Shown here: positions 1 to 64,000 of the stretch, in pieces
Layout of the letters: every line of letters starts with the position of its first letter
Position numbering within the stretch: position 1 is the stretch's first letter
Source of the DNA: Burkholderiaceae bacterium
Lineage (GTDB): Bacteria; Pseudomonadota; Gammaproteobacteria; Burkholderiales; Burkholderiaceae_B
Direction of reading: 5' to 3'
NCBI GenBank assembly: GCA_004322135.1
Contig: SCSG01000004.1
Coordinates: 186,001 to 250,000 of the forward strand
DNA: 64,000 bases
Notes under the pieces: generated by a model
Seen by the model: only the letters and a program-made list of their open reading frames with translations
Databases searched by the model: none
Told to the model about the DNA's origin: nothing
Position numbers and translations under genes: made by a program

Positions 1-2041
1 AAGCCAGCCTTCGGAGCCCGGGTACCGCTATGGAAACGGGCTGCAGCTGACCACCGTGCTGGACCGTGGCGAGGCTCGTCAGCTGGCGCTACGCAGCGGG
101 CAAGGTCAGCTTTTGTGGCTGCAACGGCAAGGCTATGACGACCACGGCCGCGTCCACCACGAAACCCACCACACGGCACAGCATGCCGAGACCTGGCGCT
201 ATGCCTACGATGACTCGTCGCGCCTTATTGGCGCAGAAAATTTCGTACGGAAAGATTCAATACCCCACGAGCTTCACCTTGACGTCAACCAAGACATCGC
301 CGCAAACGCCGGCACACCCGACGCCGCGACAACCACGCACTGGTATGCCTGGAACAGCGACGGCTCACTGGCCGCACGGCGCACCGGCACCACCACGCAT
401 AAGCCCGACATTCACTATGACGAAAGCGGATTACCCACCCGCGCAGGCGCCCGTACACTGCACTACGGCCCCGCGCGCCGACTCACTTCGGTAAGGGAAA
501 AAGGCGAACTCCTTGCCACTTACCGATACAATGCTTTCGGACATCGCATCGGCAAGCGCACCGCCACTCATGCCACCGACTACTTCTATGTCAACAACAA
601 ACGCGTAGCCGAATCCGACTACCCCCCAAAAGCCGCATCGACGGCCCGTATCACACGCAGGTACATCTACGCCCACCATGTGCTGGTAGGGATTCTGGAC
701 TACACGGACGAAACGCCTCAGGGCGCACTTTACGCCGTGCATGCGGACCTCCTTGGCACACCGCGCCTGCTTACCGACGACAAGGGGACCATACGCTGGT
801 TTGCCCGATACAGCCCAACCGGGCAGGCCGAGCAGCTGGCAGGCGACATGTCGCTCGCAGCCCGACTGCCGGGGCAATTCGTCGATGCCGAAACTGGCTG
901 GCACGACAACCTGCTGCGCACGTACCTGCCTGAATCCGGTCATTACCTGGAACCCGATCCGCTGGGGCCCACGCCAAACAGCCAGGCCAGAGGTTACGCC
1001 GCCCAGAAGCCGCGCCAATACGTCGATCCGCTGGGCCTGCTGCTGTTTGCCTTCGACGGAACACGCAACAACCCCGAAACCCAAACCAACGTCTGGAAAA
1101 TGAGCCAACGCTATCTGGACGGCCCGGTGTTCTACCACGCCGGGCCCGGCAATGCGTATCGTGCCGACTGGGACAGCATAACGGCCTACAGTGCGTCAAA
1201 CATACTCGACACACAATGGTTGCGTTTGCTTGATGCGCTCGGCCAGCCGCCTTCAGAGCCGGGCGAAACCGTGCCCATCGACATCATTGGCTTTTCACGC
1301 GGAGCAGCGCTGGCACGCCATTTTGGCAATCTCGTCAACAGCCATATCGCCAACGGCCAGTTCTCGTACCAGGATGAACGGCGCGGTCTGGTCACAGCAT
1401 GCGTGGACCTGCGCTTCATGGGCCTGTTCGACACGGTTGCACAGTTCGGGCTGGGCGGCATCCGCAATGCCGACTATGACCTGAGCATTGCACCGGCTTG
1501 GGGTTGGGTGGCACACGCCGTGGCGCTACAGGAATATCGCCGGTACTTTCCGCTAAGCTCGCTGGAAGGTAGTGCCAGCCTTAACATGGTCGAAGCCCCA
1601 TTCATAGGCGCGCATGCCGACATCGGTGGAGGCGTCAGCCGCACACAGGCCAATGCGGGCGCCACGGACGAGCAGGGCGACCTCTCTGACGTGGCGCTGA
1701 ACTGGATGCTCTGGCAAGCCCGTTCCATAGCACTGCGCTTTGACGAGGGCCCGCCAGAACAAAGCGAAATCACTCACCCCATCGTCCATGACCAGCGCAG
1801 TACCGCAACACGTCCACAAGGCGGCGACCGCCCCGTCGATTCCGCTGATGGCAACACGCTGAATCGCTACCAGGAAGAGCACCCGCGCCTTGGCCGCACA
1901 GCCAGGCAGCAGACCGAAAAGCTGATTGACCGCTACGAGGGCTGGCTGACTGACACAGCCAATGAAGTAGGCACGGTCGACATGTCGGGCTACGCGCTAT
2001 GGCTGCAAAATGAACTTGGTTGGCGAAGCATGCCAGCCTGA
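1..2041 (+). CDS. RHS-repeat protein with C-terminal DUF2235 (Tle1-like) lipase domain, 5' partial
   Basis: The reading frame is open from base 2, so the N-terminal part lies outside the window. The first ~1,030 nt encode YD-type RHS repeats and the RHS core, ending in the [17 protein letters not shown] and DPLGL motifs that normally mark the junction between the RHS shell and its toxin. The remainder is a DUF2235-type alpha/beta hydrolase: FDGTRNN near 1050, a GFSRGAAL nucleophile elbow near 1287 (Ser in GxSxG) and GAHADIGGG near 1610. This domain is found in Tle1 type VI secretion phospholipase effectors, so an antibacterial membrane-degrading toxin is the likely role (inference). No T6SS gene and no evident immunity gene follow; argS begins 176 bp downstream. 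Confidence 0.88.
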
Positions 2042-2217
2042 CCTGCGTTTTGGTAACAATATCGCACAGCGGGGCGCAGGCGCGCGCCGCTCGGGAAATC
2101 ACGCTATCATTTACATCTTTGCGGCTATCCGTTCAACCGAGCGACGCATGTCCGGCAAGGGCAAGGCGCCCGGCACGTCCCGGCACGCCGCACCCTCCAT
2201 CCTCATTTGACTGGCAT

Positions 2218-3903
2218 ATGCTTTCTGGGCAACAAGAGCAACTTATCTCCATTATTCGTGCGGCTGTCACGCAAGTTATTCCGGGCGCCACGCCCAGTGT
2301 CCTGCTCGAGCGACCCAAAGTGGCGGCGCACGGAGACATGGCCACCAATGTGGCCATGCAGCTGGCCAAGCCGGCCAAACGCAATCCGCGCGAGCTGGCC
2401 CAGCAAATCGCCGATGCCATCATGGCGCAGTCCGACGCCGCACAGCTCGTTGCTTCGTGTGAGATTGCCGGGCCCGGATTCATCAACTTCAGACTGACCA
2501 ACGGTGCCCGTCAGGCCGTGCTGAATGCCATCAAGGGCGAAGGAACGAAATTTGGCACCGCAGCGGCCAACCACGAAAAAGTCCTCATCGAATTCGTCTC
2601 TGCCAACCCGACCGGACCACTGCATGTGGGGCATGCACGCCAGGCTGCGCTAGGTGACTCGCTGTGCCGCCTCTTTGCCAGCCAGGGCTACGATGTGACG
2701 CGCGAGTTCTACTATAACGACGCAGGCAACCAGATCAATAACCTGGCCATCAGTGTGCAGGCGCGCGCCCGCGGTGTAGCACCCGATTCTCCCAATTTCC
2801 CGCCTGAGGGCTACAAGGGTGACTACATCGTTGATATAGCCAACGATTTCACGGCAGGCAAAACGGTTCAGGCTGCCGATGGGCAATCCATAACCGCCAG
2901 CAAAAACCTTGACAAGCTGGACGACGTTCGCAAATTCGCCGTGGCTTACCTGCGCCGTGAGCAGGACCTGGATCTGCAGGCCTTCAACCTGAAATTCGAC
3001 AACTTCTACCTGGAGAGCTCGCTATACACAAGTGGCCGGGTCGACAAGACCGTGCAGGGTCTTGTCGCCAACGGTCACACCTACGAAAGCGAAGGCGCCC
3101 TCTGGCTACGCACCACAGACCTGGGCACCGGCGACGACAAAGACCGCGTCATGCGCAAGACGGACGGCAGCTACACGTATTTCGTACCCGACGTGGCCTA
3201 TCACGTCGCCAAATGGGAACGTGGCTTTCATCATGCCATCAATATCCAGGGCAGCGACCACCACGGCACCGTGGCGCGCGTACGGGCCGGACTGCAAGGC
3301 CTGAATTTGGGTATCCCCAAAGAATTTCCCAGCTACATCCTGCATAAAATGGTGCGCGTCATGCGCAACGGCGCTGAAGTCAAAATTTCCAAACGTGCCG
3401 GCAGTTATGTCACGATGCGTGACCTCATCGACTGGGTGGGCCAGGATGCCGTGCGCTATTTTCTTATACAGCGCCGCGCCGATTCGGAATTCGTCTTCGA
3501 CATTGACCTGGCCTTGTCCAAAAGTGAAGAGAACCCGGTCTACTACATTCAGTATGCGCACGCGCGCATCTGCTCCATACTGAACTCGCTGGGCGACATG
3601 GCTGGCCGTATCGCAAACGCCGATGTCTCGCCGTTGCAGGCGCACAGCGAACTTGCCCTGTTGCAGCGCCTGGCCGAATACCCCGGCACGGTGGCGCTGG
3701 CCACACACGAAATGGCGCCTCACCACATCGCCTTCTGGCTGCGCGACTGCGCGTCGGACTTTCACACATGGTATAACGCCGAGCGAATTCTGGTGGACGA
3801 CGAAAGCCTGAAACTGGCGCGCCTGCGCCTCGCCCACGCAACCCGCCAGGTTCTGGCCAATGGCCTGGACCTGTTGGGCGTCTCGGCTCCTGAACGGATG
3901 TAA
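2218..3903 (+). CDS. argS: Arginyl-tRNA synthetase
   Basis: Class I aminoacyl-tRNA synthetase charging tRNA-Arg, 561 residues. Visible are the N-terminal Add-1-type domain, the HIGH-type signature HVGHA at about residue 136, the arginine-site region around FYYNDAGNQ, a KMSKS-equivalent KISKR near residue 389, and a C-terminal DALR anticodon-binding domain ending in the typical Arg-RS stretch with a Met at the C terminus. The frame is open further upstream to 2020, but the ATG at 2218 gives the usual family length and start (MLSGQQEQL). Followed after 9 bp by the SPOR gene, so the two are probably co-transcribed. Confidence 0.97.
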
Positions 3904-3912
3904 GCTCTCACC

Positions 3913-4686
3913 ATGGCACAAAACCGCCGCAAGGCTTCCAGCTCAAAATCGGGCAGTATCCTGTACGGTGTACTCGCCGGGCTGATACTCGGACTGGGCC
4001 TTGCCACGGGCGTCGCCTATTACGTCACCAAGGCACCCATGCCTTTCGTTGACAAGGTCACACGAGAAAAGGCGCAAACACAAATACCCGAGAACGTCGA
4101 TCCCAACGGCGCGCTCCACGAAGCAGAGAGTTCGGGCAGCTCAGCCCCCAATGACACGTTGGCCAACGCCTCGCACCCCGGCACTCCTGGCAGCACAAAC
4201 GGCAAGGCGGCCACTCCTTCGCTGAATGACGAAATCGGCGCGCTGCTGGTCACACTGGGTGCACCCGAACCCACCGACAAAAAGGGTGCGGCCGCACCGG
4301 CTTCGACCCCAACACCGGCGCCGGATCACTCCGCGGCACCGGCCCCAGCGGCTGCGCCGGCCACGCCACGCAGTACCACCAAAGCGACCGTGCCGCCCGC
4401 CAAGCCCGCCGAGACCAAAGCTGAGGACAAAAAATCCGCCAAGCTCGCGTCAACGCAAACAACGTATTATCTACAAGCCGGCGCATACCGCTCGGCCAAG
4501 GACGCCGATGCCATCAGGGCACAGATAATATTGCTGGGCCTGCCTGTACAGGTGCAAAAAGTGCAGGCCGGCGGCGCCACCCTCAACCGCGTGCGGGTTG
4601 GCCCCTTCAAAGGCATTGACGAAATGAACCGCTCGCGCGCACGTCTGAGTGAAGCCAAAATCGACTCTTCGGTTGTACGCCCCTAA
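3913..4686 (+). CDS. SPOR domain-containing inner-membrane protein (FtsN-like)
   Basis: 257 residues: a short basic cytoplasmic N terminus, one membrane segment at about residues 14-36, a long Ala/Pro/Thr-rich periplasmic linker, and a C-terminal SPOR domain at about 185-257 (starts YYLQAGAYRS, ends DSSVVRP). SPOR domains bind denuded septal glycan, and this architecture is that of FtsN-type division proteins. It sits 9 bp behind argS and 71 bp before dsbA, an order familiar from Bordetella-type genomes. The low-complexity linker means that the identity with FtsN proper rests on architecture only. Confidence 0.88.
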   Translation: MAQNRRKASSSKSGSILYGVLAGLILGLGLATGVAYYVTKAPMPFVDKVTREKAQTQIPENVDPNGALHEAESSGSSAPNDTLANASHPGTPGSTNGKAATPSLNDEIGALLVTLGAPEPTDKKGAAAPASTPTPAPDHSAAPAPAAAPATPRSTTKATVPPAKPAETKAEDKKSAKLASTQTTYYLQAGAYRSAKDADAIRAQIILLGLPVQVQKVQAGGATLNRVRVGPFKGIDEMNRSRARLSEAKIDSSVVRP

Positions 4687-4757
4687 GCCAGAATACCGTT
4701 TGAACTCGCCGACCGCATACCGGTCATAATTGATACTCGTCGCACAGGATCCAAGTC

Positions 4758-5399
4758 ATGTCACTGAAACGCTTCTTCTTCCATTTCATTGCTGTTGCCG
4801 CCGCAGGCATGTCCCTCATGCTGGCCCCTGCCGCACAGGCCCAAACTGCAGGCCACGAATACGTAACGCTTAATCCGGCCCAGCCTTCCGACACGCCCAA
4901 CAAGATTGAAATTCTCGAATTCTTTGCCTATAGCTGCCCGCATTGCGCCGCCATGCAGCCCATGGTGGAAAAATTTGCCAAGACGCTCCCCCCCAACGTC
5001 GTGCTGCACCAGGTGCCGGTTGCATTCAACGCCAGCATGACCGACCTGCAGAAGCTGTATTACTCGCTCGCTGCCATGGGCCGGCTTGACCTTAATGATC
5101 AGGTCTTTGACGCTATCCACAAAGAACACAAATCCATATTCCAAGCCAAGGCCATTGCCGATTGGGTCGTCAGCAAGGGCATCGACCGCGCCAAATTCGA
5201 GGCCGTTTACAACTCATTCGGCATCAACGCGAAAATCCAGCGCGCCGACGAACTGACCAAGACCTACAAGATAGAAGGCACTCCAAGCCTGGCAATAAAC
5301 GGGCAATATGTCGTGTCGCCGTCCATGACGAACAGCTATCAAGGCACGATCGACGTGGCTCAAAAGCTGCTCGACAAGGTGCTGAAGGACAAGAAGTAA
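4758..5399 (+). CDS. dsbA: Thiol:disulfide interchange protein DsbA
   Basis: 213 residues with a Sec signal peptide of about 28 residues (cleavage after AQA), then a thioredoxin fold with an inserted helical domain. The redox motif is Cys60-Pro-His-Cys63, the classical DsbA CPHC, and the cis-proline lies in EGTPSLAIN. It introduces disulfides into periplasmic proteins. An AGGATC stretch 7 bp before the ATG serves as ribosome-binding site. It converges with the metC-like gene, separated by only 22 bp. Confidence 0.96.
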   Translation: MSLKRFFFHFIAVAAAGMSLMLAPAAQAQTAGHEYVTLNPAQPSDTPNKIEILEFFAYSCPHCAAMQPMVEKFAKTLPPNVVLHQVPVAFNASMTDLQKLYYSLAAMGRLDLNDQVFDAIHKEHKSIFQAKAIADWVVSKGIDRAKFEAVYNSFGINAKIQRADELTKTYKIEGTPSLAINGQYVVSPSMTNSYQGTIDVAQKLLDKVLKDKK

Positions 5400-5421
5400 A
5401 TCGGCGAATGCGGGCGCCGCT

Positions 5422-6618
5422 TCAGGCCTTGGCCTTATCCAGGGCCTGAGACAGATCGGCGATCAGGTCATCAATCGACTCCAGGCCAATGTGCAGACGC
5501 ACGACGGCATTGTCAGTAGCCGTCCAGTAACTGTGGAAAGCCAGTGCAGAATGGTCGACCAGTTCGACCAGACTCTCGAAGCCACCCCACGAATATCCGA
5601 TTCCGTAAAGCTTAAGGGCGTTGACAAAGCGCCGTGCCTGTTCGTTGTTCAATGCAAGCTCGACGGAAAGCATGCCGTTGGAGCCACGGCAATCACGCTG
5701 CCACAAGGTATGGCCGGGATCCTGCGGCCACGCGGGGTGATACAGGCGGACCGTCTCCGGGCGCGAGGCGAGAAACTCACACACCTGCAAGGCATTCCGC
5801 GCGTGCTCGCGCATGCGTATCGGCAAAGTACGCACGCCACGCAGGGCCAGCCAGGCATCGTCCGCACTGATCGAATATCCCATTGCATAATGGGTTTCGC
5901 CAACTCGGCGTACAAGCTCGGGGTCGTTCACCATGACCGCGCCCAGCATCAGGTCGGAATGCCCGCCCACATATTTGGTTCCTGCCACCACCGACACGTC
6001 AACGCCCAGGTCAAGCGGCCGGTACACATAGCCCGAACCCCAGGTGTTGTCGGTGGCCAGCACCAGCTTGTGTTCCCGGGAAAACTGCGCCAGGGCCGGA
6101 ATATCGAGCATTTCAAACAGTAGTGACCCGGGCGACTCAACATACACCATACGGGTATTCGGCCGCAGCTGGGATGCCATCTGGTCAGGCGTGGCCGGGC
6201 AATACGACACCTCAATGCCCAGGCGTCGCAGTACGGTCTGATCCAGGCGCCGCACGGGCCCATAGGCACAATCGGCCACAATCACGTGGTCGCCCGTATT
6301 GAGCAAGGCCAGAAACGCCAGCGTGACTGCTGACAAGCCGGAAGGAGCAAGAAAGCCGCGCTGCGCCCCCTCAAGTTGACAAAACACCCGTTCCAGCGCG
6401 GCATGCGTGTCCATGCCGGCACGACCGTATGTAGCTACACGCTCGCCGCGCGCCCAATCAGACAACGCCTCATCCAGAGCCTCCATGCTGGCGAATCGGA
6501 CCGTACTGGTCCGCATGGAAGGCAGCGCCACCGGCGCCGACTGTGTTTTGGGATTAAACTCGGCAAGGCCGGAATGCTGCAGCTGAGTTTCTAGACGCGT
6601 AGGACCGGTATGAGTCAT
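5422..6618 (-). CDS. metC: Cystathionine beta-lyase-type PLP enzyme
   Basis: 398 residues of the Cys/Met-metabolism PLP family. The Schiff-base lysine is Lys215 in GTKYVGGHSD; YGRAGMDTH and the ESPGSLLFEM loop that stacks on the cofactor are also visible. The sequence resembles proteobacterial MetC (cystathionine to homocysteine, pyruvate and ammonia) more than CGS or gamma-lyase. Start taken at 6618 (MTHTGPTRLE); the frame is open 20 codons further, but those residues look unlike the family. Divergent from the LysE-type exporter, sharing a 168-bp upstream region. Confidence 0.88.
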   Translation of the reverse strand: MTHTGPTRLETQLQHSGLAEFNPKTQSAPVALPSMRTSTVRFASMEALDEALSDWARGERVATYGRAGMDTHAALERVFCQLEGAQRGFLAPSGLSAVTLAFLALLNTGDHVIVADCAYGPVRRLDQTVLRRLGIEVSYCPATPDQMASQLRPNTRMVYVESPGSLLFEMLDIPALAQFSREHKLVLATDNTWGSGYVYRPLDLGVDVSVVAGTKYVGGHSDLMLGAVMVNDPELVRRVGETHYAMGYSISADDAWLALRGVRTLPIRMREHARNALQVCEFLASRPETVRLYHPAWPQDPGHTLWQRDCRGSNGMLSVELALNNEQARRFVNALKLYGIGYSWGGFESLVELVDHSALAFHSYWTATDNAVVRLHIGLESIDDLIADLSQALDKAKA

Positions 6619-6786
6619 GACTTCTGAAGGTAGTTTGAATTGCGAAAGGCCCTGCATCAAACTAGCCAGACAGGGCACTACACCCTCTGCAATTGATCCG
6701 GACCACGGTTAAAACTACCACATTTTGGCATGCGCGGCGGTTCGCACGACGACAGAAAGGCATACCCCGCACTTTTATTTACGACT

Positions 6787-7413
6787 ATGCTTACTTTTGA
6801 AATTGCGTTGTCATTTTTCGGCATTGCACTTTTACTGGCCCTGGCGCCAGGCCCCGACAACGTCTTCGTGCTCATGCAATCGGCCATGTGGGGGCGCAAA
6901 CCCGGCATGCAGGTGGTGCTGGGTCTGTGCACCGGTCTGGTCGGCCACACCGTTGCGGTGGCTGTCGGCCTGGCGGCGCTGTTTGCCGCATCGGCAACGG
7001 CCTTCACCGCGCTCAAGCTGGTGGGTGCCGCCTACCTTGTCTACCTGGCATGGGAAGCGTTTCGCGCCAGGGCCAACACAGAGCAATCCGCAAAGCCGCC
7101 GCGGCAGAGCGGCGCCACGCTTTACCGACGCGGCATCATCATGAACCTGACCAACCCCAAGGTGTCACTCTTTTTTCTGGCCTTCCTGCCGCAATTCACC
7201 TCACCGGCGCGCGGCTCGGTCGCCCTGCAGACGCTCAGCCTGGGCGTGCTGTTCATCCTGGCCACGCTGATCGTCTTTGGCGGCATTGCTTTTTTTTCGG
7301 GCGCCTTCGGCGAACAAATACAACGATCGGCCAAAGCGCAGCGCCTGCTCAACGGGTTTGCGGGCACCGTGTTCCTGGGCCTGGCGGCAAAACTGGCCCT
7401 CGCTGGCCGTTAA
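6787..7413 (+). CDS. LysE/RhtB family amino-acid exporter
   Basis: 208-residue inner-membrane protein with about six hydrophobic segments and the family signature APGPDNVFVLMQSAMWGRK near the N terminus, plus the NLTNPKVSLFF motif midway. The LysE/RhtB family exports amino acids such as lysine, threonine or homoserine lactone; the substrate cannot be read from the sequence. Divergence from the metC-like gene hints at sulfur amino acids or homocysteine relatives (inference). The ATG at 6787 gives family length; an upstream in-frame start at 6730 would add 19 atypical residues. Its stop overlaps the stop of the convergent hydrolase gene by 4 bp. Confidence 0.9.
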   Translation: MLTFEIALSFFGIALLLALAPGPDNVFVLMQSAMWGRKPGMQVVLGLCTGLVGHTVAVAVGLAALFAASATAFTALKLVGAAYLVYLAWEAFRARANTEQSAKPPRQSGATLYRRGIIMNLTNPKVSLFFLAFLPQFTSPARGSVALQTLSLGVLFILATLIVFGGIAFFSGAFGEQIQRSAKAQRLLNGFAGTVFLGLAAKLALAGR

Positions 7414-8486
7414 TGCCCAGCCACACTGAACCGGACAACACCGTCATCGCCAACGACGCGCGCAAGCGTGCCTTGGTAATACAGCATATGCAAATGGGCT
7501 AATGCTTCACCCAACGCAAAGGTGATCTGGTGCGTATCCAGCTTGCGCCGGAACATGATGGGCACAATATCGTTGGCACTGCACGGCACGCGACACGCCG
7601 CCAGAACTTCTTCCAGGCGCGCGGCGTGGTGCGCGTGTTGCTGGGCAACGCGTTCATGCAGCCCTTTGAACGGGCGGCCATGCGAAGGCAGCACCAGGGT
7701 GTCTTCGGGCAGGTCATCGAACCGTCGCAGCGACTTCAAGTACAAAGGCAGCGGGTCGGCCTCGGGCTCGAAGCTGAACACACTGATGTTGGTCGAAATA
7801 CGTGGCAGCACCATGTCGCCCGACACCAGCACTTTCAGGGTGTCGCAATACAGCGCCGCATGTTCGGGTGAATGGCCGTAGCCCACGATGACACGCCAGG
7901 GACGACCGCCAATGACAATCTCGTCGTTATCCATAATGCGAATGAATGTGGGGGGAGTATCCGCCACCAGACTCGGATAATAGGAACTGCGCTTGCCGAT
8001 TTCCTCTTCTACTTTTGGGTCGGTGAGGCCGTTGCGCACAAAATGGGCAAGGGCCGTCTCACCGCCCGCACCACTTTCGGACGATCCGGGTGCGGCAGGA
8101 CGCGACCAAAGGCGAGCCACCATGAACTCGGTCATCGTGATCCAAAGTGGAGCATCCCAGCGCTGGCAAAGCCACCACGCCAGACCCACGTGATCCGGAT
8201 GCATGTGTGTGACCAGAACACGCAATATGGGCAGGCCTTCGAGCGTCGTCTCAAATACCTGCTCCCATAAAGCCTTGACGTTGTCACGCGTAACGCCTGT
8301 GTCGATCACCGTCCAGCCCTGCCTGCCATCGATCTCGTCACGCAGCAGCCAAACGTTGATGTGGTCCAGCGCAAAAGGCAAAGGCAGGCGCACCCAGCGT
8401 ACGCCATCGCTTACGGTAACGGCATGCCCGGGCTCGGGAATGGTATCGCCCAGGACATACGTCAGTTTTTGTTCATCGGGATTCAT
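7410..8486 (-). CDS. MBL-fold metallo-hydrolase
   Basis: 358 residues. The metal-binding signature THMHPDHVG (about residues 93-101) and a downstream GYGHSPEHAALY motif identify a metallo-beta-lactamase fold hydrolase with a dinuclear metal site. The C-terminal extension resembles the winged-helix segment of LACTB2-like and glyoxalase II-like proteins. The substrate is unknown. The ATG at 8486 is preceded by GGAG at good spacing; a TTG directly before it is less likely. Divergent from aceK, 153 bp apart. Confidence 0.88.
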   Translation of the reverse strand: MNPDEQKLTYVLGDTIPEPGHAVTVSDGVRWVRLPLPFALDHINVWLLRDEIDGRQGWTVIDTGVTRDNVKALWEQVFETTLEGLPILRVLVTHMHPDHVGLAWWLCQRWDAPLWITMTEFMVARLWSRPAAPGSSESGAGGETALAHFVRNGLTDPKVEEEIGKRSSYYPSLVADTPPTFIRIMDNDEIVIGGRPWRVIVGYGHSPEHAALYCDTLKVLVSGDMVLPRISTNISVFSFEPEADPLPLYLKSLRRFDDLPEDTLVLPSHGRPFKGLHERVAQQHAHHAARLEEVLAACRVPCSANDIVPIMFRRKLDTHQITFALGEALAHLHMLYYQGTLARVVGDDGVVRFSVAGH

Positions 8487-8639
8487 CAACTATCTCCAAG
8501 CTTATGCTGCAATGCAGTATAGTTTAGGTTACGGTGGACGGTCACGTACTATAACCGCACGTGTCAGGTGCCACGATAAGCACGGCAACTCCTTTTGCCA
8601 CCTGCGGGGTGCCCCCGAAACACCGCCACACTGCCAAAC

Positions 8640-10520
8640 ATGATCTATTCCGGCGACCACCAGCACATCGAATCGATGGAGTACCGCACCCTATCGGCAC
8701 GAGCTGTGGCGCAGATCATCCTGAACGGCTTTGATCGCCACTACGCCTTGTTCCGGTATAGCGCGCAACGCGCCAAGTCGCTGTTCGAATCGGGCGGCTG
8801 GCGCGATATCCAGCAACTATCGCGCGAGCGCATCGAATATTACGACACCCGCGTCCACGAATGCACGTCCACGCTGAACGCCGCACTGAAGGGCAGCCAC
8901 CTCATGCCTGGCCGCGACGACAATGCCACCCCCGAGCTAAGCGCCACACAGCAGGCGTTCTGGCAAAACACAAAGATCGAGTACATCACGCTGCTGGCCG
9001 GACACAAACAGCCCGAATGCGCCGAAACGTTCTTCAACTCGGTATCGTGCCGCATCCTGCACCGGGACTACTTCCGCAACGAATTCCTGTTCGTACACCC
9101 AGCCGTTTCTACCGAATACATCGACAGCAAGCTGCCCGCCTATCGCGTGTACTACCCGGCCACCGAAGGCCTGGAAAAGTCACTGATCAACATGGTGGCC
9201 GACTTCGGTCTGGCCGCACCCTTTGCCGACCTCCCCACTGACGCCCGTCAGGTGGCGCGCATGGCGGTGCACCAGTTGCGCCAGATCATCCCGCGCGACA
9301 GCGGGCAGCGCCTTGCTCCCGACTGCCAGATCCACGTGCTGAATTCCCTGTTCTTCCGGAACAAAGGGGCCTACATCGTGGGACGGCTCATCAATCATGC
9401 GGCGATCTTCCCGTTTGCCATCGCGCTGCTGCAAACACCCGCGGGCCTCGTTACCCTGGACGCCCTGCTGCACTCCGGCGACGACCTGAGCACGCTGTTC
9501 AGCTTTACCCGCGCCTATTTCCTGGTCGACATGGAAGCGCCTTCGTCATATGTGGACTTCCTGAGCACGCTGCTTCCACGCAAGGCCAAGGCCGAAATCT
9601 ACAGTACCCTTGGCCTGCAAAAGCAGGGCAAGACCCTGTTTTACCGCGATTTTCTGCGGCACCTCACACATTCACACGACAATTTCGATGCAGCACCCGG
9701 AATCAAGGGCCTGGTGATGATCGTCTTCACACTGGCCTCGTACCCTTATGTATTCAAGCTCATACGCGACAATATTTCCAAGCCCGGCATGGATCACGCA
9801 ACCGTGCGACGCAAATACCAGATGGTAAAACGGCACGACCGGGTGGGACGGATGGCCGATACCTGGGAGTACTCGCAGGTGGCTCTGCCTCGTGCGCGCT
9901 TTTCCGATGCATTGCTGCAAGAGCTGCGGCGCACCGTTCCCAGCCTGATCGACGAAACGGGCGAATCCATCATCCTGCGCCATGTCTACATCGAGCGGCG
10001 CATGACCCCGCTCAACCTGTACCTGGCACGCGCCTCCGACGCCGCCGCACAAGCCGCCGTCAAACAATACGGCGACGCCATCCGCGAGCTGGCCGCCGCC
10101 AATATTTTCCCGGGCGACATGCTCTTCAAGAACTTCGGAGTCACCCGGCTCGGGCGCGTCGTTTTCTACGACTACGACGAAATACAGCGCATGACCGACA
10201 TGAACTTCCGGCGCATTCCGCCCGCACCCTACGAAGAAGCGGAGATGGCTTCCGAACCCTGGTACGCGGTGGGCGCCAACGATGTATTCCCGGAAGAATT
10301 CCGTACCTTTCTGCTTGGCAACGATCGCATCGCCCGCAGTTTCGAAAAATACCACGTCAACCTGCTGGAGCCAGAATGGTGGCAGGCCTGCCGCAGCCGG
10401 GCCAACCAGGGCCGTATCGAAGACATCTTTCCCTATGAAGAAAGCCGCAGGCTGCGCAGTGCTAAAGTACACTTGACGGCGTCAGGATCCCTCAATCCGC
10501 ATCACTACACCACCGACTAG
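8640..10520 (+). CDS. aceK: Isocitrate dehydrogenase kinase/phosphatase
   Basis: 626 residues, slightly longer than the E. coli enzyme. The conserved AceK opening (LNGFDRHYALFRYSAQRAKSLFE), the regulatory N-terminal domain and the C-terminal kinase-like domain with GVTRLGRVVFYDYDEI, an Asp-containing metal site, are recognisable. AceK reversibly phosphorylates isocitrate dehydrogenase to steer carbon into the glyoxylate bypass. It is not next to aceA or aceB here, but malate synthase G lies 18 kb away. The start at 8640 (MIYSGD) is favoured; Met at 8676 is an alternative. The thiolase follows after 13 bp. Confidence 0.95.
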   Translation: MIYSGDHQHIESMEYRTLSARAVAQIILNGFDRHYALFRYSAQRAKSLFESGGWRDIQQLSRERIEYYDTRVHECTSTLNAALKGSHLMPGRDDNATPELSATQQAFWQNTKIEYITLLAGHKQPECAETFFNSVSCRILHRDYFRNEFLFVHPAVSTEYIDSKLPAYRVYYPATEGLEKSLINMVADFGLAAPFADLPTDARQVARMAVHQLRQIIPRDSGQRLAPDCQIHVLNSLFFRNKGAYIVGRLINHAAIFPFAIALLQTPAGLVTLDALLHSGDDLSTLFSFTRAYFLVDMEAPSSYVDFLSTLLPRKAKAEIYSTLGLQKQGKTLFYRDFLRHLTHSHDNFDAAPGIKGLVMIVFTLASYPYVFKLIRDNISKPGMDHATVRRKYQMVKRHDRVGRMADTWEYSQVALPRARFSDALLQELRRTVPSLIDETGESIILRHVYIERRMTPLNLYLARASDAAAQAAVKQYGDAIRELAAANIFPGDMLFKNFGVTRLGRVVFYDYDEIQRMTDMNFRRIPPAPYEEAEMASEPWYAVGANDVFPEEFRTFLLGNDRIARSFEKYHVNLLEPEWWQACRSRANQGRIEDIFPYEESRRLRSAKVHLTASGSLNPHHYTTD

Positions 10521-10533
10521 CCAGGAGCAAATC

Positions 10534-11715
10534 ATGTCAGACCCAATTGTTCTAATTTCTGTCGCCCGCACGCCCATGGGCGGCATGATGGGCAGCCTTT
10601 CCAGCCTCGCCGCGCACCAGTTGGGCTCGGTCGCCATCAAAGCTGCCGTCGAGCGCGCCGGCATCAAACCCAGTGCTGTCACAGAAGTCATCATGGGTAA
10701 CGTGCTCACAGCCGGAGAAGGCCAGGCCCCTGCGCGCCAGGCGGCATTGGGTGCCGGTCTGCCCATCAGTGCCAGTTGTTCCACCCTGAACAAGGTCTGC
10801 GGCTCGGGCATGAAGGCCGCCATGTTCGGTCATGACCTGCTGGTGGCGGGAAGCACCGATGTCGTCGTGGCGGGTGGCCAGGAGAGCATGAGCAATGCTC
10901 CCTACCTGCTGTTGCGCGGCCGCCAGGGCTACCGCTACGGCCACTCCACGGTATACGACCACATGGCGCTGGATGGGCTGGAAGACGCCTACCAGCGCGG
11001 TACGGCCATGGGAGTTTTCGCCGAAAGCTGCGCCTCGAAATATACGTTCACCCGCGAACAGCAGGACGCGTTCTCGCTCGAATCCCTGCGCCGTGCCAGC
11101 GCCGCCACGAAGGATGGCAGCTTCAAATGGGAAATCGCCCCAGTCACCATCACCGGCCGCAAGGGCGATACGATCGTGGACGTCGACGAAGGGCCCACCA
11201 AGGCCAAACCCGAGAAAATCCCGACACTGAAACCCGCATTCAAAAAAGATGGCACAGTCACGGCGGCCAATTCATCCTCCATTTCCGATGGCGCAGCCGC
11301 CATGGTGCTGATGCGCGAATCCACCGCCAAAGAACTGGGTGCCAAGCCCCTGGCCCGCATCGTGGGGCACAGCCAGCACTCACAGGAACCCGAATGGTTC
11401 ACCACCGCACCTGTGGGCGCCGTGAACAAGCTGCTCAAGAAAACCGGCTGGAACGCCAAGGACGTCGACATCTACGAAATCAATGAAGCGTTTGCCGTAG
11501 TCACGATGGCCGCCATGAAAGAGCTCAACCTGGATCCGGCCAAGGTCAACATCCACGGGGGCGCCACGGCGCTGGGCCATCCCATTGGCGCATCCGGCGC
11601 ACGCCTTATCACCACGCTCGTGGGCGCACTGCGCAAAACAGGCGGCAAGCGCGGCATCGCTACCCTGTGTATCGGTGGCGGCGAGGCCGTGGCCATTGCT
11701 CTTGAAATGCTGTAA
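10534..11715 (+). CDS. Acetyl-CoA acetyltransferase (thiolase II)
   Basis: 393 residues, the full length of biosynthetic thiolases. The catalytic triad is in place: acylated Cys89 in NKVCGSGMKA, His349 in GHPIGASGAR and Cys379 in CIGGGEAV. The enzyme interconverts acetyl-CoA and acetoacetyl-CoA, serving polyhydroxybutyrate synthesis or acetoacetate use; no phaB or phaC is near, so the pathway is open. AGGAG lies 6 bp before the ATG. It may be read through from aceK, which would group two acetyl-CoA-related functions. Confidence 0.94.
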   Translation: MSDPIVLISVARTPMGGMMGSLSSLAAHQLGSVAIKAAVERAGIKPSAVTEVIMGNVLTAGEGQAPARQAALGAGLPISASCSTLNKVCGSGMKAAMFGHDLLVAGSTDVVVAGGQESMSNAPYLLLRGRQGYRYGHSTVYDHMALDGLEDAYQRGTAMGVFAESCASKYTFTREQQDAFSLESLRRASAATKDGSFKWEIAPVTITGRKGDTIVDVDEGPTKAKPEKIPTLKPAFKKDGTVTAANSSSISDGAAAMVLMRESTAKELGAKPLARIVGHSQHSQEPEWFTTAPVGAVNKLLKKTGWNAKDVDIYEINEAFAVVTMAAMKELNLDPAKVNIHGGATALGHPIGASGARLITTLVGALRKTGGKRGIATLCIGGGEAVAIALEML

Positions 11716-11729
11716 AGGCAAGTCCTGCC

Positions 11730-11764
11730 GGGGAGCAGCCCCAAACTCATTCGGGCTGCTCCCC
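11730..11764 (+). terminator. Hairpin after the thiolase gene, possible terminator
   Basis: A perfect 12-bp stem (GGGGAGCAGCCC with GGGCTGCTCCCC) and an 11-nt loop begin 15 bp after the thiolase stop. There is no T tract after the stem, so if it terminates transcription it is not a canonical intrinsic terminator. It sits between convergent genes, which fits a terminator role. Confidence 0.5.
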
Positions 11765-11856
11765 ATCCACGTCACCCCCTGATCAAACAGCGTATTTCAA
11801 CGCTGCCCGGCGGCAGACGCACGCTTCGCTGCATCAACGGCTATACCGCCCGCCTA

Positions 11857-14322
11857 TCAATACGCGTACTTCAGCTCAGCATAAATTGTCCGTTGCGGAA
11901 ACGGATGGTACAGGTAGTACTTGCGGTTGTTCAGGTTGTCCGCGCCAACCGCGGCGCCCCAGTGCTTGTTGAACTGGTAATGAATGCGGGCGTCCACAAC
12001 CAGGAAGCTCTGGAAACCCTGATAGGTACCGGGGTTGACGTCGCTATTGTCCACAGTTGCAAAAACCCGGCTGCTGTATCGGGCCGCCGCCGTGAATGTC
12101 CACTTGTCATCCGGTCGATAGGTTGCAACGAGCGTGGCGCGCCAGGCGGGCACATATGGCGTCTGCTTGCCAACGGCAGTGCTTCCGGGAGAGGCCGGAG
12201 CGTAGCCGTTGTCTTCAAGAATCCGGGCGCGTACATAGGTGACGTTGCCCGATAACGACAACCCCGTGACCAGCACATCGTCAAGCGCACCGGCCAGCTC
12301 GACGCCCGTCTCGCGCGTCCTGTCCACGTTTTGCGTAAAGGAAACCGGCGTCGGAAAGCCCGGAATGGTCGAAGTCTGCGAGATCAGCGCGTTCGACACA
12401 TGTTCGTCAAACACGGACAGGCGCAGCCTGCCCTGGCCAGTGTCGCGCTCGAGCGCCAATTCACTCGAAAGCACGTTCTCGGGGGCCAGGAATGGGTTGG
12501 CCTGCATAAAGGTGGAGCCCGTCTGCACGCTCTGATACAGCTCCCCGACAGTAGGAAAACGCACGGCCTTGCCGAACGATCCCGTCACCGACCAGGTATC
12601 GTCAACGTCCCATCGCAACGACGCCTTGGGTGAAAAGCTGGTTCTCGTCATACCCGGCTGATGGATCGAAACCGGAACCCCGTCACTGCCGGTGGAATAA
12701 TTCAAGCCATCGCTGGCGCGCCACATTTCATACCGGCCGCCAAGCGTCGCGGTAAGCGCCGGCGCCAGACGCCATACGTCCTGCAGCCATACCGCCGACG
12801 TGCGCGTGGTGCCTCGTGAGTCGCCGTAAAGTGCGCCGCTGCCACCCGAAGGCCAATCCGTCGTGCTGAAAGTCGGGCTTACGAGCTTGAACTGATCGTA
12901 ATGCGCACCAAAACTCACAATATGGTCACCCTGAAGGCTCTGTGGTCGCCAGACGCCCTTAAGATCGACGGTAGTCCAGCCGGTACCCCTCATGTCCGTG
13001 GTTCGCCCCGGTCCGCCCGACAGCCCCCCCGGGTAGGCGCCCGTGGAAAGACGGCTCAGGTCCTGCAGGTAATACATATTGCTGACGACCAGATTCCAGC
13101 CAAAATGCCCCTGGGTGGTGCCTTTGACGTTCAGGCTCTGCATCAGATGTTCCTGCTCCAGGTTGTTGCTGGAAAACCGGCCGGCAATGCTGCTGGCGCT
13201 GTAATCGTAACCGCCGATATTGACGTGGCTGTTGTCAACGGCACCGTAGTACGGCGCGCCGTCGGCCGTACTTAAATACGTCTGAGCGCGGGCCTTCGAA
13301 TTATTCTGCCAATACCCCAGCGAGTATGTCGCATTGACGGTTGGCGTGAAATCGTACGACAGCTTGAAGGTGGCATTGTCCTGCACTGTATGAACGAAAT
13401 TACCTGCCCCCAGCACCTGAATGGCACCGCCAGTCCGATTGCGATCCGCGTAGGCGCCGTCAATAACGGGCAGGCCGGCGCCAGCACGCGCTGTCGACTG
13501 GCCCAGCGTGGCGAACGTCATCGGCTGGCTGAAGCTATCAAGGTGTCTGGCACTTAGCCACCACGCCAGCTTGCCGGAACGGTCGCCCAGCGTCGCGCTG
13601 TATTGCTGTGCAGACTTGTCCGCGCCAGTTCCATACAACCCAAAATTCTGGACGGCGCCGATGACATCTATGCCGGCCTCGAACTTTGTTGGCATGCGTG
13701 TCGTTATCTCGGTCACTGCGCCGTACGAATTGCCAGGATACGCTGCGGCAAAGGGGCCGTACATGACATCTATGCGCTCGACCTCCTGCGGGGCGACCAT
13801 GAACCACTGCGGCGAACCATTCTGATTATTATTGTTGAGCAACGCCGACAGCAGGACCCCATCAGCGTAGACCAGGCTGCGCGCGCTGGCGTTGATGCCC
13901 GTCGTGCGCGTTGCCATGGGCGCCTGTGTATCGCCGATGTAGCGCTTACGTACCAGGACGTTCGGCAGATATTTCAGCGCGTCTTCGGTGTTCACCACGT
14001 TGATGGTTCGAGCAATATGCTCCGCCGTCACACTTTCGGTCGTCTGCGGCAGCTGGTTCTCATCGGCGTATGAACGTGTGCCGGATACCGTGATGGCGGA
14101 CAGGCTCTGTACGTCAGCCGCGCTGGTCGGCGCAGCAACCGTCGCGGCGCCAGCCAATGGCTGGACAGCGCCAAAAATAAAAATCGGCAGCACTGCGCAC
14201 AGCGTGCGCGACGCCAACCCGCGTCCGGCCGCCTCATCGGCTGCAGCGGCGTGGCCTCGATCCCGTAGCGATCGTGCTACCGGCAGATCGGCACACTCGC
14301 GCAATCGAATGATGTCATTCAT
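11857..14322 (-). CDS. TonB-dependent outer-membrane receptor
   Basis: 821 residues. After a long N-terminal region with a hydrophobic segment (residues ~38-60, signal-like) comes a TonB-box-like SAITVSG, a plug domain with the NTEDALKYLPNVLVRKR and SLVYADGVLL motifs, VERIDVMYGPFAAAYPGNSYGAV, and a 22-strand type barrel ending in the C-terminal aromatic YAELKYAY. It imports a scarce chelated nutrient across the outer membrane. The DUF2946 gene upstream often accompanies metal, especially copper, receptors, so copper or a metal complex is a guess. ATG at 14322 has GGAAAACC upstream; the signal peptide is unusually long if this start is right. Confidence 0.88.
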   Translation of the reverse strand: MNDIIRLRECADLPVARSLRDRGHAAAADEAAGRGLASRTLCAVLPIFIFGAVQPLAGAATVAAPTSAADVQSLSAITVSGTRSYADENQLPQTTESVTAEHIARTINVVNTEDALKYLPNVLVRKRYIGDTQAPMATRTTGINASARSLVYADGVLLSALLNNNNQNGSPQWFMVAPQEVERIDVMYGPFAAAYPGNSYGAVTEITTRMPTKFEAGIDVIGAVQNFGLYGTGADKSAQQYSATLGDRSGKLAWWLSARHLDSFSQPMTFATLGQSTARAGAGLPVIDGAYADRNRTGGAIQVLGAGNFVHTVQDNATFKLSYDFTPTVNATYSLGYWQNNSKARAQTYLSTADGAPYYGAVDNSHVNIGGYDYSASSIAGRFSSNNLEQEHLMQSLNVKGTTQGHFGWNLVVSNMYYLQDLSRLSTGAYPGGLSGGPGRTTDMRGTGWTTVDLKGVWRPQSLQGDHIVSFGAHYDQFKLVSPTFSTTDWPSGGSGALYGDSRGTTRTSAVWLQDVWRLAPALTATLGGRYEMWRASDGLNYSTGSDGVPVSIHQPGMTRTSFSPKASLRWDVDDTWSVTGSFGKAVRFPTVGELYQSVQTGSTFMQANPFLAPENVLSSELALERDTGQGRLRLSVFDEHVSNALISQTSTIPGFPTPVSFTQNVDRTRETGVELAGALDDVLVTGLSLSGNVTYVRARILEDNGYAPASPGSTAVGKQTPYVPAWRATLVATYRPDDKWTFTAAARYSSRVFATVDNSDVNPGTYQGFQSFLVVDARIHYQFNKHWGAAVGADNLNNRKYYLYHPFPQRTIYAELKYAY

Positions 14323-14505
14323 AGTGGTTTTCCACAAGCGGCCTTGCCGTTCCCCATCCGGATCCACCGCGGACGCAAGGCCAACACGGCCGGCAGATCG
14401 GTCCGAAGCAATCAGAATGGAAGGGAACACAGCTGGGCCGAAGTCGCCTTTACGGCGACGGGCCACGCCCGGGATTGAACCCGGATGTGGACACATGCCC
14501 GCCAG
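14323..14505 (-). promoter_or_regulatory. Structured leader between DUF2946 and receptor genes
   Basis: The 183-nt gap holds a dense run of inverted repeats: GTCGCC/GGCGAC (14443-14448 with 14454-14459, 5-nt loop), GGGC/GCCC (14460-14463 with 14467-14470), CCGGG/CCCGG (14469-14473 with 14480-14484) and ATGTG/CACAT (14485-14496). The second and third stems share bases 14469-14470 and are mutually exclusive, as in a switching leader. On the transcribed strand the block has a loose likeness to the core of cobalamin riboswitches but lacks the GGGAA and a clean B12 box, so no class is assigned. Confidence 0.4.
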
Positions 14506-14895
14506 TCAGGAAAACAGAACGGGGGGTGCGCGCGGATGCGCCGGCGCGTAGGCAACAGGTGGGTAGACCACAAAAAACGTTGTGGCCGCTGAGGGGAGAT
14601 ACCGCCCAGAGGCCGCAACCGGCAGGTGTGGCACCTGGGGTAGCGGCATGTGCTGTGCAAGCAGACCACAATAGCCGCAGGCCTTCAGATTCAGGGTCGA
14701 ATGGCTGCCCTGGACGCCGCGATCCACCTCGGTGCCTTGCGCACCCTGGTGACCATCGGCATAGCAATACGAAAGATTCAGCGCCGGTTCATCATGCCCT
14801 TGCATGCCGTACGACACAATGGGCATGGCCAAACCGAGCCACATGGCAATCAGCCCAAGCCACGCGGTAAGTTTGTTGTGCGAACGAAACGACAT
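14506..14895 (-). CDS. DUF2946 domain protein
   Basis: 129 residues with an N-terminal hydrophobic segment (LGLIAMWLGLAMPIVS) acting as signal peptide or anchor and the diagnostic DUF2946 motif ACGYCGLLAQHMPLP in the middle. Two Cys two residues apart, with His and Met nearby, could bind a metal. The family's function is not known; it is frequently found beside copper or other metal TonB receptors, and here it precedes one on the same strand. Start at 14895 gives MSFRSHNK. Confidence 0.85.
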   Translation of the reverse strand: MSFRSHNKLTAWLGLIAMWLGLAMPIVSYGMQGHDEPALNLSYCYADGHQGAQGTEVDRGVQGSHSTLNLKACGYCGLLAQHMPLPQVPHLPVAASGRYLPSAATTFFVVYPPVAYAPAHPRAPPVLFS

Positions 14896-15152
14896 GAACG
14901 AGAATTATTTTTATTTGACCGCGGCCATTATAGATGCAGGAGTAACATGTCGCAATCATTAGCCACGGCACCACACCTCTTCCGACCTCAAATATCGGCC
15001 CGAACGTTTGCGTCTATACTGGGCCTCATCGCATAATCCCGAATTGCCCACAATGGCTATTCGGCGTAAAGTCAGCCCAGACAAATAGAGCCTACTTTAC
15101 CGGTTAACCTGTTTACCTGCGTAAACACAGTCTGGGGCAACCTGAGCCGCTT

Positions 15153-15614
15153 ATGTTCGACATACTGGTTTACTTATTCGAAAACTACTACACCCCTCAG
15201 GCCTGCCCCGATGCCGACGTTCTGGCGCATAAGCTGGCGGCGGTGGGGTTCGAGCACGAAGACATCAACGAGGCGCTCGGGTGGCTGTATGGCCTGGCTC
15301 AAACCACCGAGCAGTGCATTACGCTTGCCCAAACCACCCAAAGCAACGGCCATCGCATCTTCACCGATAGTGAATACCAGGCCCTGGGTACGGAAGCCAT
15401 CGGATTCATCAGCTTCCTTGAAAGTTCGGGTGCGCTACCGGCCGTTTTGCGCGAAATCCTCATCGAGCGTGCGCAAGCCGCCAACGAATCTCCGGTCCCC
15501 CTCGAAAAAATCAAGATCATAGCGCTCATGGTGCTATGGAGCCAGGAGGCCGAAATCGACCATCTGGTGCTCGAAGAGCTGCTTGCCGACGACCGCTCCC
15601 GGCCCTCTCACTAA
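15153..15614 (+). CDS. smg: Smg family protein (DUF494)
   Basis: 153 residues, small and acidic, opening MFDILVYLFENYY, which is characteristic of Smg/DUF494. The C terminus has the family's EIDHLVLEELL. The molecular role is unknown; in many betaproteobacteria smg lies between dprA and topB. Here dprA is absent and gluQ is placed between smg and topB, so the neighbourhood has been rearranged. The next gene starts 18 bp downstream. Confidence 0.93.
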   Translation: MFDILVYLFENYYTPQACPDADVLAHKLAAVGFEHEDINEALGWLYGLAQTTEQCITLAQTTQSNGHRIFTDSEYQALGTEAIGFISFLESSGALPAVLREILIERAQAANESPVPLEKIKIIALMVLWSQEAEIDHLVLEELLADDRSRPSH

Positions 15615-15632
15615 TCTTCTTTCAGTCCGGTC

Positions 15633-16502
15633 TTGCCGTATCCGCCCAGTGCCTCGCCGGTCCACCCAGGCTACGTGGGGCGGTTCGCCCCAAGCCCCAG
15701 CGGTCCGCTGCATCGTGGCTCGCTGGTTGCGGCCATGGCCAGTTTTCTTGACGCCCGCGCGCACAACGGTCGCTGGCTGCTGCGCATCGAAGACATCGAC
15801 ACGCCGCGAATCGTTGCGGGGGCCGACCAGCTCATCATGGCCCAACTCCAGGCCCTGGGTATGCCCTGGGACGGTCAACCCGAGTGGCAGTCGCAGCGCC
15901 ACACCATTTACCAGACCGCATTCGACACCCTGGAAGCACAGCAGCAACTGTATGGCTGCGCGTGCACCCGTCAACAGACCAGCGGCCGCGCCTACCCGGG
16001 AACCTGCCGCAACGGGCTGCATCCCGGTCAGCAAATACGCGCCTGGCGCTTTCGGGTTCCTGAAGGAATCGTGCGCTTCGACGACCGCTGGCTGGGGCCA
16101 CAGCAACAAAATGTGGCAAACGACGTCGGCGACTTCATCCTGAAGCGTGCCGATGGACTGTGGGCCTACCAGTTTGTCGTTGTCGTGGACGACTGGAAGC
16201 AGAATATCACCGACATCGTCCGCGGCGCCGATCTGTTAAGCTCCACGGCAAGGCAGCAGCTGCTGGCCCGCCGCCTGGGCGCGCCCTGCCCGCGCGTCAT
16301 GCACGTGCCGCTGGTTCTGGACGGGCACGGACGCAAACTGTCCAAGCAAAACCACGCTATGGCCCTGGACGGTGCAAACCCTGTGAAAACACTGAACAAA
16401 GGATGGCAACACCTGGGGTTCGAGCCGCTGTCAAATGTCAATTCCACAGAGGCATTCTGGAGCGCGGCAATACCCAAATGGGCTATCCGCTTCAACATTT
16501 GA
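15633..16502 (+). CDS. gluQ: Glutamyl-Q tRNA(Asp) synthetase
   Basis: 289 residues, a truncated GluRS paralogue lacking an anticodon-binding domain. [15 protein letters not shown] carries the HIGH-type motif (HRGS, residues 27-30), zinc ligands are seen in CACTRQQ and PGTCRNG, and KLSKQ is the KMSKS equivalent. It attaches glutamate to queuosine at the wobble position of tRNA-Asp. An in-frame stop (the smg TAA) lies just upstream and no ATG exists before the catalytic motif, so TTG at 15633 is the only start that leaves a short N terminus; GTG at 15675 would begin too near the motif. Confidence 0.92.
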
Positions 16503-16713
16503 TATATTAATTTAGAGAACTATCCGGACTCATGGCCGGGTCATTACTACGAAACATGCGTATTAGCGTCATAATTGCCAAGCATTGCAGCGCCCGGATC
16601 CTATCCCTTTCAGGCACGATGCAACACTTCACACCTATTGCGGCTTGCATTGTGCGTTTGTCCACCCGTATGATCCGCGCTATCACTGCTGTCAATGCAG
16701 TCATTGGACATAA

Positions 16714-19452
16714 ATGAACAAAACGCTGATCATTGCCGAGAAACCCTCAGTCGCCCTAGACATCTCCCGCGCCCTGGGTGGCTTCAAACGGGAGGGCGAC
16801 TATTTTGAAAGTGAGCACCATGTGCTCTCTTCAAGTGTCGGCCATCTCCTGACATTAGTGGCACCCAACGACCCGGTACGTGGCAAATGGAGCTTCGCCC
16901 ACCTGCCTGTCATCCCGCCCCAGTTCGAATTGGGGCCGGCGGACAAGCGCTCGGCTGAACGCCTCAAGTTGTTGGTCAGGCTGTTGAAGCGCAAAGACGT
17001 CACCGCCGTCATCAACGCCTGCGACGCGGGCCGCGAAGGCGAGCTCATCTTCCGTTACATCATGCAATACTCGGGCGTAAAAAAACCCGTGCAACGGCTC
17101 TGGCTACGCTCCATGACACAGGCGGCCATTCGCGAGGCGTTCCAAAACCTGCGCGATGACGAAACCATGAAACCACTGGAAGCCGCGGCGCGTTCGCGCG
17201 CCGAAGCGGACTGGCTGGTCGGAATCAACGGCACGCGGGCCATGACCGCCTTCAACAGCAAGGATGGCGGCTTTTTCAAAACTCCCGTCGGCCGGGTGCA
17301 GACTCCCACCCTGGCCATCGTTGCCGAGCGCGAAGAGCGCATCCGTGGCTTCGTCTCGCGCGACTACTGGGAAGTGCACGGCACCTTCGTCGCCGCCGCT
17401 GGCATTTACACTGGCCGCTGGTTCGACCCAAAATTCACCCGCAACGAACAGGACGCCGAACAGCGTGATTCGCGCCTTTGGTCGCTGAACGCGGCACAGA
17501 CCATCGTGGCAGCATGCCGCAACCAGCCGGGCCACGCCAGCGAAGAATCCAAGCCCAGCACTCAGATGTCGCCGGCGCTGTTCGACCTAACGTCCCTGCA
17601 ACGCGAAGCCAACTCACGCTTCGGATTCTCGGCCAAAACCACACTGGCGCTGGCGCAAACCCTGTATGAGCGCCACAAGGCCCTCACCTACCCACGTACC
17701 GATTCGCGCTACCTGCCCAACGACTATCTGCAAACCGTCAAACAGACCACACAGGCCCTTGCCCAGGGAGGCTCCTCCGCGGCAGCCAGCGTACAACCTT
17801 TCGCCCAGCAGCTGGACAAAGAAGGCTGGATCAAGCCCAACAAGCGCATCTTCGACGACAAAAAGGTATCGGACCACTTCGCCATCATCCCCACACTGCA
17901 AATTCCGCACGACTTGAGCGAAGCCGAGGGCAAAATCTACGAACTCATTGCACGGCGCTTTCTGGCCGTGTTTTTCCCGGCGGCCGAATTTCGCGTCACC
18001 ACCCGCATCACCGAAGTCTCGGGACACCATTTCAAAACCGAGGGCAAAGTGCTGGTGGCTCCCGGCTGGCTGGCCATCTACGGCCGCGAGGCCCAGGGCG
18101 ACGACACCACGCTGGTGGCTGTGGCCAGGGATGAAACCGTCAAGACCGACGAAATCGAAGCCAAAGGCCTCGCCACCAAGCCGCCCGCACGCTACACCGA
18201 AGCCACGTTGCTCTCGGCAATGGAAGGAGCCGGCAAACTGGTCGACGACGAAGCCCTGCGCGAAGCCATGTCCGAACGCGGGCTCGGCACACCAGCTACC
18301 CGGGCAGCCATTATCGAAGGTCTGCTCAATGAAGGCTATCTGCGCCGTGAAGGACGCGAGCTCGTGCCCAGCGCCAAGACGCGCCAACTCATGACGTTGC
18401 TGTCGGGCCTGGGGATCAGCGAACTTACCTCGCCCGAGCTCACCGGCGAATGGGAGCACCGCCTCAAGCAAATCGAACAGCGTCAGCTTGACCGCGAAGC
18501 GTTCATGCGCGAAATCGCACAAATGACGCAGATCATCGTCAAACGCACCAAAGAATACGAACGCGACACCGTACCGGGCGACTACGCCACACTTAAAACG
18601 CCCTGCCCGAAATGCGGCGGCGTCGTAAAGGAAAACTATCGGCGCTACGCCTGCACCCAATGCGATTTTTCCATTGGCAAGCACCCGGGCGGCCGCACTT
18701 TCGAAATCTCCGAAGTCGAAACGCTGCTCGAAAAGCGCGAGCTGGGGCCGCTGTCAGGCTTCATCAGCAAAATGGGCCGGCCTTTTTCGGCCCTGTTACG
18801 CATCACCGACGAATACAAGCTCGAGTTCGATTTTGGCCAGAACGACGCTGAAAATGCCGAGCCCGTCGACTTCTCGAATCAGACGTCGTTGGGCGCATGT
18901 CCAAAATGCGGCAGCCGCGTCTTCGAGCACGGCATGAACTATGTGTGCGAAAAGTCGGTTGGCCCGGATCGAAGCTGCGACTTCCGCTCGGGCAAAATCA
19001 TTTTGCAGCAAGAAATCTCACCGGCGCAAATCGTCAAACTGCTGGAAACCGGAAAGACGGATTTGCTCGAGGGCTTCGTTTCCAGCCGTACCAATCGCAA
19101 GTTCAAGGCATTCCTGACCAAGCAGCCCAACGGCAAGATCGGCTTTGAATTCGAAGCGCGTCAGGCCAAACCCGGCGCCAAGAAGGCGGTGGCAAAAAAA
19201 GCAGCGGGATCCGCCGCACAATCGCCCGCCACGGCTTCCAAAGACGCCGCGAAGAAGGCGGCCAAACCTTCCGCTGGTAGTGGCAGCACGGCGGCAAAAA
19301 AAGCCGCCACCAAGACAGCACGCAAAACAACGGCCAAATCCGCTGCCAAAAAAGCAGCAGCCAAGACAGCACCAAAAAAGGCTGCCGCCAAAAAGGCGGC
19401 TGCGAAGGCTGACGCACCCGTAACCGCGGACGAAACCGATCCACCGTTCTAA
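16714..19452 (+). CDS. topB: DNA topoisomerase III with lysine/alanine-rich tail
   Basis: 912 residues. The TOPRIM domain (LIIAEKPSVA, NACDAGREGELIF) and the catalytic tyrosine in TYPRTDSRYLP (Tyr326) mark a type IA topoisomerase that decatenates single-stranded regions. Two zinc-ribbon modules follow: CPKCGG...CTQC from about residue 631 and CPKCGS...C...C from about 728. From about residue 823 to the end the protein is almost wholly Lys and Ala with Pro/Ser/Thr (AKKA repeats), like a histone H1 tail. It is far longer than the 653-residue E. coli enzyme but normal for Bordetella-type TopB. Confidence 0.95.
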   Translation: MNKTLIIAEKPSVALDISRALGGFKREGDYFESEHHVLSSSVGHLLTLVAPNDPVRGKWSFAHLPVIPPQFELGPADKRSAERLKLLVRLLKRKDVTAVINACDAGREGELIFRYIMQYSGVKKPVQRLWLRSMTQAAIREAFQNLRDDETMKPLEAAARSRAEADWLVGINGTRAMTAFNSKDGGFFKTPVGRVQTPTLAIVAEREERIRGFVSRDYWEVHGTFVAAAGIYTGRWFDPKFTRNEQDAEQRDSRLWSLNAAQTIVAACRNQPGHASEESKPSTQMSPALFDLTSLQREANSRFGFSAKTTLALAQTLYERHKALTYPRTDSRYLPNDYLQTVKQTTQALAQGGSSAAASVQPFAQQLDKEGWIKPNKRIFDDKKVSDHFAIIPTLQIPHDLSEAEGKIYELIARRFLAVFFPAAEFRVTTRITEVSGHHFKTEGKVLVAPGWLAIYGREAQGDDTTLVAVARDETVKTDEIEAKGLATKPPARYTEATLLSAMEGAGKLVDDEALREAMSERGLGTPATRAAIIEGLLNEGYLRREGRELVPSAKTRQLMTLLSGLGISELTSPELTGEWEHRLKQIEQRQLDREAFMREIAQMTQIIVKRTKEYERDTVPGDYATLKTPCPKCGGVVKENYRRYACTQCDFSIGKHPGGRTFEISEVETLLEKRELGPLSGFISKMGRPFSALLRITDEYKLEFDFGQNDAENAEPVDFSNQTSLGACPKCGSRVFEHGMNYVCEKSVGPDRSCDFRSGKIILQQEISPAQIVKLLETGKTDLLEGFVSSRTNRKFKAFLTKQPNGKIGFEFEARQAKPGAKKAVAKKAAGSAAQSPATASKDAAKKAAKPSAGSGSTAAKKAATKTARKTTAKSAAKKAAAKTAPKKAAAKKAAAKADAPVTADETDPPF

Positions 19453-19493
19453 ACGCATCCGCAACCCACATCAAGACACTCTCGCGCACCTTC

Positions 19494-20012
19494 ATGACCC
19501 AACCCCCAAAGTCCTGGCACCGCGTTCGGCGATCTCCGCTACACGGCAACGGCGTATTTGCGGCCCGTCGCATCCCGGCCGGAACGCGCATTCTTGAGTA
19601 CGGGGGCAGGCGCATCACCCCCGATCAGGCCGACGCCATGTACCCGGTGGACCCCGACGACCCGTTCCACACATTTTTCTTCTCGCTAAGTTGCGGCAAG
19701 GTCATCGACGGCGGCAACCGGGGCACCGACGCACGCTGGATCAACCACTCGTGCGAACCCAATTGCGAAACCAGGGAGAACGCTGCAGGCACGCGTGTAT
19801 TCATCTTCGCGCTGCGTGATATCGCCGCCGGAGAAGAACTGTTCTATGACTACGGTCTGGTCATGGATGGCAAGATCACCAGAACGCTGAAAAAGCAGTA
19901 CCAGTGCCTGTGCGGCAGCACACGTTGCCGCCATACCATGCTGGCCCTGCCCGAAAAAAAGCCTCGGGCAAAAACACCAAGGGCGCATGGTGGTACTGCG
20001 GCCAAAGGCTAA
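19494..20012 (+). CDS. SET domain protein-lysine methyltransferase
   Basis: 172 residues forming a minimal SET domain: SPLHGNGVFAARRIPAGT binds S-adenosylmethionine, RWINHSCEPNCE (about residues 81-92) forms the pseudoknot, GEELFYDY supplies the catalytic Tyr, and CLCGSTRCRH is a Cys-rich post-SET zinc site. Such proteins methylate lysine side chains; bacterial substrates are rarely known. It starts 41 bp after topB on the same strand, so it may be in one transcript with a protein that ends in a lysine-rich tail. Confidence 0.93.
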   Translation: MTQPPKSWHRVRRSPLHGNGVFAARRIPAGTRILEYGGRRITPDQADAMYPVDPDDPFHTFFFSLSCGKVIDGGNRGTDARWINHSCEPNCETRENAAGTRVFIFALRDIAAGEELFYDYGLVMDGKITRTLKKQYQCLCGSTRCRHTMLALPEKKPRAKTPRAHGGTAAKG

Positions 20013-20079
20013 ATCGGCGAGCCGATTGAAATCGACCCGCCGCAAACCGAAAACCTGTACCGCCCTCGTGCGCGGATGA

Positions 20080-21420
20080 CTACGGCCGCTTCGCGTCGAA
20101 GTGTCTGGCCAGTCCCTGCCAGCATTTGTAGTAATCGGCCTGCAACTGCGGGGACTCCAGCGCAAAACGCGTGGGCCGGATGACCGTACGGGTTTCGAAC
20201 ATGATGGCCATCGTGTCCTGCACCTTCTGGGGCTTTGATACGTCAGTGCGTGATGCCTTCTCGAATGTTTCGGCGTCGGGGCCATGTGCCGACATGCAGT
20301 TGTGCAGGCTGGCTCCGCCCGGAACAAACCCTTCCGCCTTGGCGTCGTATAGCCCATGGACGAGCCCCATGAATTCACTGGCCACGTTGCGATGAAACCA
20401 GGGCGGGCGGAACGTACCTTCCGCCACCAGCCAACGCGGAGGGAAAATGGCGAAGTCGATGTTGTCCACCCCCGGCGTGTCGCTGCGCGACTGCAGCACC
20501 AGGTAAATGGATGGATCGGGGTGGTCGTAACTGACCGAACCCATGGCGTTGAAGCGCCGTAAATCATATTTGTAAGGCGCATAATTGCCGTGCCAGGCCA
20601 CGACGTCCAGCGGCGAATGGTTCATGGCGGCCCGCCAGAGGCCACCGCCAAACTTGGACACCAGCTCGAAATCGCCTTCAATATCCTCATATGCGGCACA
20701 AGGCGTCAGGAAATCGCGCGACAGCGCCAGCCCATTCGAACCAATTGGTCCCAAGTCGGGCAACTGAAACTGCGCGCCGAAGTTCTCGCAGACGTAGCCT
20801 CGCGCACTGCCGTCAGGCAACTCGACGCGAAACCGGACGCCGCGCGGAATCACGGCTATTTCCTGCGGCTCGACGTCGACGACACCCAGTTCGGTGGCCA
20901 GACGCAGGCGCCCTTGCTGCGGGACTATAAGCAACTCACCGTCCGCATCGTTGAAGAAACGATTGCGCATGGGTGCATTGATCGCGTACAAATGAATAGC
21001 GCAACCTGTCATCTGCATGGCTGAACCGTTGCCCGCCATGGTCACCAGACCATCGACGAAATCCACTGAACGCTTCGGCATGGGCAGCGGATCCCAGCGC
21101 AACCGGGTCGGCGGAGTAGGTGGCACCGTGCCAAAGTCGGCCACCAAACGCTTGTTGGCCAAGGGCGCGAAAGCCGCATGCACCGCCGCCGGCCGTATCC
21201 GGTAAAGCCACGAACGCCGATTGGAGCCGCGCGGTGCCGTGAACGCCGTGCCCGACAATTGCTCGGCATAAAGGCCATACGCGACCCGCTGCGGCGAATT
21301 GCGTCCTACCGGCAACGCACCGGGCAATGCCTCGGTGGCGTGCTCATTGCAAAAACCGGACAGGTAAGCGCCGGCTGGCAGCTCCTTCCGCGTGGAAGCC
21401 GCACTGGTTTTCTTGGGCAT
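20080..21420 (-). CDS. hmgA: Homogentisate 1,2-dioxygenase
   Basis: 446 residues, full length. The iron ligands known from the human enzyme are recognisable: His and Glu in [11 protein letters not shown] (HxxxxxE) and the later His in [27 protein letters not shown] and [12 protein letters not shown] are further family motifs. It opens the homogentisate ring to maleylacetoacetate in tyrosine and phenylacetate-type catabolism. ATG at 21420 has AAAGGA 7 bp upstream, after the Rieske stop at 21431. Last gene of the leftward operon; fumarylacetoacetase and maleylacetoacetate isomerase are not adjacent. Confidence 0.96.
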
Positions 21421-21430
21421 GTCTTTTCCT

Positions 21431-22522
21431 TTAGCCAAACTTGGCACTACGTTCACCGACCACCTCAGCGCGAGGCGCGCCCGCGTCGGCCGCCATTTCC
21501 TGTTTTATCTGCTGCGCTATCAACCACCGGAACTGCCCCAGGGCAGAATCCAGGCCGCAGGCGACCGGCTCGAACAACGGGTCGGCTGCAAGATTTTGTG
21601 CCTGGTCGGTAATGACCGCGCGGTCTTCCTCGAATGCAGTAAGGATGCTGTGGTACAGCGCCTCACTGACGTCGGGTTTGTCTTTGTCAAAGTTGCGGGG
21701 CTGGGCGAACAAGTAGTGGCAGGAATTTTCCGTTTCCGGCGTTACGACCTGGCAATGGCGAAACTGGATGGCATTCTCGCGGTCGCCTCTTTCCGCCCCG
21801 CTGCCGGCCGGCGCAAACCCTGAATCCATGATGAGGACGCCCGGTAGAATGAAATCGTAGTTGTTCCATCGGTCCACGTTGCCCGTCATGCCTTTGGCCT
21901 TGAGCAGCTTGGCCACGAACGGTGCGGGTGGCCTGTCCATGAACCAGCGGGTGATCCTCAGTCCGCGCGGCAGGCGTTCGATTTTGGAGCGCAGCTGCGC
22001 ATATTCCTCGGAGCCGCCCAGGGTGTTGGCATGCACGTACGATAAGTGCGAGAAATCCAGCAGGTTGTCGTTGACCAATTGATAATTGACGTCGTAATGA
22101 AGACGGCCAGGCTTGGTGCAGGCCCAGTCCGGATCATCCAGCCAGTGAGTATCGGGGATGAGGCTTTCGTCGGCTGTGCTGGCTTCCCCCATCCAGATCC
22201 ACACCCAGTGATGCCTTTCAACTACCGCGTAGCGGCGCACGAGCGCTTTGGGAGGAATCGCGGCTTGCCCGGGTATCTCGATGCAGGCGCCCGTCGCGTC
22301 ATACAGGAAACCATGGTACATGCAGCGGACCGTGCCGCCCTCTTTACGACCCGTGGACAACGGCGCGCCACGATGGCAGCAACGGTCGTCCAGCGCGCAG
22401 ATTTGGCCGCTTTCGTCGCGCCAGAAGACCAGACGCTTTCCGCAAATGGTGCGCGCCACCAGCGTATCGGCTCCGATTTCACTGGACCAGCCCGCCACGT
22501 ACCAGCAATTCTTCATGAACAT
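21431..22522 (-). CDS. Rieske non-heme iron oxygenase, VanA-like
   Basis: 363 residues. The Rieske [2Fe-2S] ligands are Cys48/His50 (CCHRG) and Cys67/His70 (CMYHG); the C-terminal domain contains [14 protein letters not shown] with the mononuclear iron histidines and Asp. The single-subunit layout is that of O-demethylases and aromatic monooxygenases such as VanA. It needs an electron-transfer reductase, and none lies in this operon; the VanB-like gene at 41.5 kb could serve. GGAGGAG precedes the ATG. A clear paralogue of the oxygenase at 42564-43652, with the Rieske ligands at identical positions. Confidence 0.9.
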
Positions 22523-22572
22523 GATCGAGTCTCCTCCCCCAGACGTGCCGCAAGAACCCGACGCGGAAGGCG

Positions 22573-22749
22573 TCAGTCCAGACTGTGCGCGGCGCGCGCT
22601 ATCAATGCCTTGAGACGCCCGGCATCATCGATTTCAAGCATGGCAAGCAAGGCGAACCGGCTCAGCACCTTCAGGGCCGCCTCTTCGCCGGCCTCGCCAA
22701 GCGTATGGCACAACTCGGTGTACACCGCATCCAGTTCCTGATCGCTCAT
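22573..22749 (-). CDS. Small DUF2783 family protein
   Basis: A 58-residue protein, MSDQELDAVYTELC to ARAAHSLD, easily missed because of its size. GGAGGTACGGGT gives a strong ribosome-binding site, and its ATG overlaps the TGA of the FAD monooxygenase (ATGA at 22746-22749), so the two are translationally coupled. Length and the pattern of Leu/Ala-rich amphipathic helices match DUF2783, small proteins known beside flavin aromatic hydroxylases. Function unknown; coupling suggests an accessory subunit or stabiliser of the monooxygenase (inference). Confidence 0.82.
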   Translation of the reverse strand: MSDQELDAVYTELCHTLGEAGEEAALKVLSRFALLAMLEIDDAGRLKALIARAAHSLD

Positions 22750-24467
22750 ACCCGTACCTCCTCACCCCGGCCCTGCAGGGCCCCAAGGGCTTGTGCCAGC
22801 CCGGTTCCCGAAAGCGAGCGCCAGCGTCCGAACACATGACCATCGGGGCGCACCACATAAACCGTACCGGGCGCGGCATCGTACGCCGCCGCCATGCGGC
22901 CATCCGAATCAATCAGATACTCGCCGCCAACCGCGTCCACAGGAGGCTGGCCGCACACTGCCAGCACACGAACGGCAAGCCCGCTACGCGCGAAGTCTTG
23001 CACCACACGGCCTATATCGGGCGGCACCACGGCGGTTTCACTGAACAGTAGCACCAGGCACTGGCCCACCAGAACCAATTGCGTGGCATGCACCACCGAC
23101 TTGCGGCCCTGCAAATCGACATGGCGAAGTTGAACGCTTTGCAGCACCTCGCCACGGTGTGGCCCACAAGCAAACAGATGATCCTGATCGTCGCGTGAAA
23201 TGGCCGAAGACTGTTCGTAGCGAATGGCGCTGGTCTGGCGCGGGTTGATGAGTGAGGCCACTCGCGGAGTGTCCAGGGCCAGATCGAGTACCGCTTCGCG
23301 CATCAACTGAAATGCGAACGTTGGCGGCGCCATGAATTCGGTGCTCTTCATGCCCTGCTTCAGGTTTTCATGCGCCGCAAAGACCCGCTCGGTAGAGTAA
23401 GAATCCAGCAGCGATTGATCTGCACGGCCCTTGACGACTGCCGCCAGCTTCCACGCCAGATTGTCCGCGTCGTCAATCGACGAATTGGCGCCACGCACAC
23501 CGAAAATAGGCACAAGATGGGCGGCATCACCCGCAAAAAACACCCGGCCATGGCGGTATTTCTCGAGTGTGAGTGCATTCGCCCGGTACAGCGATATCCA
23601 TAAGGGTGACCAAGTGCCCTTCTCGCCTATCATGTCCAAGTGCGCCCGTACACGGGGCAGCACATTCTCGGCTTTGACGGCTTCATGCGGGTCTTCGTCA
23701 TCCCTGAGCTGATAATCGATGCGCCAGATATTGTCAGGCTGCCGGTGCATCAGTATGGTCGACCCCGGATTGGACGGGGGATCGAACCACGCCAACCTTT
23801 CAGTCGGCAAACCGGTTTCAAGCGCAATATCGGCAATGATATAAACGCCCTCATAGGCCGTCCCCTGCAAGTGCAGGTCCAACGCCTCTCGCACGGTGCT
23901 GCGGCCGCCGTCGCATGCGATGACCCAGTCGGCCACTATCTGGTGGACGGCCCCGTCCTGTTCGACGTCGAGCAACACGTCCGTGCCCTGCTGCGTGACC
24001 GCACTGACGCGGCTGGACCACCGGATGTCGACCAGATCGGAGTATTGATCGAGCGCGCGAACAAGGTACTCTTCAATGTAATACTGCTCTATGTTGATCA
24101 TGGGGGGCAGATGCTGATTTTCGTCGTCAGGCATGGAAAACCGCAACACCTCCCGGCCATGGTAGAAGGACCGCCCACCCGTCCAGGCCAGGCCCTTCTC
24201 AAGCATGTCACCCACTGCGCCGAGTCGTTCGAAGATTTCGAGGCTACGCCGTGAAATACAGATAGCACGACTACCGAAGCACACCGTATCATCTGCCTCG
24301 ATGACGACAGATCGAACACCCTGTACCGCCAGTGCCAGGGCGGCCGTAAGGCCGGCCACCCCACCACCGACTATCACCACGACGTGGTGCTCCCTGCCCG
24401 CTACGTTTCTTGCGGCACTTTGCCGCTTGACGAAGTCGAACGGATACGGCGTTAATTCCACTGACAT
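22746..24467 (-). CDS. FAD-dependent aromatic monooxygenase (MhpA/PheA-type)
   Basis: 573 residues of the class A flavoprotein hydroxylases. The dinucleotide fold GGGVAGLTAALALA, the ACDGGRSTVR (DG) motif and RVFFAGDAAHLVPIFGVRG (GD motif) bind FAD and NAD(P)H; a thioredoxin-like C-terminal domain follows, as in MhpA. It should hydroxylate a phenolic ring. In an operon ending in hmgA, it may make homogentisate or a relative from a hydroxyphenylacetate, but this is inference. ATG at 24467 is preceded by GGGGCGGGG; an in-frame GTG at 24482 is weaker. Confidence 0.9.
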   Translation of the reverse strand: MSVELTPYPFDFVKRQSAARNVAGREHHVVVIVGGGVAGLTAALALAVQGVRSVVIEADDTVCFGSRAICISRRSLEIFERLGAVGDMLEKGLAWTGGRSFYHGREVLRFSMPDDENQHLPPMINIEQYYIEEYLVRALDQYSDLVDIRWSSRVSAVTQQGTDVLLDVEQDGAVHQIVADWVIACDGGRSTVREALDLHLQGTAYEGVYIIADIALETGLPTERLAWFDPPSNPGSTILMHRQPDNIWRIDYQLRDDEDPHEAVKAENVLPRVRAHLDMIGEKGTWSPLWISLYRANALTLEKYRHGRVFFAGDAAHLVPIFGVRGANSSIDDADNLAWKLAAVVKGRADQSLLDSYSTERVFAAHENLKQGMKSTEFMAPPTFAFQLMREAVLDLALDTPRVASLINPRQTSAIRYEQSSAISRDDQDHLFACGPHRGEVLQSVQLRHVDLQGRKSVVHATQLVLVGQCLVLLFSETAVVPPDIGRVVQDFARSGLAVRVLAVCGQPPVDAVGGEYLIDSDGRMAAAYDAAPGTVYVVRPDGHVFGRWRSLSGTGLAQALGALQGRGEEVRV

Positions 24468-24513
24468 ACACCCCGCCCCCACTGAATGGCATCAACGCCC
24501 ATCCACTTCAACG

Positions 24514-25662
24514 TTAATCGACGTACTTCCACTTGCCGTCCTTCACCTCGACCAGCACCTGGCTGCGCGAATCGGCGCCATTGTGGTCTTTGACCGACAT
24601 GGAGTACACCCCTTGTGTCAGAACCAGATCCTTGACGTTTTCAAGCGCGTCGCGCAAGGCCTGACGAAATTCTGGCGTACCGGGCCTGGCCGTTTTCAAT
24701 GCCACGGGAATGACATGATCAAGAAACAGCGATACATCCCACATTTCGCCGCCGAACAACGAGCGCGATCCAGGACCGTGCACCTTTTCAAACGCCTTGA
24801 CATAGGACAACGCGACCGGCTTGATGACATTGCTTTCGGGTAGCTGCTCTGCAACGAGCATGGGCGCCACCGTCATGAGCGTTCCCTCGATTGCCTTGCC
24901 GCCAACCCTCAGGTAATCGTTATTGGCGACCGCCTGAGTCTGGTACTGGGTACCGGTATAGCCGCGCTTTTTAAGCTCGAGCTGCGGCATGGCCCCCGGC
25001 GTGCCCGCCGCGGCAATGAAAACCGCATCGGGTTTCGTGGCCATGATTTTCAGCGCCTGGGAAACAAAAGCCGTGTCACTGCGTGCGAAACGCTCGATAT
25101 CGACGATTTTGATGCCAGCTTCAGGCGCATATTTTTTGGCCTGGTCGATGAACACCTGCCCATAACCGTCTTTTGTACCGATAATGGCCAGCGTCTTTTC
25201 GCCCTTTTTCTTCATGCTGTTGAATACGAGGTCAAGCTGGATTTTCTCGGACGGCGGCATTTTGAAAACCCACGTGCGCGGGCCTTCCTGCGGCTCGATG
25301 ATGGCGCCCCCACCCGAGAGCGAGATCATGGGAGTCTTGGTTTCGCCGGCAACCTGCATGGCAGCAAGAGCCGTCGGGGTTACCGAAGGTCCAACCAGAA
25401 TGTCTGCCTTGAATTCGGTAATCAATTTGCGCGCAGCCAGCGTCGCGGCGGTTGGATCGGACGCATCATCCAGCACCATGACATCCAGCTTCTGCCCGGC
25501 GATCTCCTTCGGCCACATCGGTACGGTTTCATTTTCCGGAATGCCCAGCGACGCGGCTGGCCCGGTCAACGATAAAATCACACCAACCTTGACGTCGGCG
25601 TGTGCCACCCCAAAAGCGGCACAAACAGCGATCCCGGCAAGTATTCTCTTGAAATAGCGCAT
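24514..25662 (-). CDS. Periplasmic ligand-binding protein, branched-chain amino acid type
   Basis: 382 residues with a Sec signal peptide (cleavage near AHA-DV) and a Peripla_BP_6 fold beginning VKVGVILSLTGPAASLG. Such LivJ-like proteins feed ABC importers, and in soil betaproteobacteria many bind aromatic acids. No permease or ATPase genes are nearby. First gene of the leftward operon with the FAD monooxygenase (47 bp before its ATG), so it probably binds that pathway's substrate. It resembles the second binding protein at 40300-41454 along its length. Confidence 0.9.
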   Translation of the reverse strand: MRYFKRILAGIAVCAAFGVAHADVKVGVILSLTGPAASLGIPENETVPMWPKEIAGQKLDVMVLDDASDPTAATLAARKLITEFKADILVGPSVTPTALAAMQVAGETKTPMISLSGGGAIIEPQEGPRTWVFKMPPSEKIQLDLVFNSMKKKGEKTLAIIGTKDGYGQVFIDQAKKYAPEAGIKIVDIERFARSDTAFVSQALKIMATKPDAVFIAAAGTPGAMPQLELKKRGYTGTQYQTQAVANNDYLRVGGKAIEGTLMTVAPMLVAEQLPESNVIKPVALSYVKAFEKVHGPGSRSLFGGEMWDVSLFLDHVIPVALKTARPGTPEFRQALRDALENVKDLVLTQGVYSMSVKDHNGADSRSQVLVEVKDGKWKYVD

Positions 25663-25700
25663 TCTTGTCTCCAGTCACATAAAAAGGTAGTTTTTGAACG

Positions 25701-25746
25701 TTTTTATTATATAACGATAAAAAGTTTAATTTTATGAAATAAACTT
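25701..25746. promoter_or_regulatory. AT-rich divergent control region with two inverted repeats
   Basis: Between the binding-protein gene and the IclR gene lie two perfect 7-bp inverted repeats: TTTTTAT (25701-25707) with ATAAAAA (25717-25723), and AAGTTTA (25722-25728) with TAAACTT (25740-25746). They sit 40-85 bp upstream of the leftward operon, in markedly AT-rich DNA. They are candidate IclR operators or promoter elements; AT-rich repeats can occur by chance. Confidence 0.45.
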
Positions 25747-25878
25747 GTCAATATATTTATTCTTGTGAGACGATTCTCCTGTAAATGCAGATCTTCTGTC
25801 AATCGCGCAAGACGCCCCCATCCTACAAAGAAGGCACGTTAACTTGCAACGAATTTTTCACCAAGGAACCCAGTTGCC

Positions 25879-26637
25879 ATGTCAGCACCCACCTCGGTCA
25901 TCAACCGTGTGGTCACCATTCTGAGTCTGTTCGGAACTCAAAAGCCATTGGTCTCGATCGAAGAGATTTCAAGCGCACTGCAGATAAGCGCCGCGTCGGC
26001 ATATCGTTACGCCAGCGACCTCAGCGAAGCCGGCATGCTGTCCAGAACGTCGGGCCACTACCGGCTGGGCCCGAAAATCATAGAGCTTGAATACCTGATC
26101 CGCTCGTACGACCCGGTCATCAAGGCGGGACACGACCTGATGTATGGCCTCGCCGAGATGACGGGATGCGGCAGCATGCTATGCAATATCTACGACAAAA
26201 CCATCGTGAACGTTTTTCAGGTTGAAGGCAAGCACCCCATTGCGCTGACGTACACCAAGGGGCTGCGGATGCCATTGTTCCGCGGGGCCCAGGCGCATGT
26301 CGTGCTGGCGTACATGAACCGGCGCAAGCTCAAGCGCATCTACGAAGCCGCGCTGGAAGACCCCGCCATCGCCCGCTACGCTGCGGCAATCGGCCCTGAC
26401 TGGCAGACCTTTACCAAGGCCCTCAAACAAATCCGCAGCCAAGGGCACTACGTATCACGCGGCCAGCTCGACGCTGGCGTCACCGGAATCGCCGCCCCGG
26501 TAACCGCAGGCAAGGAAATTCTGGGTAGTCTGGTTCTTACCATGCCCAGCAGTGGACCCTCTACGTTAAGTGAAGAAACGCTGATCGGGTTGGTGATGCA
26601 AACGGCGGGTGAAATATCAAAACGCATGGATAGTTAG
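25879..26637 (+). CDS. IclR family transcriptional regulator
   Basis: 252 residues: an N-terminal winged helix-turn-helix (VVTILSLFGTQKPLVSIEEISSAL, recognition helix around SAASAYRYASDL) and a C-terminal IclR effector domain (GCGSMLCNIYDKT to SEETLIGLVMQTAGEI). IclR proteins of this type sense aromatic acids or small carboxylates. It is divergent from the operon that ends in hmgA and is the natural candidate regulator of it. AAGGA lies 11 bp before the ATG. Confidence 0.92.
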   Translation: MSAPTSVINRVVTILSLFGTQKPLVSIEEISSALQISAASAYRYASDLSEAGMLSRTSGHYRLGPKIIELEYLIRSYDPVIKAGHDLMYGLAEMTGCGSMLCNIYDKTIVNVFQVEGKHPIALTYTKGLRMPLFRGAQAHVVLAYMNRRKLKRIYEAALEDPAIARYAAAIGPDWQTFTKALKQIRSQGHYVSRGQLDAGVTGIAAPVTAGKEILGSLVLTMPSSGPSTLSEETLIGLVMQTAGEISKRMDS

Positions 26638-26712
26638 CGCCCTGTTTGGCTAGCCCGAATATTTAACTTCGGTGCCAAGGCGCACTGAAGCTTCACGCGC
26701 CGTTCGCAACCG

Positions 26713-28212
26713 CTATTTGAACGCCGTTTCGATAAAGCTGCGCAGCTTGCGCGAATGCAAGCGTTCAGGCGGCATGTCGCGCAGGCGCTCCAGCGCACGG
26801 ATGCCAATGTGCAGGTGCTGCCCTACCTGACGACGATAGAAATCGCTGGCCATGCCCGGCAGTTTCAACTCTCCGTGCAGCGGCTTGTCGGAAACGCACA
26901 GCAATGTGCCGTAAGGCACGCGAAAGCGAAAGCCGTTTGCCGCGATGGTTGCGGACTCCATGTCCAGCGCAATGGCGCGCGATTGCGACAGGCGCTGGAT
27001 TGGCTCGCGATGATCGCGCAGCTCCCAATTACGATTGTCGATGGTCGCCACCGTCCCGGTGCGCATGATGCGCTTGAGTTCCCAGCCCGAAAGCCCCGCG
27101 ACTTCCGCAACCGCTTCCTCCAGGGCAACCTGGATCTCGGCTAGGGGCGGCACGGGCACCCACAACGGCAAATCATCGTCCAGAACGTGATCCTGACGCA
27201 CATAGCCATGCGCCAGAACGTAGTCGCCCAGTCGCTGGGTGGTGCGCAGGCCGGCGCAATGCCCCAGCATGAGCCATGCATTGGGGCGCAGAACGGCCAC
27301 ATGATCGGTAATCGTCTTGGCATTGGAAGGCCCGATGCCTATGTTGATCAGGGTGATGCCGCTATGATTTTCCCGCACGAGGTGATACGAGGGCATTTGC
27401 GGCATGTGTGCAAGGGGTGGGCCGCCCGGAAGGCTTGCAGTGCCGGAAAGGGTAATCGCATCTCCGGGTTCAACCAGCGCCGTGTAGCCACCTTCCTTCC
27501 TGGCCAGGGTTTCACGCGCCCACTGACAGAACTCGTCGATGTAGAACTGGTAGTTGGTAAACAGCACAAAGTTCTGGAAGTACTTTGGCTCAGTCGCCGT
27601 GTAATGCTGCAGGCGATGCAGCGAATAATCGACCCTGGGAGCCGTGAAAGGAGCCAAAGGCTGCGGTTCGCCACCACGCCCGCGCCAGGTACCGTTCACG
27701 ATGGCATCGTCGGTCACCACCAGGTCCGGCACATCGAAGTGATCACGCAGCGAGTCGCCCAGAACGTCCGAATATCGCCCCTCAACATACTCGCCATTGG
27801 TGAACGAGAAATGCAGTGGAATGGGCACGTCCGATTCGCCGATCTCCACCGGCACGCCGTGATTTCGAATCAGCAAGCCAATCTGCTCTCGCAGATAGCT
27901 GCCAAACAGCTCGGGCTGAGTGATGGTGGTCATGTACGTGCCCGGTTCGACCACATGGCCATATGACAAGCGGCTGTCCACCTCCTGGTAGGTATTCACC
28001 CGGATGCGAATAGCCGGATAATAGGCTCGGGCGCGCTGACCCGGCTTGAACTTTCCTGCCGCATAATCGGCAAACGCAGAGCGGATGAACGCCGTATTCC
28101 GGGCATAAATCTCAACCAGACGCTCGACAGCCTTGGCGGCGTCGCGATACCCGGTAAACGGCACGAACTGAGGCAGGACAGTCGGGCCGGCATAGCTGGA
28201 AGGTTCACGCAT
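26713..28212 (-). CDS. amn: AMP nucleosidase
   Basis: 499 residues, close to the E. coli enzyme. The N-terminal AMP-nucleosidase domain (YPAIRIRVNTYQEVDSRLSYGHV) is followed by a phosphorylase-like PNP_UDP domain with LINIGIGPSNAKTITDH and ALDMESATIAANG. It splits AMP into adenine and ribose 5-phosphate to control adenylate pools. ATG at 28212 has GGAG 8 bp upstream; a GTG at 28227 is the alternative. The gene converges with iclR. Confidence 0.94.
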   Translation of the reverse strand: MREPSSYAGPTVLPQFVPFTGYRDAAKAVERLVEIYARNTAFIRSAFADYAAGKFKPGQRARAYYPAIRIRVNTYQEVDSRLSYGHVVEPGTYMTTITQPELFGSYLREQIGLLIRNHGVPVEIGESDVPIPLHFSFTNGEYVEGRYSDVLGDSLRDHFDVPDLVVTDDAIVNGTWRGRGGEPQPLAPFTAPRVDYSLHRLQHYTATEPKYFQNFVLFTNYQFYIDEFCQWARETLARKEGGYTALVEPGDAITLSGTASLPGGPPLAHMPQMPSYHLVRENHSGITLINIGIGPSNAKTITDHVAVLRPNAWLMLGHCAGLRTTQRLGDYVLAHGYVRQDHVLDDDLPLWVPVPPLAEIQVALEEAVAEVAGLSGWELKRIMRTGTVATIDNRNWELRDHREPIQRLSQSRAIALDMESATIAANGFRFRVPYGTLLCVSDKPLHGELKLPGMASDFYRRQVGQHLHIGIRALERLRDMPPERLHSRKLRSFIETAFK

Positions 28213-28283
28213 TGGCGACTCCACCACGCAATAGTATTGGCACAGTATATAAGCGACGCACAGGAATCAGCGTACAGCCGAAC

Positions 28284-28571
28284 CTACACCAGTTCGTCCA
28301 TGAACAAGGCCAGCGCCACGTCACGTTCGGTCACACCCTGCGCGTCATGGGTGGTCAACGTCACGCTCACACGGTTGTACACATTGGTCCACTCGGGATG
28401 ATGATCAAGCTTTTCGGCCTGCAATGCCACACGAGCCATAAACCCGAACGCCTCGCTGAAATTCTTGAATACGTAGGTCTTGTGAATGGCGTCGCGCGCG
28501 TCAACCGCCGACCATCCTTCCAGAAGCAGCAGCGCGGAAGGCGCGCCGACAAGTTTGGGCTGAGCTTTCAT
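28284..28571 (-). CDS. phhB: Pterin-4a-carbinolamine dehydratase
   Basis: 95 residues, the usual size. The active-site region [16 protein letters not shown] with the HHPEW histidines and the C-terminal segment [10 protein letters not shown] are characteristic. It regenerates tetrahydrobiopterin for phenylalanine hydroxylase (PhhA), which feeds tyrosine to homogentisate; phhA is not in the window. Some PCD homologues have other roles, such as molybdopterin-linked ones, so the symbol follows family membership only. Confidence 0.9.
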
Positions 28572-28720
28572 GATGCCTGGGCTCCTTTATGGCCGGCAAC
28601 CCGCGTCATGGCCGTGGGCCCACCAACGATAATGAACTTTAAGTAGCAAGTCCTTGAACTTGGCTGATATTGAGTACTTTCGCTCCACAGTCCATACTCA
28701 GACCTAATAGTAATAGGTAA

Positions 28721-28739
28721 CTGTTACGCCGCTGTTACG
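28721..28739. promoter_or_regulatory. Direct repeat CTGTTACG upstream of glcB
   Basis: CTGTTACG occurs at 28721-28728 and 28732-28739, 11 bp apart centre to centre, so both copies face the same side of the helix. GTAAC just before the first copy also pairs with the following GTTAC. The element lies 39-57 bp before the malate synthase ATG, where an activator or repressor site would be expected. No regulator is identified. Confidence 0.35.
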
Positions 28740-28777
28740 TAAGGCTTCATTATTTTCTCTTTACACAAGGATTTCAC

Positions 28778-30940
28778 ATGTCACCAATAACCCAGCAACA
28801 CGGGCTGCAAATTGCCACCGTCCTGCACGACTTCATCCAGCGCGAAGCCCTGCCCGAAGCCGGGGTTGCAGTCGATGCGTTCTGGGTCGGCTTCGCCAGG
28901 CTTGTCAACGACCTGGCTCCCAAAAACCGCAGCCTGCTGGCCGAGCGCGACCGCCTGCAGGCCGAGATAGATGCCTGGCACCGCCAGCATCCCGGCGAAT
29001 TCAAAAACGCCCAGGCCTATCAGGGCTTCCTGAAAAAAATCGGCTATTTGCAAGAAACTCCGGAAAACGTTGCCATTAATACAACGAACATCGACGAAGA
29101 GTTCTCCACCCAGGCCGGACCGCAGCTGGTAGTGCCCATAACCAACGCGCGCTATGCGCTGAACGCTGCCAATGCGCGCTGGGGCAGCCTGTACGACGCC
29201 CTGTACGGTACCGATGCCATTCCCGAGAGTGACGGCGCCACGCGCGCGGGCGGCTATAACCCGGTACGCGGCACCAAGGTCATCGCATTCGCCCGCCGCT
29301 TCCTCGATCGAAACATCCCACTGGCCACCGGCTCACACGCCGATGCGGCCCGCTACACCGTCGCCAATGGCAAACTCAGCGTCGAAATGCACGACCATTC
29401 GACGACGCAGCTGGCAGAGCCCGACCTCTTCCTTGGCTACCGCGGCAAGCCCGACGCCCCCGAAGCCCTGGTGCTCAGGCACAACGGCCTGCACTTCGAA
29501 GTCCAGATCGACAGAAACCACCCCATCGGGCAACAGGATGGCGCAGGCATCAAGGATGTTCTCATGGAAGCCGCAGTCACCACCATCATGGACTGCGAAG
29601 ACTCCATCTCTGCGGTCGATGCCCAGGACAAAGTGCTGGCTTACCGCAACTGGCTCGGCCTGATGAAAGGCACGCTGGTTGAAGAAGTCACCAAGGGGGG
29701 TAAAACCTTTACACGCAAGCTCAACCCCGACCGCCATTACACCGACCTGCAAGGCAAAGACCATACCCTGCCAGCGCGCTCACTCATGCTCAACCGCAAC
29801 GTGGGCCACCATATGACCACTCCGGCCATACTCGACGAAAGCGACCGCGAGATCCCTGAAGGCATCCTCGACGCCGTCGTCTCGTCGCTTATCGCCATGA
29901 TTGACCTGAAGCGTCGCAGCAACTCGCGCGCCGGTTCCATCTACATCGTCAAACCCAAAATGCACGGCCCGGCCGAGGTCGCCTTCACCAGCGAACTGTT
30001 CTCGCGCACCGAAGCCTTGCTGGGTCTGGCCCCCAACACCATCAAGATGGGCATCATGGACGAAGAACGGCGCACCAGCGCCAACCTCAAGGCCTGCATC
30101 GCCCAAGCCTCCACGCGCCTCGCCTTCATCAACACCGGGTTTCTGGATCGCACCGGCGACGAAATCCATACCTCCATGGAAGCAGGCCCCATGGTGCGCA
30201 AGGGCGACATGAAACGCAGCGTCTGGATCGACGCCTACGAACGCAACAATGTGCAGGTAGGCCTGCAGTGCGGTCTGCGCAGCCGTGCCCAGATTGGCAA
30301 GGGGATGTGGGCCATGCCCGACCTCATGGCTGACATGCTGGCGCAGAAGATCGGTCAGCTCAAGGCGGGCGGCAACACGGCGTGGGTGCCGTCTCCCACC
30401 GCCGCAACGCTGCACGCGTTGCACTACCATCAGGTCGACGTGCAACAGGTCCAGCAAAGCATGGAAGGCAAATTCGAGCCGTTGCTCGAAAAAATTCTTA
30501 CGCTGCCGATTGCTGTCAGTCCCAAGTGGTCGGCCCAGGATATCCAGCAGGAACTCGACAACAACTCGCAAGGTATCCTGGGGTACATGGTCCGCTGGAT
30601 CGACCAGGGCATAGGCTGCTCCAAGGTCCCTGACATCCACGACATCGGTCTCATGGAAGACCGCGCCACGCTGCGCATTTCCAGCCAGCATATGGCCAAC
30701 TGGCTGCGCCATGGCGTCACGACCAAAGAGCAAATCCTTGAAACCATGAAACGTATGGCGGCCGTGGTGGACAAGCAGAACCAGGACGACCCGGCCTATC
30801 GGCCCATGGCGCCCAACTTCGATGACTCTATCGCGTTCAAGGCCGCTTGCGACCTGGTGTTCACCGGCCTTGCGCAGCCCAGCGGCTATACCGAACCCGT
30901 GCTGCACCGTGCGCGTCAGAAGGTCAAGGCGCGCGGCTGA
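28778..30940 (+). CDS. glcB: Malate synthase G
   Basis: 720 residues, the monomeric G isoform (E. coli 723). Recognisable are [15 protein letters not shown] with the acidic metal-binding cluster, [22 protein letters not shown] with catalytic residues, and a C-terminal helical plug. It condenses glyoxylate with acetyl-CoA to malate, completing the glyoxylate bypass or glycolate use. It stands alone with its own upstream region. ACAAGGATTTCAC before the ATG contains the AAGGA ribosome-binding site. Confidence 0.97.
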
Positions 30941-31080
30941 TGCCCTGGCAAAAACTGATGCCGCGTCATGCGCCTTCCCTACGCTGACGCCGCATCATCC
31001 CCGCTGGCCAAGTGGCGGTTGCGGTCATTGCAAGCGCCCTGGTGTTCTGGCCGGTTAATCCGAATCAGCCAAACAGAACG

Positions 31081-31704
31081 CTAGCCCGGGCCGCCCGAAA
31101 AACGGGGCAGGTTCCATTGATAACGCAGCGACAAGTAGCGCAGCGCAAAGCACGCGACAATGCCTGCCCACGGCACCCACTGTTGTGGCCAGCCAAAACG
31201 CTCTCCGGCAACCTGGATGACGGCGGCAACCAGCGCCGCAGACGCATAGATTTCCTTGCGCAGTATCAATGGCGTGCGGTTAAGCAGGACATCGCGCATC
31301 ACGCCGCCACCTACCGCGGCGGTAATGCCCAATATGACCGCCAGCTCGACATTGTGTCCGTACGCCAGAGCTTTGTGGACACCATACACTGCAAAAAACC
31401 CAAGGCCCAGCGCGTCGAAAAGCTGCACCGGACTGTGCATGCGCTGCACCAACGGGTAGGCCACTATGGTCAGCACCGACGCGAAGCCCGCAACCACCAG
31501 GTATCGCCAGTTCGACAACCCGGCCGGCGGTATGGCGCCGATAGCGAAATCGCGCAGCACCCCTCCGCCGCAGGCCACGATGTACGCAATGGAAAGAATG
31601 CCGAACAGGTCAAGCCTTTTCTGCCGGGCCGCAATGGCGCCACTAAGCGCGAACGCAAACGTACCCAGCATGTCGAGTACGGTGAAGCGCATCAAGTCAT
31701 CCAT
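31081..31704 (-). CDS. TRIC/UPF0126 family membrane channel
   Basis: 207 residues with about seven hydrophobic segments and the two family signatures CGGGVLRD and VGGGVMRD in two repeated halves. Members resemble trimeric intracellular cation channels (E. coli YadS/YicG, where YicG was linked to glycine uptake). ATG at 31704 has AAGG upstream; an earlier in-frame start would overlap the amidohydrolase. It starts 8 bp after the M20 amidohydrolase stop, so the two are probably co-transcribed. Confidence 0.9.
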   Translation of the reverse strand: MDDLMRFTVLDMLGTFAFALSGAIAARQKRLDLFGILSIAYIVACGGGVLRDFAIGAIPPAGLSNWRYLVVAGFASVLTIVAYPLVQRMHSPVQLFDALGLGFFAVYGVHKALAYGHNVELAVILGITAAVGGGVMRDVLLNRTPLILRKEIYASAALVAAVIQVAGERFGWPQQWVPWAGIVACFALRYLSLRYQWNLPRFSGGPG

Positions 31705-31712
31705 ACGCGCCC

Positions 31713-32972
31713 TTAACTCTTGCACAGCCACGCTGACGCGGCGGTAAGCATGGATTGCAGCCCAATTTTCAAAGTCGGATCGAGCACGGGCGCGAACTTG
31801 GGTGAGTGATTGCTGGGAATGGCGTTGACCTTGCCCTGCTCGACCGCATCATCAAAAGTCTTGGCATCGGTGCCGCCAACAAACCAGAATACATAGGGTA
31901 CTTTCCAGGTACGCCCGAAAATGCTGAAGTCCTCGCTGGCCGCGGCCGGCTTGGTTTCATACGCGCTGTCACCGAACTGGGCCTTGAACGCTTTGGCAAC
32001 CTGTTCAGTGGCCTCGACATCATTGCGTGTAAGCGGGTAACTGCTTAACGGCGTGAACTCGGGCTCGCGAGGCGCATCCGACGCCGCGCATTCGGCGCAG
32101 CAGATGCGCCTGATTGCACCAAGCACATGCTTGCGCACGTTTTCGTCGTAGGTCCGGACGTTGAGTTTAAGCGTCGCCTCGTCGGGAATAATATTTTCCT
32201 TGGTCCCGGCCTGTAGTGCGCCAATAGTCAGCACTGCACTGTCGGCCGGCGCAATTTCGCGCGAAACAATGGTTTGCAACCGCATCGTTGTGGAGGCCGC
32301 CATGATGACTGGGTCGATAGCCGTCTGGGGCTGTGAACCATGGGAACCGCGCCCGAAAAGCCGAACTTTCAGGCTGTCGCCCGCCGACAATATGGTTCCA
32401 CTGCGATACCCCACCGTGCCGGCCCGCCCCACCATCACATGCTGGCCCAGGATGATGTCCGGCTTTGAAAAGCGCTCCATCATTCCGTCGTCCATCATGC
32501 TTTGCGCGCCGCGGCCGACCTCTTCTCCGGGCTGGAACACCACCATGACCGTGCCCGACCACCGGTCACGATTCAACGCCAGGATCTGCGCTGCGCCAAG
32601 CAGCCAGGTTACGTGAAGATCGTGGCCACAGCTATGCGCGACACCTGTTTCAACCCCATCGTCGTCCTTGGCCACCACGGTGCTGGCATAGGGCAGCCCC
32701 GTCGCCTCGGCCATGGGCAGCGCGTCCATATCGGCACGCAGCATGACCGTGGGACCCTGGCCATTTTTCAAAACCCCGACGACACCGGTTACTCCAACGT
32801 TACGCGTCACCGTATAGGCGCCAAGATGTTCCAGAAAGTCGGCAACAATCCCGGCCGTGCGTACTTCGTGCATGGACAGCTCGGGGTTCCGGTGCAAGTC
32901 TTTATAGATACCTTCGAGCGCGGGAAGCATGTCTGCGGCGGATGCCTCAAGTGCCTGCGTCAGTGAGCCCAT
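31713..32972 (-). CDS. M20 family amidohydrolase
   Basis: 419 residues of the peptidase M20 amidohydrolase group. The metal-binding features MLRADMDALPM, HSCGHDLHVTWLLG (Cys and His ligands), PGEEVGRGAQ and a late AAASEDFS are intact, consistent with a dinuclear hydrolase that cleaves N-acyl amino acids such as hippurate or acetyl amino acids. A perfect GGAGG 8 bp before the ATG at 32972 decides the start over the longer frame. It shares operon and family with the gene at 34622-35779. Confidence 0.92.
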   Translation of the reverse strand: MGSLTQALEASAADMLPALEGIYKDLHRNPELSMHEVRTAGIVADFLEHLGAYTVTRNVGVTGVVGVLKNGQGPTVMLRADMDALPMAEATGLPYASTVVAKDDDGVETGVAHSCGHDLHVTWLLGAAQILALNRDRWSGTVMVVFQPGEEVGRGAQSMMDDGMMERFSKPDIILGQHVMVGRAGTVGYRSGTILSAGDSLKVRLFGRGSHGSQPQTAIDPVIMAASTTMRLQTIVSREIAPADSAVLTIGALQAGTKENIIPDEATLKLNVRTYDENVRKHVLGAIRRICCAECAASDAPREPEFTPLSSYPLTRNDVEATEQVAKAFKAQFGDSAYETKPAAASEDFSIFGRTWKVPYVFWFVGGTDAKTFDDAVEQGKVNAIPSNHSPKFAPVLDPTLKIGLQSMLTAASAWLCKS

Positions 32973-33185
32973 TTTTTTTACCTCCAGGATCGACATCCTC
33001 CGCGGACGGCACGGGGGAAACCATACGCAACTGCGTGCCCAAAGCAAATCAAGCGTCGGCCTGCTGCCATAACGACTGGGTCACGCAACAACCGCCTTGC
33101 CATCCCGATCGGCGTCACCGCGCCGCGCGGCCCTGGCATTCAATATCATATACCTTTAGTGTCCGTGATCGCGGCCGGCAATTCA

Positions 33186-33215
33186 GGCGGCACCCTCAAA
33201 AAACAGGGTGCCGCC
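33186..33215. terminator. Strong hairpin downstream of the MFS gene, possible terminator
   Basis: GGCGGCACCCT and AGGGTGCCGCC form a perfect 11-bp stem with an 8-nt A-rich loop, 18 bp after the MFS stop on the minus strand. No T tract follows on either strand. It may terminate or attenuate, separating the MFS gene from the downstream amidohydrolase gene (about 260-bp gap), which is otherwise in the same direction. Confidence 0.5.
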
Positions 33216-33233
33216 CCAAGGCAGGAACTGACG

Positions 33234-34553
33234 TCAGGCGGCCTGAACTTGCGGGCTGTGGCGCAGGGAAGCCGCTACTGGCAGCAACAAGACACCTGCA
33301 ATACCAATCAGTACGCTGATGGATACGTAGTAAATGGGTGCCATGTCACTCCCGGTTGTCTTAACCAGCCACGTATTGAAAAACGGCGCCAGACCACCGA
33401 ACAGGAGCACTGCAATATTGTAGGTAATGGCCGCTCCAGTGGAACGAACCCCGACCGGAAAGATTTCCGTGAAAACCACCGGCGTCGGCCCCCAGAAAAA
33501 ACTCATGAAGAACGATACGCCCACCTGTGCCATCAACAGCGAAGCGAATGACGGGGCCGTCACAAAGTGCCGGAACAGGAAGAAGCCGCATATGCCGTAA
33601 GCGATGATGCCCGGCAGAAGCACCGCCTTGCGGCCATACTTATCGGACAAGTGACCTGCCAATGGGCAAAACACCAATAGCACGGCCGTGCCGATGAATG
33701 TAGTCAGATTGACATCGGCAGCCGCCATGCCCAACTGCCTCTTCGCGAAAATCGGCATAAAAAATATAAACACATAGGCCGACACGGTGCCCACGACTCC
33801 AATGCATAGTGTGGACAGCATCTCACGCGGATAATCCTTGAACAGGCTCACAAAGGAAGCTCTGGCGGACTTTCTGCCAGTCTGCACGGTCTCACTCAGA
33901 TACGCCAGGAATTCGGGCGACTCGTCAACACGCGAACGGATCAACCAGCCCACAGGGCCAATCAGAATCCCCAGCAAAAACGGCACACGCCAGCCCCAGG
34001 ACTCCAGCTGCGCAGTCGTCAGATGGGCAGTCAGCAAATAAGCGGCCAAGGCACCGCAGGAAAACGCCAGGGCCTGCGAGCACATTTGGAAACTGCCATA
34101 AAACCCACGCCGATTCTTCGGAGCGAATTCAACGAGCAGGGTCGTTGCGCCGCTGAACTCACCACCCGTGGAAAAGCCCTGTATCAACCGCGCCAGCACC
34201 ATCAGAAGAGGTGCCATGATTCCAATTGATGCGTAGGTGGGCAGCAAACCCATCATGCCGGTGCCGACGGCCATCAGCAGGATGGTCACCGATAAGGCCT
34301 TTTTCCGGCCGACGCGATCGCAATACAGCCCCAACACCAGGCCACCCAGCGGCCGCACCGCGAAACCTACACCAAACGTCGCCAATGCAAGCAATAGCGA
34401 CGAATACTCGCTATGCCCGGGGAAAAATAATTTGGAAATTACGACTGCAAACAATCCGTAAATTGCAAAGTCGAACCACTCGAGCGCATTGCCTATTACC
34501 GACGCCGCAATAGCCCGTCTCACCATTCGCGGCGAGGGTTTGATCACGTCCAT
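33234..34553 (-). CDS. MFS transporter, metabolite:proton symporter type
   Basis: 439 residues with about 12 membrane segments. The loop motif GLYCDRVGRKKAL between helices 2 and 3 and a second one, GHLSDKYGRKAVL, in the other half belong to the MHS subgroup (ProP, KgtP, PcaK-like relatives). It likely takes up an organic acid or acylated amino acid by proton symport. Its placement between two M20 amidohydrolase genes suggests it imports their substrate, for example an aroyl- or acyl-amino acid (inference). Confidence 0.92.
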   Translation of the reverse strand: MDVIKPSPRMVRRAIAASVIGNALEWFDFAIYGLFAVVISKLFFPGHSEYSSLLLALATFGVGFAVRPLGGLVLGLYCDRVGRKKALSVTILLMAVGTGMMGLLPTYASIGIMAPLLMVLARLIQGFSTGGEFSGATTLLVEFAPKNRRGFYGSFQMCSQALAFSCGALAAYLLTAHLTTAQLESWGWRVPFLLGILIGPVGWLIRSRVDESPEFLAYLSETVQTGRKSARASFVSLFKDYPREMLSTLCIGVVGTVSAYVFIFFMPIFAKRQLGMAAADVNLTTFIGTAVLLVFCPLAGHLSDKYGRKAVLLPGIIAYGICGFFLFRHFVTAPSFASLLMAQVGVSFFMSFFWGPTPVVFTEIFPVGVRSTGAAITYNIAVLLFGGLAPFFNTWLVKTTGSDMAPIYYVSISVLIGIAGVLLLPVAASLRHSPQVQAA

Positions 34554-34621
34554 GCCTGTCTCCTTTTACTTCGTCTGATGTGCTGTTCGGTCAGTTTGTG
34601 CACTCAAAAGCCAAAACTGCA

Positions 34622-35779
34622 CTAGCTGAGTCTCTGCTGAACTATTTCAATAAACACGTTGGCCCCGACGGGCAAGCTGGCGTCATCGAAATCGAATTCG
34701 GGATGATGGCAAGTCAGCCCATCGTGCCCCAGATAAAAATAGGAGCCTGGGCGCTGTTCCAGCATGAAGGCGAAATCTTCGGAAGCCATCAACGGGTCGG
34801 CATTGACAACGACGTTGTCCGACCCCAACACATGCTCGGCTGCATCCCGCACGACCTGCGTCTGCACTTCGCTATTGACCGTCGGTGGCGAGGACTGCAA
34901 GTGCTCGAATGTCACCTCGCAGCCGTAGGCCTGGGCAGCGCCATCGCACACCTCCTGCAGGCGCGTGCGTATCAATGCCTGCGTCTCCCTGGACATGGTG
35001 CGTACCGTGCCTTCAAGTTCTGCCGTCTCGGGAATGACGTTGATGGCTGTGCCGGCATGGAACTGGCAGACGCTGAGCACGGCCGCATCGAACGGGTTGA
35101 CATTGCGGCTGACGACACTCTGCAGCGACTGCACGATGGACGACCCGACAACTATTGGATCAATGGACTTATGAGGAAATGCCGCATGACTTCCCACACC
35201 CTTGATGCGTATCCGGAAATGATCGCAGGCGGACAGGATTGCGCCGACGCGCACTCCGACTTTACCCGCCGGCACACAATTATTATTGTGCAATGCATAG
35301 ATTTCATCACACGGAAATTGTTCGAATAGCCCGTGCCGGATCAGTTCCGAGCCGCCCCGCAAGGTTTCTTCCGCAGGCTGAAAAATAAAATGTATCGTCC
35401 CTTTGAAATCTTTGTGAGTAGAAAGGTATTTGGCCACACCCAGCAAAATGGCGGTATGGCCGTCATGGCCACACCCATGAAATACTTTTTCACGCACGGA
35501 ACGGTACGCGGCCTGGGTGTTTTCCTGCATCGGCAGCGCGTCCATGTCGGCCCGCAGCCCGATCGCCATGCCCGCCCCCTGATCGCCACGCAACGTTCCA
35601 ATTACGCCCGTCGTGCCGCCAAAGGCCGTCACCACTGCAAGTCCCCACGACTCAAGCAGCGTCGCAACCTTCTCGGCGGTCCGGTGCTCTTTGAAACCCA
35701 ACTCGGGGTACCTGTGAATGTCGTGCCGCCAGTCCCGCATTTCGACGGAAAGTGCAGACATTTCCAGTTCTGGAACCAT
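34622..35779 (-). CDS. M20 family amidohydrolase (hippurate hydrolase-like)
   Basis: 385 residues. Signature segments: LRADMDALPM, FHGCGHDGHTAILLG, FIFQPAEETLRGG, HAAFPHKSIDP in the dimerisation domain and MASEDFAFML near the end, all as in HipO/AbgB-type aminoacylases. It should hydrolyse an N-acyl amino acid to carboxylate and amino acid; if the acyl part is benzoyl-like, the product would feed the aromatic pathways of the region (inference). First gene of the leftward operon opposite the MarR regulator. Confidence 0.92.
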   Translation of the reverse strand: MVPELEMSALSVEMRDWRHDIHRYPELGFKEHRTAEKVATLLESWGLAVVTAFGGTTGVIGTLRGDQGAGMAIGLRADMDALPMQENTQAAYRSVREKVFHGCGHDGHTAILLGVAKYLSTHKDFKGTIHFIFQPAEETLRGGSELIRHGLFEQFPCDEIYALHNNNCVPAGKVGVRVGAILSACDHFRIRIKGVGSHAAFPHKSIDPIVVGSSIVQSLQSVVSRNVNPFDAAVLSVCQFHAGTAINVIPETAELEGTVRTMSRETQALIRTRLQEVCDGAAQAYGCEVTFEHLQSSPPTVNSEVQTQVVRDAAEHVLGSDNVVVNADPLMASEDFAFMLEQRPGSYFYLGHDGLTCHHPEFDFDDASLPVGANVFIEIVQQRLS

Positions 35780-35856
35780 ATTTCAACCCCCTGATATCTA
35801 CGACTTGTAGCCTCTGCTTCCAGTTACTGAGCAGCTTCAAAAATGTAGAATATATC

Positions 35857-35879
35857 AATGGTTGAAATTATCAACTATT
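35857..35879. promoter_or_regulatory. Inverted repeat, candidate MarR operator
   Basis: AATGGTTGA (35857-35865) and TCAACTATT (35871-35879) form an inverted repeat with one mismatch around a 5-bp AATTA centre; the GTTGA/TCAAC arms are perfect. This is the size of typical MarR sites. It lies between the divergent amidohydrolase and MarR genes, about 80 bp upstream of the former. Confidence 0.55.
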
Positions 35880-35983
35880 TATTCATGCTCGATTTCCCTA
35901 ACCTCGAAATGCGGGAAACCCTTCCTGTGGGCCGTTAAGCTAGAATACAGGCACAAATAAAGAGGGAGATATACACACGGCAT

Positions 35984-36466
35984 ATGGCAAAAATACCCGT
36001 CCGTATCACGCCAGACAGTTCCAGGTTCACCGCCTACCTAACCTTCAAGCTTGACCTCGTCAAATCAGAAATGCTGCGGGGTGCCAACCTGGCTTACCGG
36101 CGCGAATTCGGGCTGGACGTTCGCTCGTTGCGAGTGTTACGAGCCATTTGCGACAACCCCGGTGTCACGTCCAGTGGACTGCGGGATTTAACGCTTATTG
36201 AAAAAACCATCCTCTCCAAAGTACTGGCGGACCTGATTGCGCGCAAGCTGATCCGGCGCTCCATCCACCCCGCCGACGCGCGCCACCACCAGCTATGGGC
36301 GACTCCAAACGGAAAAAGCCTGCGCGAAGCAAGCGACGACCTGGGGCACTCGATGGAAGATAAAATGCTTTCCGTACTTTCGCGTACCGAGCAAAGCGAC
36401 CTGAACCGCCTGCTCGACAAGCTGGCCAGCCATTTCCTGGCGAACGCCAGTCAGAAAAATGAATGA
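35984..36466 (+). CDS. MarR family transcriptional regulator
   Basis: 160 residues: helices around TAYLTFKLDLVKSEMLRGA for dimerisation, then a winged helix-turn-helix from VLRAICDNPGVTSSGLRDLTLIEKT with a wing at HPADARHHQLWA. MarR repressors are usually released by small aromatic ligands. It is divergent from the amidohydrolase-MFS operon and converges on argD, and the inverted repeat at 35857-35879 is a likely target. Confidence 0.9.
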   Translation: MAKIPVRITPDSSRFTAYLTFKLDLVKSEMLRGANLAYRREFGLDVRSLRVLRAICDNPGVTSSGLRDLTLIEKTILSKVLADLIARKLIRRSIHPADARHHQLWATPNGKSLREASDDLGHSMEDKMLSVLSRTEQSDLNRLLDKLASHFLANASQKNE

Positions 36467-36475
36467 GCCGCAGGG

Positions 36476-37666
36476 CTAGGCGCGAATCTTCGCAATTACT
36501 TCGTCCAGCCGCGCCAGCATCAGATCGATCTCGGTAGCCGTCACATTCAACGCCGGCATAAAGCGCAACAGATCGGGGCGTGGAGAGTTCAACAACATAC
36601 CCTCGGGGCTCCAGTCACGCGCAGTGGTGACAATCAGCGCGCCATCGGCACGATCCATCTTCAGGGCACGCAGCAAACCCGCACCGCGCTCACCCTTCAT
36701 GCCCCACTTGGCCGACAAGGCCAGCAACCCGGCCGACAACTGCTCTGCACGTGCGTTGACCGCGGCCAGAAAGCCCGGCGCCGTAATCGCGTCGAACACG
36801 GCGACACCCACCGCCGTCATCAGCGGATTGCCGTTATACGTACCACCCTGATCGCCATGTTCAAAACAGCAGACTTCCTCGCGCGCGCACAGTGCGGCCA
36901 ACGGGATGCCGCCGCCTATTCCCTTGGCCAGCGTCATGATGTCGGGCTTGATGCCTGACTGCTCGTACGCAAACAGCTTGCCCGTGCGGCCCATACCCGT
37001 TTGCACTTCGTCCACGATCAGCAGCAACCCGCGCTCGGCCGTCAGCTTGCGCAGCGCCTGCATGAATTCAGAACTTGCGGGAATCACGCCGCCTTCGCCC
37101 TGCACGGGTTCCAGCATGACGGCTACCGTCTCATCGTCGATAAGCTTGCGGACCGAATCCAGATCATTCAGGTCAGCCTTGGAGAACCCGTTGACCTGAG
37201 GCGCGTAAATAGTGTCCCAGCCCGGCTTGCCCGAGGCCGACATCGTAGCCAGCGTGCGCCCATGAAAACCATGATCGAAAGTGATTATCTTGTAGGCACC
37301 GTTACGGTTCAGACGCCCCCACTTGCGCGCCAGCTTGATGGCACCTTCATTGGCTTCAGCACCACTATTAGCGAAGAACACGCGGTCGAAACAGGACGCG
37401 CCCGTCAGACGTTTGGCCAGATCGATGGAAGGCTGGTTATAAAACGCGGGGGACGGGTTGATGAGTTGAGTCGCCTGGCGGTTCAACGCCTCGACGATAA
37501 GCGATGGGGAATGCCCAAGGCAGTTCACTGCCCAACCCTGTATGAAATCCAGATAGCGCTTGCCGTTATGATCTTCCAGCCATGCACCCTGGCCGCGCAC
37601 GAACACCAGATCCGGGCGCGAAGTGATTTCCATTAACGCATTAACGCCCGACCGATCAAATTCCAT
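36476..37666 (-). CDS. argD: Acetylornithine transaminase-type class III aminotransferase
   Basis: 396 residues. PLP motifs: [19 protein letters not shown], the FDHGFHGRT segment, [13 protein letters not shown], and the Schiff-base lysine in [14 protein letters not shown]. Sequence and length match ArgD (N-acetylornithine to N-acetylglutamate semialdehyde in arginine synthesis), though class III enzymes have broad amino-donor use. ATG at 37666 has AGGAAG upstream. It stands alone and converges with the MarR gene, separated by 9 bp. Confidence 0.88.
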
Positions 37667-37815
37667 TTCCACTTCCTGTAAGAAAAGAAAAGCGGCAACC
37701 CACTGTGCCAACGTCGGATTTTAACGCAACGCCACACGCCACCCGGAAAGGCCCATATCAATCGCCATCGACGGCTCGACCCCATTCGCCACCCGCGCCA
37801 GGCAAGGCTTGCGGT

Positions 37816-38988
37816 TCAGCCCGCAAACAATTCGCCCTGCAACGGTTCGTGGCCACCCGACGCCTCAGGTTTGCTGGACAGCCCACCCACACGCACTCCC
37901 AGCAGGCGGATGCGATGATCCAGCGTAATACGCTTGAGGCACTGTCCTGCCGCATGATGAATTGCCTTGCCATCGGCAGTTCCGACGGGCAGGGTCAGAT
38001 CGCGGGTAACCGTTCGAAAGTTTTCGAAACGCAGCTTGACCCCTATGGTGCGGCCAACGCAGCCTTTGCGTTCCAGATCTCCCGCCACCTGTGCACACAG
38101 GCGCGAGAAAATCTCGGACAGCTTTGCCTTGTCGTGCACGACGTGCAGATCACGCTCAAAGGTGGTTTCCCGGCTGATGGACTTGGGGTCGGAATGAGTG
38201 ACCACCGGGCGCGCGTCTATGCCCTGGGCCGTGCGCATGAGCCAGCGTGCGTAGGTCAGACCAAAATGCTCCTGCAGGACATCGGGCTCGGCCGCGGCGA
38301 GATCAGCAACCGTATGGATCCCCAGCGCCTGCAGCTTCACGCCAGCCTTGGGGCCAATGCCGTTGACCTTGCGCACCGCCAGCGGCCAGATGCGGGTTGG
38401 CAGATCATCCATACTCAGCAACGTCAGGCCGTCGGGCTTGTCCAGCTCGGAGCCTATCTTGGACAACAGTTTGTTCGGAGAAATGGCAATCGAGCACGAC
38501 AAGCCTGTCGCCGCTTTCACTGCGCCCTTGATGTGCTGCGCCACGTCCAGACTGGACTCGGGGTGGTCGGTGAGATCGATGTAAATTTCGTCGATGCCCC
38601 GATCTTCGATACACGGCGCTATTTGGGCGACAGCCGCCTTGAACAGGTGCGAATAGTGCCGGTACGCGGCAAAATCCACAGGTAGCAGGACCGCGTCGGG
38701 TGCCAGCCGCGCGGCCTTCATTATTCCCATGGCAGAAAACACACCCAGGGCGCGCGCCTCGTATGTCGAGGTCGTCACGACGCCGCGCCCAACATAATCG
38801 CGCAGATGCGCATAGGTCCGCGCGCCATCCTTGCCGACAACCGGCTGCGGGACGGCACGGCCACCGATTACGACGGGCAGGCCACGCAGCTCGGGATATC
38901 GCAGCAACTCCACCGACGCGTAAAACGCGTCCATGTCCAGATGCGCAATCCGCCGCGGGGCGGAGCCGGGAAGATCAATTGAGCTCAT
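37816..38988 (-). CDS. dinB: DNA polymerase IV
   Basis: 390 residues of the Y family. Palm-domain acidic motifs HLDMDAFYASVE and EDRGIDEIYIDL, the IAISPNKLLSKIGS segment, the thumb helix-hairpin-helix (VNGIGPKAGVKLQALGI) and a little-finger domain are present. The C terminus QGELFAG contains the beta-clamp binding motif. It is an error-prone translesion polymerase, usually under SOS control; no clear LexA box was seen in the short upstream region. ATG at 38988 is chosen over in-frame codons further upstream because it gives the usual start. Confidence 0.94.
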   Translation of the reverse strand: MSSIDLPGSAPRRIAHLDMDAFYASVELLRYPELRGLPVVIGGRAVPQPVVGKDGARTYAHLRDYVGRGVVTTSTYEARALGVFSAMGIMKAARLAPDAVLLPVDFAAYRHYSHLFKAAVAQIAPCIEDRGIDEIYIDLTDHPESSLDVAQHIKGAVKAATGLSCSIAISPNKLLSKIGSELDKPDGLTLLSMDDLPTRIWPLAVRKVNGIGPKAGVKLQALGIHTVADLAAAEPDVLQEHFGLTYARWLMRTAQGIDARPVVTHSDPKSISRETTFERDLHVVHDKAKLSEIFSRLCAQVAGDLERKGCVGRTIGVKLRFENFRTVTRDLTLPVGTADGKAIHHAAGQCLKRITLDHRIRLLGVRVGGLSSKPEASGGHEPLQGELFAG

Positions 38989-39141
38989 CACCTGAGAGAA
39001 GCACTGGCTTCGCAACGCTACAGGCACCAGTGTAATTCACTGCGGACACCCCGGGCTTGCCAGCATACGCCGGGTCTGGGGAAACCCCTGTGTGGAGAGC
39101 TTCTGAACAAACTGAGCAGCAAGCGGGCGCTGCGGCCTGCT

Positions 39142-40092
39142 TCAACTTCGGCGGCGTACCACTTCGCGGTACTCGGTGGGGCTCATGCCATAGCGCGCCC
39201 GAAAAGAGCGGCTGAAATGTGCAACGCTGTTGAAGCCCCATGAATATGCCACTTCGCTGACACGGCGCGCCGTAACCGCATCGGTGAAATCGTCGCAGCA
39301 TTTTTCCAGTCGTCGAAGCAGCACATAGTTGCCCACCGACGTACCTTCATCGGCGAACAAATCGTTCACGTAGCGCGCGGAACAACCCAGCGCCTCAGCA
39401 ACCTCGACCGCGGTCACCACACCACGCAGGCGCGTCTCGATGAACGATTTGGCGCGATACAGCAAGGCGGCACGATGCGAGGACCGGCCCACATCAACGG
39501 ACCCGAACTGAGAATTGAGCGACATGGCCACCAGATCGACAGTCTGGTCGGTAAGCCGCTTGCCGATCAACGGATCCAGGCGATTATCGAGCTTTGAAAG
39601 GCTGAACAGAAAATCGGAAGTGACTCTGCCGACCTGTTCCTGGGACGACAGCTTGATGGCCGTGTATTGCTCGAACGGACCCAAACGCTGCCGCAGCAGG
39701 GCACGCGGGATCTGAAAGATGATCTGCGAAAATTCGGTATCGAAATATAGTGAATACGGACGGGTCGAGTCATGAATGGCAAAATCGCCCCGGCGCAAAA
39801 CCGCTTCGCGCCCATCCTGAACGACTCGTTCAACACCCGAAAGGACCAGTGAAAGCAAGGCAACATCTTTATCGTCGGGCACGGCGTGGTCGGCGGAACA
39901 GCTGGCATAATGCCGACTTGCCGCGACACGATGGTACGAGATGGCACCAACCTTGTTGGCCGACACCATGCCGCGAAAACTTGACGGCAGCGTAGTGATG
40001 ACACACGGCACGAAAGTGCGAGATATCGTGTCTTGCCAGTACAAAGACAGATTTCTGTTACGCACACGCGCAGTGGAGTAAATAGACGCCAT
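39142..40092 (-). CDS. AraC family transcriptional regulator
   Basis: 316 residues. The C-terminal ~100 residues hold two helix-turn-helix units (VTAVEVAEALGCSARYVNDLF and RRVSEVAYSWGFNSVAHFSRSFRARYGMSPTEYR), typical of AraC/XylS; the N-terminal half is a cupin-like ligand domain of the AraC-binding-like type seen in aromatic regulators (FeaR, XylS). ATG at 40092 has GGGGAC upstream; Met at 40143 is an alternative. It lies just upstream, in the same direction, as dinB, and 208 bp downstream of the stop of the binding-protein gene at 40300. Its target is unknown. Confidence 0.88.
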   Translation of the reverse strand: MASIYSTARVRNRNLSLYWQDTISRTFVPCVITTLPSSFRGMVSANKVGAISYHRVAASRHYASCSADHAVPDDKDVALLSLVLSGVERVVQDGREAVLRRGDFAIHDSTRPYSLYFDTEFSQIIFQIPRALLRQRLGPFEQYTAIKLSSQEQVGRVTSDFLFSLSKLDNRLDPLIGKRLTDQTVDLVAMSLNSQFGSVDVGRSSHRAALLYRAKSFIETRLRGVVTAVEVAEALGCSARYVNDLFADEGTSVGNYVLLRRLEKCCDDFTDAVTARRVSEVAYSWGFNSVAHFSRSFRARYGMSPTEYREVVRRRS

Positions 40093-40299
40093 TTTGTCCC
40101 CGTCGAGATTCTGGCCCCGGTCAAAAGTGATTTTCGCCGCCATTAATTATATTGGGGACCGAAAACCCTCTTCGATCCCCGATCTAATCAATGTATACCA
40201 CAAATCCCCTACACGCAAAATGGGGTAACCGGCTGGCCGCCGACCCCGGCCCTCGGACCGAAGCAAGCTGTCATCCAGCCACAAATACCGCCCCCTGCG

Positions 40300-41454
40300 T
40301 TACTTGGTGGGAACTAGCTTGTACGTCCCATTTTCGATCTTGACCATGACGACCCCGCGCTCGTCAAAGCCGGCGTGATCCGTTGGCGTCATATTCAGTA
40401 CGCCATTGCCAACCTGCAGATTCTTGGTCTGCTCTAGCGCATCACGTACCGCGGACCGGAATGCCTCCGTGCCAGGCTTCGCAGTTTTAAGCGCAATGGG
40501 AATAGCGTGCTCCAGCAGCCTGCCGGCATCCCACATGTGAGTACCGAAGGGCGACACCGTCCCCTTACCGTATTTATCCTCGTAGTGCTTGATGTAGTCC
40601 AGCGCAATGGCCTTGGCCGGATGGCTGTCCGGCAACTGGGTTGCAACCAGCACCGGCCCCACCGCCAGCAGTGTGCCCTCACAGTCTTTCCCGCAAACCC
40701 TCAGGAAGTCCTGGTTGGCGATACCTTGAGTCTGATAGATCTTGCCCTTGAAGCCACGCCTGACGAGCTCGGTCTGAGGCAGCGCCCCCGGGGTCCCCGA
40801 AGCGCCGATAAACACGGCGTCGGGATTGGCCGCCATGACCTTCAGCACGATGGCCGTCGCGGATGTATCGGTGCGGGCATAGCGCTCGTTGGCTACTACG
40901 GTAATACCGTGTTTCGGAGCGATCTGACGCAGCTCATCCAGCCAGCTGTCACCATAGCCGTCGGCAAAGCCGATGTATGCCACCTTCTTGACGCCGTTGG
41001 CCGCCATATTTTTCACGGTGGCCGTCATCAGCAGCGAATCGTTCTGCACCGTCTTGAACATCCAGTGCCGATTCGCATCCATGGGTGACACCAGCCGCTT
41101 GGACGCCGCCATACTGACGGTCGGCACATGAGCGGGCCCAATAACGTCGAGCATGGCCAGCGTATTGACGGTTATCGACGAGCCGATAATTGCGTCAACG
41201 TGGTCTTCGTTAATCAACTTGTGCGCATTCTTAACGGCGGCTGTCGTATCCGACGCATCATCGTAGATAATGTACTGAACATCCTGCCCGCCTATCTTGG
41301 TGGGCAGAAGGTGCGCCGTATTGCGCTCGGGGATTCCAAGCGACGCAGCCGGCCCCGTTGCGGAAAGCGTAACGCCGATCTTGACTTGCGCATACACCGC
41401 AGTCGTCATCAAGATACTCGCAAAAACAGCGGTCAAGCGAAATAAAGTACGCAA
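40300..41454 (-). CDS. Periplasmic ligand-binding protein, branched-chain amino acid type
   Basis: 384 residues with a signal peptide (cleavage near VYA-QV) and a Peripla_BP_6 domain opening VKIGVTLSATGPAASLG. It is a close paralogue of 24514-25662: the TGPAASLGIPE segment, the YDDASD motif and overall length agree. ABC permease and ATPase genes are absent. It lies downstream of the Rieske oxygenase and reductase genes on the same strand, so it may bind their aromatic substrate (inference). Confidence 0.9.
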   Translation of the reverse strand: MRTLFRLTAVFASILMTTAVYAQVKIGVTLSATGPAASLGIPERNTAHLLPTKIGGQDVQYIIYDDASDTTAAVKNAHKLINEDHVDAIIGSSITVNTLAMLDVIGPAHVPTVSMAASKRLVSPMDANRHWMFKTVQNDSLLMTATVKNMAANGVKKVAYIGFADGYGDSWLDELRQIAPKHGITVVANERYARTDTSATAIVLKVMAANPDAVFIGASGTPGALPQTELVRRGFKGKIYQTQGIANQDFLRVCGKDCEGTLLAVGPVLVATQLPDSHPAKAIALDYIKHYEDKYGKGTVSPFGTHMWDAGRLLEHAIPIALKTAKPGTEAFRSAVRDALEQTKNLQVGNGVLNMTPTDHAGFDERGVVMVKIENGTYKLVPTK

Positions 41455-41538
41455 TGTAGTCTCCTCGATTTATTGACTTTATTTATTGAACATTTAAAAC
41501 CACTTCATTGACTTGCGAAAGCCCGTCACATAGGCAGC

Positions 41539-42504
41539 TCACAGGTCCAGACACAAAACCGGATCGATTGATCGCGACACACAAACCATCATCGACTTGC
41601 CCTCTGCACGTTCCTGCGAGGACAACACATAATCAAAATGCTCGGGAGTGCCGGCACATACACCCGTCTCGCAAGTCCGGCAGGTTCCTTCGCGACAGGA
41701 AAACGGAATGCTGAAGCCGTTTTCCTCAAGCACTTCCAGAATGCTCTTGTCGGGCGGCACAGTAAAAGAAACACCGCTGCGTTGCAGCTGAATTTCAAAC
41801 GACCCGGCTTCGGGCTGCGGCTCTGTCGACTCGGGTGGAGAAAACCACTCGAAGTGCGCAACATCGGGGCAGCCCGCCACGGCAGTCTGCACCGATTCCA
41901 TCAATGCCTGCGGCCCGCAACAATATATCTGCTCTCCGGCGCCCAGTCCATCGACAAGTTCACCAACCTGCAAATAGCCGCCCTGCTCATCATCAAAGTG
42001 CCAATGCACACGCTCGCCGCCGAACGAGCATATCTCTTCGTACAGCGCTGCACGTTGCCGATTGCGCGCCGCATACGCCAGGTGCCACTTGCGCCCATTG
42101 GCTTCGCACCAGCGAATCATGGACACAATGGGCGTTATGCCTATGCCGCCCGCAATGAAAAAATAGCTTTGCGCTGCCGGATCCAGGCGAAAATTATTGA
42201 GCGGCGGGCTGATCTGCAGCTGCGCGCCCTCCGCCAGCTTCTGGTGCACGTAGACAGACCCGCCCCGGCTATCCGCAGCCCGGCCCACGCCGACGACATA
42301 ACGATCCGTCTCACGGCTGTCGTTCAAAAGCGAATATTGCCGAACCAACCCGTTGGGCAGCGCCATGTCTATGTGCGCTCCCGGCTCGAACCGCGGCAAC
42401 GCGCCGCCATTCGGGTCCCGCAACTCCAGCACAATCACATCCTTGGCTTCCGCCATATAACTGGCGACTTTCACCGTCAGCTTTTCTGTTGGTGCCATAC
42501 TCAT
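41539..42504 (-). CDS. vanB: PDR/VanB family oxygenase reductase
   Basis: 321 residues in the phthalate dioxygenase reductase order: an N-terminal flavin-binding barrel (RQYSLLND), an NAD-binding domain (FIAGGIGITPIVSMIR) and a C-terminal plant-type [2Fe-2S] ferredoxin domain (PFSCREGTCRTCETGVC, ligand Cys). It passes electrons from NAD(P)H to a Rieske oxygenase. It starts 60 bp after the oxygenase gene at 42564, forming a VanAB-like pair. ATG at 42504 is preceded by GGAGATAG. The symbol reflects family; vanillate itself is not proven as substrate. Confidence 0.88.
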   Translation of the reverse strand: MSMAPTEKLTVKVASYMAEAKDVIVLELRDPNGGALPRFEPGAHIDMALPNGLVRQYSLLNDSRETDRYVVGVGRAADSRGGSVYVHQKLAEGAQLQISPPLNNFRLDPAAQSYFFIAGGIGITPIVSMIRWCEANGRKWHLAYAARNRQRAALYEEICSFGGERVHWHFDDEQGGYLQVGELVDGLGAGEQIYCCGPQALMESVQTAVAGCPDVAHFEWFSPPESTEPQPEAGSFEIQLQRSGVSFTVPPDKSILEVLEENGFSIPFSCREGTCRTCETGVCAGTPEHFDYVLSSQERAEGKSMMVCVSRSIDPVLCLDL

Positions 42505-42563
42505 TACCACTATCTCCGTGTCGCGCCCCGCGACCACCGTCGCGCGGCACGACATTCATTCTT

Positions 42564-43652
42564 TTATGCAAACGTCGCCGAAGGCTTGCTGCGCTGAACC
42601 TGCTGTACCTGCTGAGCCGGCTGTTGCTGCTGCTCTTTCGCGATCAACTTGTCCATCAACCACCGGAAATGGGACAAGCATCCGTCGGCGGCAATCGCCA
42701 GCAACTTGAAGCTTGGATCTTCATCCAGCATTGTCTGCTGACGCTCGATGATGGCCTTGTCTTCCAAAAAGCCTTCGATCAGGCTGTCATGCAAAGACAA
42801 CGTCACGTTGTAGTCATCAACGTCAAAGCCGTGCAGATAACTGAAAAAGAAATGCGTGGACCTTTCGGTTTCGGGCGTTATGAACTGACAGTTGTGATAT
42901 ACCTTGGCCCCTTCCTTATTGCCTTTTTCAGCACCGGATCCCGCAGGGGCAAACCCGCTTTCCAGAAAGAATATCCCGGGCACCTGCATGTGGCCTATGT
43001 TCCAGCGATCCACGTTGTTGTCGTTGTCAATGACTTTACGGTGAAACGGAGGTGGCGCGCTATCCATGCTCCAGCGTGTGACCCTGAACCCATCGTCCAG
43101 GCGCTCGACCGAGGCGGGTTTGGTCTTGTAGGCATATTCTTCCGAGCCGCCCAGCGTATGGGTATGCACCCATGCCAAGTGCGCAAAGTCGCTCAAATTA
43201 TCGACAATGAGCATGTAGTTCGAGTCGTAATGGATGTAGTCCGGTTGGCCGCGCCAGCCCGGATCAGTCAGGTACGGGAAGTCCAGAATGGTCGATTCAT
43301 CGGCCAGGGCCGGATCACCCATCCAGATCCACACCAGATGCTGACGCTCGACGACGGGATAGCTTCGAACGCCAAGTTTGGGCGGAATCATTTCCTGGCC
43401 GGGGATTTCAATGCACTTGCCAGCAGCGTTGAATTTCAGCCCATGGTACATGCAGCGCAGGTCATCGCCCTCGCGGCGACCTTGCGACAATGCTGCACCA
43501 CGGTGACAACAGCGATCTTCCAGCGCAATGATCTTGCCACTGGCTCCGCGGAAAAACAGGATGGGATCGTTCAGCAGCTTGCGGGACAAGAGCTTGCCAT
43601 CGATCAGCTCGTAATCCCAGGCAGCCATGTACCAGCAGTTTCTCAAAAACAT
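42564..43652 (-). CDS. vanA: Rieske non-heme iron oxygenase, VanA-like
   Basis: 362 residues. Rieske ligands Cys48/His50 and Cys67/His70 and the mononuclear-iron segment VDNLSDFAHLAWVH are intact. With its reductase gene next in line, it is a candidate aromatic O-demethylase releasing formaldehyde. The ATG at 43652 is chosen because AGGAG lies 6 bp before it, while it would abut the codon at 43658. It is paralogous to the oxygenase at 21431-22522 (identical Rieske spacing, shared WIWMG and [11 protein letters not shown]), but carries a Gln-rich C-terminal tail. Confidence 0.88.
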   Translation of the reverse strand: MFLRNCWYMAAWDYELIDGKLLSRKLLNDPILFFRGASGKIIALEDRCCHRGAALSQGRREGDDLRCMYHGLKFNAAGKCIEIPGQEMIPPKLGVRSYPVVERQHLVWIWMGDPALADESTILDFPYLTDPGWRGQPDYIHYDSNYMLIVDNLSDFAHLAWVHTHTLGGSEEYAYKTKPASVERLDDGFRVTRWSMDSAPPPFHRKVIDNDNNVDRWNIGHMQVPGIFFLESGFAPAGSGAEKGNKEGAKVYHNCQFITPETERSTHFFFSYLHGFDVDDYNVTLSLHDSLIEGFLEDKAIIERQQTMLDEDPSFKLLAIAADGCLSHFRWLMDKLIAKEQQQQPAQQVQQVQRSKPSATFA

Positions 43653-44047
43653 TTTCATCTCCTAAAAAGCACCACTGTCCCGGCAGGCCGGCAAGCCCGC
43701 AACAACGGCCAAACCCGGAACGCGATCGTGGTTTTCTATGGTCACGCCATCGTGCAAAATCGGCCCCTGACCGGCGTGGCATCTATATGAAGAAGTATAG
43801 GGTGGGCCCGCGCAAAAAACACAGGTAGACAGGGGCCCGGAGAAGTTCGAGAACCCAGGGCTCGATCCAGGAAATATTATTCTGGCGAATGCCAAAAATT
43901 AGAGAATGCCTTTATTTATCAATCTGTTAAACAGATAATAAACCCCATCTGCCACCCACGCGGATTTCGCGACCGGGTCGATTGCGCCCCTGGCGATCAA
44001 CTTTTCGTTCCGTGGCGGTCAACAAATAAAATCGGGCGCCAAACGAA
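43653..44047. other. 395-bp intergenic region upstream of the Rieske oxygenase
   Basis: The longest gene-free stretch of the window, between the GntR stop and the vanA-like start, both on the minus strand. It should hold the promoter of the Rieske operon. ATCTGTT (43922-43928) and AACAGAT (43930-43936) make a perfect 7-bp inverted repeat around a single A. No open frame with family-like sequence, tRNA or terminator with a T tract was seen. Confidence 0.6.
43922..43936. promoter_or_regulatory. 15-bp palindrome, candidate operator
   Basis: ATCTGTT-A-AACAGAT is an odd-length perfect palindrome of the size bound by dimeric regulators such as GntR proteins. It lies about 270 bp before the vanA-like start and 112 bp after the gntR stop. 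A direct role at the promoter would require a long leader. Confidence 0.4.
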
Positions 44048-44752
44048 CTATGCGGCCTCTGCGCGCAACGCCATGATCGCCCCCACCGCAGGATTGGCTG
44101 TCTGGCTTTTTTCCTGAGTGTAGGCATGTTCGCGGAACAGGAATTCGGCCCGGTCGCCCTGCCCCGCCTCGATGGCCTCGACAATGTTGTGATGCTGCCC
44201 GTGCGCGTAAAAGAGGAAATCAAACATCTTTTCCTTGCTGGACTGGGAAAACGCAATACTTTTGGGCGCCGTGAAGGGCACCACATTGCAGCGATCGGTC
44301 AGGCTTTCAAGCAGTGGTATCTGGGCCGCCTGTACGATCAGTGAATGGAACCGCGCATTCATCTCCGCGTAGTGCAATTCATCTTCTTCCCGCAACGCGT
44401 GATCGGCAAGAATGGCATCACCCTCGTACAGGCACGCCTTCAAGGCAGCAAGCAATGCCGGCGACGCGCCACGATCCGCCACTGTACGCGCCGCGACCCC
44501 CTCCAGAACGGACCGGATACGCAGGGCGTCCAGACTATGCTGAAGTGTGAAAGCGCGCACCGAATAACCACGCTTGCCCGCCGGAACCAGCAAGCCTTCC
44601 TGGGCCAAGGCAGGCAACGCCTGGCGCACAGGCGTGCGCGAAACACCAAGGCGCGCAGCCAGTTCGGCCTCGGGCATGCGTTCGCCCGACACGAACTCGC
44701 CCCGCAAGATCATTTCACGAAGACGCACGATAACGGAAGGGGACTGTGCCAT
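44048..44752 (-). CDS. GntR family (FCD) transcriptional regulator
   Basis: 234 residues: a winged helix-turn-helix (IVRLREMILRGEFVSGERMP, then RLGVSRTPVRQALPAL) and an all-helical FCD ligand domain with metal-site histidines (RFHSLIVQ, HHNIVEAI). FadR/VanR-type regulators of this group often control aromatic catabolism. It is divergent from ligB and upstream of the Rieske operon, so it may control both. Start at 44752 (MAQSPSV) has GGA upstream; Met at 44761 is possible. Confidence 0.9.
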   Translation of the reverse strand: MAQSPSVIVRLREMILRGEFVSGERMPEAELAARLGVSRTPVRQALPALAQEGLLVPAGKRGYSVRAFTLQHSLDALRIRSVLEGVAARTVADRGASPALLAALKACLYEGDAILADHALREEDELHYAEMNARFHSLIVQAAQIPLLESLTDRCNVVPFTAPKSIAFSQSSKEKMFDFLFYAHGQHHNIVEAIEAGQGDRAEFLFREHAYTQEKSQTANPAVGAIMALRAEAA

Positions 44753-44838
44753 GGAAAACATCCGACAGGAAAATTGCAGGACAGCAAGGACCGCCTGTAA
44801 CCACGACCTTGCGCCATATTTTTCATCATAGCAAAAAG

Positions 44839-44910
44839 TATCCAAAAATGGATCCAAATAGAGTATATTTTGCCCAATAGGTGTGGTATTGACCGTTATG
44901 GGATCCAAAA
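44839..44910. promoter_or_regulatory. Repeated ATCCAAA boxes between gntR and ligB
   Basis: ATCCAAA occurs at about 44840, 44852 and 44903 in the same orientation; the last two sit inside GGATCCAAA, and TGGATCCA (44849-44856) is itself a palindrome. TTGACC near 44889 could be a -35 element for ligB, which would place the last box between -35 and -10. The boxes are candidate operators for the divergent GntR regulator. Confidence 0.5.
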
Positions 44911-44992
44911 TTCCAATAAACCGCATAATCCGGCCAAACCATGCCGACCAAGCAAACCGCCCGGCGGTTACTCGAAACCCACAGGACTCATC

Positions 44993-45877
44993 ATGGCAAG
45001 AATCATCGGCAGCATCGGCACCTCACACGTGCCCACCATCGGCGTCGCATACGACAAGGGCCGCCAGAACGACCCGGCCTGGGCTCCGCTGTTCAACGGC
45101 TACAAGCCGGTAGCGGCCTGGCTGGCCGAGAAAAAGCCGGACGCCATGGTCATTATCTACAACGACCACGCCACCACGTTCTTCTTCGACATGTACCCCA
45201 CGTTCGCACTGGGCGTAGGCAAACGCTTTCCCATTGCCGACGAAGGCGCGGGCCTGCGCAAGCTCCCCGCCATAAAGGGCAACGTCGATCTACAGTGTCA
45301 TATCGCCGAATCGCTGGTCAACGACGAATTCGACTTGACCATCTTTCAGGAAAAGCCCATCGACCATGGCTGTGCCTCGCCGCTGCCGCTGTTGTGGCCG
45401 CATGAACCCGACTGGCCGGGCGCCGTCGTGCCGGTGGCTGTCAACGTGCTGCAATACCCGTTGCCTACGCCACGCCGCTGCTACAAACTTGGCCAGGCCC
45501 TGCGCCGCGCCATCGAATCGTATCCGGAAGATCTCAAGGTCGTCATCGTCGGCACGGGCGGCCTGTCTCACCAGATCCATGGCGAACGCACCGGCTTTAA
45601 CAACGAAGAGTGGGACCACGAATTCCTGCGTCTGCTGCAATTCGAACCCGAAAAGCTCACCGAAATGACACACGCCGACTTCGTTCGCCTGGGCGGCGCC
45701 GAAAGTGTCGAACAAATCATGTGGCTGGCCATGCGGGGCGCCATGCCAAAGCATATTCGCAAACTGCATCAAAACTATTACCTGGCCACCACTACGGCCA
45801 TGACTGTGGCTCTCTTCGAAGAGGGTGAAGAACCCACCACGCAAGCAGCCAGCCACAAGGCTACCGCCACCGCCTAA
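44993..45877 (+). CDS. ligB: Class III extradiol dioxygenase, protocatechuate 4,5-dioxygenase beta subunit type
   Basis: 294 residues, very similar in layout to LigB/PmdB (302). Iron-site residues are visible: His12 in TSHVPTIG, His59 in IYNDHA, and Glu in GGAESVEQIMW; GTGGLSHQ carries the conserved catalytic histidine. It cleaves a catechol-type acid (protocatechuate or gallate) between carbons 4 and 5. The ATG at 44993 has AGGA upstream, and the frame before it does not resemble the family. The alpha subunit follows 11 bp later, the reverse of the usual ligA-ligB order. Confidence 0.92.
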   Translation: MARIIGSIGTSHVPTIGVAYDKGRQNDPAWAPLFNGYKPVAAWLAEKKPDAMVIIYNDHATTFFFDMYPTFALGVGKRFPIADEGAGLRKLPAIKGNVDLQCHIAESLVNDEFDLTIFQEKPIDHGCASPLPLLWPHEPDWPGAVVPVAVNVLQYPLPTPRRCYKLGQALRRAIESYPEDLKVVIVGTGGLSHQIHGERTGFNNEEWDHEFLRLLQFEPEKLTEMTHADFVRLGGAESVEQIMWLAMRGAMPKHIRKLHQNYYLATTTAMTVALFEEGEEPTTQAASHKATATA

Positions 45878-45888
45878 GGAGACCGGCT

Positions 45889-46248
45889 ATGAATCCGCAA
45901 GTAAAAGGCATGGAAGAGCTGGGCGGCACGTACGCCTTCGACATCCGCACCAGCAACAGAACACTTAACCTGAACCGCTTCCTGTGGAAGATGATCGGCC
46001 AGGACTGGCGTGACCGCTACCAGGCAGACCCGGAAGCCGTCATGCAAGAGGCCGAGCTGAACGACACGGAAAAAGACCTCCTGCGCAAGCAGGACTGGCT
46101 TGGTCTGGTAAAACATGGCGCAAATTTTTTCGTGCTGGAAAAATTCGCGCGGGTAGTCCACAAAACCAACCTCGAGGTCTATGCCAGCATGCGCGGCGAA
46201 ACGTTTGAAGAGTTCATGCAGACGCGGCGGGTACCCGCCTCGCGCTGA
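45889..46248 (+). CDS. ligA: Protocatechuate 4,5-dioxygenase alpha subunit type
   Basis: 119 residues, mostly helical. GTYAFDIRTSNRTLNLNRFLW and the LRKQDWLGLVKHGANFF segment are characteristic of LigA, which caps the active site of the LigB catalytic subunit. AAGGAG lies just upstream of the ATG. The separate small subunit argues against the single-chain gallate dioxygenase of Pseudomonas (GalA), though substrate choice between protocatechuate, gallate and methylgallate cannot be settled from sequence. Confidence 0.92.
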   Translation: MNPQVKGMEELGGTYAFDIRTSNRTLNLNRFLWKMIGQDWRDRYQADPEAVMQEAELNDTEKDLLRKQDWLGLVKHGANFFVLEKFARVVHKTNLEVYASMRGETFEEFMQTRRVPASR

Positions 46249-46430
46249 ACACCTACGCGCACCAAGCCTCGCCGCAATGGCGCCGTGAAATGCGGGGCAA
46301 CATCGCCCGCGGCGTCAACACGCATAACACCCTATTGATTTTTCGCTGGCAAACAGTAACACTCAGCGTACTGTACATAACAAAGAGCCACAATCAGAAC
46401 CGGCCGTCACCATCACTCAGGAGCAAACTC

Positions 46431-47633
46431 ATGGCATCAAACCGAGGCGTCGCCTACATCGAACGCGGCAAGGTCGAAGTCCAATCTATCGCTTTCCCCG
46501 AACTCGTCACGCCCTCGGGCAAAACAGCGGGCCATGGCGTCATCGTCAAAGTTCTTACCACCAATATCTGCGGGTCCGACCAGCACATGGTGCGCGGGCG
46601 CACAACGGCGCCAAGGGGTCTGATCCTCGGCCACGAAATCACCGGCGAAGTCCTCGAAGTCGGCCGTGACGTCGAGACCATCAAAAAGGGCGATCTCGTC
46701 TCCGTACCGTTCAACGTGGCCTGCGGACGCTGCCGCACCTGCAAAGAGCAAAACACGGGCGTCTGCCTGAACGTCAACCCTGCCCGCGCGGGCGGCGCCT
46801 ACGGCTACGTCGACATGGGTGGCTGGATTGGCGGTCAGGCCGAATACGTCATGGTGCCTTACGCCGATTTCAATCTGCTCAAGTTTCCCGATAAAGCACA
46901 GGCCATCGAAAAAATTCGCGACCTCACCTGCCTGTCCGACATCCTTCCAACCGGCTTTCACGGCGCCGTCACGGCAGGCGTGGGCCCAGGCAGCACGGTC
47001 TACGTCGCGGGGGGCGGACCTGTCGGGCTGGCGGCCGCCGCCGCGGCACGCCTGCTCGGTGCAGCCGTGGTCATTCTGGGCGATCTCAATCCCGAGCGCC
47101 TCGCGCATGCCAAAAAGGTTGGCTTCGAAACCGTGGACGTCTCACTCGACACCCCACTGGGCGAACAGATCGCTGCCATCCTGGGCACGCCCGAAGTCGA
47201 CTGCGCCATTGACGCCGTCGGTTTCGAGGCGCGCGGTCACGGTCACAGCGGTTCGCAAATCGAAGCGCCCGCCACCGTGTTGAACTCGCTCATGAACATT
47301 ACCCGGCCGGCCGGGCGCATCGGCATACCGGGACTGTACGTAACCGAAGACCCCGGCGCTCACGACAAGGCCGCCCAACAGGGCGCACTTAGCGTGCGCT
47401 TTGGCTTGGGCTGGGCAAAATCGCACAGCTTTTTCACCGGCCAGACGCCCGTCATGAAATACAATCGCGCACTCATGCAGGCTATTCTTTGGAACCGCAT
47501 CAATATCGCCGAGGTCGTAAACGTACAGGTCATCTCGCTTGACGACGCACCACGAGGCTATTCCGAGTTCGACCAGGGCGCGCCCAAGAAATTCGTCATC
47601 GACCCGCACAACCAGTTGCGCAAGGCGGCTTAA
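46431..47633 (+). CDS. fdhA: Glutathione-independent formaldehyde dehydrogenase
   Basis: 400 residues, as in Pseudomonas putida FdhA. Catalytic zinc ligands Cys47 (NICGSDQH) and His in LILGHEITGE, structural zinc cysteines in CGRCRTCKEQNTGVC and the coenzyme motif VAGGGPVGLAAAAAAR are visible. It oxidises formaldehyde to formate with NAD. AGGAG lies 8 bp before ATG 46431. Its position beside a VanAB-like O-demethylase and LigBA dioxygenase suggests removal of formaldehyde from O-demethylation; a terminator follows 40 bp downstream. Confidence 0.94.
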   Translation: MASNRGVAYIERGKVEVQSIAFPELVTPSGKTAGHGVIVKVLTTNICGSDQHMVRGRTTAPRGLILGHEITGEVLEVGRDVETIKKGDLVSVPFNVACGRCRTCKEQNTGVCLNVNPARAGGAYGYVDMGGWIGGQAEYVMVPYADFNLLKFPDKAQAIEKIRDLTCLSDILPTGFHGAVTAGVGPGSTVYVAGGGPVGLAAAAAARLLGAAVVILGDLNPERLAHAKKVGFETVDVSLDTPLGEQIAAILGTPEVDCAIDAVGFEARGHGHSGSQIEAPATVLNSLMNITRPAGRIGIPGLYVTEDPGAHDKAAQQGALSVRFGLGWAKSHSFFTGQTPVMKYNRALMQAILWNRINIAEVVNVQVISLDDAPRGYSEFDQGAPKKFVIDPHNQLRKAA

Positions 47634-47673
47634 TCAAGGCTGGATTCGCGCCGCCTCGAAATAGCCACACAAT

Positions 47674-47714
47674 AAAAAGCGCTTGTGATCCTTCGGGGCA
47701 CAAGCGCTTTTTTT
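47674..47714 (+). terminator. Bidirectional intrinsic terminator
   Basis: AAAAAGCGCTTGTG (47674-47687) pairs perfectly with CACAAGCGCTTTTT after an 11-nt loop, giving a 14-bp stem with a T run on the plus strand and an A run in front that acts as a T run on the minus strand. It sits between fdhA and the convergent flavin oxidoreductase gene and can stop both transcripts. Confidence 0.9.
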
Positions 47715-47835
47715 ATTCCACCTGAACACGGCGTGACTTGCAATTGACAGCGGGCCAAATCAGCATCATCCTGCCAACCAGCGCCACATCGAAGTCAGAA
47801 TACGCCACACCGGGCACGGCCCGGCGGGCTGGGCT

Positions 47836-49005
47836 TTAAGCCGATGCGGCTTTGCTGGGACGGGCCTTCAGGGCCTGCAACGCAGGCAACACCTTCTGTG
47901 CAAAAAGCTCCATATTGCGGCGCGTCAGCTCTTCGGACAAATTGGCAAAATGCAGCATTGTCAGCAAATTGTCGAAATGCATGGTCTTCCAGAAAGACTC
48001 CAGCCGCTGACGCACTGTCTCGGCGCTGCCGCACACAATCATGCCCGCATCGATTGCAGCTTCGAGCGTGATGTCCTGAGACAAGGACACTTTGGCAGCC
48101 ATGACGCGCTTGAGTGAATCCCGCGACGTGTAGCCTGGAGGCAGCAGCATTTCGAACGGCATCTTCAGCAGGCGATTGCGAAATAGTTCAAAGGGCGCTT
48201 TGGCTTCACGCAACGCCTGCTCGTCTGTGTCGGCGACGTAAATGGGGACCGCCCAGCCAAGCTGGCTGTCCTGCGCTTCGTAACCATACGCCTCCGCCGT
48301 GTCGCGATAAGACTGCAAGTACTTCTCGACCGTCTTGGCCGGACTGAATGTTTGCAGATAGGTGTAGCGGTGGTCGGGGTGCGATGCCCAGTCTATGGTT
48401 TCCTTGCTGCCCTGGGAGGGCACCCATATGGGCGGGTGCGGCTTCTGAAAGGGGCGCGGCCAAAGGTTGACGTAGTTCAGATTGTAGTGATGACCGTGAA
48501 AGGCAAAGGGGCCAGGTCGCGTCCAGGCCTGAACAATCAGGTCGTGCGCCTCGTGGAAGCGTTCATGGGAAATGGTGGGGTTCAGATTGAATGTATGGTA
48601 TTCGGCGCCGATGCCGCGCACGAATCCACTGATCAGCCTTCCGCCCGACATGACGTCCAGCATGGCGTGCTCTTCGGCGACCATCATGGGGTGTTCGCGC
48701 AAAGGCAGCGCATTGCCCAGGATCGCGATTTTGACCCGCTTGGTGCGCTGTACCAATGCGGACGCCATCACCACCGGCGAAGGCATGAGCCCATATGCGG
48801 TCTGATGATGCTCATTTACCGCCACCCCATCAAAGCCAAGCTCTTCAGCATACGTGAGCTCGTCGAGGTAGCGCGTATAAAGCTTGTGCCCCTTCACCGG
48901 ATCGTAAAACTTGTTGGGCATGTTCACCCACACCGTCTCAAACTGCTTGGTGGCTTCGAAGTCAAGGTCGGCGTAAGCCATCAGATGGAACAACATGACG
49001 TTCAT
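47836..49005 (-). CDS. LLM class flavin-dependent oxidoreductase
   Basis: 389 residues of the bacterial luciferase-like family (TIM barrel). Family segments: YAEELGFDGVAVNEHHQ, VKIAILGNALPLREHPMMVAEEHAMLDVMSGGR and WVPSQGSKETI. Such enzymes use reduced flavin and oxygen for monooxygenation of diverse substrates; none is predictable here. The alpha/beta hydrolase gene upstream ends 2 bp before the start, so the pair is one transcript. No flavin reductase is adjacent. Confidence 0.9.
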   Translation of the reverse strand: MNVMLFHLMAYADLDFEATKQFETVWVNMPNKFYDPVKGHKLYTRYLDELTYAEELGFDGVAVNEHHQTAYGLMPSPVVMASALVQRTKRVKIAILGNALPLREHPMMVAEEHAMLDVMSGGRLISGFVRGIGAEYHTFNLNPTISHERFHEAHDLIVQAWTRPGPFAFHGHHYNLNYVNLWPRPFQKPHPPIWVPSQGSKETIDWASHPDHRYTYLQTFSPAKTVEKYLQSYRDTAEAYGYEAQDSQLGWAVPIYVADTDEQALREAKAPFELFRNRLLKMPFEMLLPPGYTSRDSLKRVMAAKVSLSQDITLEAAIDAGMIVCGSAETVRQRLESFWKTMHFDNLLTMLHFANLSEELTRRNMELFAQKVLPALQALKARPSKAASA

Positions 49006-49007
49006 GG

Positions 49008-49790
49008 CTACCTTACTCCTTCAATAAAGCTTTTAACGGATGCGCAGAATCGGGCGGGGTGTTCGACCTGCGGCAGGTGACCGCAGGCTTCGTAGATGTC
49101 GAGCGTGGCACCCGGGATCAGTTTCTTCAAAGCCTGGCCAAAAGCCAGCGGCATGACCTTGTCATCCTTGCCCCACGCAAGCTTGACCGGCATGTCCAGC
49201 CGATGCAGCCACTTCGAAAGGAAGGGATCATGCAGCCGCGGCTGCCATGCAAGGCGCGCCACCGTATGCTTGTTTTTCAGCAGCGCATCCTTGTCTTGCT
49301 CGGAGGTGGGTGGATTGGCCAGGACCCGATCGGCCAGGGTCTGGTCGTAGAATAAATTGCGCGCCATTTGTTCGGCGCTCCAAAGGAAGATGTCTCCTGG
49401 CTGCGCGTCGGGCAAAGGAACTCCTGCCGCGTCAATGAGAACCAGCGACTTGAAGCGCGAAGGCTCGCGCACCGCCATTTCCATGGCCAGCCACCCGCCC
49501 ATGGAGCTGCCGATGACGTGCACGGAATCCAGCTTTTGATGCTTGAGGAAATCAAGATAAAAGTAAGCGAGGTCGTGAATATTTTCCAGCCACGGCGGCT
49601 CGTCGGAATAGCCAAAGCCAGGATGCTCGGGCACCAGAAGGTTGAAGTCCTGGGCAAGCTCTTGCATGAACGGCTGGATGACTGGCGCCCCGTTTGCGCC
49701 ATGCAGATACAGGATTGTCTGCCCCGTTCCCGCGCGCCGCATCCTGATGCGGCAATCGTCAACCGTGATATATGACTCTTCAAACTGCAT
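49008..49790 (-). CDS. Alpha/beta hydrolase (meta-cleavage-product hydrolase type)
   Basis: 260 residues. The nucleophile elbow GSSMGGWLA, the acid in WGKDDKVMPL and the histidine in CGHLPQVEHP form the triad; the sequence opening (HGANGAPVIQPF) is like carbon-carbon bond or ester hydrolases of aromatic pathways. First gene of a two-gene operon with the flavin oxidoreductase, divergent from a MarR regulator. ATG at 49790 with GGGAG 12 bp upstream is the favoured start; two Met codons further upstream are possible. Confidence 0.87.
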   Translation of the reverse strand: MQFEESYITVDDCRIRMRRAGTGQTILYLHGANGAPVIQPFMQELAQDFNLLVPEHPGFGYSDEPPWLENIHDLAYFYLDFLKHQKLDSVHVIGSSMGGWLAMEMAVREPSRFKSLVLIDAAGVPLPDAQPGDIFLWSAEQMARNLFYDQTLADRVLANPPTSEQDKDALLKNKHTVARLAWQPRLHDPFLSKWLHRLDMPVKLAWGKDDKVMPLAFGQALKKLIPGATLDIYEACGHLPQVEHPARFCASVKSFIEGVR

Positions 49791-49864
49791 TTCGGTGCGC
49801 TCCCTTTCTTGACCATGCATCACTGCAATAAGTCCATTTTTTCCGTGCAAAAACTTTACGGGAC

Positions 49865-49874
49865 AGTTTAAACT
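49865..49874. promoter_or_regulatory. AGTTTAAACT palindrome in the divergent hydrolase/marR region
   Basis: A perfect 10-bp palindrome about 75 bp from the hydrolase start and 125 bp from the marR start. It is a possible core of a MarR operator, short enough that chance cannot be excluded. Confidence 0.35.
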
Positions 49875-49998
49875 AAGTATGCATTGTTCTAAATGTTAGC
49901 GAGGCATATTTTTCCTGTCAAGGAGAATTGTCGCGGCATAACCAGCACTGCCACACCAGTACGCAAACTAGTCTTATTGACACGGCACCGTCGAAAAA

Positions 49999-50505
49999 AT
50001 GAAATTTGATTCTTTCACGCAAATGTATGGAACACCCGGTTACCTGCTGCGGCGGTCCGGCCAATTCGCAACGGCTACGTTCGATGCCGAGATGGGCAAT
50101 ATGGGTATCACGGCAAGCCAGCTCGCCGCCTTTCTGGCCGTGCACATTCAGCCCGGCCTGCAGCAACGCGAACTGGCCGCGACGCTGAATTGGGACGAGG
50201 CCACGGTTGGCGGAATGGTACGACGGCTGGAGGCACAGGGATGGCTGGAGCGGCGCAGCAGTCCGCGGTCGCGCCGTGGGCGGGCCATCTACATGACACC
50301 GGCAGGCCACGAGCTGTATAACCGCATCAAGCCCAGCGTCATACAGGTCCAGAAAAACCTTCTGAAGGCACTGGCGCCACAGGAACGAAAGCAGCTTCTT
50401 TATCTGCTCAGCAAAATGATGGGGGAGACGAACGAATTTTTCGAAGCGAAGAAGCGGCCAGCCAGGGCTTCACGAAAGCCCGATGGTCGGCATGATGCCA
50501 CATAG
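49999..50505 (+). CDS. MarR family transcriptional regulator
   Basis: 168 residues with dimerisation helices and a winged helix-turn-helix (QQRELAATLNWDEATVGGMVRRLEAQGWLERR, wing SPRSRRGRAIYMT). The C-terminal end is Arg/Lys-rich. It is divergent from the hydrolase-flavin oxidoreductase pair, which it probably represses until a phenolic ligand binds, and converges with the dehydrogenase gene 11 bp away. No good ribosome-binding site precedes its ATG. Confidence 0.89.
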   Translation: MKFDSFTQMYGTPGYLLRRSGQFATATFDAEMGNMGITASQLAAFLAVHIQPGLQQRELAATLNWDEATVGGMVRRLEAQGWLERRSSPRSRRGRAIYMTPAGHELYNRIKPSVIQVQKNLLKALAPQERKQLLYLLSKMMGETNEFFEAKKRPARASRKPDGRHDAT

Positions 50506-50516
50506 CTTGCCGCCCC

Positions 50517-51434
50517 TCAGGCCGCGTCCTTGCTGCGCCGCATCGTATCAACAAGTCGAGTCCACTCAAATTTTTCTTTGGCGTCATACTTCAAGCCCAG
50601 ATCCCGCATGCGGTCTACGAATGCATCCTGCAATTGCGCCGTGGCACTCGCCATAAGCGGGTCGATGTCCACGTCCCGCAATGTTTCAGCCACTTCGCGC
50701 ATCTCGGCCGCACGACGGCGCCCATGCTCGGCAACGCGGCTGATCAGGTAGTTGGGCTGACGATCGGTCCAGCCCATCCCCGGAAAAGTCTCGGCCAGCG
50801 ACGCAAGCACCTCCTGCTCGGCGCCGTAGGACCGCGCTGCAGTCAGGCACTCGACCGTCAACGCCTCAATTCCCTTGATCATGACGCTGCGGCACATCTT
50901 GATGGCTGAAGCCACACCCACTTTGGTGGCTACGGCGCGAGTATGAAACCCCAACCGATTCAGGCTTTCCGCCAGCACGGCGGCTTGTGCGCCACCCAGC
51001 AGCATCGGCACCTTGAGCCCATACGGCGGCACTGGCGCCATAACGGCGGACTCTACATAAAACGCCCCGGAACGTTCGACGGCATTGCGATCAAGGCCCT
51101 TGGTACCGGGTGATACGGAATTGATGTCCATGAAATACTGGCCGGGCTTCAGAAAGCCCGCCGTCGCCTCAGCCGCATCCCGGGCCGAACTGGCCGTGAC
51201 CGCCGATATGACCAGATCCGCTCCGGACACGGCACCTTGAAGACTATCGTGCAACACCACGCCCAGCGCCGCGGCGCGTTCCGCCAACGCGGGACGTAAC
51301 TCGGCTTTCAGCACCTTGATATCGTACGTGGCAACTTTGGCACCGGCCTTCACGCAGCCCTGTGCGAGCAACGACCCCGCCTCGCCAAAACCTACCAGTG
51401 CAATCGAACTCAATACAGCGGGCACATTCGTCAC
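50517..51434 (-). CDS. NAD(P)-dependent dehydrogenase with DUF1932 C-terminal domain
   Basis: 305 residues. An N-terminal Rossmann fold (ALVGFGEAGSLLAQG) of the 6-phosphogluconate/3-hydroxyisobutyrate dehydrogenase family and a C-terminal DUF1932 helical domain with SAIKMCRSVMIKGIEALTVEC containing the catalytic-type lysine. The reaction is unknown. GTG at 51434 is the start: AAGGA lies 9 bp upstream, inside the last codons of the NTF2-like gene, giving translational coupling. Last gene of the galB operon. Confidence 0.87.
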   Translation of the reverse strand: MTNVPAVLSSIALVGFGEAGSLLAQGCVKAGAKVATYDIKVLKAELRPALAERAAALGVVLHDSLQGAVSGADLVISAVTASSARDAAEATAGFLKPGQYFMDINSVSPGTKGLDRNAVERSGAFYVESAVMAPVPPYGLKVPMLLGGAQAAVLAESLNRLGFHTRAVATKVGVASAIKMCRSVMIKGIEALTVECLTAARSYGAEQEVLASLAETFPGMGWTDRQPNYLISRVAEHGRRRAAEMREVAETLRDVDIDPLMASATAQLQDAFVDRMRDLGLKYDAKEKFEWTRLVDTMRRSKDAA

Positions 51435-51438
51435 TTTT

Positions 51439-51885
51439 CTATTCCTTGTACATAATGAACGGGGATTCACGCTGAGCAATTCGCCACCCTTGCGGTGTCT
51501 TGGCGAACTCGTCACGAAATTCACCCAATACCTGGCGCGGGTTGGCCTTGCGGCCGGACGCTTCAGCTGGCTGATCGGGGCTGGTGCTCCACAGCAGCAC
51601 ATAACTGACTGACTTGGCCGACTTACTGGTCGTTTCCAGGAATACGGTATTGCTTATCAGATGCCGGGTAATGCGGCCAGCTGGCCCGTCGCGATACGAG
51701 GCCAATATTTCAGCACGCCCATTCAGCAGGATTCCACCGGGTCGCGTCAACTGCGCCGTTTCGGTAAACAGCGCCGCAAGCGCTTCATGATCCTGCCGAT
51801 CCCTGTAGTAGGCCGACCACGCAACGAGGTCCTTGCAAAGGCTCTGAACCGCATACAGCTCGGCACTCAATTCCACGACACTCAT
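51439..51885 (-). CDS. NTF2/SnoaL-like fold protein
   Basis: 148 residues with the cone-shaped NTF2-like pattern: an N-terminal helix (CKDLVAWSAYYRDRQDHEALAALF), TARPGGILLNGR-like strand region and RITRHLISN, then curved strands. The family includes dioxygenase beta subunits, hydratases and isomerases of aromatic pathways. GGGAGGAG lies before the ATG. Position in the galB operon suggests an isomerase or hydratase role that cannot be named. Confidence 0.83.
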   Translation of the reverse strand: MSVVELSAELYAVQSLCKDLVAWSAYYRDRQDHEALAALFTETAQLTRPGGILLNGRAEILASYRDGPAGRITRHLISNTVFLETTSKSAKSVSYVLLWSTSPDQPAEASGRKANPRQVLGEFRDEFAKTPQGWRIAQRESPFIMYKE

Positions 51886-51936
51886 CAGACTCCTCCCAAT
51901 TAAACAAACACGCTTACCCGCGCCGAACACGCGCTG

Positions 51937-52668
51937 TCAGGCGTGAGGCGCGGATTCCAGCCATTGCGCGAGGATCCCGGCCACAGCTTGTGGCTGCTCC
52001 ATGACGGTCATGTGGCCAGAGTCCTCGACCACGCGCAGCGAACCTACGTGGGCAGGCAATAGCTGCAGCATGGCCTCATGGCGGGCCAACGGACTCCAGG
52101 CATCCTGACGCCCGCAAACAAGCACGGTGGGGCAGGCCAACGCCTGCAACACTGGCGTGGCATCGGGGCGCGCAAGCAACGCATTGATCTGACCGCTGAA
52201 CTGCCCGGGGGTGAACCGCGCAATCATGGCGAGAATCTCTTCAAACAAAGGGGTTTCCAACTGCTGTGAATGCACCATGCCCGCCGCCCACACCGTGCCC
52301 ATGGCGCGCATGCCGCGCTCTTGTGCAGTGGCGAGCAGCGCCAGGCGCTTGTTGCGTTCGATATCCCCGGCGTTACCGCCCGCGATAGGTTGGTAACCCG
52401 TATCGAGCAGGGCAAGGCGCTGCACCCGCTCGGGCGCCAGGCGTGCGACTTCCAGCGCGACGCGTCCACCCATGGAATGCCCGGCCAGCGAAAACGTTCG
52501 GTATGGCACAGCGTCGAGCACTTTTCGAGCCATGCCGCCGATGGTGTCCTGGTTCTTGTATTCCGGAACGAACGTATCCGCACGCGAGGCCAACGCCGCT
52601 CTGGGGCCGGCCCAGGCCGCTTCGTCGCACAACAAGCCGGGAAGAAGAACCAGCTCGTGCCGCGCCAC
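51937..52668 (-). CDS. Alpha/beta hydrolase
   Basis: 243 residues with nucleophile elbow LAGHSMGGRVALE, acid in CGRQDAWSPL and histidine in EDSGHMTVMEQP. The lid region is of the enol-lactonase/esterase type (PcaD-like relatives). GTG start at 52668 with AAGG just upstream, 3 bp after the stop of the galD remnant. In this pathway it could hydrolyse a lactone (2-pyrone dicarboxylate type) or methyl ester formed by ring cleavage, which is inference. Confidence 0.86.
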   Translation of the reverse strand: MARHELVLLPGLLCDEAAWAGPRAALASRADTFVPEYKNQDTIGGMARKVLDAVPYRTFSLAGHSMGGRVALEVARLAPERVQRLALLDTGYQPIAGGNAGDIERNKRLALLATAQERGMRAMGTVWAAGMVHSQQLETPLFEEILAMIARFTPGQFSGQINALLARPDATPVLQALACPTVLVCGRQDAWSPLARHEAMLQLLPAHVGSLRVVEDSGHMTVMEQPQAVAGILAQWLESAPHA

Positions 52669-52671
52669 GCC

Positions 52672-52815
52672 TTACGCCGCCTTTTTGTCGGGCCACACCC
52701 GCTGCGGTACATGCACATTGCCGTCAAGCACCCAGCGCGCCGTGCGAATCAGTGCGGCGCTACGCACTTGTGACGTGCCGCCACGCATCTGGACACAGGG
52801 AATACGAATTTGCAT
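52672..52815 (-). pseudogene. Internal-deletion remnant of a 4-oxalomesaconate tautomerase (GalD/PrpF family) gene
   Basis: A 47-codon open frame. Codons 1-15 read IRIPCVQMRGGTS, the hallmark N terminus of PrpF/GalD proteins, and the following residues RSAALIRTARWVLDGNVHVP match their extreme C terminus. The ~300 residues normally between are missing, with an in-frame joint near 52770. Intact family members have about 360 residues. Neighbours galB and ligK fit GalD perfectly, so a once-complete gene has been deleted internally. The product can hardly be an active diaminopimelate-epimerase-fold enzyme. Confidence 0.8.
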
Positions 52816-52826
52816 GATAAAACTCG

Positions 52827-53522
52827 TTAAATATCTTCAAGTGAATCAACGTAGCGCAGCCCCTTGGCTTCAAGTTTTTCGCGCATTTTGTAGTAATCGA
52901 GCCCCAGCGTGCCACTTGCCAGAACCTTGCGCGTAACGTTTTCCTTGTCAAGCCGCGCCTGTGCAGCCACCGCTACTTTGACCGCCGTAGCAACCGGAAC
53001 GACCACGACGCCGTCGTCGTCGGCAACGATGACATCGCCGGGGTTGACGATTTGCTGCGCGCAGACAACCGGTACATTGACCGAGCCCAGTGTTTCCTTG
53101 GACGTACCCTGTGCCGAAACCGCCCTGGACCAGACAGGAAAGCCCATTTCCTTCAGCGCCTTGGTATCGCGGCAGCCCGCATCAATGATCAGACCACGCA
53201 CGCCACGCGCCGCGAGTGACGTTGCCAGCAGCTCGCCGAAATAGCCGTCCAGGCACTCGGATGTGGGGGCGACAACCAGCACATCGCCTTCGCGGCACTG
53301 CTCGACCGCAACGTGCACCATCCAGTTGTCGGACGGCGCGGTCAGCACCGTGATGGCCGAACCGGCGATCGACGCGCCTTCCCAGATTGGCCGCATGTAC
53401 GGCGCCAGCAGGCCGAGGCGTTTTTGTGCTTCGTGCACGGTGGCCGAACCGGCTTTGCATAGAACGTCTATGTCCGCCGCGCTTGCGCGCGGAATATTGC
53501 GTACAACAACTCCCCGTATCAT
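52827..53522 (-). CDS. ligK: 4-carboxy-4-hydroxy-2-oxoadipate aldolase (RraA-like)
   Basis: 231 residues of the RraA/HMG aldolase family. [23 protein letters not shown], the [11 protein letters not shown] segment, [24 protein letters not shown] (Arg and Asp of the metal and pyruvate site) and [18 protein letters not shown] are as in LigK/GalC. It splits CHA to pyruvate and oxaloacetate, the last step of 4,5-cleavage. Its ATG overlaps the galB TGA (ATGA), so translation is coupled. Confidence 0.93.
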
Positions 53523-54262
53523 GAAAGGTCTCCTACGACAGTCGGCGTAAGCCGCATATAACCCTCGGCGTACTCGATATTGCGCGCCGCCGCTATGCCA
53601 ATATTACGCTTGGCCTGTACACCACGCTGCTGAGCCACCCTGGTGTAATACGCCCACAGGTGTTCCTGGCCGGCCATGCATTCAATGGCCTTGCGCTTGA
53701 GGTCCCAGACCTCGGTGATGTCGAGAAAAGTATTCGGAATCCACTCGCTCTGCTCGGTTTGATGGGGTTCGAACGCGTACACCGGCGGTGCTCCCAGAAC
53801 CTTCTGGCCAGGGTTGTGGCCCGCAGCCTGTGCGATGACGCGTGCCTCTTGTGTCACGTGCATGGCCAGTGGGTGATCAAAGTTATAGGGGTCCTTGACC
53901 GAGTGGCTCAGGACAAAAGACGGCCGCAACTCGCGGTACACATCAACCAGCCGCATCAGCGCTTCGTCGCTGACACGCATGGGGTAGTCGCCCAGGTCGA
54001 AGAATTCGATTTCGGCACCCAGGACGTCGGCTGCTTTCTGCGCTTCTTCACGCCGCGCCTCCTTGACTGCCTCGAGAGTGGTGGGGCCCTTGCGCCAGAT
54101 TTTGGCAGATTCGCCGCGTTCGCCGAACGACAGGCAAACGACCTTCATGCGATAACCCTGACGCACATGCACAGCAATGGCGCCAGCCGAACGCCAGACA
54201 AAGTCGGCGGAATGGGCGCTGACCACGAGACCAGCGCGAGGATTTCCTGTATTTTCAGTCAT
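53519..54262 (-). CDS. galB: 4-oxalomesaconate hydratase (PIG-L family, GalB)
   Basis: 247 residues with the PIG-L metal-binding pattern [16 protein letters not shown] (AHxxD type) and [15 protein letters not shown] with further His/Asp ligands. [12 protein letters not shown] is typical of GalB, the zinc hydratase turning 4-oxalomesaconate into CHA in gallate and protocatechuate 4,5-cleavage. First gene after the LysR regulator; GGTAAG precedes the ATG. Confidence 0.92.
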
Positions 54263-54448
54263 AACTTACCCGTATTTACAAAACAATGATCAATACAGGT
54301 CAGTATGCCAACCCAAGCGGAACCACGCCAGTGACTTTGTCTTTTTTGCCGTGCGATTAACTTATAGCGTAGCCAAAGCAGCCTGGCTTCCGCTTCAACG
54401 CCAACGGACACGCCAGCCGGGCTAGCGCCATTCCGCGCACGTAAGTGC

Positions 54449-54467
54449 GTTTTACTTATAGTAAAAC
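54449..54467. promoter_or_regulatory. Inverted repeat upstream of galB, candidate LysR site
   Basis: GTTTTAC (54449-54455) and GTAAAAC (54461-54467) flank TTATA. The segment ACTTATAG within it recurs at 54360-54367, about 94 bp nearer galB. The 221-bp gap between lysR and galB thus contains a repeat and palindrome that could be the activator site; position, close to the lysR stop, also allows a weak terminator. Confidence 0.45.
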
Positions 54468-54483
54468 CAGCGTCCACCCCACC

Positions 54484-55731
54484 CTAATCCGTTTCCTGAC
54501 ACAGCGCACGCAATTCGGCGACGAACGACCGCATGCTGGCGCCCAGGTCACTGTCGGCACGCATGGTCAGCCCAATGTACCGGCCCGTTTCCCTGACCTC
54601 GACAGGCAACACCTGCAACAGACCCGCAGACACTCCGCGAATGATCTGCCGGCGGGAAAGCAGGGCCAGCCTGTTGCTATCCATCAGCAGGGCCTGCAAT
54701 ACCACGGCACTATTGACCTCCAGCGAAGCGTGCGGGGGGGCCACGCCATCGGCCGCGAAAGCGCGCTCGAAGGCGGCCCTGGCTGGTGTGCCGGTCAGGG
54801 GCGCAATCCAGGACTCGCCAACCAGATCACGCAAGCCAGCCAACGACTTCCCCACGAGGGGGTGTCCCTGGCGTACAACTACTGAAAGGGTATCTTCGAA
54901 CAGAGGCTCCTGCACCACATCGGCCGCAGTCAGCTCACCTCTTAACGCGCCCACCACCACATCAACGTCGGCATGGCGCAGCTGATGCATCAGTGCACCG
55001 TACGTTCCATCGACTATCGTAACGTTAAGGTCTTTATGCAGCGCCAGAACACGGTCCACCGCACGCGGCACGAGCACACCCGCCGACAAGGGCAGCGACC
55101 CGATGACGATGCGGCCCGACATCTTGCCATGCAGTGCCATCAAGTCTTCTTCCGCATGACGAAACTCCGCAAGGGCAAGCTTGGTGCGTCGCAGCACCGC
55201 CTCGCCGCTTTCAGTCAGGCGCACGCCCCGCACCGAGCGGTAGAAAAGTACACTGCCCAGCATATGCTCCAGCTGACGCAAAGTCTGATTTACGGCGGGC
55301 TGGCTCACACGCAGTCGGGCGGCCGCGGCAAGCTCGCCGCCCGTCTCACAGAAAGCCACATATGTCGCCAAATGCCGATAAGCGCAGGAGCCTGAAAACC
55401 GGCCCGCCATCTGCCAGGCTGCCCGCGCACCCGGGTCGGCAAGACTGCTGGCTTCCGTCTCGGCCAGCGCAAGCTGGGCCAATGCCCGCTCGGCGCGACG
55501 CGCAAGCAGCTTCCCTTCGGCCGTCATCAGCATCCCTCGCGCCGCGCGTTCGAACAGCGCCACGCCAAGCTGGCCTTCCAGCTCGCGGATCGCGCGCGCA
55601 ATCGCCGACGAAGACAAGGGCAGCAATTGTGCGGCGTGCGCAGCACTGCCAGCCCGACCCACGGCAAGCACGGAACGGAACTGCTTCAGATACCGGGCAA
55701 GTGACATCGACCTGCTGTGTCTATCGCGCAT
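54484..55731 (-). CDS. LysR family regulator with two N-terminal HTH domains
   Basis: 415 residues, about 110 longer than usual. Residues ~12-90 form a LysR helix-turn-helix (AAQLLPLSSSAIARAIRELE, LGVALFERAARG), and residues ~115-200 form a second one (LAAAARLRVSQPAVNQTLRQLE, GSVLFYRSVRGVRLTESG). A normal LysR substrate-binding domain follows. ATG at 55731 has GGGGGGCAG before it; Met at 55707 is the alternative and would still keep both. It precedes galB on the same strand and probably controls that operon. Confidence 0.9.
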   Translation of the reverse strand: MRDRHSRSMSLARYLKQFRSVLAVGRAGSAAHAAQLLPLSSSAIARAIRELEGQLGVALFERAARGMLMTAEGKLLARRAERALAQLALAETEASSLADPGARAAWQMAGRFSGSCAYRHLATYVAFCETGGELAAAARLRVSQPAVNQTLRQLEHMLGSVLFYRSVRGVRLTESGEAVLRRTKLALAEFRHAEEDLMALHGKMSGRIVIGSLPLSAGVLVPRAVDRVLALHKDLNVTIVDGTYGALMHQLRHADVDVVVGALRGELTAADVVQEPLFEDTLSVVVRQGHPLVGKSLAGLRDLVGESWIAPLTGTPARAAFERAFAADGVAPPHASLEVNSAVVLQALLMDSNRLALLSRRQIIRGVSAGLLQVLPVEVRETGRYIGLTMRADSDLGASMRSFVAELRALCQETD

Positions 55732-55826
55732 CTGCCCCCCATCATCCTCGTCTCCGACGCCCTCCGCGTCGCGCCACCCATCATACCCAAAGCGCCCTAC
55801 CGACGCCGCGTTTCTGCCCGCAACAA

Positions 55827-56897
55827 TCAGCCCAGCAACGCCACTGACTTCACCTGAGCCACAACACGGGCGCCGGCCGCGATGGCCAGTGCGCGGCACG
55901 AGCGCGCCGTCACCCTGGCCAGAAGCGTATCGCCGCCATGCAGCTCCAGCCGCACCAGCATCTGACCCGGTTCGACCATGGGAACCACGGCCCGCACGAT
56001 GGCCGGCAAAGCGTTCAAGATACTACTGCCCGAGGGCGCTGCAAGCGCAATACTGACATCACGCGCATGAATCCGGCAGCGCAAACGGATCCCCACGACT
56101 TCGGGGCGCTGCGACACATACAACTGCCCTCCCGCAAAATCCAGTCGGGTCAAACCGTCATCTTCGTGAGCAGCCACCGTCGTTTCCAGCACCACGCCTG
56201 CATCGCCCAGAAAGCCGCCAGGCAGGTCCGTGCGCGCCAGCGTTTCCTGAAGCGGCCCTCCCGCCGCCACCTTCCCCGCTTCCAGCAGGACCAGATAATC
56301 GGCCAGGCGCGCCACTTCATCGGGAGCATGACTGACGTACAGCACGGGAATGTCCAGCTCGCCATGCAACCTTTCCAGATAGGGCAGGATTTCAAGCTTG
56401 CGCACAACGTCCAGCGCGGCCAGCGGCTCATCCATCAGCAACAGCCGCGGCCTGGTCAGCAGCGCGCGCGCGATGGCTACCCGCTGGCGCTCGCCACCCG
56501 AGAGCCGTTCAGGCAGGCGGTCCAGCAAAGCCCCTATACCCAGCAGTTCCACAATGCCATCGAACCCTCTACTGTCCTTGTTGCCCGACCGCTTCATGCC
56601 ATAAGCCAAATTCCTGCGGACGGACAGGTGATTGAATAGACTGGCCTCCTGGAACACGAGGCCCATGGGGCGCTTGTGTGGCGCAAGAAAAACGCCGGTG
56701 GAAGAATTCTGCCAGACGCCGCCGTCAACCACCAGACGCGCACGAGGCGAACGGGTCAGTCCCGCAAAGCAGCGCAGTATCGTCGTCTTACCCGATCCCG
56801 AAGGGCCGAAGAGCGCCGTCACCCCCTTTTCGGGCAAGCGCAAATCCACGTCCAGACTGAAGCCAGGGTAGTCAAGGGCAAAGCGTGCTTCGATCAC
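55827..56897 (-). CDS. modC: Molybdate ABC transporter ATP-binding protein
   Basis: 356 residues. Walker [10 protein letters not shown], signature [14 protein letters not shown], Walker [13 protein letters not shown] and a C-terminal Mop/TOBE domain, as in ModC (352 in E. coli). It energises molybdate import. The start is GTG at 56897, overlapping the modB TGA by 4 bp (GTGA); upstream in-frame codons belong to modB. Confidence 0.95.
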
Positions 56898-57571
56898 ACC
56901 GACCACCCTTGCCGGCGGCGGCGCGTGTACAGTACCAGCAGAACAAGAAAGCTGAAGCCCACCATCACGCCGGCCAGCCAATGCGCCTGGCCGTATTCCA
57001 TGGCTTCCACGTGGTCGTAAATCTGCACCGACGCCACACGGGTCCTGTCCGGGATATTGCCGCCTATCATCAACACCACCCCGAACTCGCCCAGAGTGTG
57101 AGCAAACCCAAGTATGCTCGCGGTAAGAAAGCCCGGGCGCGCCAGCGGCAGGGCAACAGTAAAGAACGCATCCCAGGGCGTGGCGCGCAGGCTGGCGGCG
57201 ACCTCCAGCGGACGTTCCCCCATCGCCTCAAAAGCATTCTGAATGGGCTGAACGACAAAAGGCAGGGAATACAGCACCGACGCAACCACCAGGCCTGGAA
57301 AAGTAAATGGCAATAAATCGAGCCCCAGTGCCTGAGTCAGTTTGCCCACAGGCCCGTTCGGGCCCATGAGAACCAACAAATAGAACCCCAGCACCGTCGG
57401 CGGCAACACAAGCGGCAGCGCCACCACGGCGCCCACCGGACCTTTCCAGCGCGAGGGCGTGCGCGCCAGCCACCAGGCAATCGGCGTGCCCACCACCAGC
57501 AGGATCGCCGTCACCACCAGGGCCAACCACAGCGAAAGCCAAAGTGACGAAAGGTCAACCGCGCTGATCAT
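56894..57571 (-). CDS. modB: Molybdate ABC transporter permease
   Basis: 225 residues with about five to six membrane segments and the permease EAA-loop region ([25 protein letters not shown]). It forms the channel of the ModBC complex. It starts 9 bp after modA and overlaps modC by 4 bp, so the order modA-modB-modC is one operon. Confidence 0.94.
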
Positions 57572-57580
57572 GCCTCATCC

Positions 57581-58354
<774 letters not shown>

Positions 58355-58362
58355 TTATTGAA

Positions 58363-59175
58363 TCAAAGACATACGATGACGGAAGAGGCCTTGAACAAGG
58401 CGCACGCCCGCTCACCGGGAGCAAGCCCCAGCCGGTTCGCGCTGTTGCACGTAACGACGGCACACACCGACTTGCCTGCACCCAGGCTTAAAACAACCTC
58501 GGAATTGACGGGGCCGCCATGGACACGTTCCACGACACCCCAAAGCTGGTTGCGCGCACTGGTATGTACGGCGGGGTCAGTCAGCAGCAGCACCGACGAC
58601 GACTTGATCAGGGCGTAGACCTCTTTGCCCAACGCAAGCTCCAGCGTCTCGGCCGACTCACGAGTGATGACCGCCACAACCTGATTGACGTCATCCAGCC
58701 TGATGCGTACTTCGCAGTCGATCTCGCCCATGACGAGCCCGGCCACGGTACCTGCAAACTGATTGCGTGCACTACTGCGCAGGGAGAAGCGCCTGAGCAG
58801 ATTGCGAAACTGCTCGAAGCTGACGGCCTCGCCCTTGTGCATCCCCTGAGCCAAGCGATCCAGGGCGTCCTGAGACTCGGTTTCCAGCGCACGGTACAGG
58901 GCAACGACACGCTGGCCATATCCGGTCAAGTTCGTTCCACCGCCGTGCTTGCCACCAGTCACGCGCGTAACCAGAGGCTGGTCCGCCAGGTTATTCATGG
59001 CATCCACCGCGTCCCAGGCCGCCTTATACGACAGCGGGACAGACTTGGCTGCCTGCGTGATGGAGCCATGCTGCGCGATACCCTCGAGCAATTTGATCCG
59101 GGTGCCCCCAAGGAAGGCTCCCAGATCCGTTTCCAATTCCAGCCGCCCTTTCAGGCGAGGCTCACTCTTTGACAT
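58363..59175 (-). CDS. modE: Molybdate-dependent regulator ModE
   Basis: 270 residues: an N-terminal winged helix-turn-helix (IKLLEGIAQHGSITQAAKSVPLSYKAAWDAVDAMN, then GGKHGGG wing) and two C-terminal Mop domains (SARNQFAGTV and SARNQLWGVV). With molybdate bound it represses the mod genes. ATG at 59175 gives family length but has no visible ribosome-binding site and lies only 6 bp from the ModE box; the first codons may be read from a very short leader. Confidence 0.94.
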   Translation of the reverse strand: MSKSEPRLKGRLELETDLGAFLGGTRIKLLEGIAQHGSITQAAKSVPLSYKAAWDAVDAMNNLADQPLVTRVTGGKHGGGTNLTGYGQRVVALYRALETESQDALDRLAQGMHKGEAVSFEQFRNLLRRFSLRSSARNQFAGTVAGLVMGEIDCEVRIRLDDVNQVVAVITRESAETLELALGKEVYALIKSSSVLLLTDPAVHTSARNQLWGVVERVHGGPVNSEVVLSLGAGKSVCAVVTCNSANRLGLAPGERACALFKASSVIVCL

Positions 59176-59181
59176 GGCAAT

Positions 59182-59205
59182 CGTTATATAGTCAGCGATA
59201 TAACG
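59182..59205. promoter_or_regulatory. ModE operator
   Basis: CGTTATAT (59182-59189) and ATATAACG (59198-59205) form a perfect 8-bp inverted repeat with an 8-bp spacer, matching the form of known ModE sites. It lies immediately upstream of modE, so the modEABC operon should be autoregulated by molybdate. Confidence 0.85.
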
Positions 59206-59289
59206 GTGAATATACTGCAAAAAGACCTGATGCTGCACGAGACAACAGCGATGCCAGGGGTAAAACGGGTAAAAAGTGCCTACATCAAT

Positions 59290-60351
59290 TCAGACGACAC
59301 GAACCTTGGGCGTGCCGGCACTGAATTCGCCAATAACGGCGGCGCGGCCGAAGCCTTCCGAACGGAAAATATCCATTACCCGGGCCACCGTATCGGGCGC
59401 ACAGGCAACCAGAAGCCCGCCCGACGTTTGCGGGTCGGCCAGCAAGGCACGCAGAACGTCGTCGACATTGGCGGCCAAGTCAATAAAATCGCCATAAGAA
59501 GCCCAGTTGCGTTTCGACGCCCCCGTCACGACCCCCTGCCCGGCCAGCGCCTGAACACCCGGCAGCCAGGGCAGATCGGCAGAACGAATGGTGGCAACAA
59601 GACCCGAACCGCGCGCGACCTCAAGCACATGACCCAGCAACGCGAACCCGGTCACATCCGTCATGGCATGCACACCCGGCAGGCTGGCCAACGCCACCCC
59701 CGGTGTATTCAATTGGGTTGTGCTGGCCAGCATGGCGGCGTAGCCAGCCTCGTCCAGCACATTCTTTTTAAGCGCGGCCGACAAAACCCCCACACCCAGG
59801 GCCTTGCCCAAAATCAGCACGTCACCCGGCCGCGCATCCTGATTGCGCCGGATATGGTCGGGATGCGCCAGCCCCATCGCGGCCAGTCCGTAAATGGGCT
59901 CCACCGAATCTATGGAGTGCCCACCCGCAATGGGAACACCCGCCTGGGTACACACCGAGGCCCCTCCCTCCAGAACGCGTGCAATGTCTGCTTTGGGCAG
60001 GACGTTGATCGGCATGCCGACTATCGCCAAGGCCATGATGGGTGAGCCGCCCATTGCGTAAATGTCGGACAGCGCATTGGCAGCGGCAATGCGCCCAAAA
60101 TCATAGGGGTCATCGACTATCGGCATGAAAAAATCGGTCGTGGCGATCAGCGCCTGCTCCGCATTGAGCCGATACACCGCCGCATCGTCTGACGTTTCCG
60201 TTCCAACCAGCAGATTGGGGTAGACATGGGCCGCCGGCATATTGGCCAGAAGCTCCGACAGCACCCCCGGAGCTATCTTGCAGCCGCAGCCGCCCCCGTG
60301 TGAAAGTGAAGTCAGGCGCGGTGCCTCCGCGACAACTGCCGGTTCAGTCAT
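59290..60351 (-). CDS. selD: Selenide, water dikinase
   Basis: 353 residues. The glycine-rich catalytic start [13 protein letters not shown] has Cys22 and Lys25, equal to E. coli Cys17 and Lys20; the active residue is an ordinary TGC/TGT Cys, not an in-frame UGA. AIRS-type segments ([26 protein letters not shown] is typical) follow. It makes selenophosphate from selenide and ATP for selenocysteine or 2-selenouridine. selA, selB and selU are not in the window. It lies upstream of modE on the same strand, 114 bp apart. Confidence 0.95.
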
Positions 60352-60451
60352 GGTGTTACCTTGTCAGCAAAACGCGAATGGGGCAACGTTACGTACGCCC
60401 CACTTTCGCACAGCCAATATGATAACGCCAGGCCAAAAACCCCTAAGCGCC

Positions 60452-61156
60452 CTACCCGCGCTCGGGAATGTGCAGGCCGCGCACGACAGCCGGCCGGGCC
60501 AGGAACGACTCCAGGACCCGTCCGACATTCGGAAAATTCGCAATGCCTACAAGCTCGCCAGCCTCATAAAAACCGCCAAGGTTGCGCACCCAGGGAAAGG
60601 TGGCCATGTCCGCAATCGTGTAATCGTCGCCCATGATCCACGCGCGGCCCTGCAGCCGCTGCTCCAGCACGTTCAACAGACGTTTCGATTCGTCCACGTA
60701 GCGATCGCGCGGACGTTTGTCTTCGTAGTTTTTACCGGCAAATTTGTTGAAAAAACCAACCTGGCCAAACATGGGGCCAATGCCCCCCATCTGAAACATG
60801 AGCCACTGTATGGTTTCATAGCGCCTGGCGGGATCCTTCGGCAAGAACTGGCCCGATTTCTCGGCCAGGTAGATGAGAATCGCGCCTGATTCGAACAGGG
60901 GAAGCGGCTTGCCCCCCGGCCCGTTGGGATCCAGAATGGCCGGAATCTTGTTGTTAGGGCTAAGCGAAAGAAACTCGGGTGACTTCTGATCCTGCTTATC
61001 GAAGCTGACAAGATGAGGCTCGTAGGGCAGGCCCGCCTCTTCCAGCATGATTGACACCTTCACGCCGTTGGGCGTGGACAGGGAGTAAAGCTGGATTCGA
61101 TCCGGATGTTGTGCCGGCCATTTCCCGGTAATCGGAAAAGCGGAAAGATCTGCCAT
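60452..61156 (-). CDS. Glutathione S-transferase, YghU/YfcG-like (nu class)
   Basis: 234 residues: thioredoxin-like domain (IQLYSLSTPNGVKVSIMLEE, with the Thr-Asn pair typical of nu-class enzymes, and FESGAILIYLAEKSG for gamma-glutamyl recognition) plus an all-helical C-terminal domain (DYTIADMATFPWVRN). Family members have disulfide-bond reductase activity with glutathione. Divergent from gentisate dioxygenase, sharing about 250 bp of upstream sequence. Confidence 0.91.
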   Translation of the reverse strand: MADLSAFPITGKWPAQHPDRIQLYSLSTPNGVKVSIMLEEAGLPYEPHLVSFDKQDQKSPEFLSLSPNNKIPAILDPNGPGGKPLPLFESGAILIYLAEKSGQFLPKDPARRYETIQWLMFQMGGIGPMFGQVGFFNKFAGKNYEDKRPRDRYVDESKRLLNVLEQRLQGRAWIMGDDYTIADMATFPWVRNLGGFYEAGELVGIANFPNVGRVLESFLARPAVVRGLHIPERG

Positions 61157-61409
61157 AGTTGAAACGAGCCCTTTTCATATCAAAGACAACGCGCGCGGGC
61201 GCGCAACGAATGATCAGCGGCCATTATGACATGCGAACCACCTGCCCCACTCCGCGCGATCAGGCCCGGCACCCCCGCCGCCAACACCCACTTCACAAAC
61301 GATGTTTACGCCAGCGATGCCACCCGCTGCGGTAGAATTGTAGTAACGTCTATATGAATGAGGCTCGGTGTCGTTCGTGCCCGGGCCACCTACCAAAGGA
61401 AGCAGCGAT

Positions 61410-62522
61410 ATGACGACCAACACCTCTGACGCCTCCGTCATCGACAAGGCCCCCGCCCACAACTCCATGGCCCCCGAAGACACCGCCGAGCTGCGCAAGC
61501 TCTATGCCGACTTCGAGGCCATGCATCTCATGCCCCTATGGACGCAACTCGGCTCGCTGATGCCCATGCACCCGGCGCCGCAAGCCATCCCCTACATCTG
61601 GAAGTGGTCGCAGCTTTACCCGCTGGCGAAACGTTCGGGCGATCTCGTTCCCGTGGGCCGCGGCGGCGAACGCCGCGCGCTTGGGCTGGGGAACCCGGGG
61701 CTTGGCGGGCGCCCGTACATCAGCCCCACTCTGTGGGCAGCCATCCAGTATCTGGGACCAAAGGAAACCGCCCCCGAGCATCGCCATGCCCAGAACGCGT
61801 TTCGTTTCGTGGTTGATGGCGAAGGCGTCTGGACCGTCGTCAATGGCGACCCCGTCCGCATGAGCCGCGGCGACTTCCTGCTGACCCCGGGCTGGTGCTT
61901 TCACGGCCATCAGAACATCACCGACAAGCCCATGGCCTGGCTCGACGGGTTGGACGTTCCGTTCGCATATCAGAACGACGTCGGCTTCTTCGAGTTCGGC
62001 TCCGAAAAGCTTTCCGACGAAACCACACCCGACCTTTCACGTAGCGAACGGCTTTGGTGCCATCCCGGCCTGCGCCCGCTCTCAGGTGTGAAAGACACTC
62101 CCAACACACCCATTGGCGCCTATCGCTGGGAACACACCGACCGCGCACTGGCCGAACAGCTTCTGCTTGAAAAAGAAGGTTTCCCCGGTGTCTTCGAACC
62201 CGGCCATGCGGCTGTGCGCTTCGTCAACCCAACGACGGGGGGCGACGTCATGTCGACCATCCGCGCCCAATTCCACCGCCTGCGCCCTGGCACCGCCACA
62301 CCAACGCGCCGGGTCGTCGGATCATCCGTCTTCCAGGTTTTCGAAGGGCGCGGGTCCGTCGTGCTCGACGGCACTGAACACAAACTCGATATCGGCGACC
62401 TGTTCGTCGTTCCGTCCTGGGTGTCGTGGTCCCTGCAAGCTGAAACGCAATTCGACCTGTTCCACTTCTCCGATGCCCCAATCATGGAGCGCCTGAATTT
62501 CGCTCGTACAGTCATCGAATAA
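61410..62522 (+). CDS. Gentisate 1,2-dioxygenase
   Basis: 370 residues with two cupin domains. Metal histidines are seen in EHRHAQNAFRFVVDGEG and WCFHGHQNIT; the second cupin carries FQVFEGRGSVVLDG. It opens gentisate to maleylpyruvate. The ATG at 61410 is preceded by AAAGGA. A GST gene of the family that can act as maleylpyruvate isomerase follows in the opposite direction; fumarylpyruvate hydrolase is not in the window. A terminator lies 37 bp after the stop. Confidence 0.94.
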   Translation: MTTNTSDASVIDKAPAHNSMAPEDTAELRKLYADFEAMHLMPLWTQLGSLMPMHPAPQAIPYIWKWSQLYPLAKRSGDLVPVGRGGERRALGLGNPGLGGRPYISPTLWAAIQYLGPKETAPEHRHAQNAFRFVVDGEGVWTVVNGDPVRMSRGDFLLTPGWCFHGHQNITDKPMAWLDGLDVPFAYQNDVGFFEFGSEKLSDETTPDLSRSERLWCHPGLRPLSGVKDTPNTPIGAYRWEHTDRALAEQLLLEKEGFPGVFEPGHAAVRFVNPTTGGDVMSTIRAQFHRLRPGTATPTRRVVGSSVFQVFEGRGSVVLDGTEHKLDIGDLFVVPSWVSWSLQAETQFDLFHFSDAPIMERLNFARTVIE

Positions 62523-62559
62523 ACAACCGCCCACGGCGCTCACATCAGTAATGGCCTCA

Positions 62560-62589
62560 AGCCCGCGTGTTTCACGCGGGCTTCTTTTA
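62560..62589 (+). terminator. Intrinsic terminator after gentisate dioxygenase
   Basis: AAGCCCGCGTG and CACGCGGGCTT form a perfect 11-bp stem with a TTT loop, followed by CTTTT. It lies 37 bp after the dioxygenase stop and fits a Rho-independent terminator. Confidence 0.88.
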
Positions 62590-62717
62590 CCAAGAGCGGC
62601 CGAAAAGTTATTGTGCGGATCGGCGACAGGTTTGTCACATCACGCAGAGAGGACGGGAAACCTTGCTCTGAGCCGATCACTCCTCAACCGCGCTGAACGA
62701 TTGAGGGGGAACACGAT

Positions 62718-63488
62718 TCATTCCTTGAGGCTTTGCGAAGTCAAGCCCACTTCTTCGTATCCACCGCCACCTTCATCGGGCCACGAAACAGCTACCTTGA
62801 ATGAGGGACGGCTCGAAATGGCCGCGTACCAGGCGTTGACTCGGGGCCGCTCATCCGCCGACCAGAACTGATCCTGACCCAACGCCGCCAAACGAAACAT
62901 GAAGGGTGCAAGCGAAATATCGGCCAGGGAAAATTGGTTGACGATCCACGGGCCCGGATTCAACGTCGTTTCCAGACGGTCAAGCAAGCGCTTGATATCG
63001 GCCAAAGACTCCGCTAGCTCCGCTTCGCTGATTTCTCCGCGAATTGCGCGTGAATGTATGTCCCTGAGGAACCTGGATGGCCGCCGCGCCACCTGTTCGC
63101 GCAATACGTCATCCCCCCAGCGGTTGCGTAACTTTGGAAGAATGTACTTGACCATGGTCAATTTGACGATGGCATCGAAACCGTCATTGCAGGTTTTAAC
63201 AAACTCTCGCATGCGCGCCGCCTGCAAAGGGTCTGATGGCACCAGCCCAGGTCCCGGAAATGCGGCGTCGATGTATTCGTTGATGATCTCCGATTCGTGT
63301 ATGGCGTGCCCATTGTGAACCAGCACGGGAACCACCCCGTCCGGACTGATCTTCAGATACTCGGGACGCAGCTGATCAAACTTGAAAAGATCGACATAGC
63401 GACTGGTCCACGCAACGTTCTTCTCTTCCAGGGCCATACGTACCCTGACTGAACAAACCGAACTCCAGAAATGATAAAGCTCAAGCAT
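62718..63488 (-). CDS. Glutathione S-transferase family protein
   Basis: 256 residues. Thioredoxin-like N domain (LYHFWSSVCSVRVRMALEEK, near the SSC-type zeta motif; PDGVVPVLVHNGHAIHESEIINEY binds glutathione) and a C-terminal helical domain (WIVNQFSLADISLAPF). Zeta-like and LigE/LigF-like GSTs act in aromatic catabolism as isomerases or etherases. It is 88 bp downstream of the decarboxylase-type gene on the same strand, so a joint operon is likely. Specific reaction unknown. Confidence 0.86.
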   Translation of the reverse strand: MLELYHFWSSVCSVRVRMALEEKNVAWTSRYVDLFKFDQLRPEYLKISPDGVVPVLVHNGHAIHESEIINEYIDAAFPGPGLVPSDPLQAARMREFVKTCNDGFDAIVKLTMVKYILPKLRNRWGDDVLREQVARRPSRFLRDIHSRAIRGEISEAELAESLADIKRLLDRLETTLNPGPWIVNQFSLADISLAPFMFRLAALGQDQFWSADERPRVNAWYAAISSRPSFKVAVSWPDEGGGGYEEVGLTSQSLKE

Positions 63489-63576
63489 ATAGCGCCCCCG
63501 AATTTTGAGTGCGTGTTACGTCCGAAACCACACTGAGAGCGGGCGTTGGACCCGCCGCCAGACCGACGCCAAAGGT

Positions 63577-64000
63577 TCAGCCTGCATCGTGCAGCTTGAA
63601 CAGGGTTGCCGCGTTGGTGCGCCCGATCTTCAGCCGGTCGGCTTCGCTGATTGACGCTGCGTCAAACCAGTTCGCCGCGTGGTCAACGTTCTCGAACGGC
63701 CAGTCCGTGGAAAACAGAATCCTGTCGGCACCAATCTCCAGGATGGCATCGATCAGCGTTTGCGTACGAAAATTGCCCGACGTCGTCAGGTAGAAGTTTT
63801 CCTGAAAATACTCGGCAATCTTGCGCTTGGCGGGATAGGTCTTGGGCGCATTGGTCCACGCATTGCGATTGTCAATGCGCCACATGCTGTATGGCAGGCC
63901 TTCGCCCATATGACCCAGAATGATCTTCAGCCGAGGGTAGCGGTCGAACAGGCCCGATCCCATAAGACGCAACGCATGCACGGCCGTTTCCTGGCCAAAT
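63577..64000 (-). CDS. Amidohydrolase-fold decarboxylase, gamma-resorcylate decarboxylase type, 5' partial
   Basis: The last 141 residues, with the frame open to the right edge (FGQETAVHALRL at the boundary). GHMGEGLPYSMWRIDNRN has the catalytic histidine, and ILFSTDWPFENVDHAANWF the metal Asp of ACMSD-type decarboxylases. The likeness is closest to 2,6-dihydroxybenzoate (gamma-resorcylate) decarboxylase, more than to 5-carboxyvanillate decarboxylase. It would turn a hydroxybenzoate into a phenol such as resorcinol without an oxidising cofactor. The N terminus lies beyond 64000. Confidence 0.86.
   Translation of the reverse strand, partial: FGQETAVHALRLMGSGLFDRYPRLKIILGHMGEGLPYSMWRIDNRNAWTNAPKTYPAKRKIAEYFQENFYLTTSGNFRTQTLIDAILEIGADRILFSTDWPFENVDHAANWFDAASISEADRLKIGRTNAATLFKLHDAG

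Follow-up and report, generated by a model that had tools for sequence, protein, structure and literature searches.

An apparent in-frame remnant of galD between ligK and a hydrolase gene in a Burkholderiaceae 4,5-cleavage operon

The operon considered here belongs to a pathway that degrades aromatic acids of plant origin, and the closest described systems are those of Pseudomonas putida, where GalD belongs to the gal operon, and of Sphingobium SYK-6, where the protein is LigU. According to a passage of one report, which cites an earlier study, GalB uses the enol form only and not the keto form (PMC9942251), and according to a passage of another the product of gallate cleavage was observed as the keto form only (PMC8431788). 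Taken together, the two passages argue for an isomerase as a necessary part of the pathway.

The DNA analysed here, referred to as the window, is a stretch of 64,000 nucleotides from a Burkholderiaceae bacterium (assembly GCA_004322135.1, contig SCSG01000004.1, positions 186,001 to 250,000). It carries an operon of this type in which a frame of 47 codons, read by an initial annotation as a galD/PrpF gene reduced to an internal-deletion scar, stands between ligK and a hydrolase gene. Pathway assignments are by homology and refer to one assembly of the species. The features are the following.

44993..45877, plus strand: LigB/DesB-type extradiol dioxygenase, ring-cleavage beta subunit; start set by alignment with 3wku
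45889..46248, plus strand: LigA-type small subunit; family name by resemblance
50517..51602, minus strand: 6PGDH-type dehydrogenase with a DUF1932 domain (PF09130, PF03446); start likely further in
51439..51930, minus strand: SnoaL/NTF2-like protein (PF13577, E 9e-16); start likely further in
51937..52668, minus strand: alpha/beta hydrolase (PF00561/PF12697); GTG start 3 bp past the stop of the stub
52672..52770, minus strand: galD remnant, C-terminal piece, 32 codons and stop, in-frame fusion (NF033377 325-349)
52771..52815, minus strand: galD remnant, N-terminal piece, 15 codons, MQIRIPCVQMRGGTS (PF04303 1-15)
52827..53522, minus strand: ligK/galC, 4-carboxy-4-hydroxy-2-oxoadipate aldolase (NF006731, TIGR02798, 3noj)
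53519..54262, minus strand: galB, PIG-L-type 4-oxalomesaconate hydratase (PF02585; 5cgz, E 1.2e-117)
54484..55899, minus strand: LysR-type regulator upstream of galB; name by resemblance, start likely further in

The 47-residue frame (52672-52815, minus strand) starts with ATG, stops with TAA and reads MQIRIPCVQMRGGTS-QVRSAALIRTARWVLDGNVHVPQRVWPDKKAA. Its residues 2-16 align with positions 1-15 of the Pfam model PrpF (PF04303; E 2.5e-4, two stretches), and residues 13-37 with positions 325-349, the extreme end, of the 349 positions of the NCBIfam model OMA_tautomer (NF033377; E 0.0058). Both the N-terminal motif and the C-terminal end of the PrpF/GalD fold are thus found, and the scores, 20.5 bits against a gathering score of 27 for PF04303 and 15.6 against a curated cut-off of 440 for NF033377, are not those of a full-length domain. 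When the GalD of Eoetvoesiella caeni is searched against the window's genome, its residues 332-363 match the C-terminal piece (69%, E 1e-7) and its residues 1-16 match the N-terminal piece at 88%, with an E-value of 0.17 when taken alone, but in order and in the same frame; 14 of the 15 residues of the N-terminal piece are identical. That both ends of a single family occur in order and in one frame, at the site that galD has in relatives, is on sequence grounds more than chance would give. By these alignments, the frame is made up of the first 15 and the last 32 codons of a galD gene (4-oxalomesaconate tautomerase/isomerase, PrpF family) fused in frame. The scar proposed initially is therefore borne out, since PF04303 and NF033377 match one end each and E. 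caeni GalD matches both, and so are its spacing, with gaps of 11 bp to ligK and 3 bp to the hydrolase gene, and the in-frame join placed near 52770, which falls at 52770/52771. The first ~15 residues thought to be retained also agree, while the last ~25 become 32 codons.

In E. caeni (DSM 25520, G001), the one other genome of the genus compared, the two genes that flank the stub enclose a full-length galD. Directly after ligK, a galD of 363-366 residues is present in E. caeni, G035, G017 and G019, four genomes of the same family fetched for having the closest LigK (75-90%), and these proteins score 368-381 bits with the PrpF model. Six further relatives with LigK at 58-67% (G007, G004, G006, G029, G045 and G038) have no galD directly adjoining ligK: in G029 it is 1.2 kb away, in G004 a galD-sized PrpF member is on a different contig, and galB is within 1.5 kb of ligK in G004 only, one of the six. 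For G045 (L010), a member of the same order whose LigK is at 61%, there is no PrpF-family match and no galB within 1.5 kb of ligK.

E. caeni GalD matches structures of (4E)-oxalomesaconate Delta-isomerase with an E-value of 4e-144; these we take to be LigU of SYK-6. Compared with this GalD of 366 residues, approximately residues 16-333 are missing from the stub, that is, 318 codons or ~954 bp. The deleted part includes the Lys and Cys positions that differ in 6p3h (M for K) and 6p3k (S for C), which are presumably active-site mutants of LigU, with the Lys and the Cys as the presumed catalytic residues. Located through these two structures, the catalytic Lys and Cys of the PrpF/GalD family are absent from the stub. 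Given that both presumed catalytic residues and nearly the whole fold are missing, the 47-residue product is not expected to be an enzyme; the sequence is lost outright, and activity would be lost with it.

In E. caeni, galD overlaps the hydrolase gene (TAATG). In the window, a shift into either of the other two frames at the junction would end translation within the next few codons, at the 4th or the 8th, which is ~80-90 nt short of the hydrolase start, so that the in-frame fusion preserves close coupling. Tight coupling of galD and the hydrolase gene is nonetheless not general, given that the gap in G019 is 15 bp. Selection to keep downstream translation, which the initial annotation had suggested, is therefore no more than hinted at: the coupling is kept by the in-frame fusion, but one fusion in three would be in frame by chance, and the gap in G019 speaks against it.

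The rest of the operon is kept, as had been claimed for GalB and LigK. LigK scores 372.7 bits with NF006731 (cut-off 179) and 352.3 bits with TIGR02798 (cut-off 304.5), and matches 3noj with an E-value of 8e-96; galB, which overlaps ligK by 4 bp, encodes a protein at 90% to E. caeni GalB. The OMA hydratase and the CHA aldolase of the 4,5-cleavage pathway are thus both encoded. The alpha/beta hydrolase gene adjoins intact galD in E. caeni, and the LysR-type regulator (54484..55899) has orthologues at 62-76% in L043-L049. A ring-cleavage dioxygenase of the LigAB/GalA/DesB type is also present: the best match of the LigB-type protein (44993..45877) is gallate dioxygenase 3wku (E 3e-100), with the protocatechuate 4,5-dioxygenase beta subunit 1b4u at E 2e-84, and orthologues of the LigA-type subunit adjoin ligB in E. 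caeni (88%) and G035 (77%). The window's genome has six PF02900 matches. The cluster further holds a formaldehyde dehydrogenase (TIGR02819) and a Rieske demethylase-like protein (dicamba O-demethylase 3gb4, E 5e-49); these two and the LigB- and LigA-type genes lie 5-11 kb from the operon. This suggests that the input of the pathway is methoxylated aromatic acids, such as syringate or vanillate. Comparison of the cluster with galD-bearing loci gave no gene with a clear claim to be specific to galD loss: intact galD has the LLM protein, the second hydrolase and MarR for neighbours in L045, and the remaining cluster genes occur in other galD-bearing loci. The counterparts of a VanA/VanB-like pair, named by resemblance, are no more than distant (36% and 30% in E. 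caeni).

Searches were made for a complete galD or a distant homologue elsewhere in the genome, the former proposed by the initial annotation as a check and the latter as a possible substitute, and neither was found: the PrpF model gave no match at E 0.001 in the whole assembly (3.38 Mb, 49 contigs), and E. caeni GalD gave nothing beyond the two stub ends. No part of the galD middle is on any of the 49 contigs. The assembly is 95.7% complete, with 3.4% contamination, so that ~4% of the genome may be missing, and within this completeness it holds no OMA tautomerase/isomerase gene of the PrpF family. Among the 61 genomes searched, the window's own included, 39 have at least one full-length PrpF-family gene and the window's has none.

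The stub retains the constraint of an intact gene to a large extent. Compared with E. caeni, dN is 0.03 for the N-terminal piece and 0.14 for the C-terminal piece (26 codons), with dS of 1.6-1.7; for the intact pair L042-L043, the same pieces of galD give dN of 0 and 0.15. At the 31-37 positions comparable across five outgroups, 3-5 replacements are found in the window only and 0-1 in the sister only, against ~17-26 window-only replacements expected had the stub been neutral throughout. The unconstrained fraction of the branch since E. caeni is estimated at 1-7% (95% upper limits of 13-30%), a rough figure which takes half-branch dS as 0.36-0.56 and the background rate as 8%. Decay of the stub was also sought through deviations at conserved positions and discarded, with 3 of 22 (70% threshold) falling inside the range of 0-7 of intact genes (53 rows). 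By these rates the deletion is recent; with constraint on the stub near that of an intact gene, too little time has passed since then for conserved galB and ligK to prove a working pathway.

Conservation of these neighbours is high: galB deviates at one of 91 and ligK at one of 85 positions that are 95% conserved, and galB, ligK, ligA, ligB and fdhA have open frames with dN/dS of 0.05-0.11 against E. caeni and G035, values which mostly predate the deletion. For galB and ligK in particular, the timing of the stub indicates that conservation is mostly older than the loss of galD. Replacements in GalB that are window-only outnumber those that are sister-only (19:3, 16:5, 17:4, 13:4, 13:4 and 13:7 with outgroups L043, L047, L048, L049, L044 and L045, of which L044 and L049 share their sequence and are effectively one). 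A window-only excess like that of GalB is seen for fdhA (16:8, 20:7) and the downstream hydrolase (28:16, 29:12, 30:17, 33:19). The counts for ligK are 9:9, 8:7, 3:10, 7:9, 7:9 and 8:7, with no acceleration, and LysR, at 22:27 and similar, has no window excess. The excess in GalB could reflect adaptation, the onset of relaxed constraint and decay, or a lineage that evolves faster overall.

Several proteins were considered as candidates for the missing step. The SnoaL/NTF2-like protein at 51439, to which tautomerisation had been tentatively assigned, was rejected as a replacement for GalD, since it accompanies intact galD in E. caeni and relatives, adjoining it in E. caeni, L044 (= L049), L045 and L048. 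Spontaneous tautomerisation and a different input to the pathway, which the initial annotation also raised, are further candidate explanations. Proteins of the 4-oxalocrotonate-tautomerase family are encoded at two places of the window's genome (C39 and C33), and also in E. caeni. Elsewhere in the window's genome there are a LigI-type PDC hydrolase (4d8l, E 4e-70) and a LigJ-type hydratase, G000:C24:25380-26441 (L168, L191), which matches 6dwv with E 9e-131 and 2gwg with E 2e-152. The LigJ-type gene belongs to a different cluster, whose other genes look, by eye, oxygenase-like, aldolase-like and CobW-like. In a passage of a further report, LigJ is listed as 2-keto-4-carboxy-3-hexenedioate hydratase beside the tautomerase LigU (PMC12997858); being named there as the enzyme after LigU, LigJ alone would not be expected to replace GalD.

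The distribution of LigJ was compared with that of galD. E. caeni has a LigJ relative at 36-39% only, and there is no match at E 1e-20 in G017, G019, L047 and L048; among six galD-bearing relatives of the family LigJ is present in G035 alone (79%), which carries both genes. In Paraburkholderia, all six genomes with galD missing or broken have a LigJ (59-64%), as do seven of eight galD-bearing Paraburkholderia, Caballeronia and Burkholderia genomes (at least 59%), and galD-less Achromobacter animicus has none. In raw counts, LigJ is present in 7 of 8 galD-less and 8 of 14 galD-bearing genomes. The association with galD loss is loose, because galD and LigJ coexist in G035 and in the seven of eight genomes above, and A. 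animicus is without LigJ.

LigC, the CHMS dehydrogenase, which belongs to the protocatechuate branch only, has no orthologue in the window's genome, where the best match is 35% over 133 residues (E 4.5e-12). It is present at 60-71% in all five other galD-bearing relatives of the family searched, E. caeni being the source of the query, and a LigC of this kind is absent from all 14 galD-bearing genomes outside the family (matches of at most 36%). Given that these 14 genomes carry galD without LigC, the loss of LigC was rejected as a rule by which galD becomes dispensable, and a missing LigC does not mean that the gallate route is dead.

Most probably, a single internal deletion of ~950 bp, of recent date and in frame by chance or kept so, has put galD out of action in this lineage, in an operon that is otherwise intact. 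Such a deletion would leave the in-frame stub of 47 codons as a loss-of-function allele, and translation would pass to the downstream genes across the 11 bp after ligK and the 3 bp before the hydrolase gene. With GalB, LigK and the nearby ring-cleavage dioxygenase kept, the pathway, if it runs, would receive enol OMA through uncatalysed tautomerisation or an unrelated isomerase, probably with lower flux; if it does not run, galB and ligK would be on their way out. We consider it rather likely that the pathway is still usable but slower, and hold its silencing at the galD step as a serious possibility, short of an even chance.

That the true genome has a full-length galD across which the contig was joined, by an error of assembly or a mixture of strains, is improbable. 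The evidence comes from one genome, and a stub without clear relaxation of constraint is what such an artefact would show, but the galD middle is nowhere in the 49 contigs, no long repeat common to the ends of the deletion is seen by eye in the sequences of relatives, and the fusion is exactly in frame, which chance gives one time in three. False joins by short-read assemblers normally need a long repeat. The open frame, the good spacing and the few replacements would also fit a new functional small protein of 47 residues; this is most improbable, as the two galD ends explain the sequence, a recent deletion predicts low divergence, and among the 30 surveyed loci without full-length galD a search able to find the window's stub gave a galD remnant in L077 alone, of another form.

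Takeover of the galD step by another protein, or a bypass through G000:C24:25380-26441 as an OMA hydratase of the LigJ type, is unlikely. It is favoured by the presence of LigJ, LigI and 4-oxalocrotonate-tautomerase-family proteins in the window's genome, and by the occurrence of LigJ in the window's genome and in the six galD-less or galD-broken Paraburkholderia but not, at close similarity, in E. caeni, G017, G019, L047 and L048. It loses ground with the galD-bearing genomes that also have LigJ, with A. animicus, which has none, and with the place that LigJ seems to take after an isomerase in the passage cited above; tautomerase-family proteins occur in E. caeni too, and the SnoaL-like protein goes with intact galD. 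A similarly doubtful reading has the whole 4,5-cleavage branch dying in this lineage, with galD lost first or after ligC. The faster change of GalB on the window branch agrees with it, and so does the missing LigC, which the galD-bearing relatives of the family have. The low dN/dS of galB, ligK, ligA, ligB and fdhA counts against it, mostly as a record of the time before the deletion, as do the lack of acceleration in ligK and the 14 galD-bearing genomes outside the family in which LigC is also absent.

Loss of galD in other genomes was surveyed at the best 80 of at least 99 loci with a GalB relative. The fetched flank contains a full-length galD at 50 of these 80 loci, and a ligK of at least 220 bits at 60, of which 47 have galD; the 20 loci without such a ligK were left out, including L095 and L088, whose genomes have no PrpF member. 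This leaves 13 loci with galB and ligK but no galD (L067, L068, L075, L077, L080, L086, L087, L098, L101, L107, L110, L116 and L119), and whole genomes were searched for PrpF for 12 of them, all but L116. A galD-sized PrpF member is elsewhere in the genome for L087, L101, L107, L110 and L119 (322-402 bits). L067, L068, L075, L077, L080, L098 and L086 have one full-length PrpF member each, at 563-592 bits, which from score and length looks like the 2-methylaconitate ("canonical") PrpF. A search that finds the window's stub gave no galD remnant in 29 of the 30 galD-less loci, with weak matches of 28-34% in L071 and L125. The A. animicus locus (L086) perhaps lies outside a complete pathway, given that this genome has one weak LigB match only (E 5e-36).

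The galD-less Paraburkholderia L067, L068, L075, L080 and L098 fall together as one group, placed among galD-bearing rows, in a quick tree (SH-aLRT support 98); over its 61 rows this tree requires at least six changes of state, for which gain and loss are indistinguishable. The fact that the five share the absence of galD means that their loss would be older than that of the window. Their dN/dS is 0.027-0.062 for galB and 0.023-0.056 for ligK (10 pairs each), compared with 0.008-0.096 and 0.042-0.164 in galD-bearing genomes (6 of 9 fetched rows, 15 pairs, at larger distances). These values indicate that selection on galB and ligK can persist long after the loss of galD, PrpF being a possible substitute. 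Four of the five, all but L075, have next after ligK a gene on the opposite strand which resembles, by eye, the aminotransferase-like gene of the G035 cluster.

At this locus a single enzyme has been cleanly deleted by nature from a well-studied aromatic pathway that is otherwise intact, and the case points towards a recurrent pattern in which galD is lost and galB and ligK are kept; no published galD loss was noticed in a literature search, although one may exist. It makes testable whether OMA tautomerase is needed in vivo or can be replaced by uncatalysed tautomerisation, a methylaconitate-type PrpF, LigJ or an altered GalB, which matters for engineering the use of lignin-derived aromatics through this node. 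More speculatively, and with little probability in our view, gallate-type 4,5-cleavage may proceed without any PrpF-family isomerase, with GalB of this lineage, which has its series of window-only replacements, or the additional LigJ accepting the dioxygenase product directly and the tautomerase being dispensable. If so, the galD losses in Paraburkholderia would be part of the same trend, with PrpF and LigJ in reserve.

Compared with GalD of the P. putida gal operon and LigU of SYK-6, the stub has both ends of the protein and the same place in the operon, beside ligK/galC and galB, and differs by the lack of ~318 internal codons and of both presumed catalytic residues. Paraburkholderia unamae, nodosa, hiiakae, sp. 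CNPSo 3272 and sp. CNPSo 3274 resemble the window in keeping galB and ligK with no galD adjoining, and no galD-sized PrpF member is found in these five genomes. They differ from it in having no galD remnant and one full-length PrpF, and because this PrpF is kept they are not a clean parallel. A further likeness is a galD pseudogene in Paraburkholderia haematera (L077, ~9409-9800), beside intact ligK and galB, in which an internal deletion also joins an N-terminal part to the C-terminal end; it differs in that ~60 N-terminal codons are kept, in that the pseudogene is out of frame and has in-frame stops, and in that the genome has one full-length PrpF. Judging from these differences, the loss in P. 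haematera is independent of that in the window, and by the comparisons made here galD is a gene lost more than once, sometimes without decay of the rest of the pathway.
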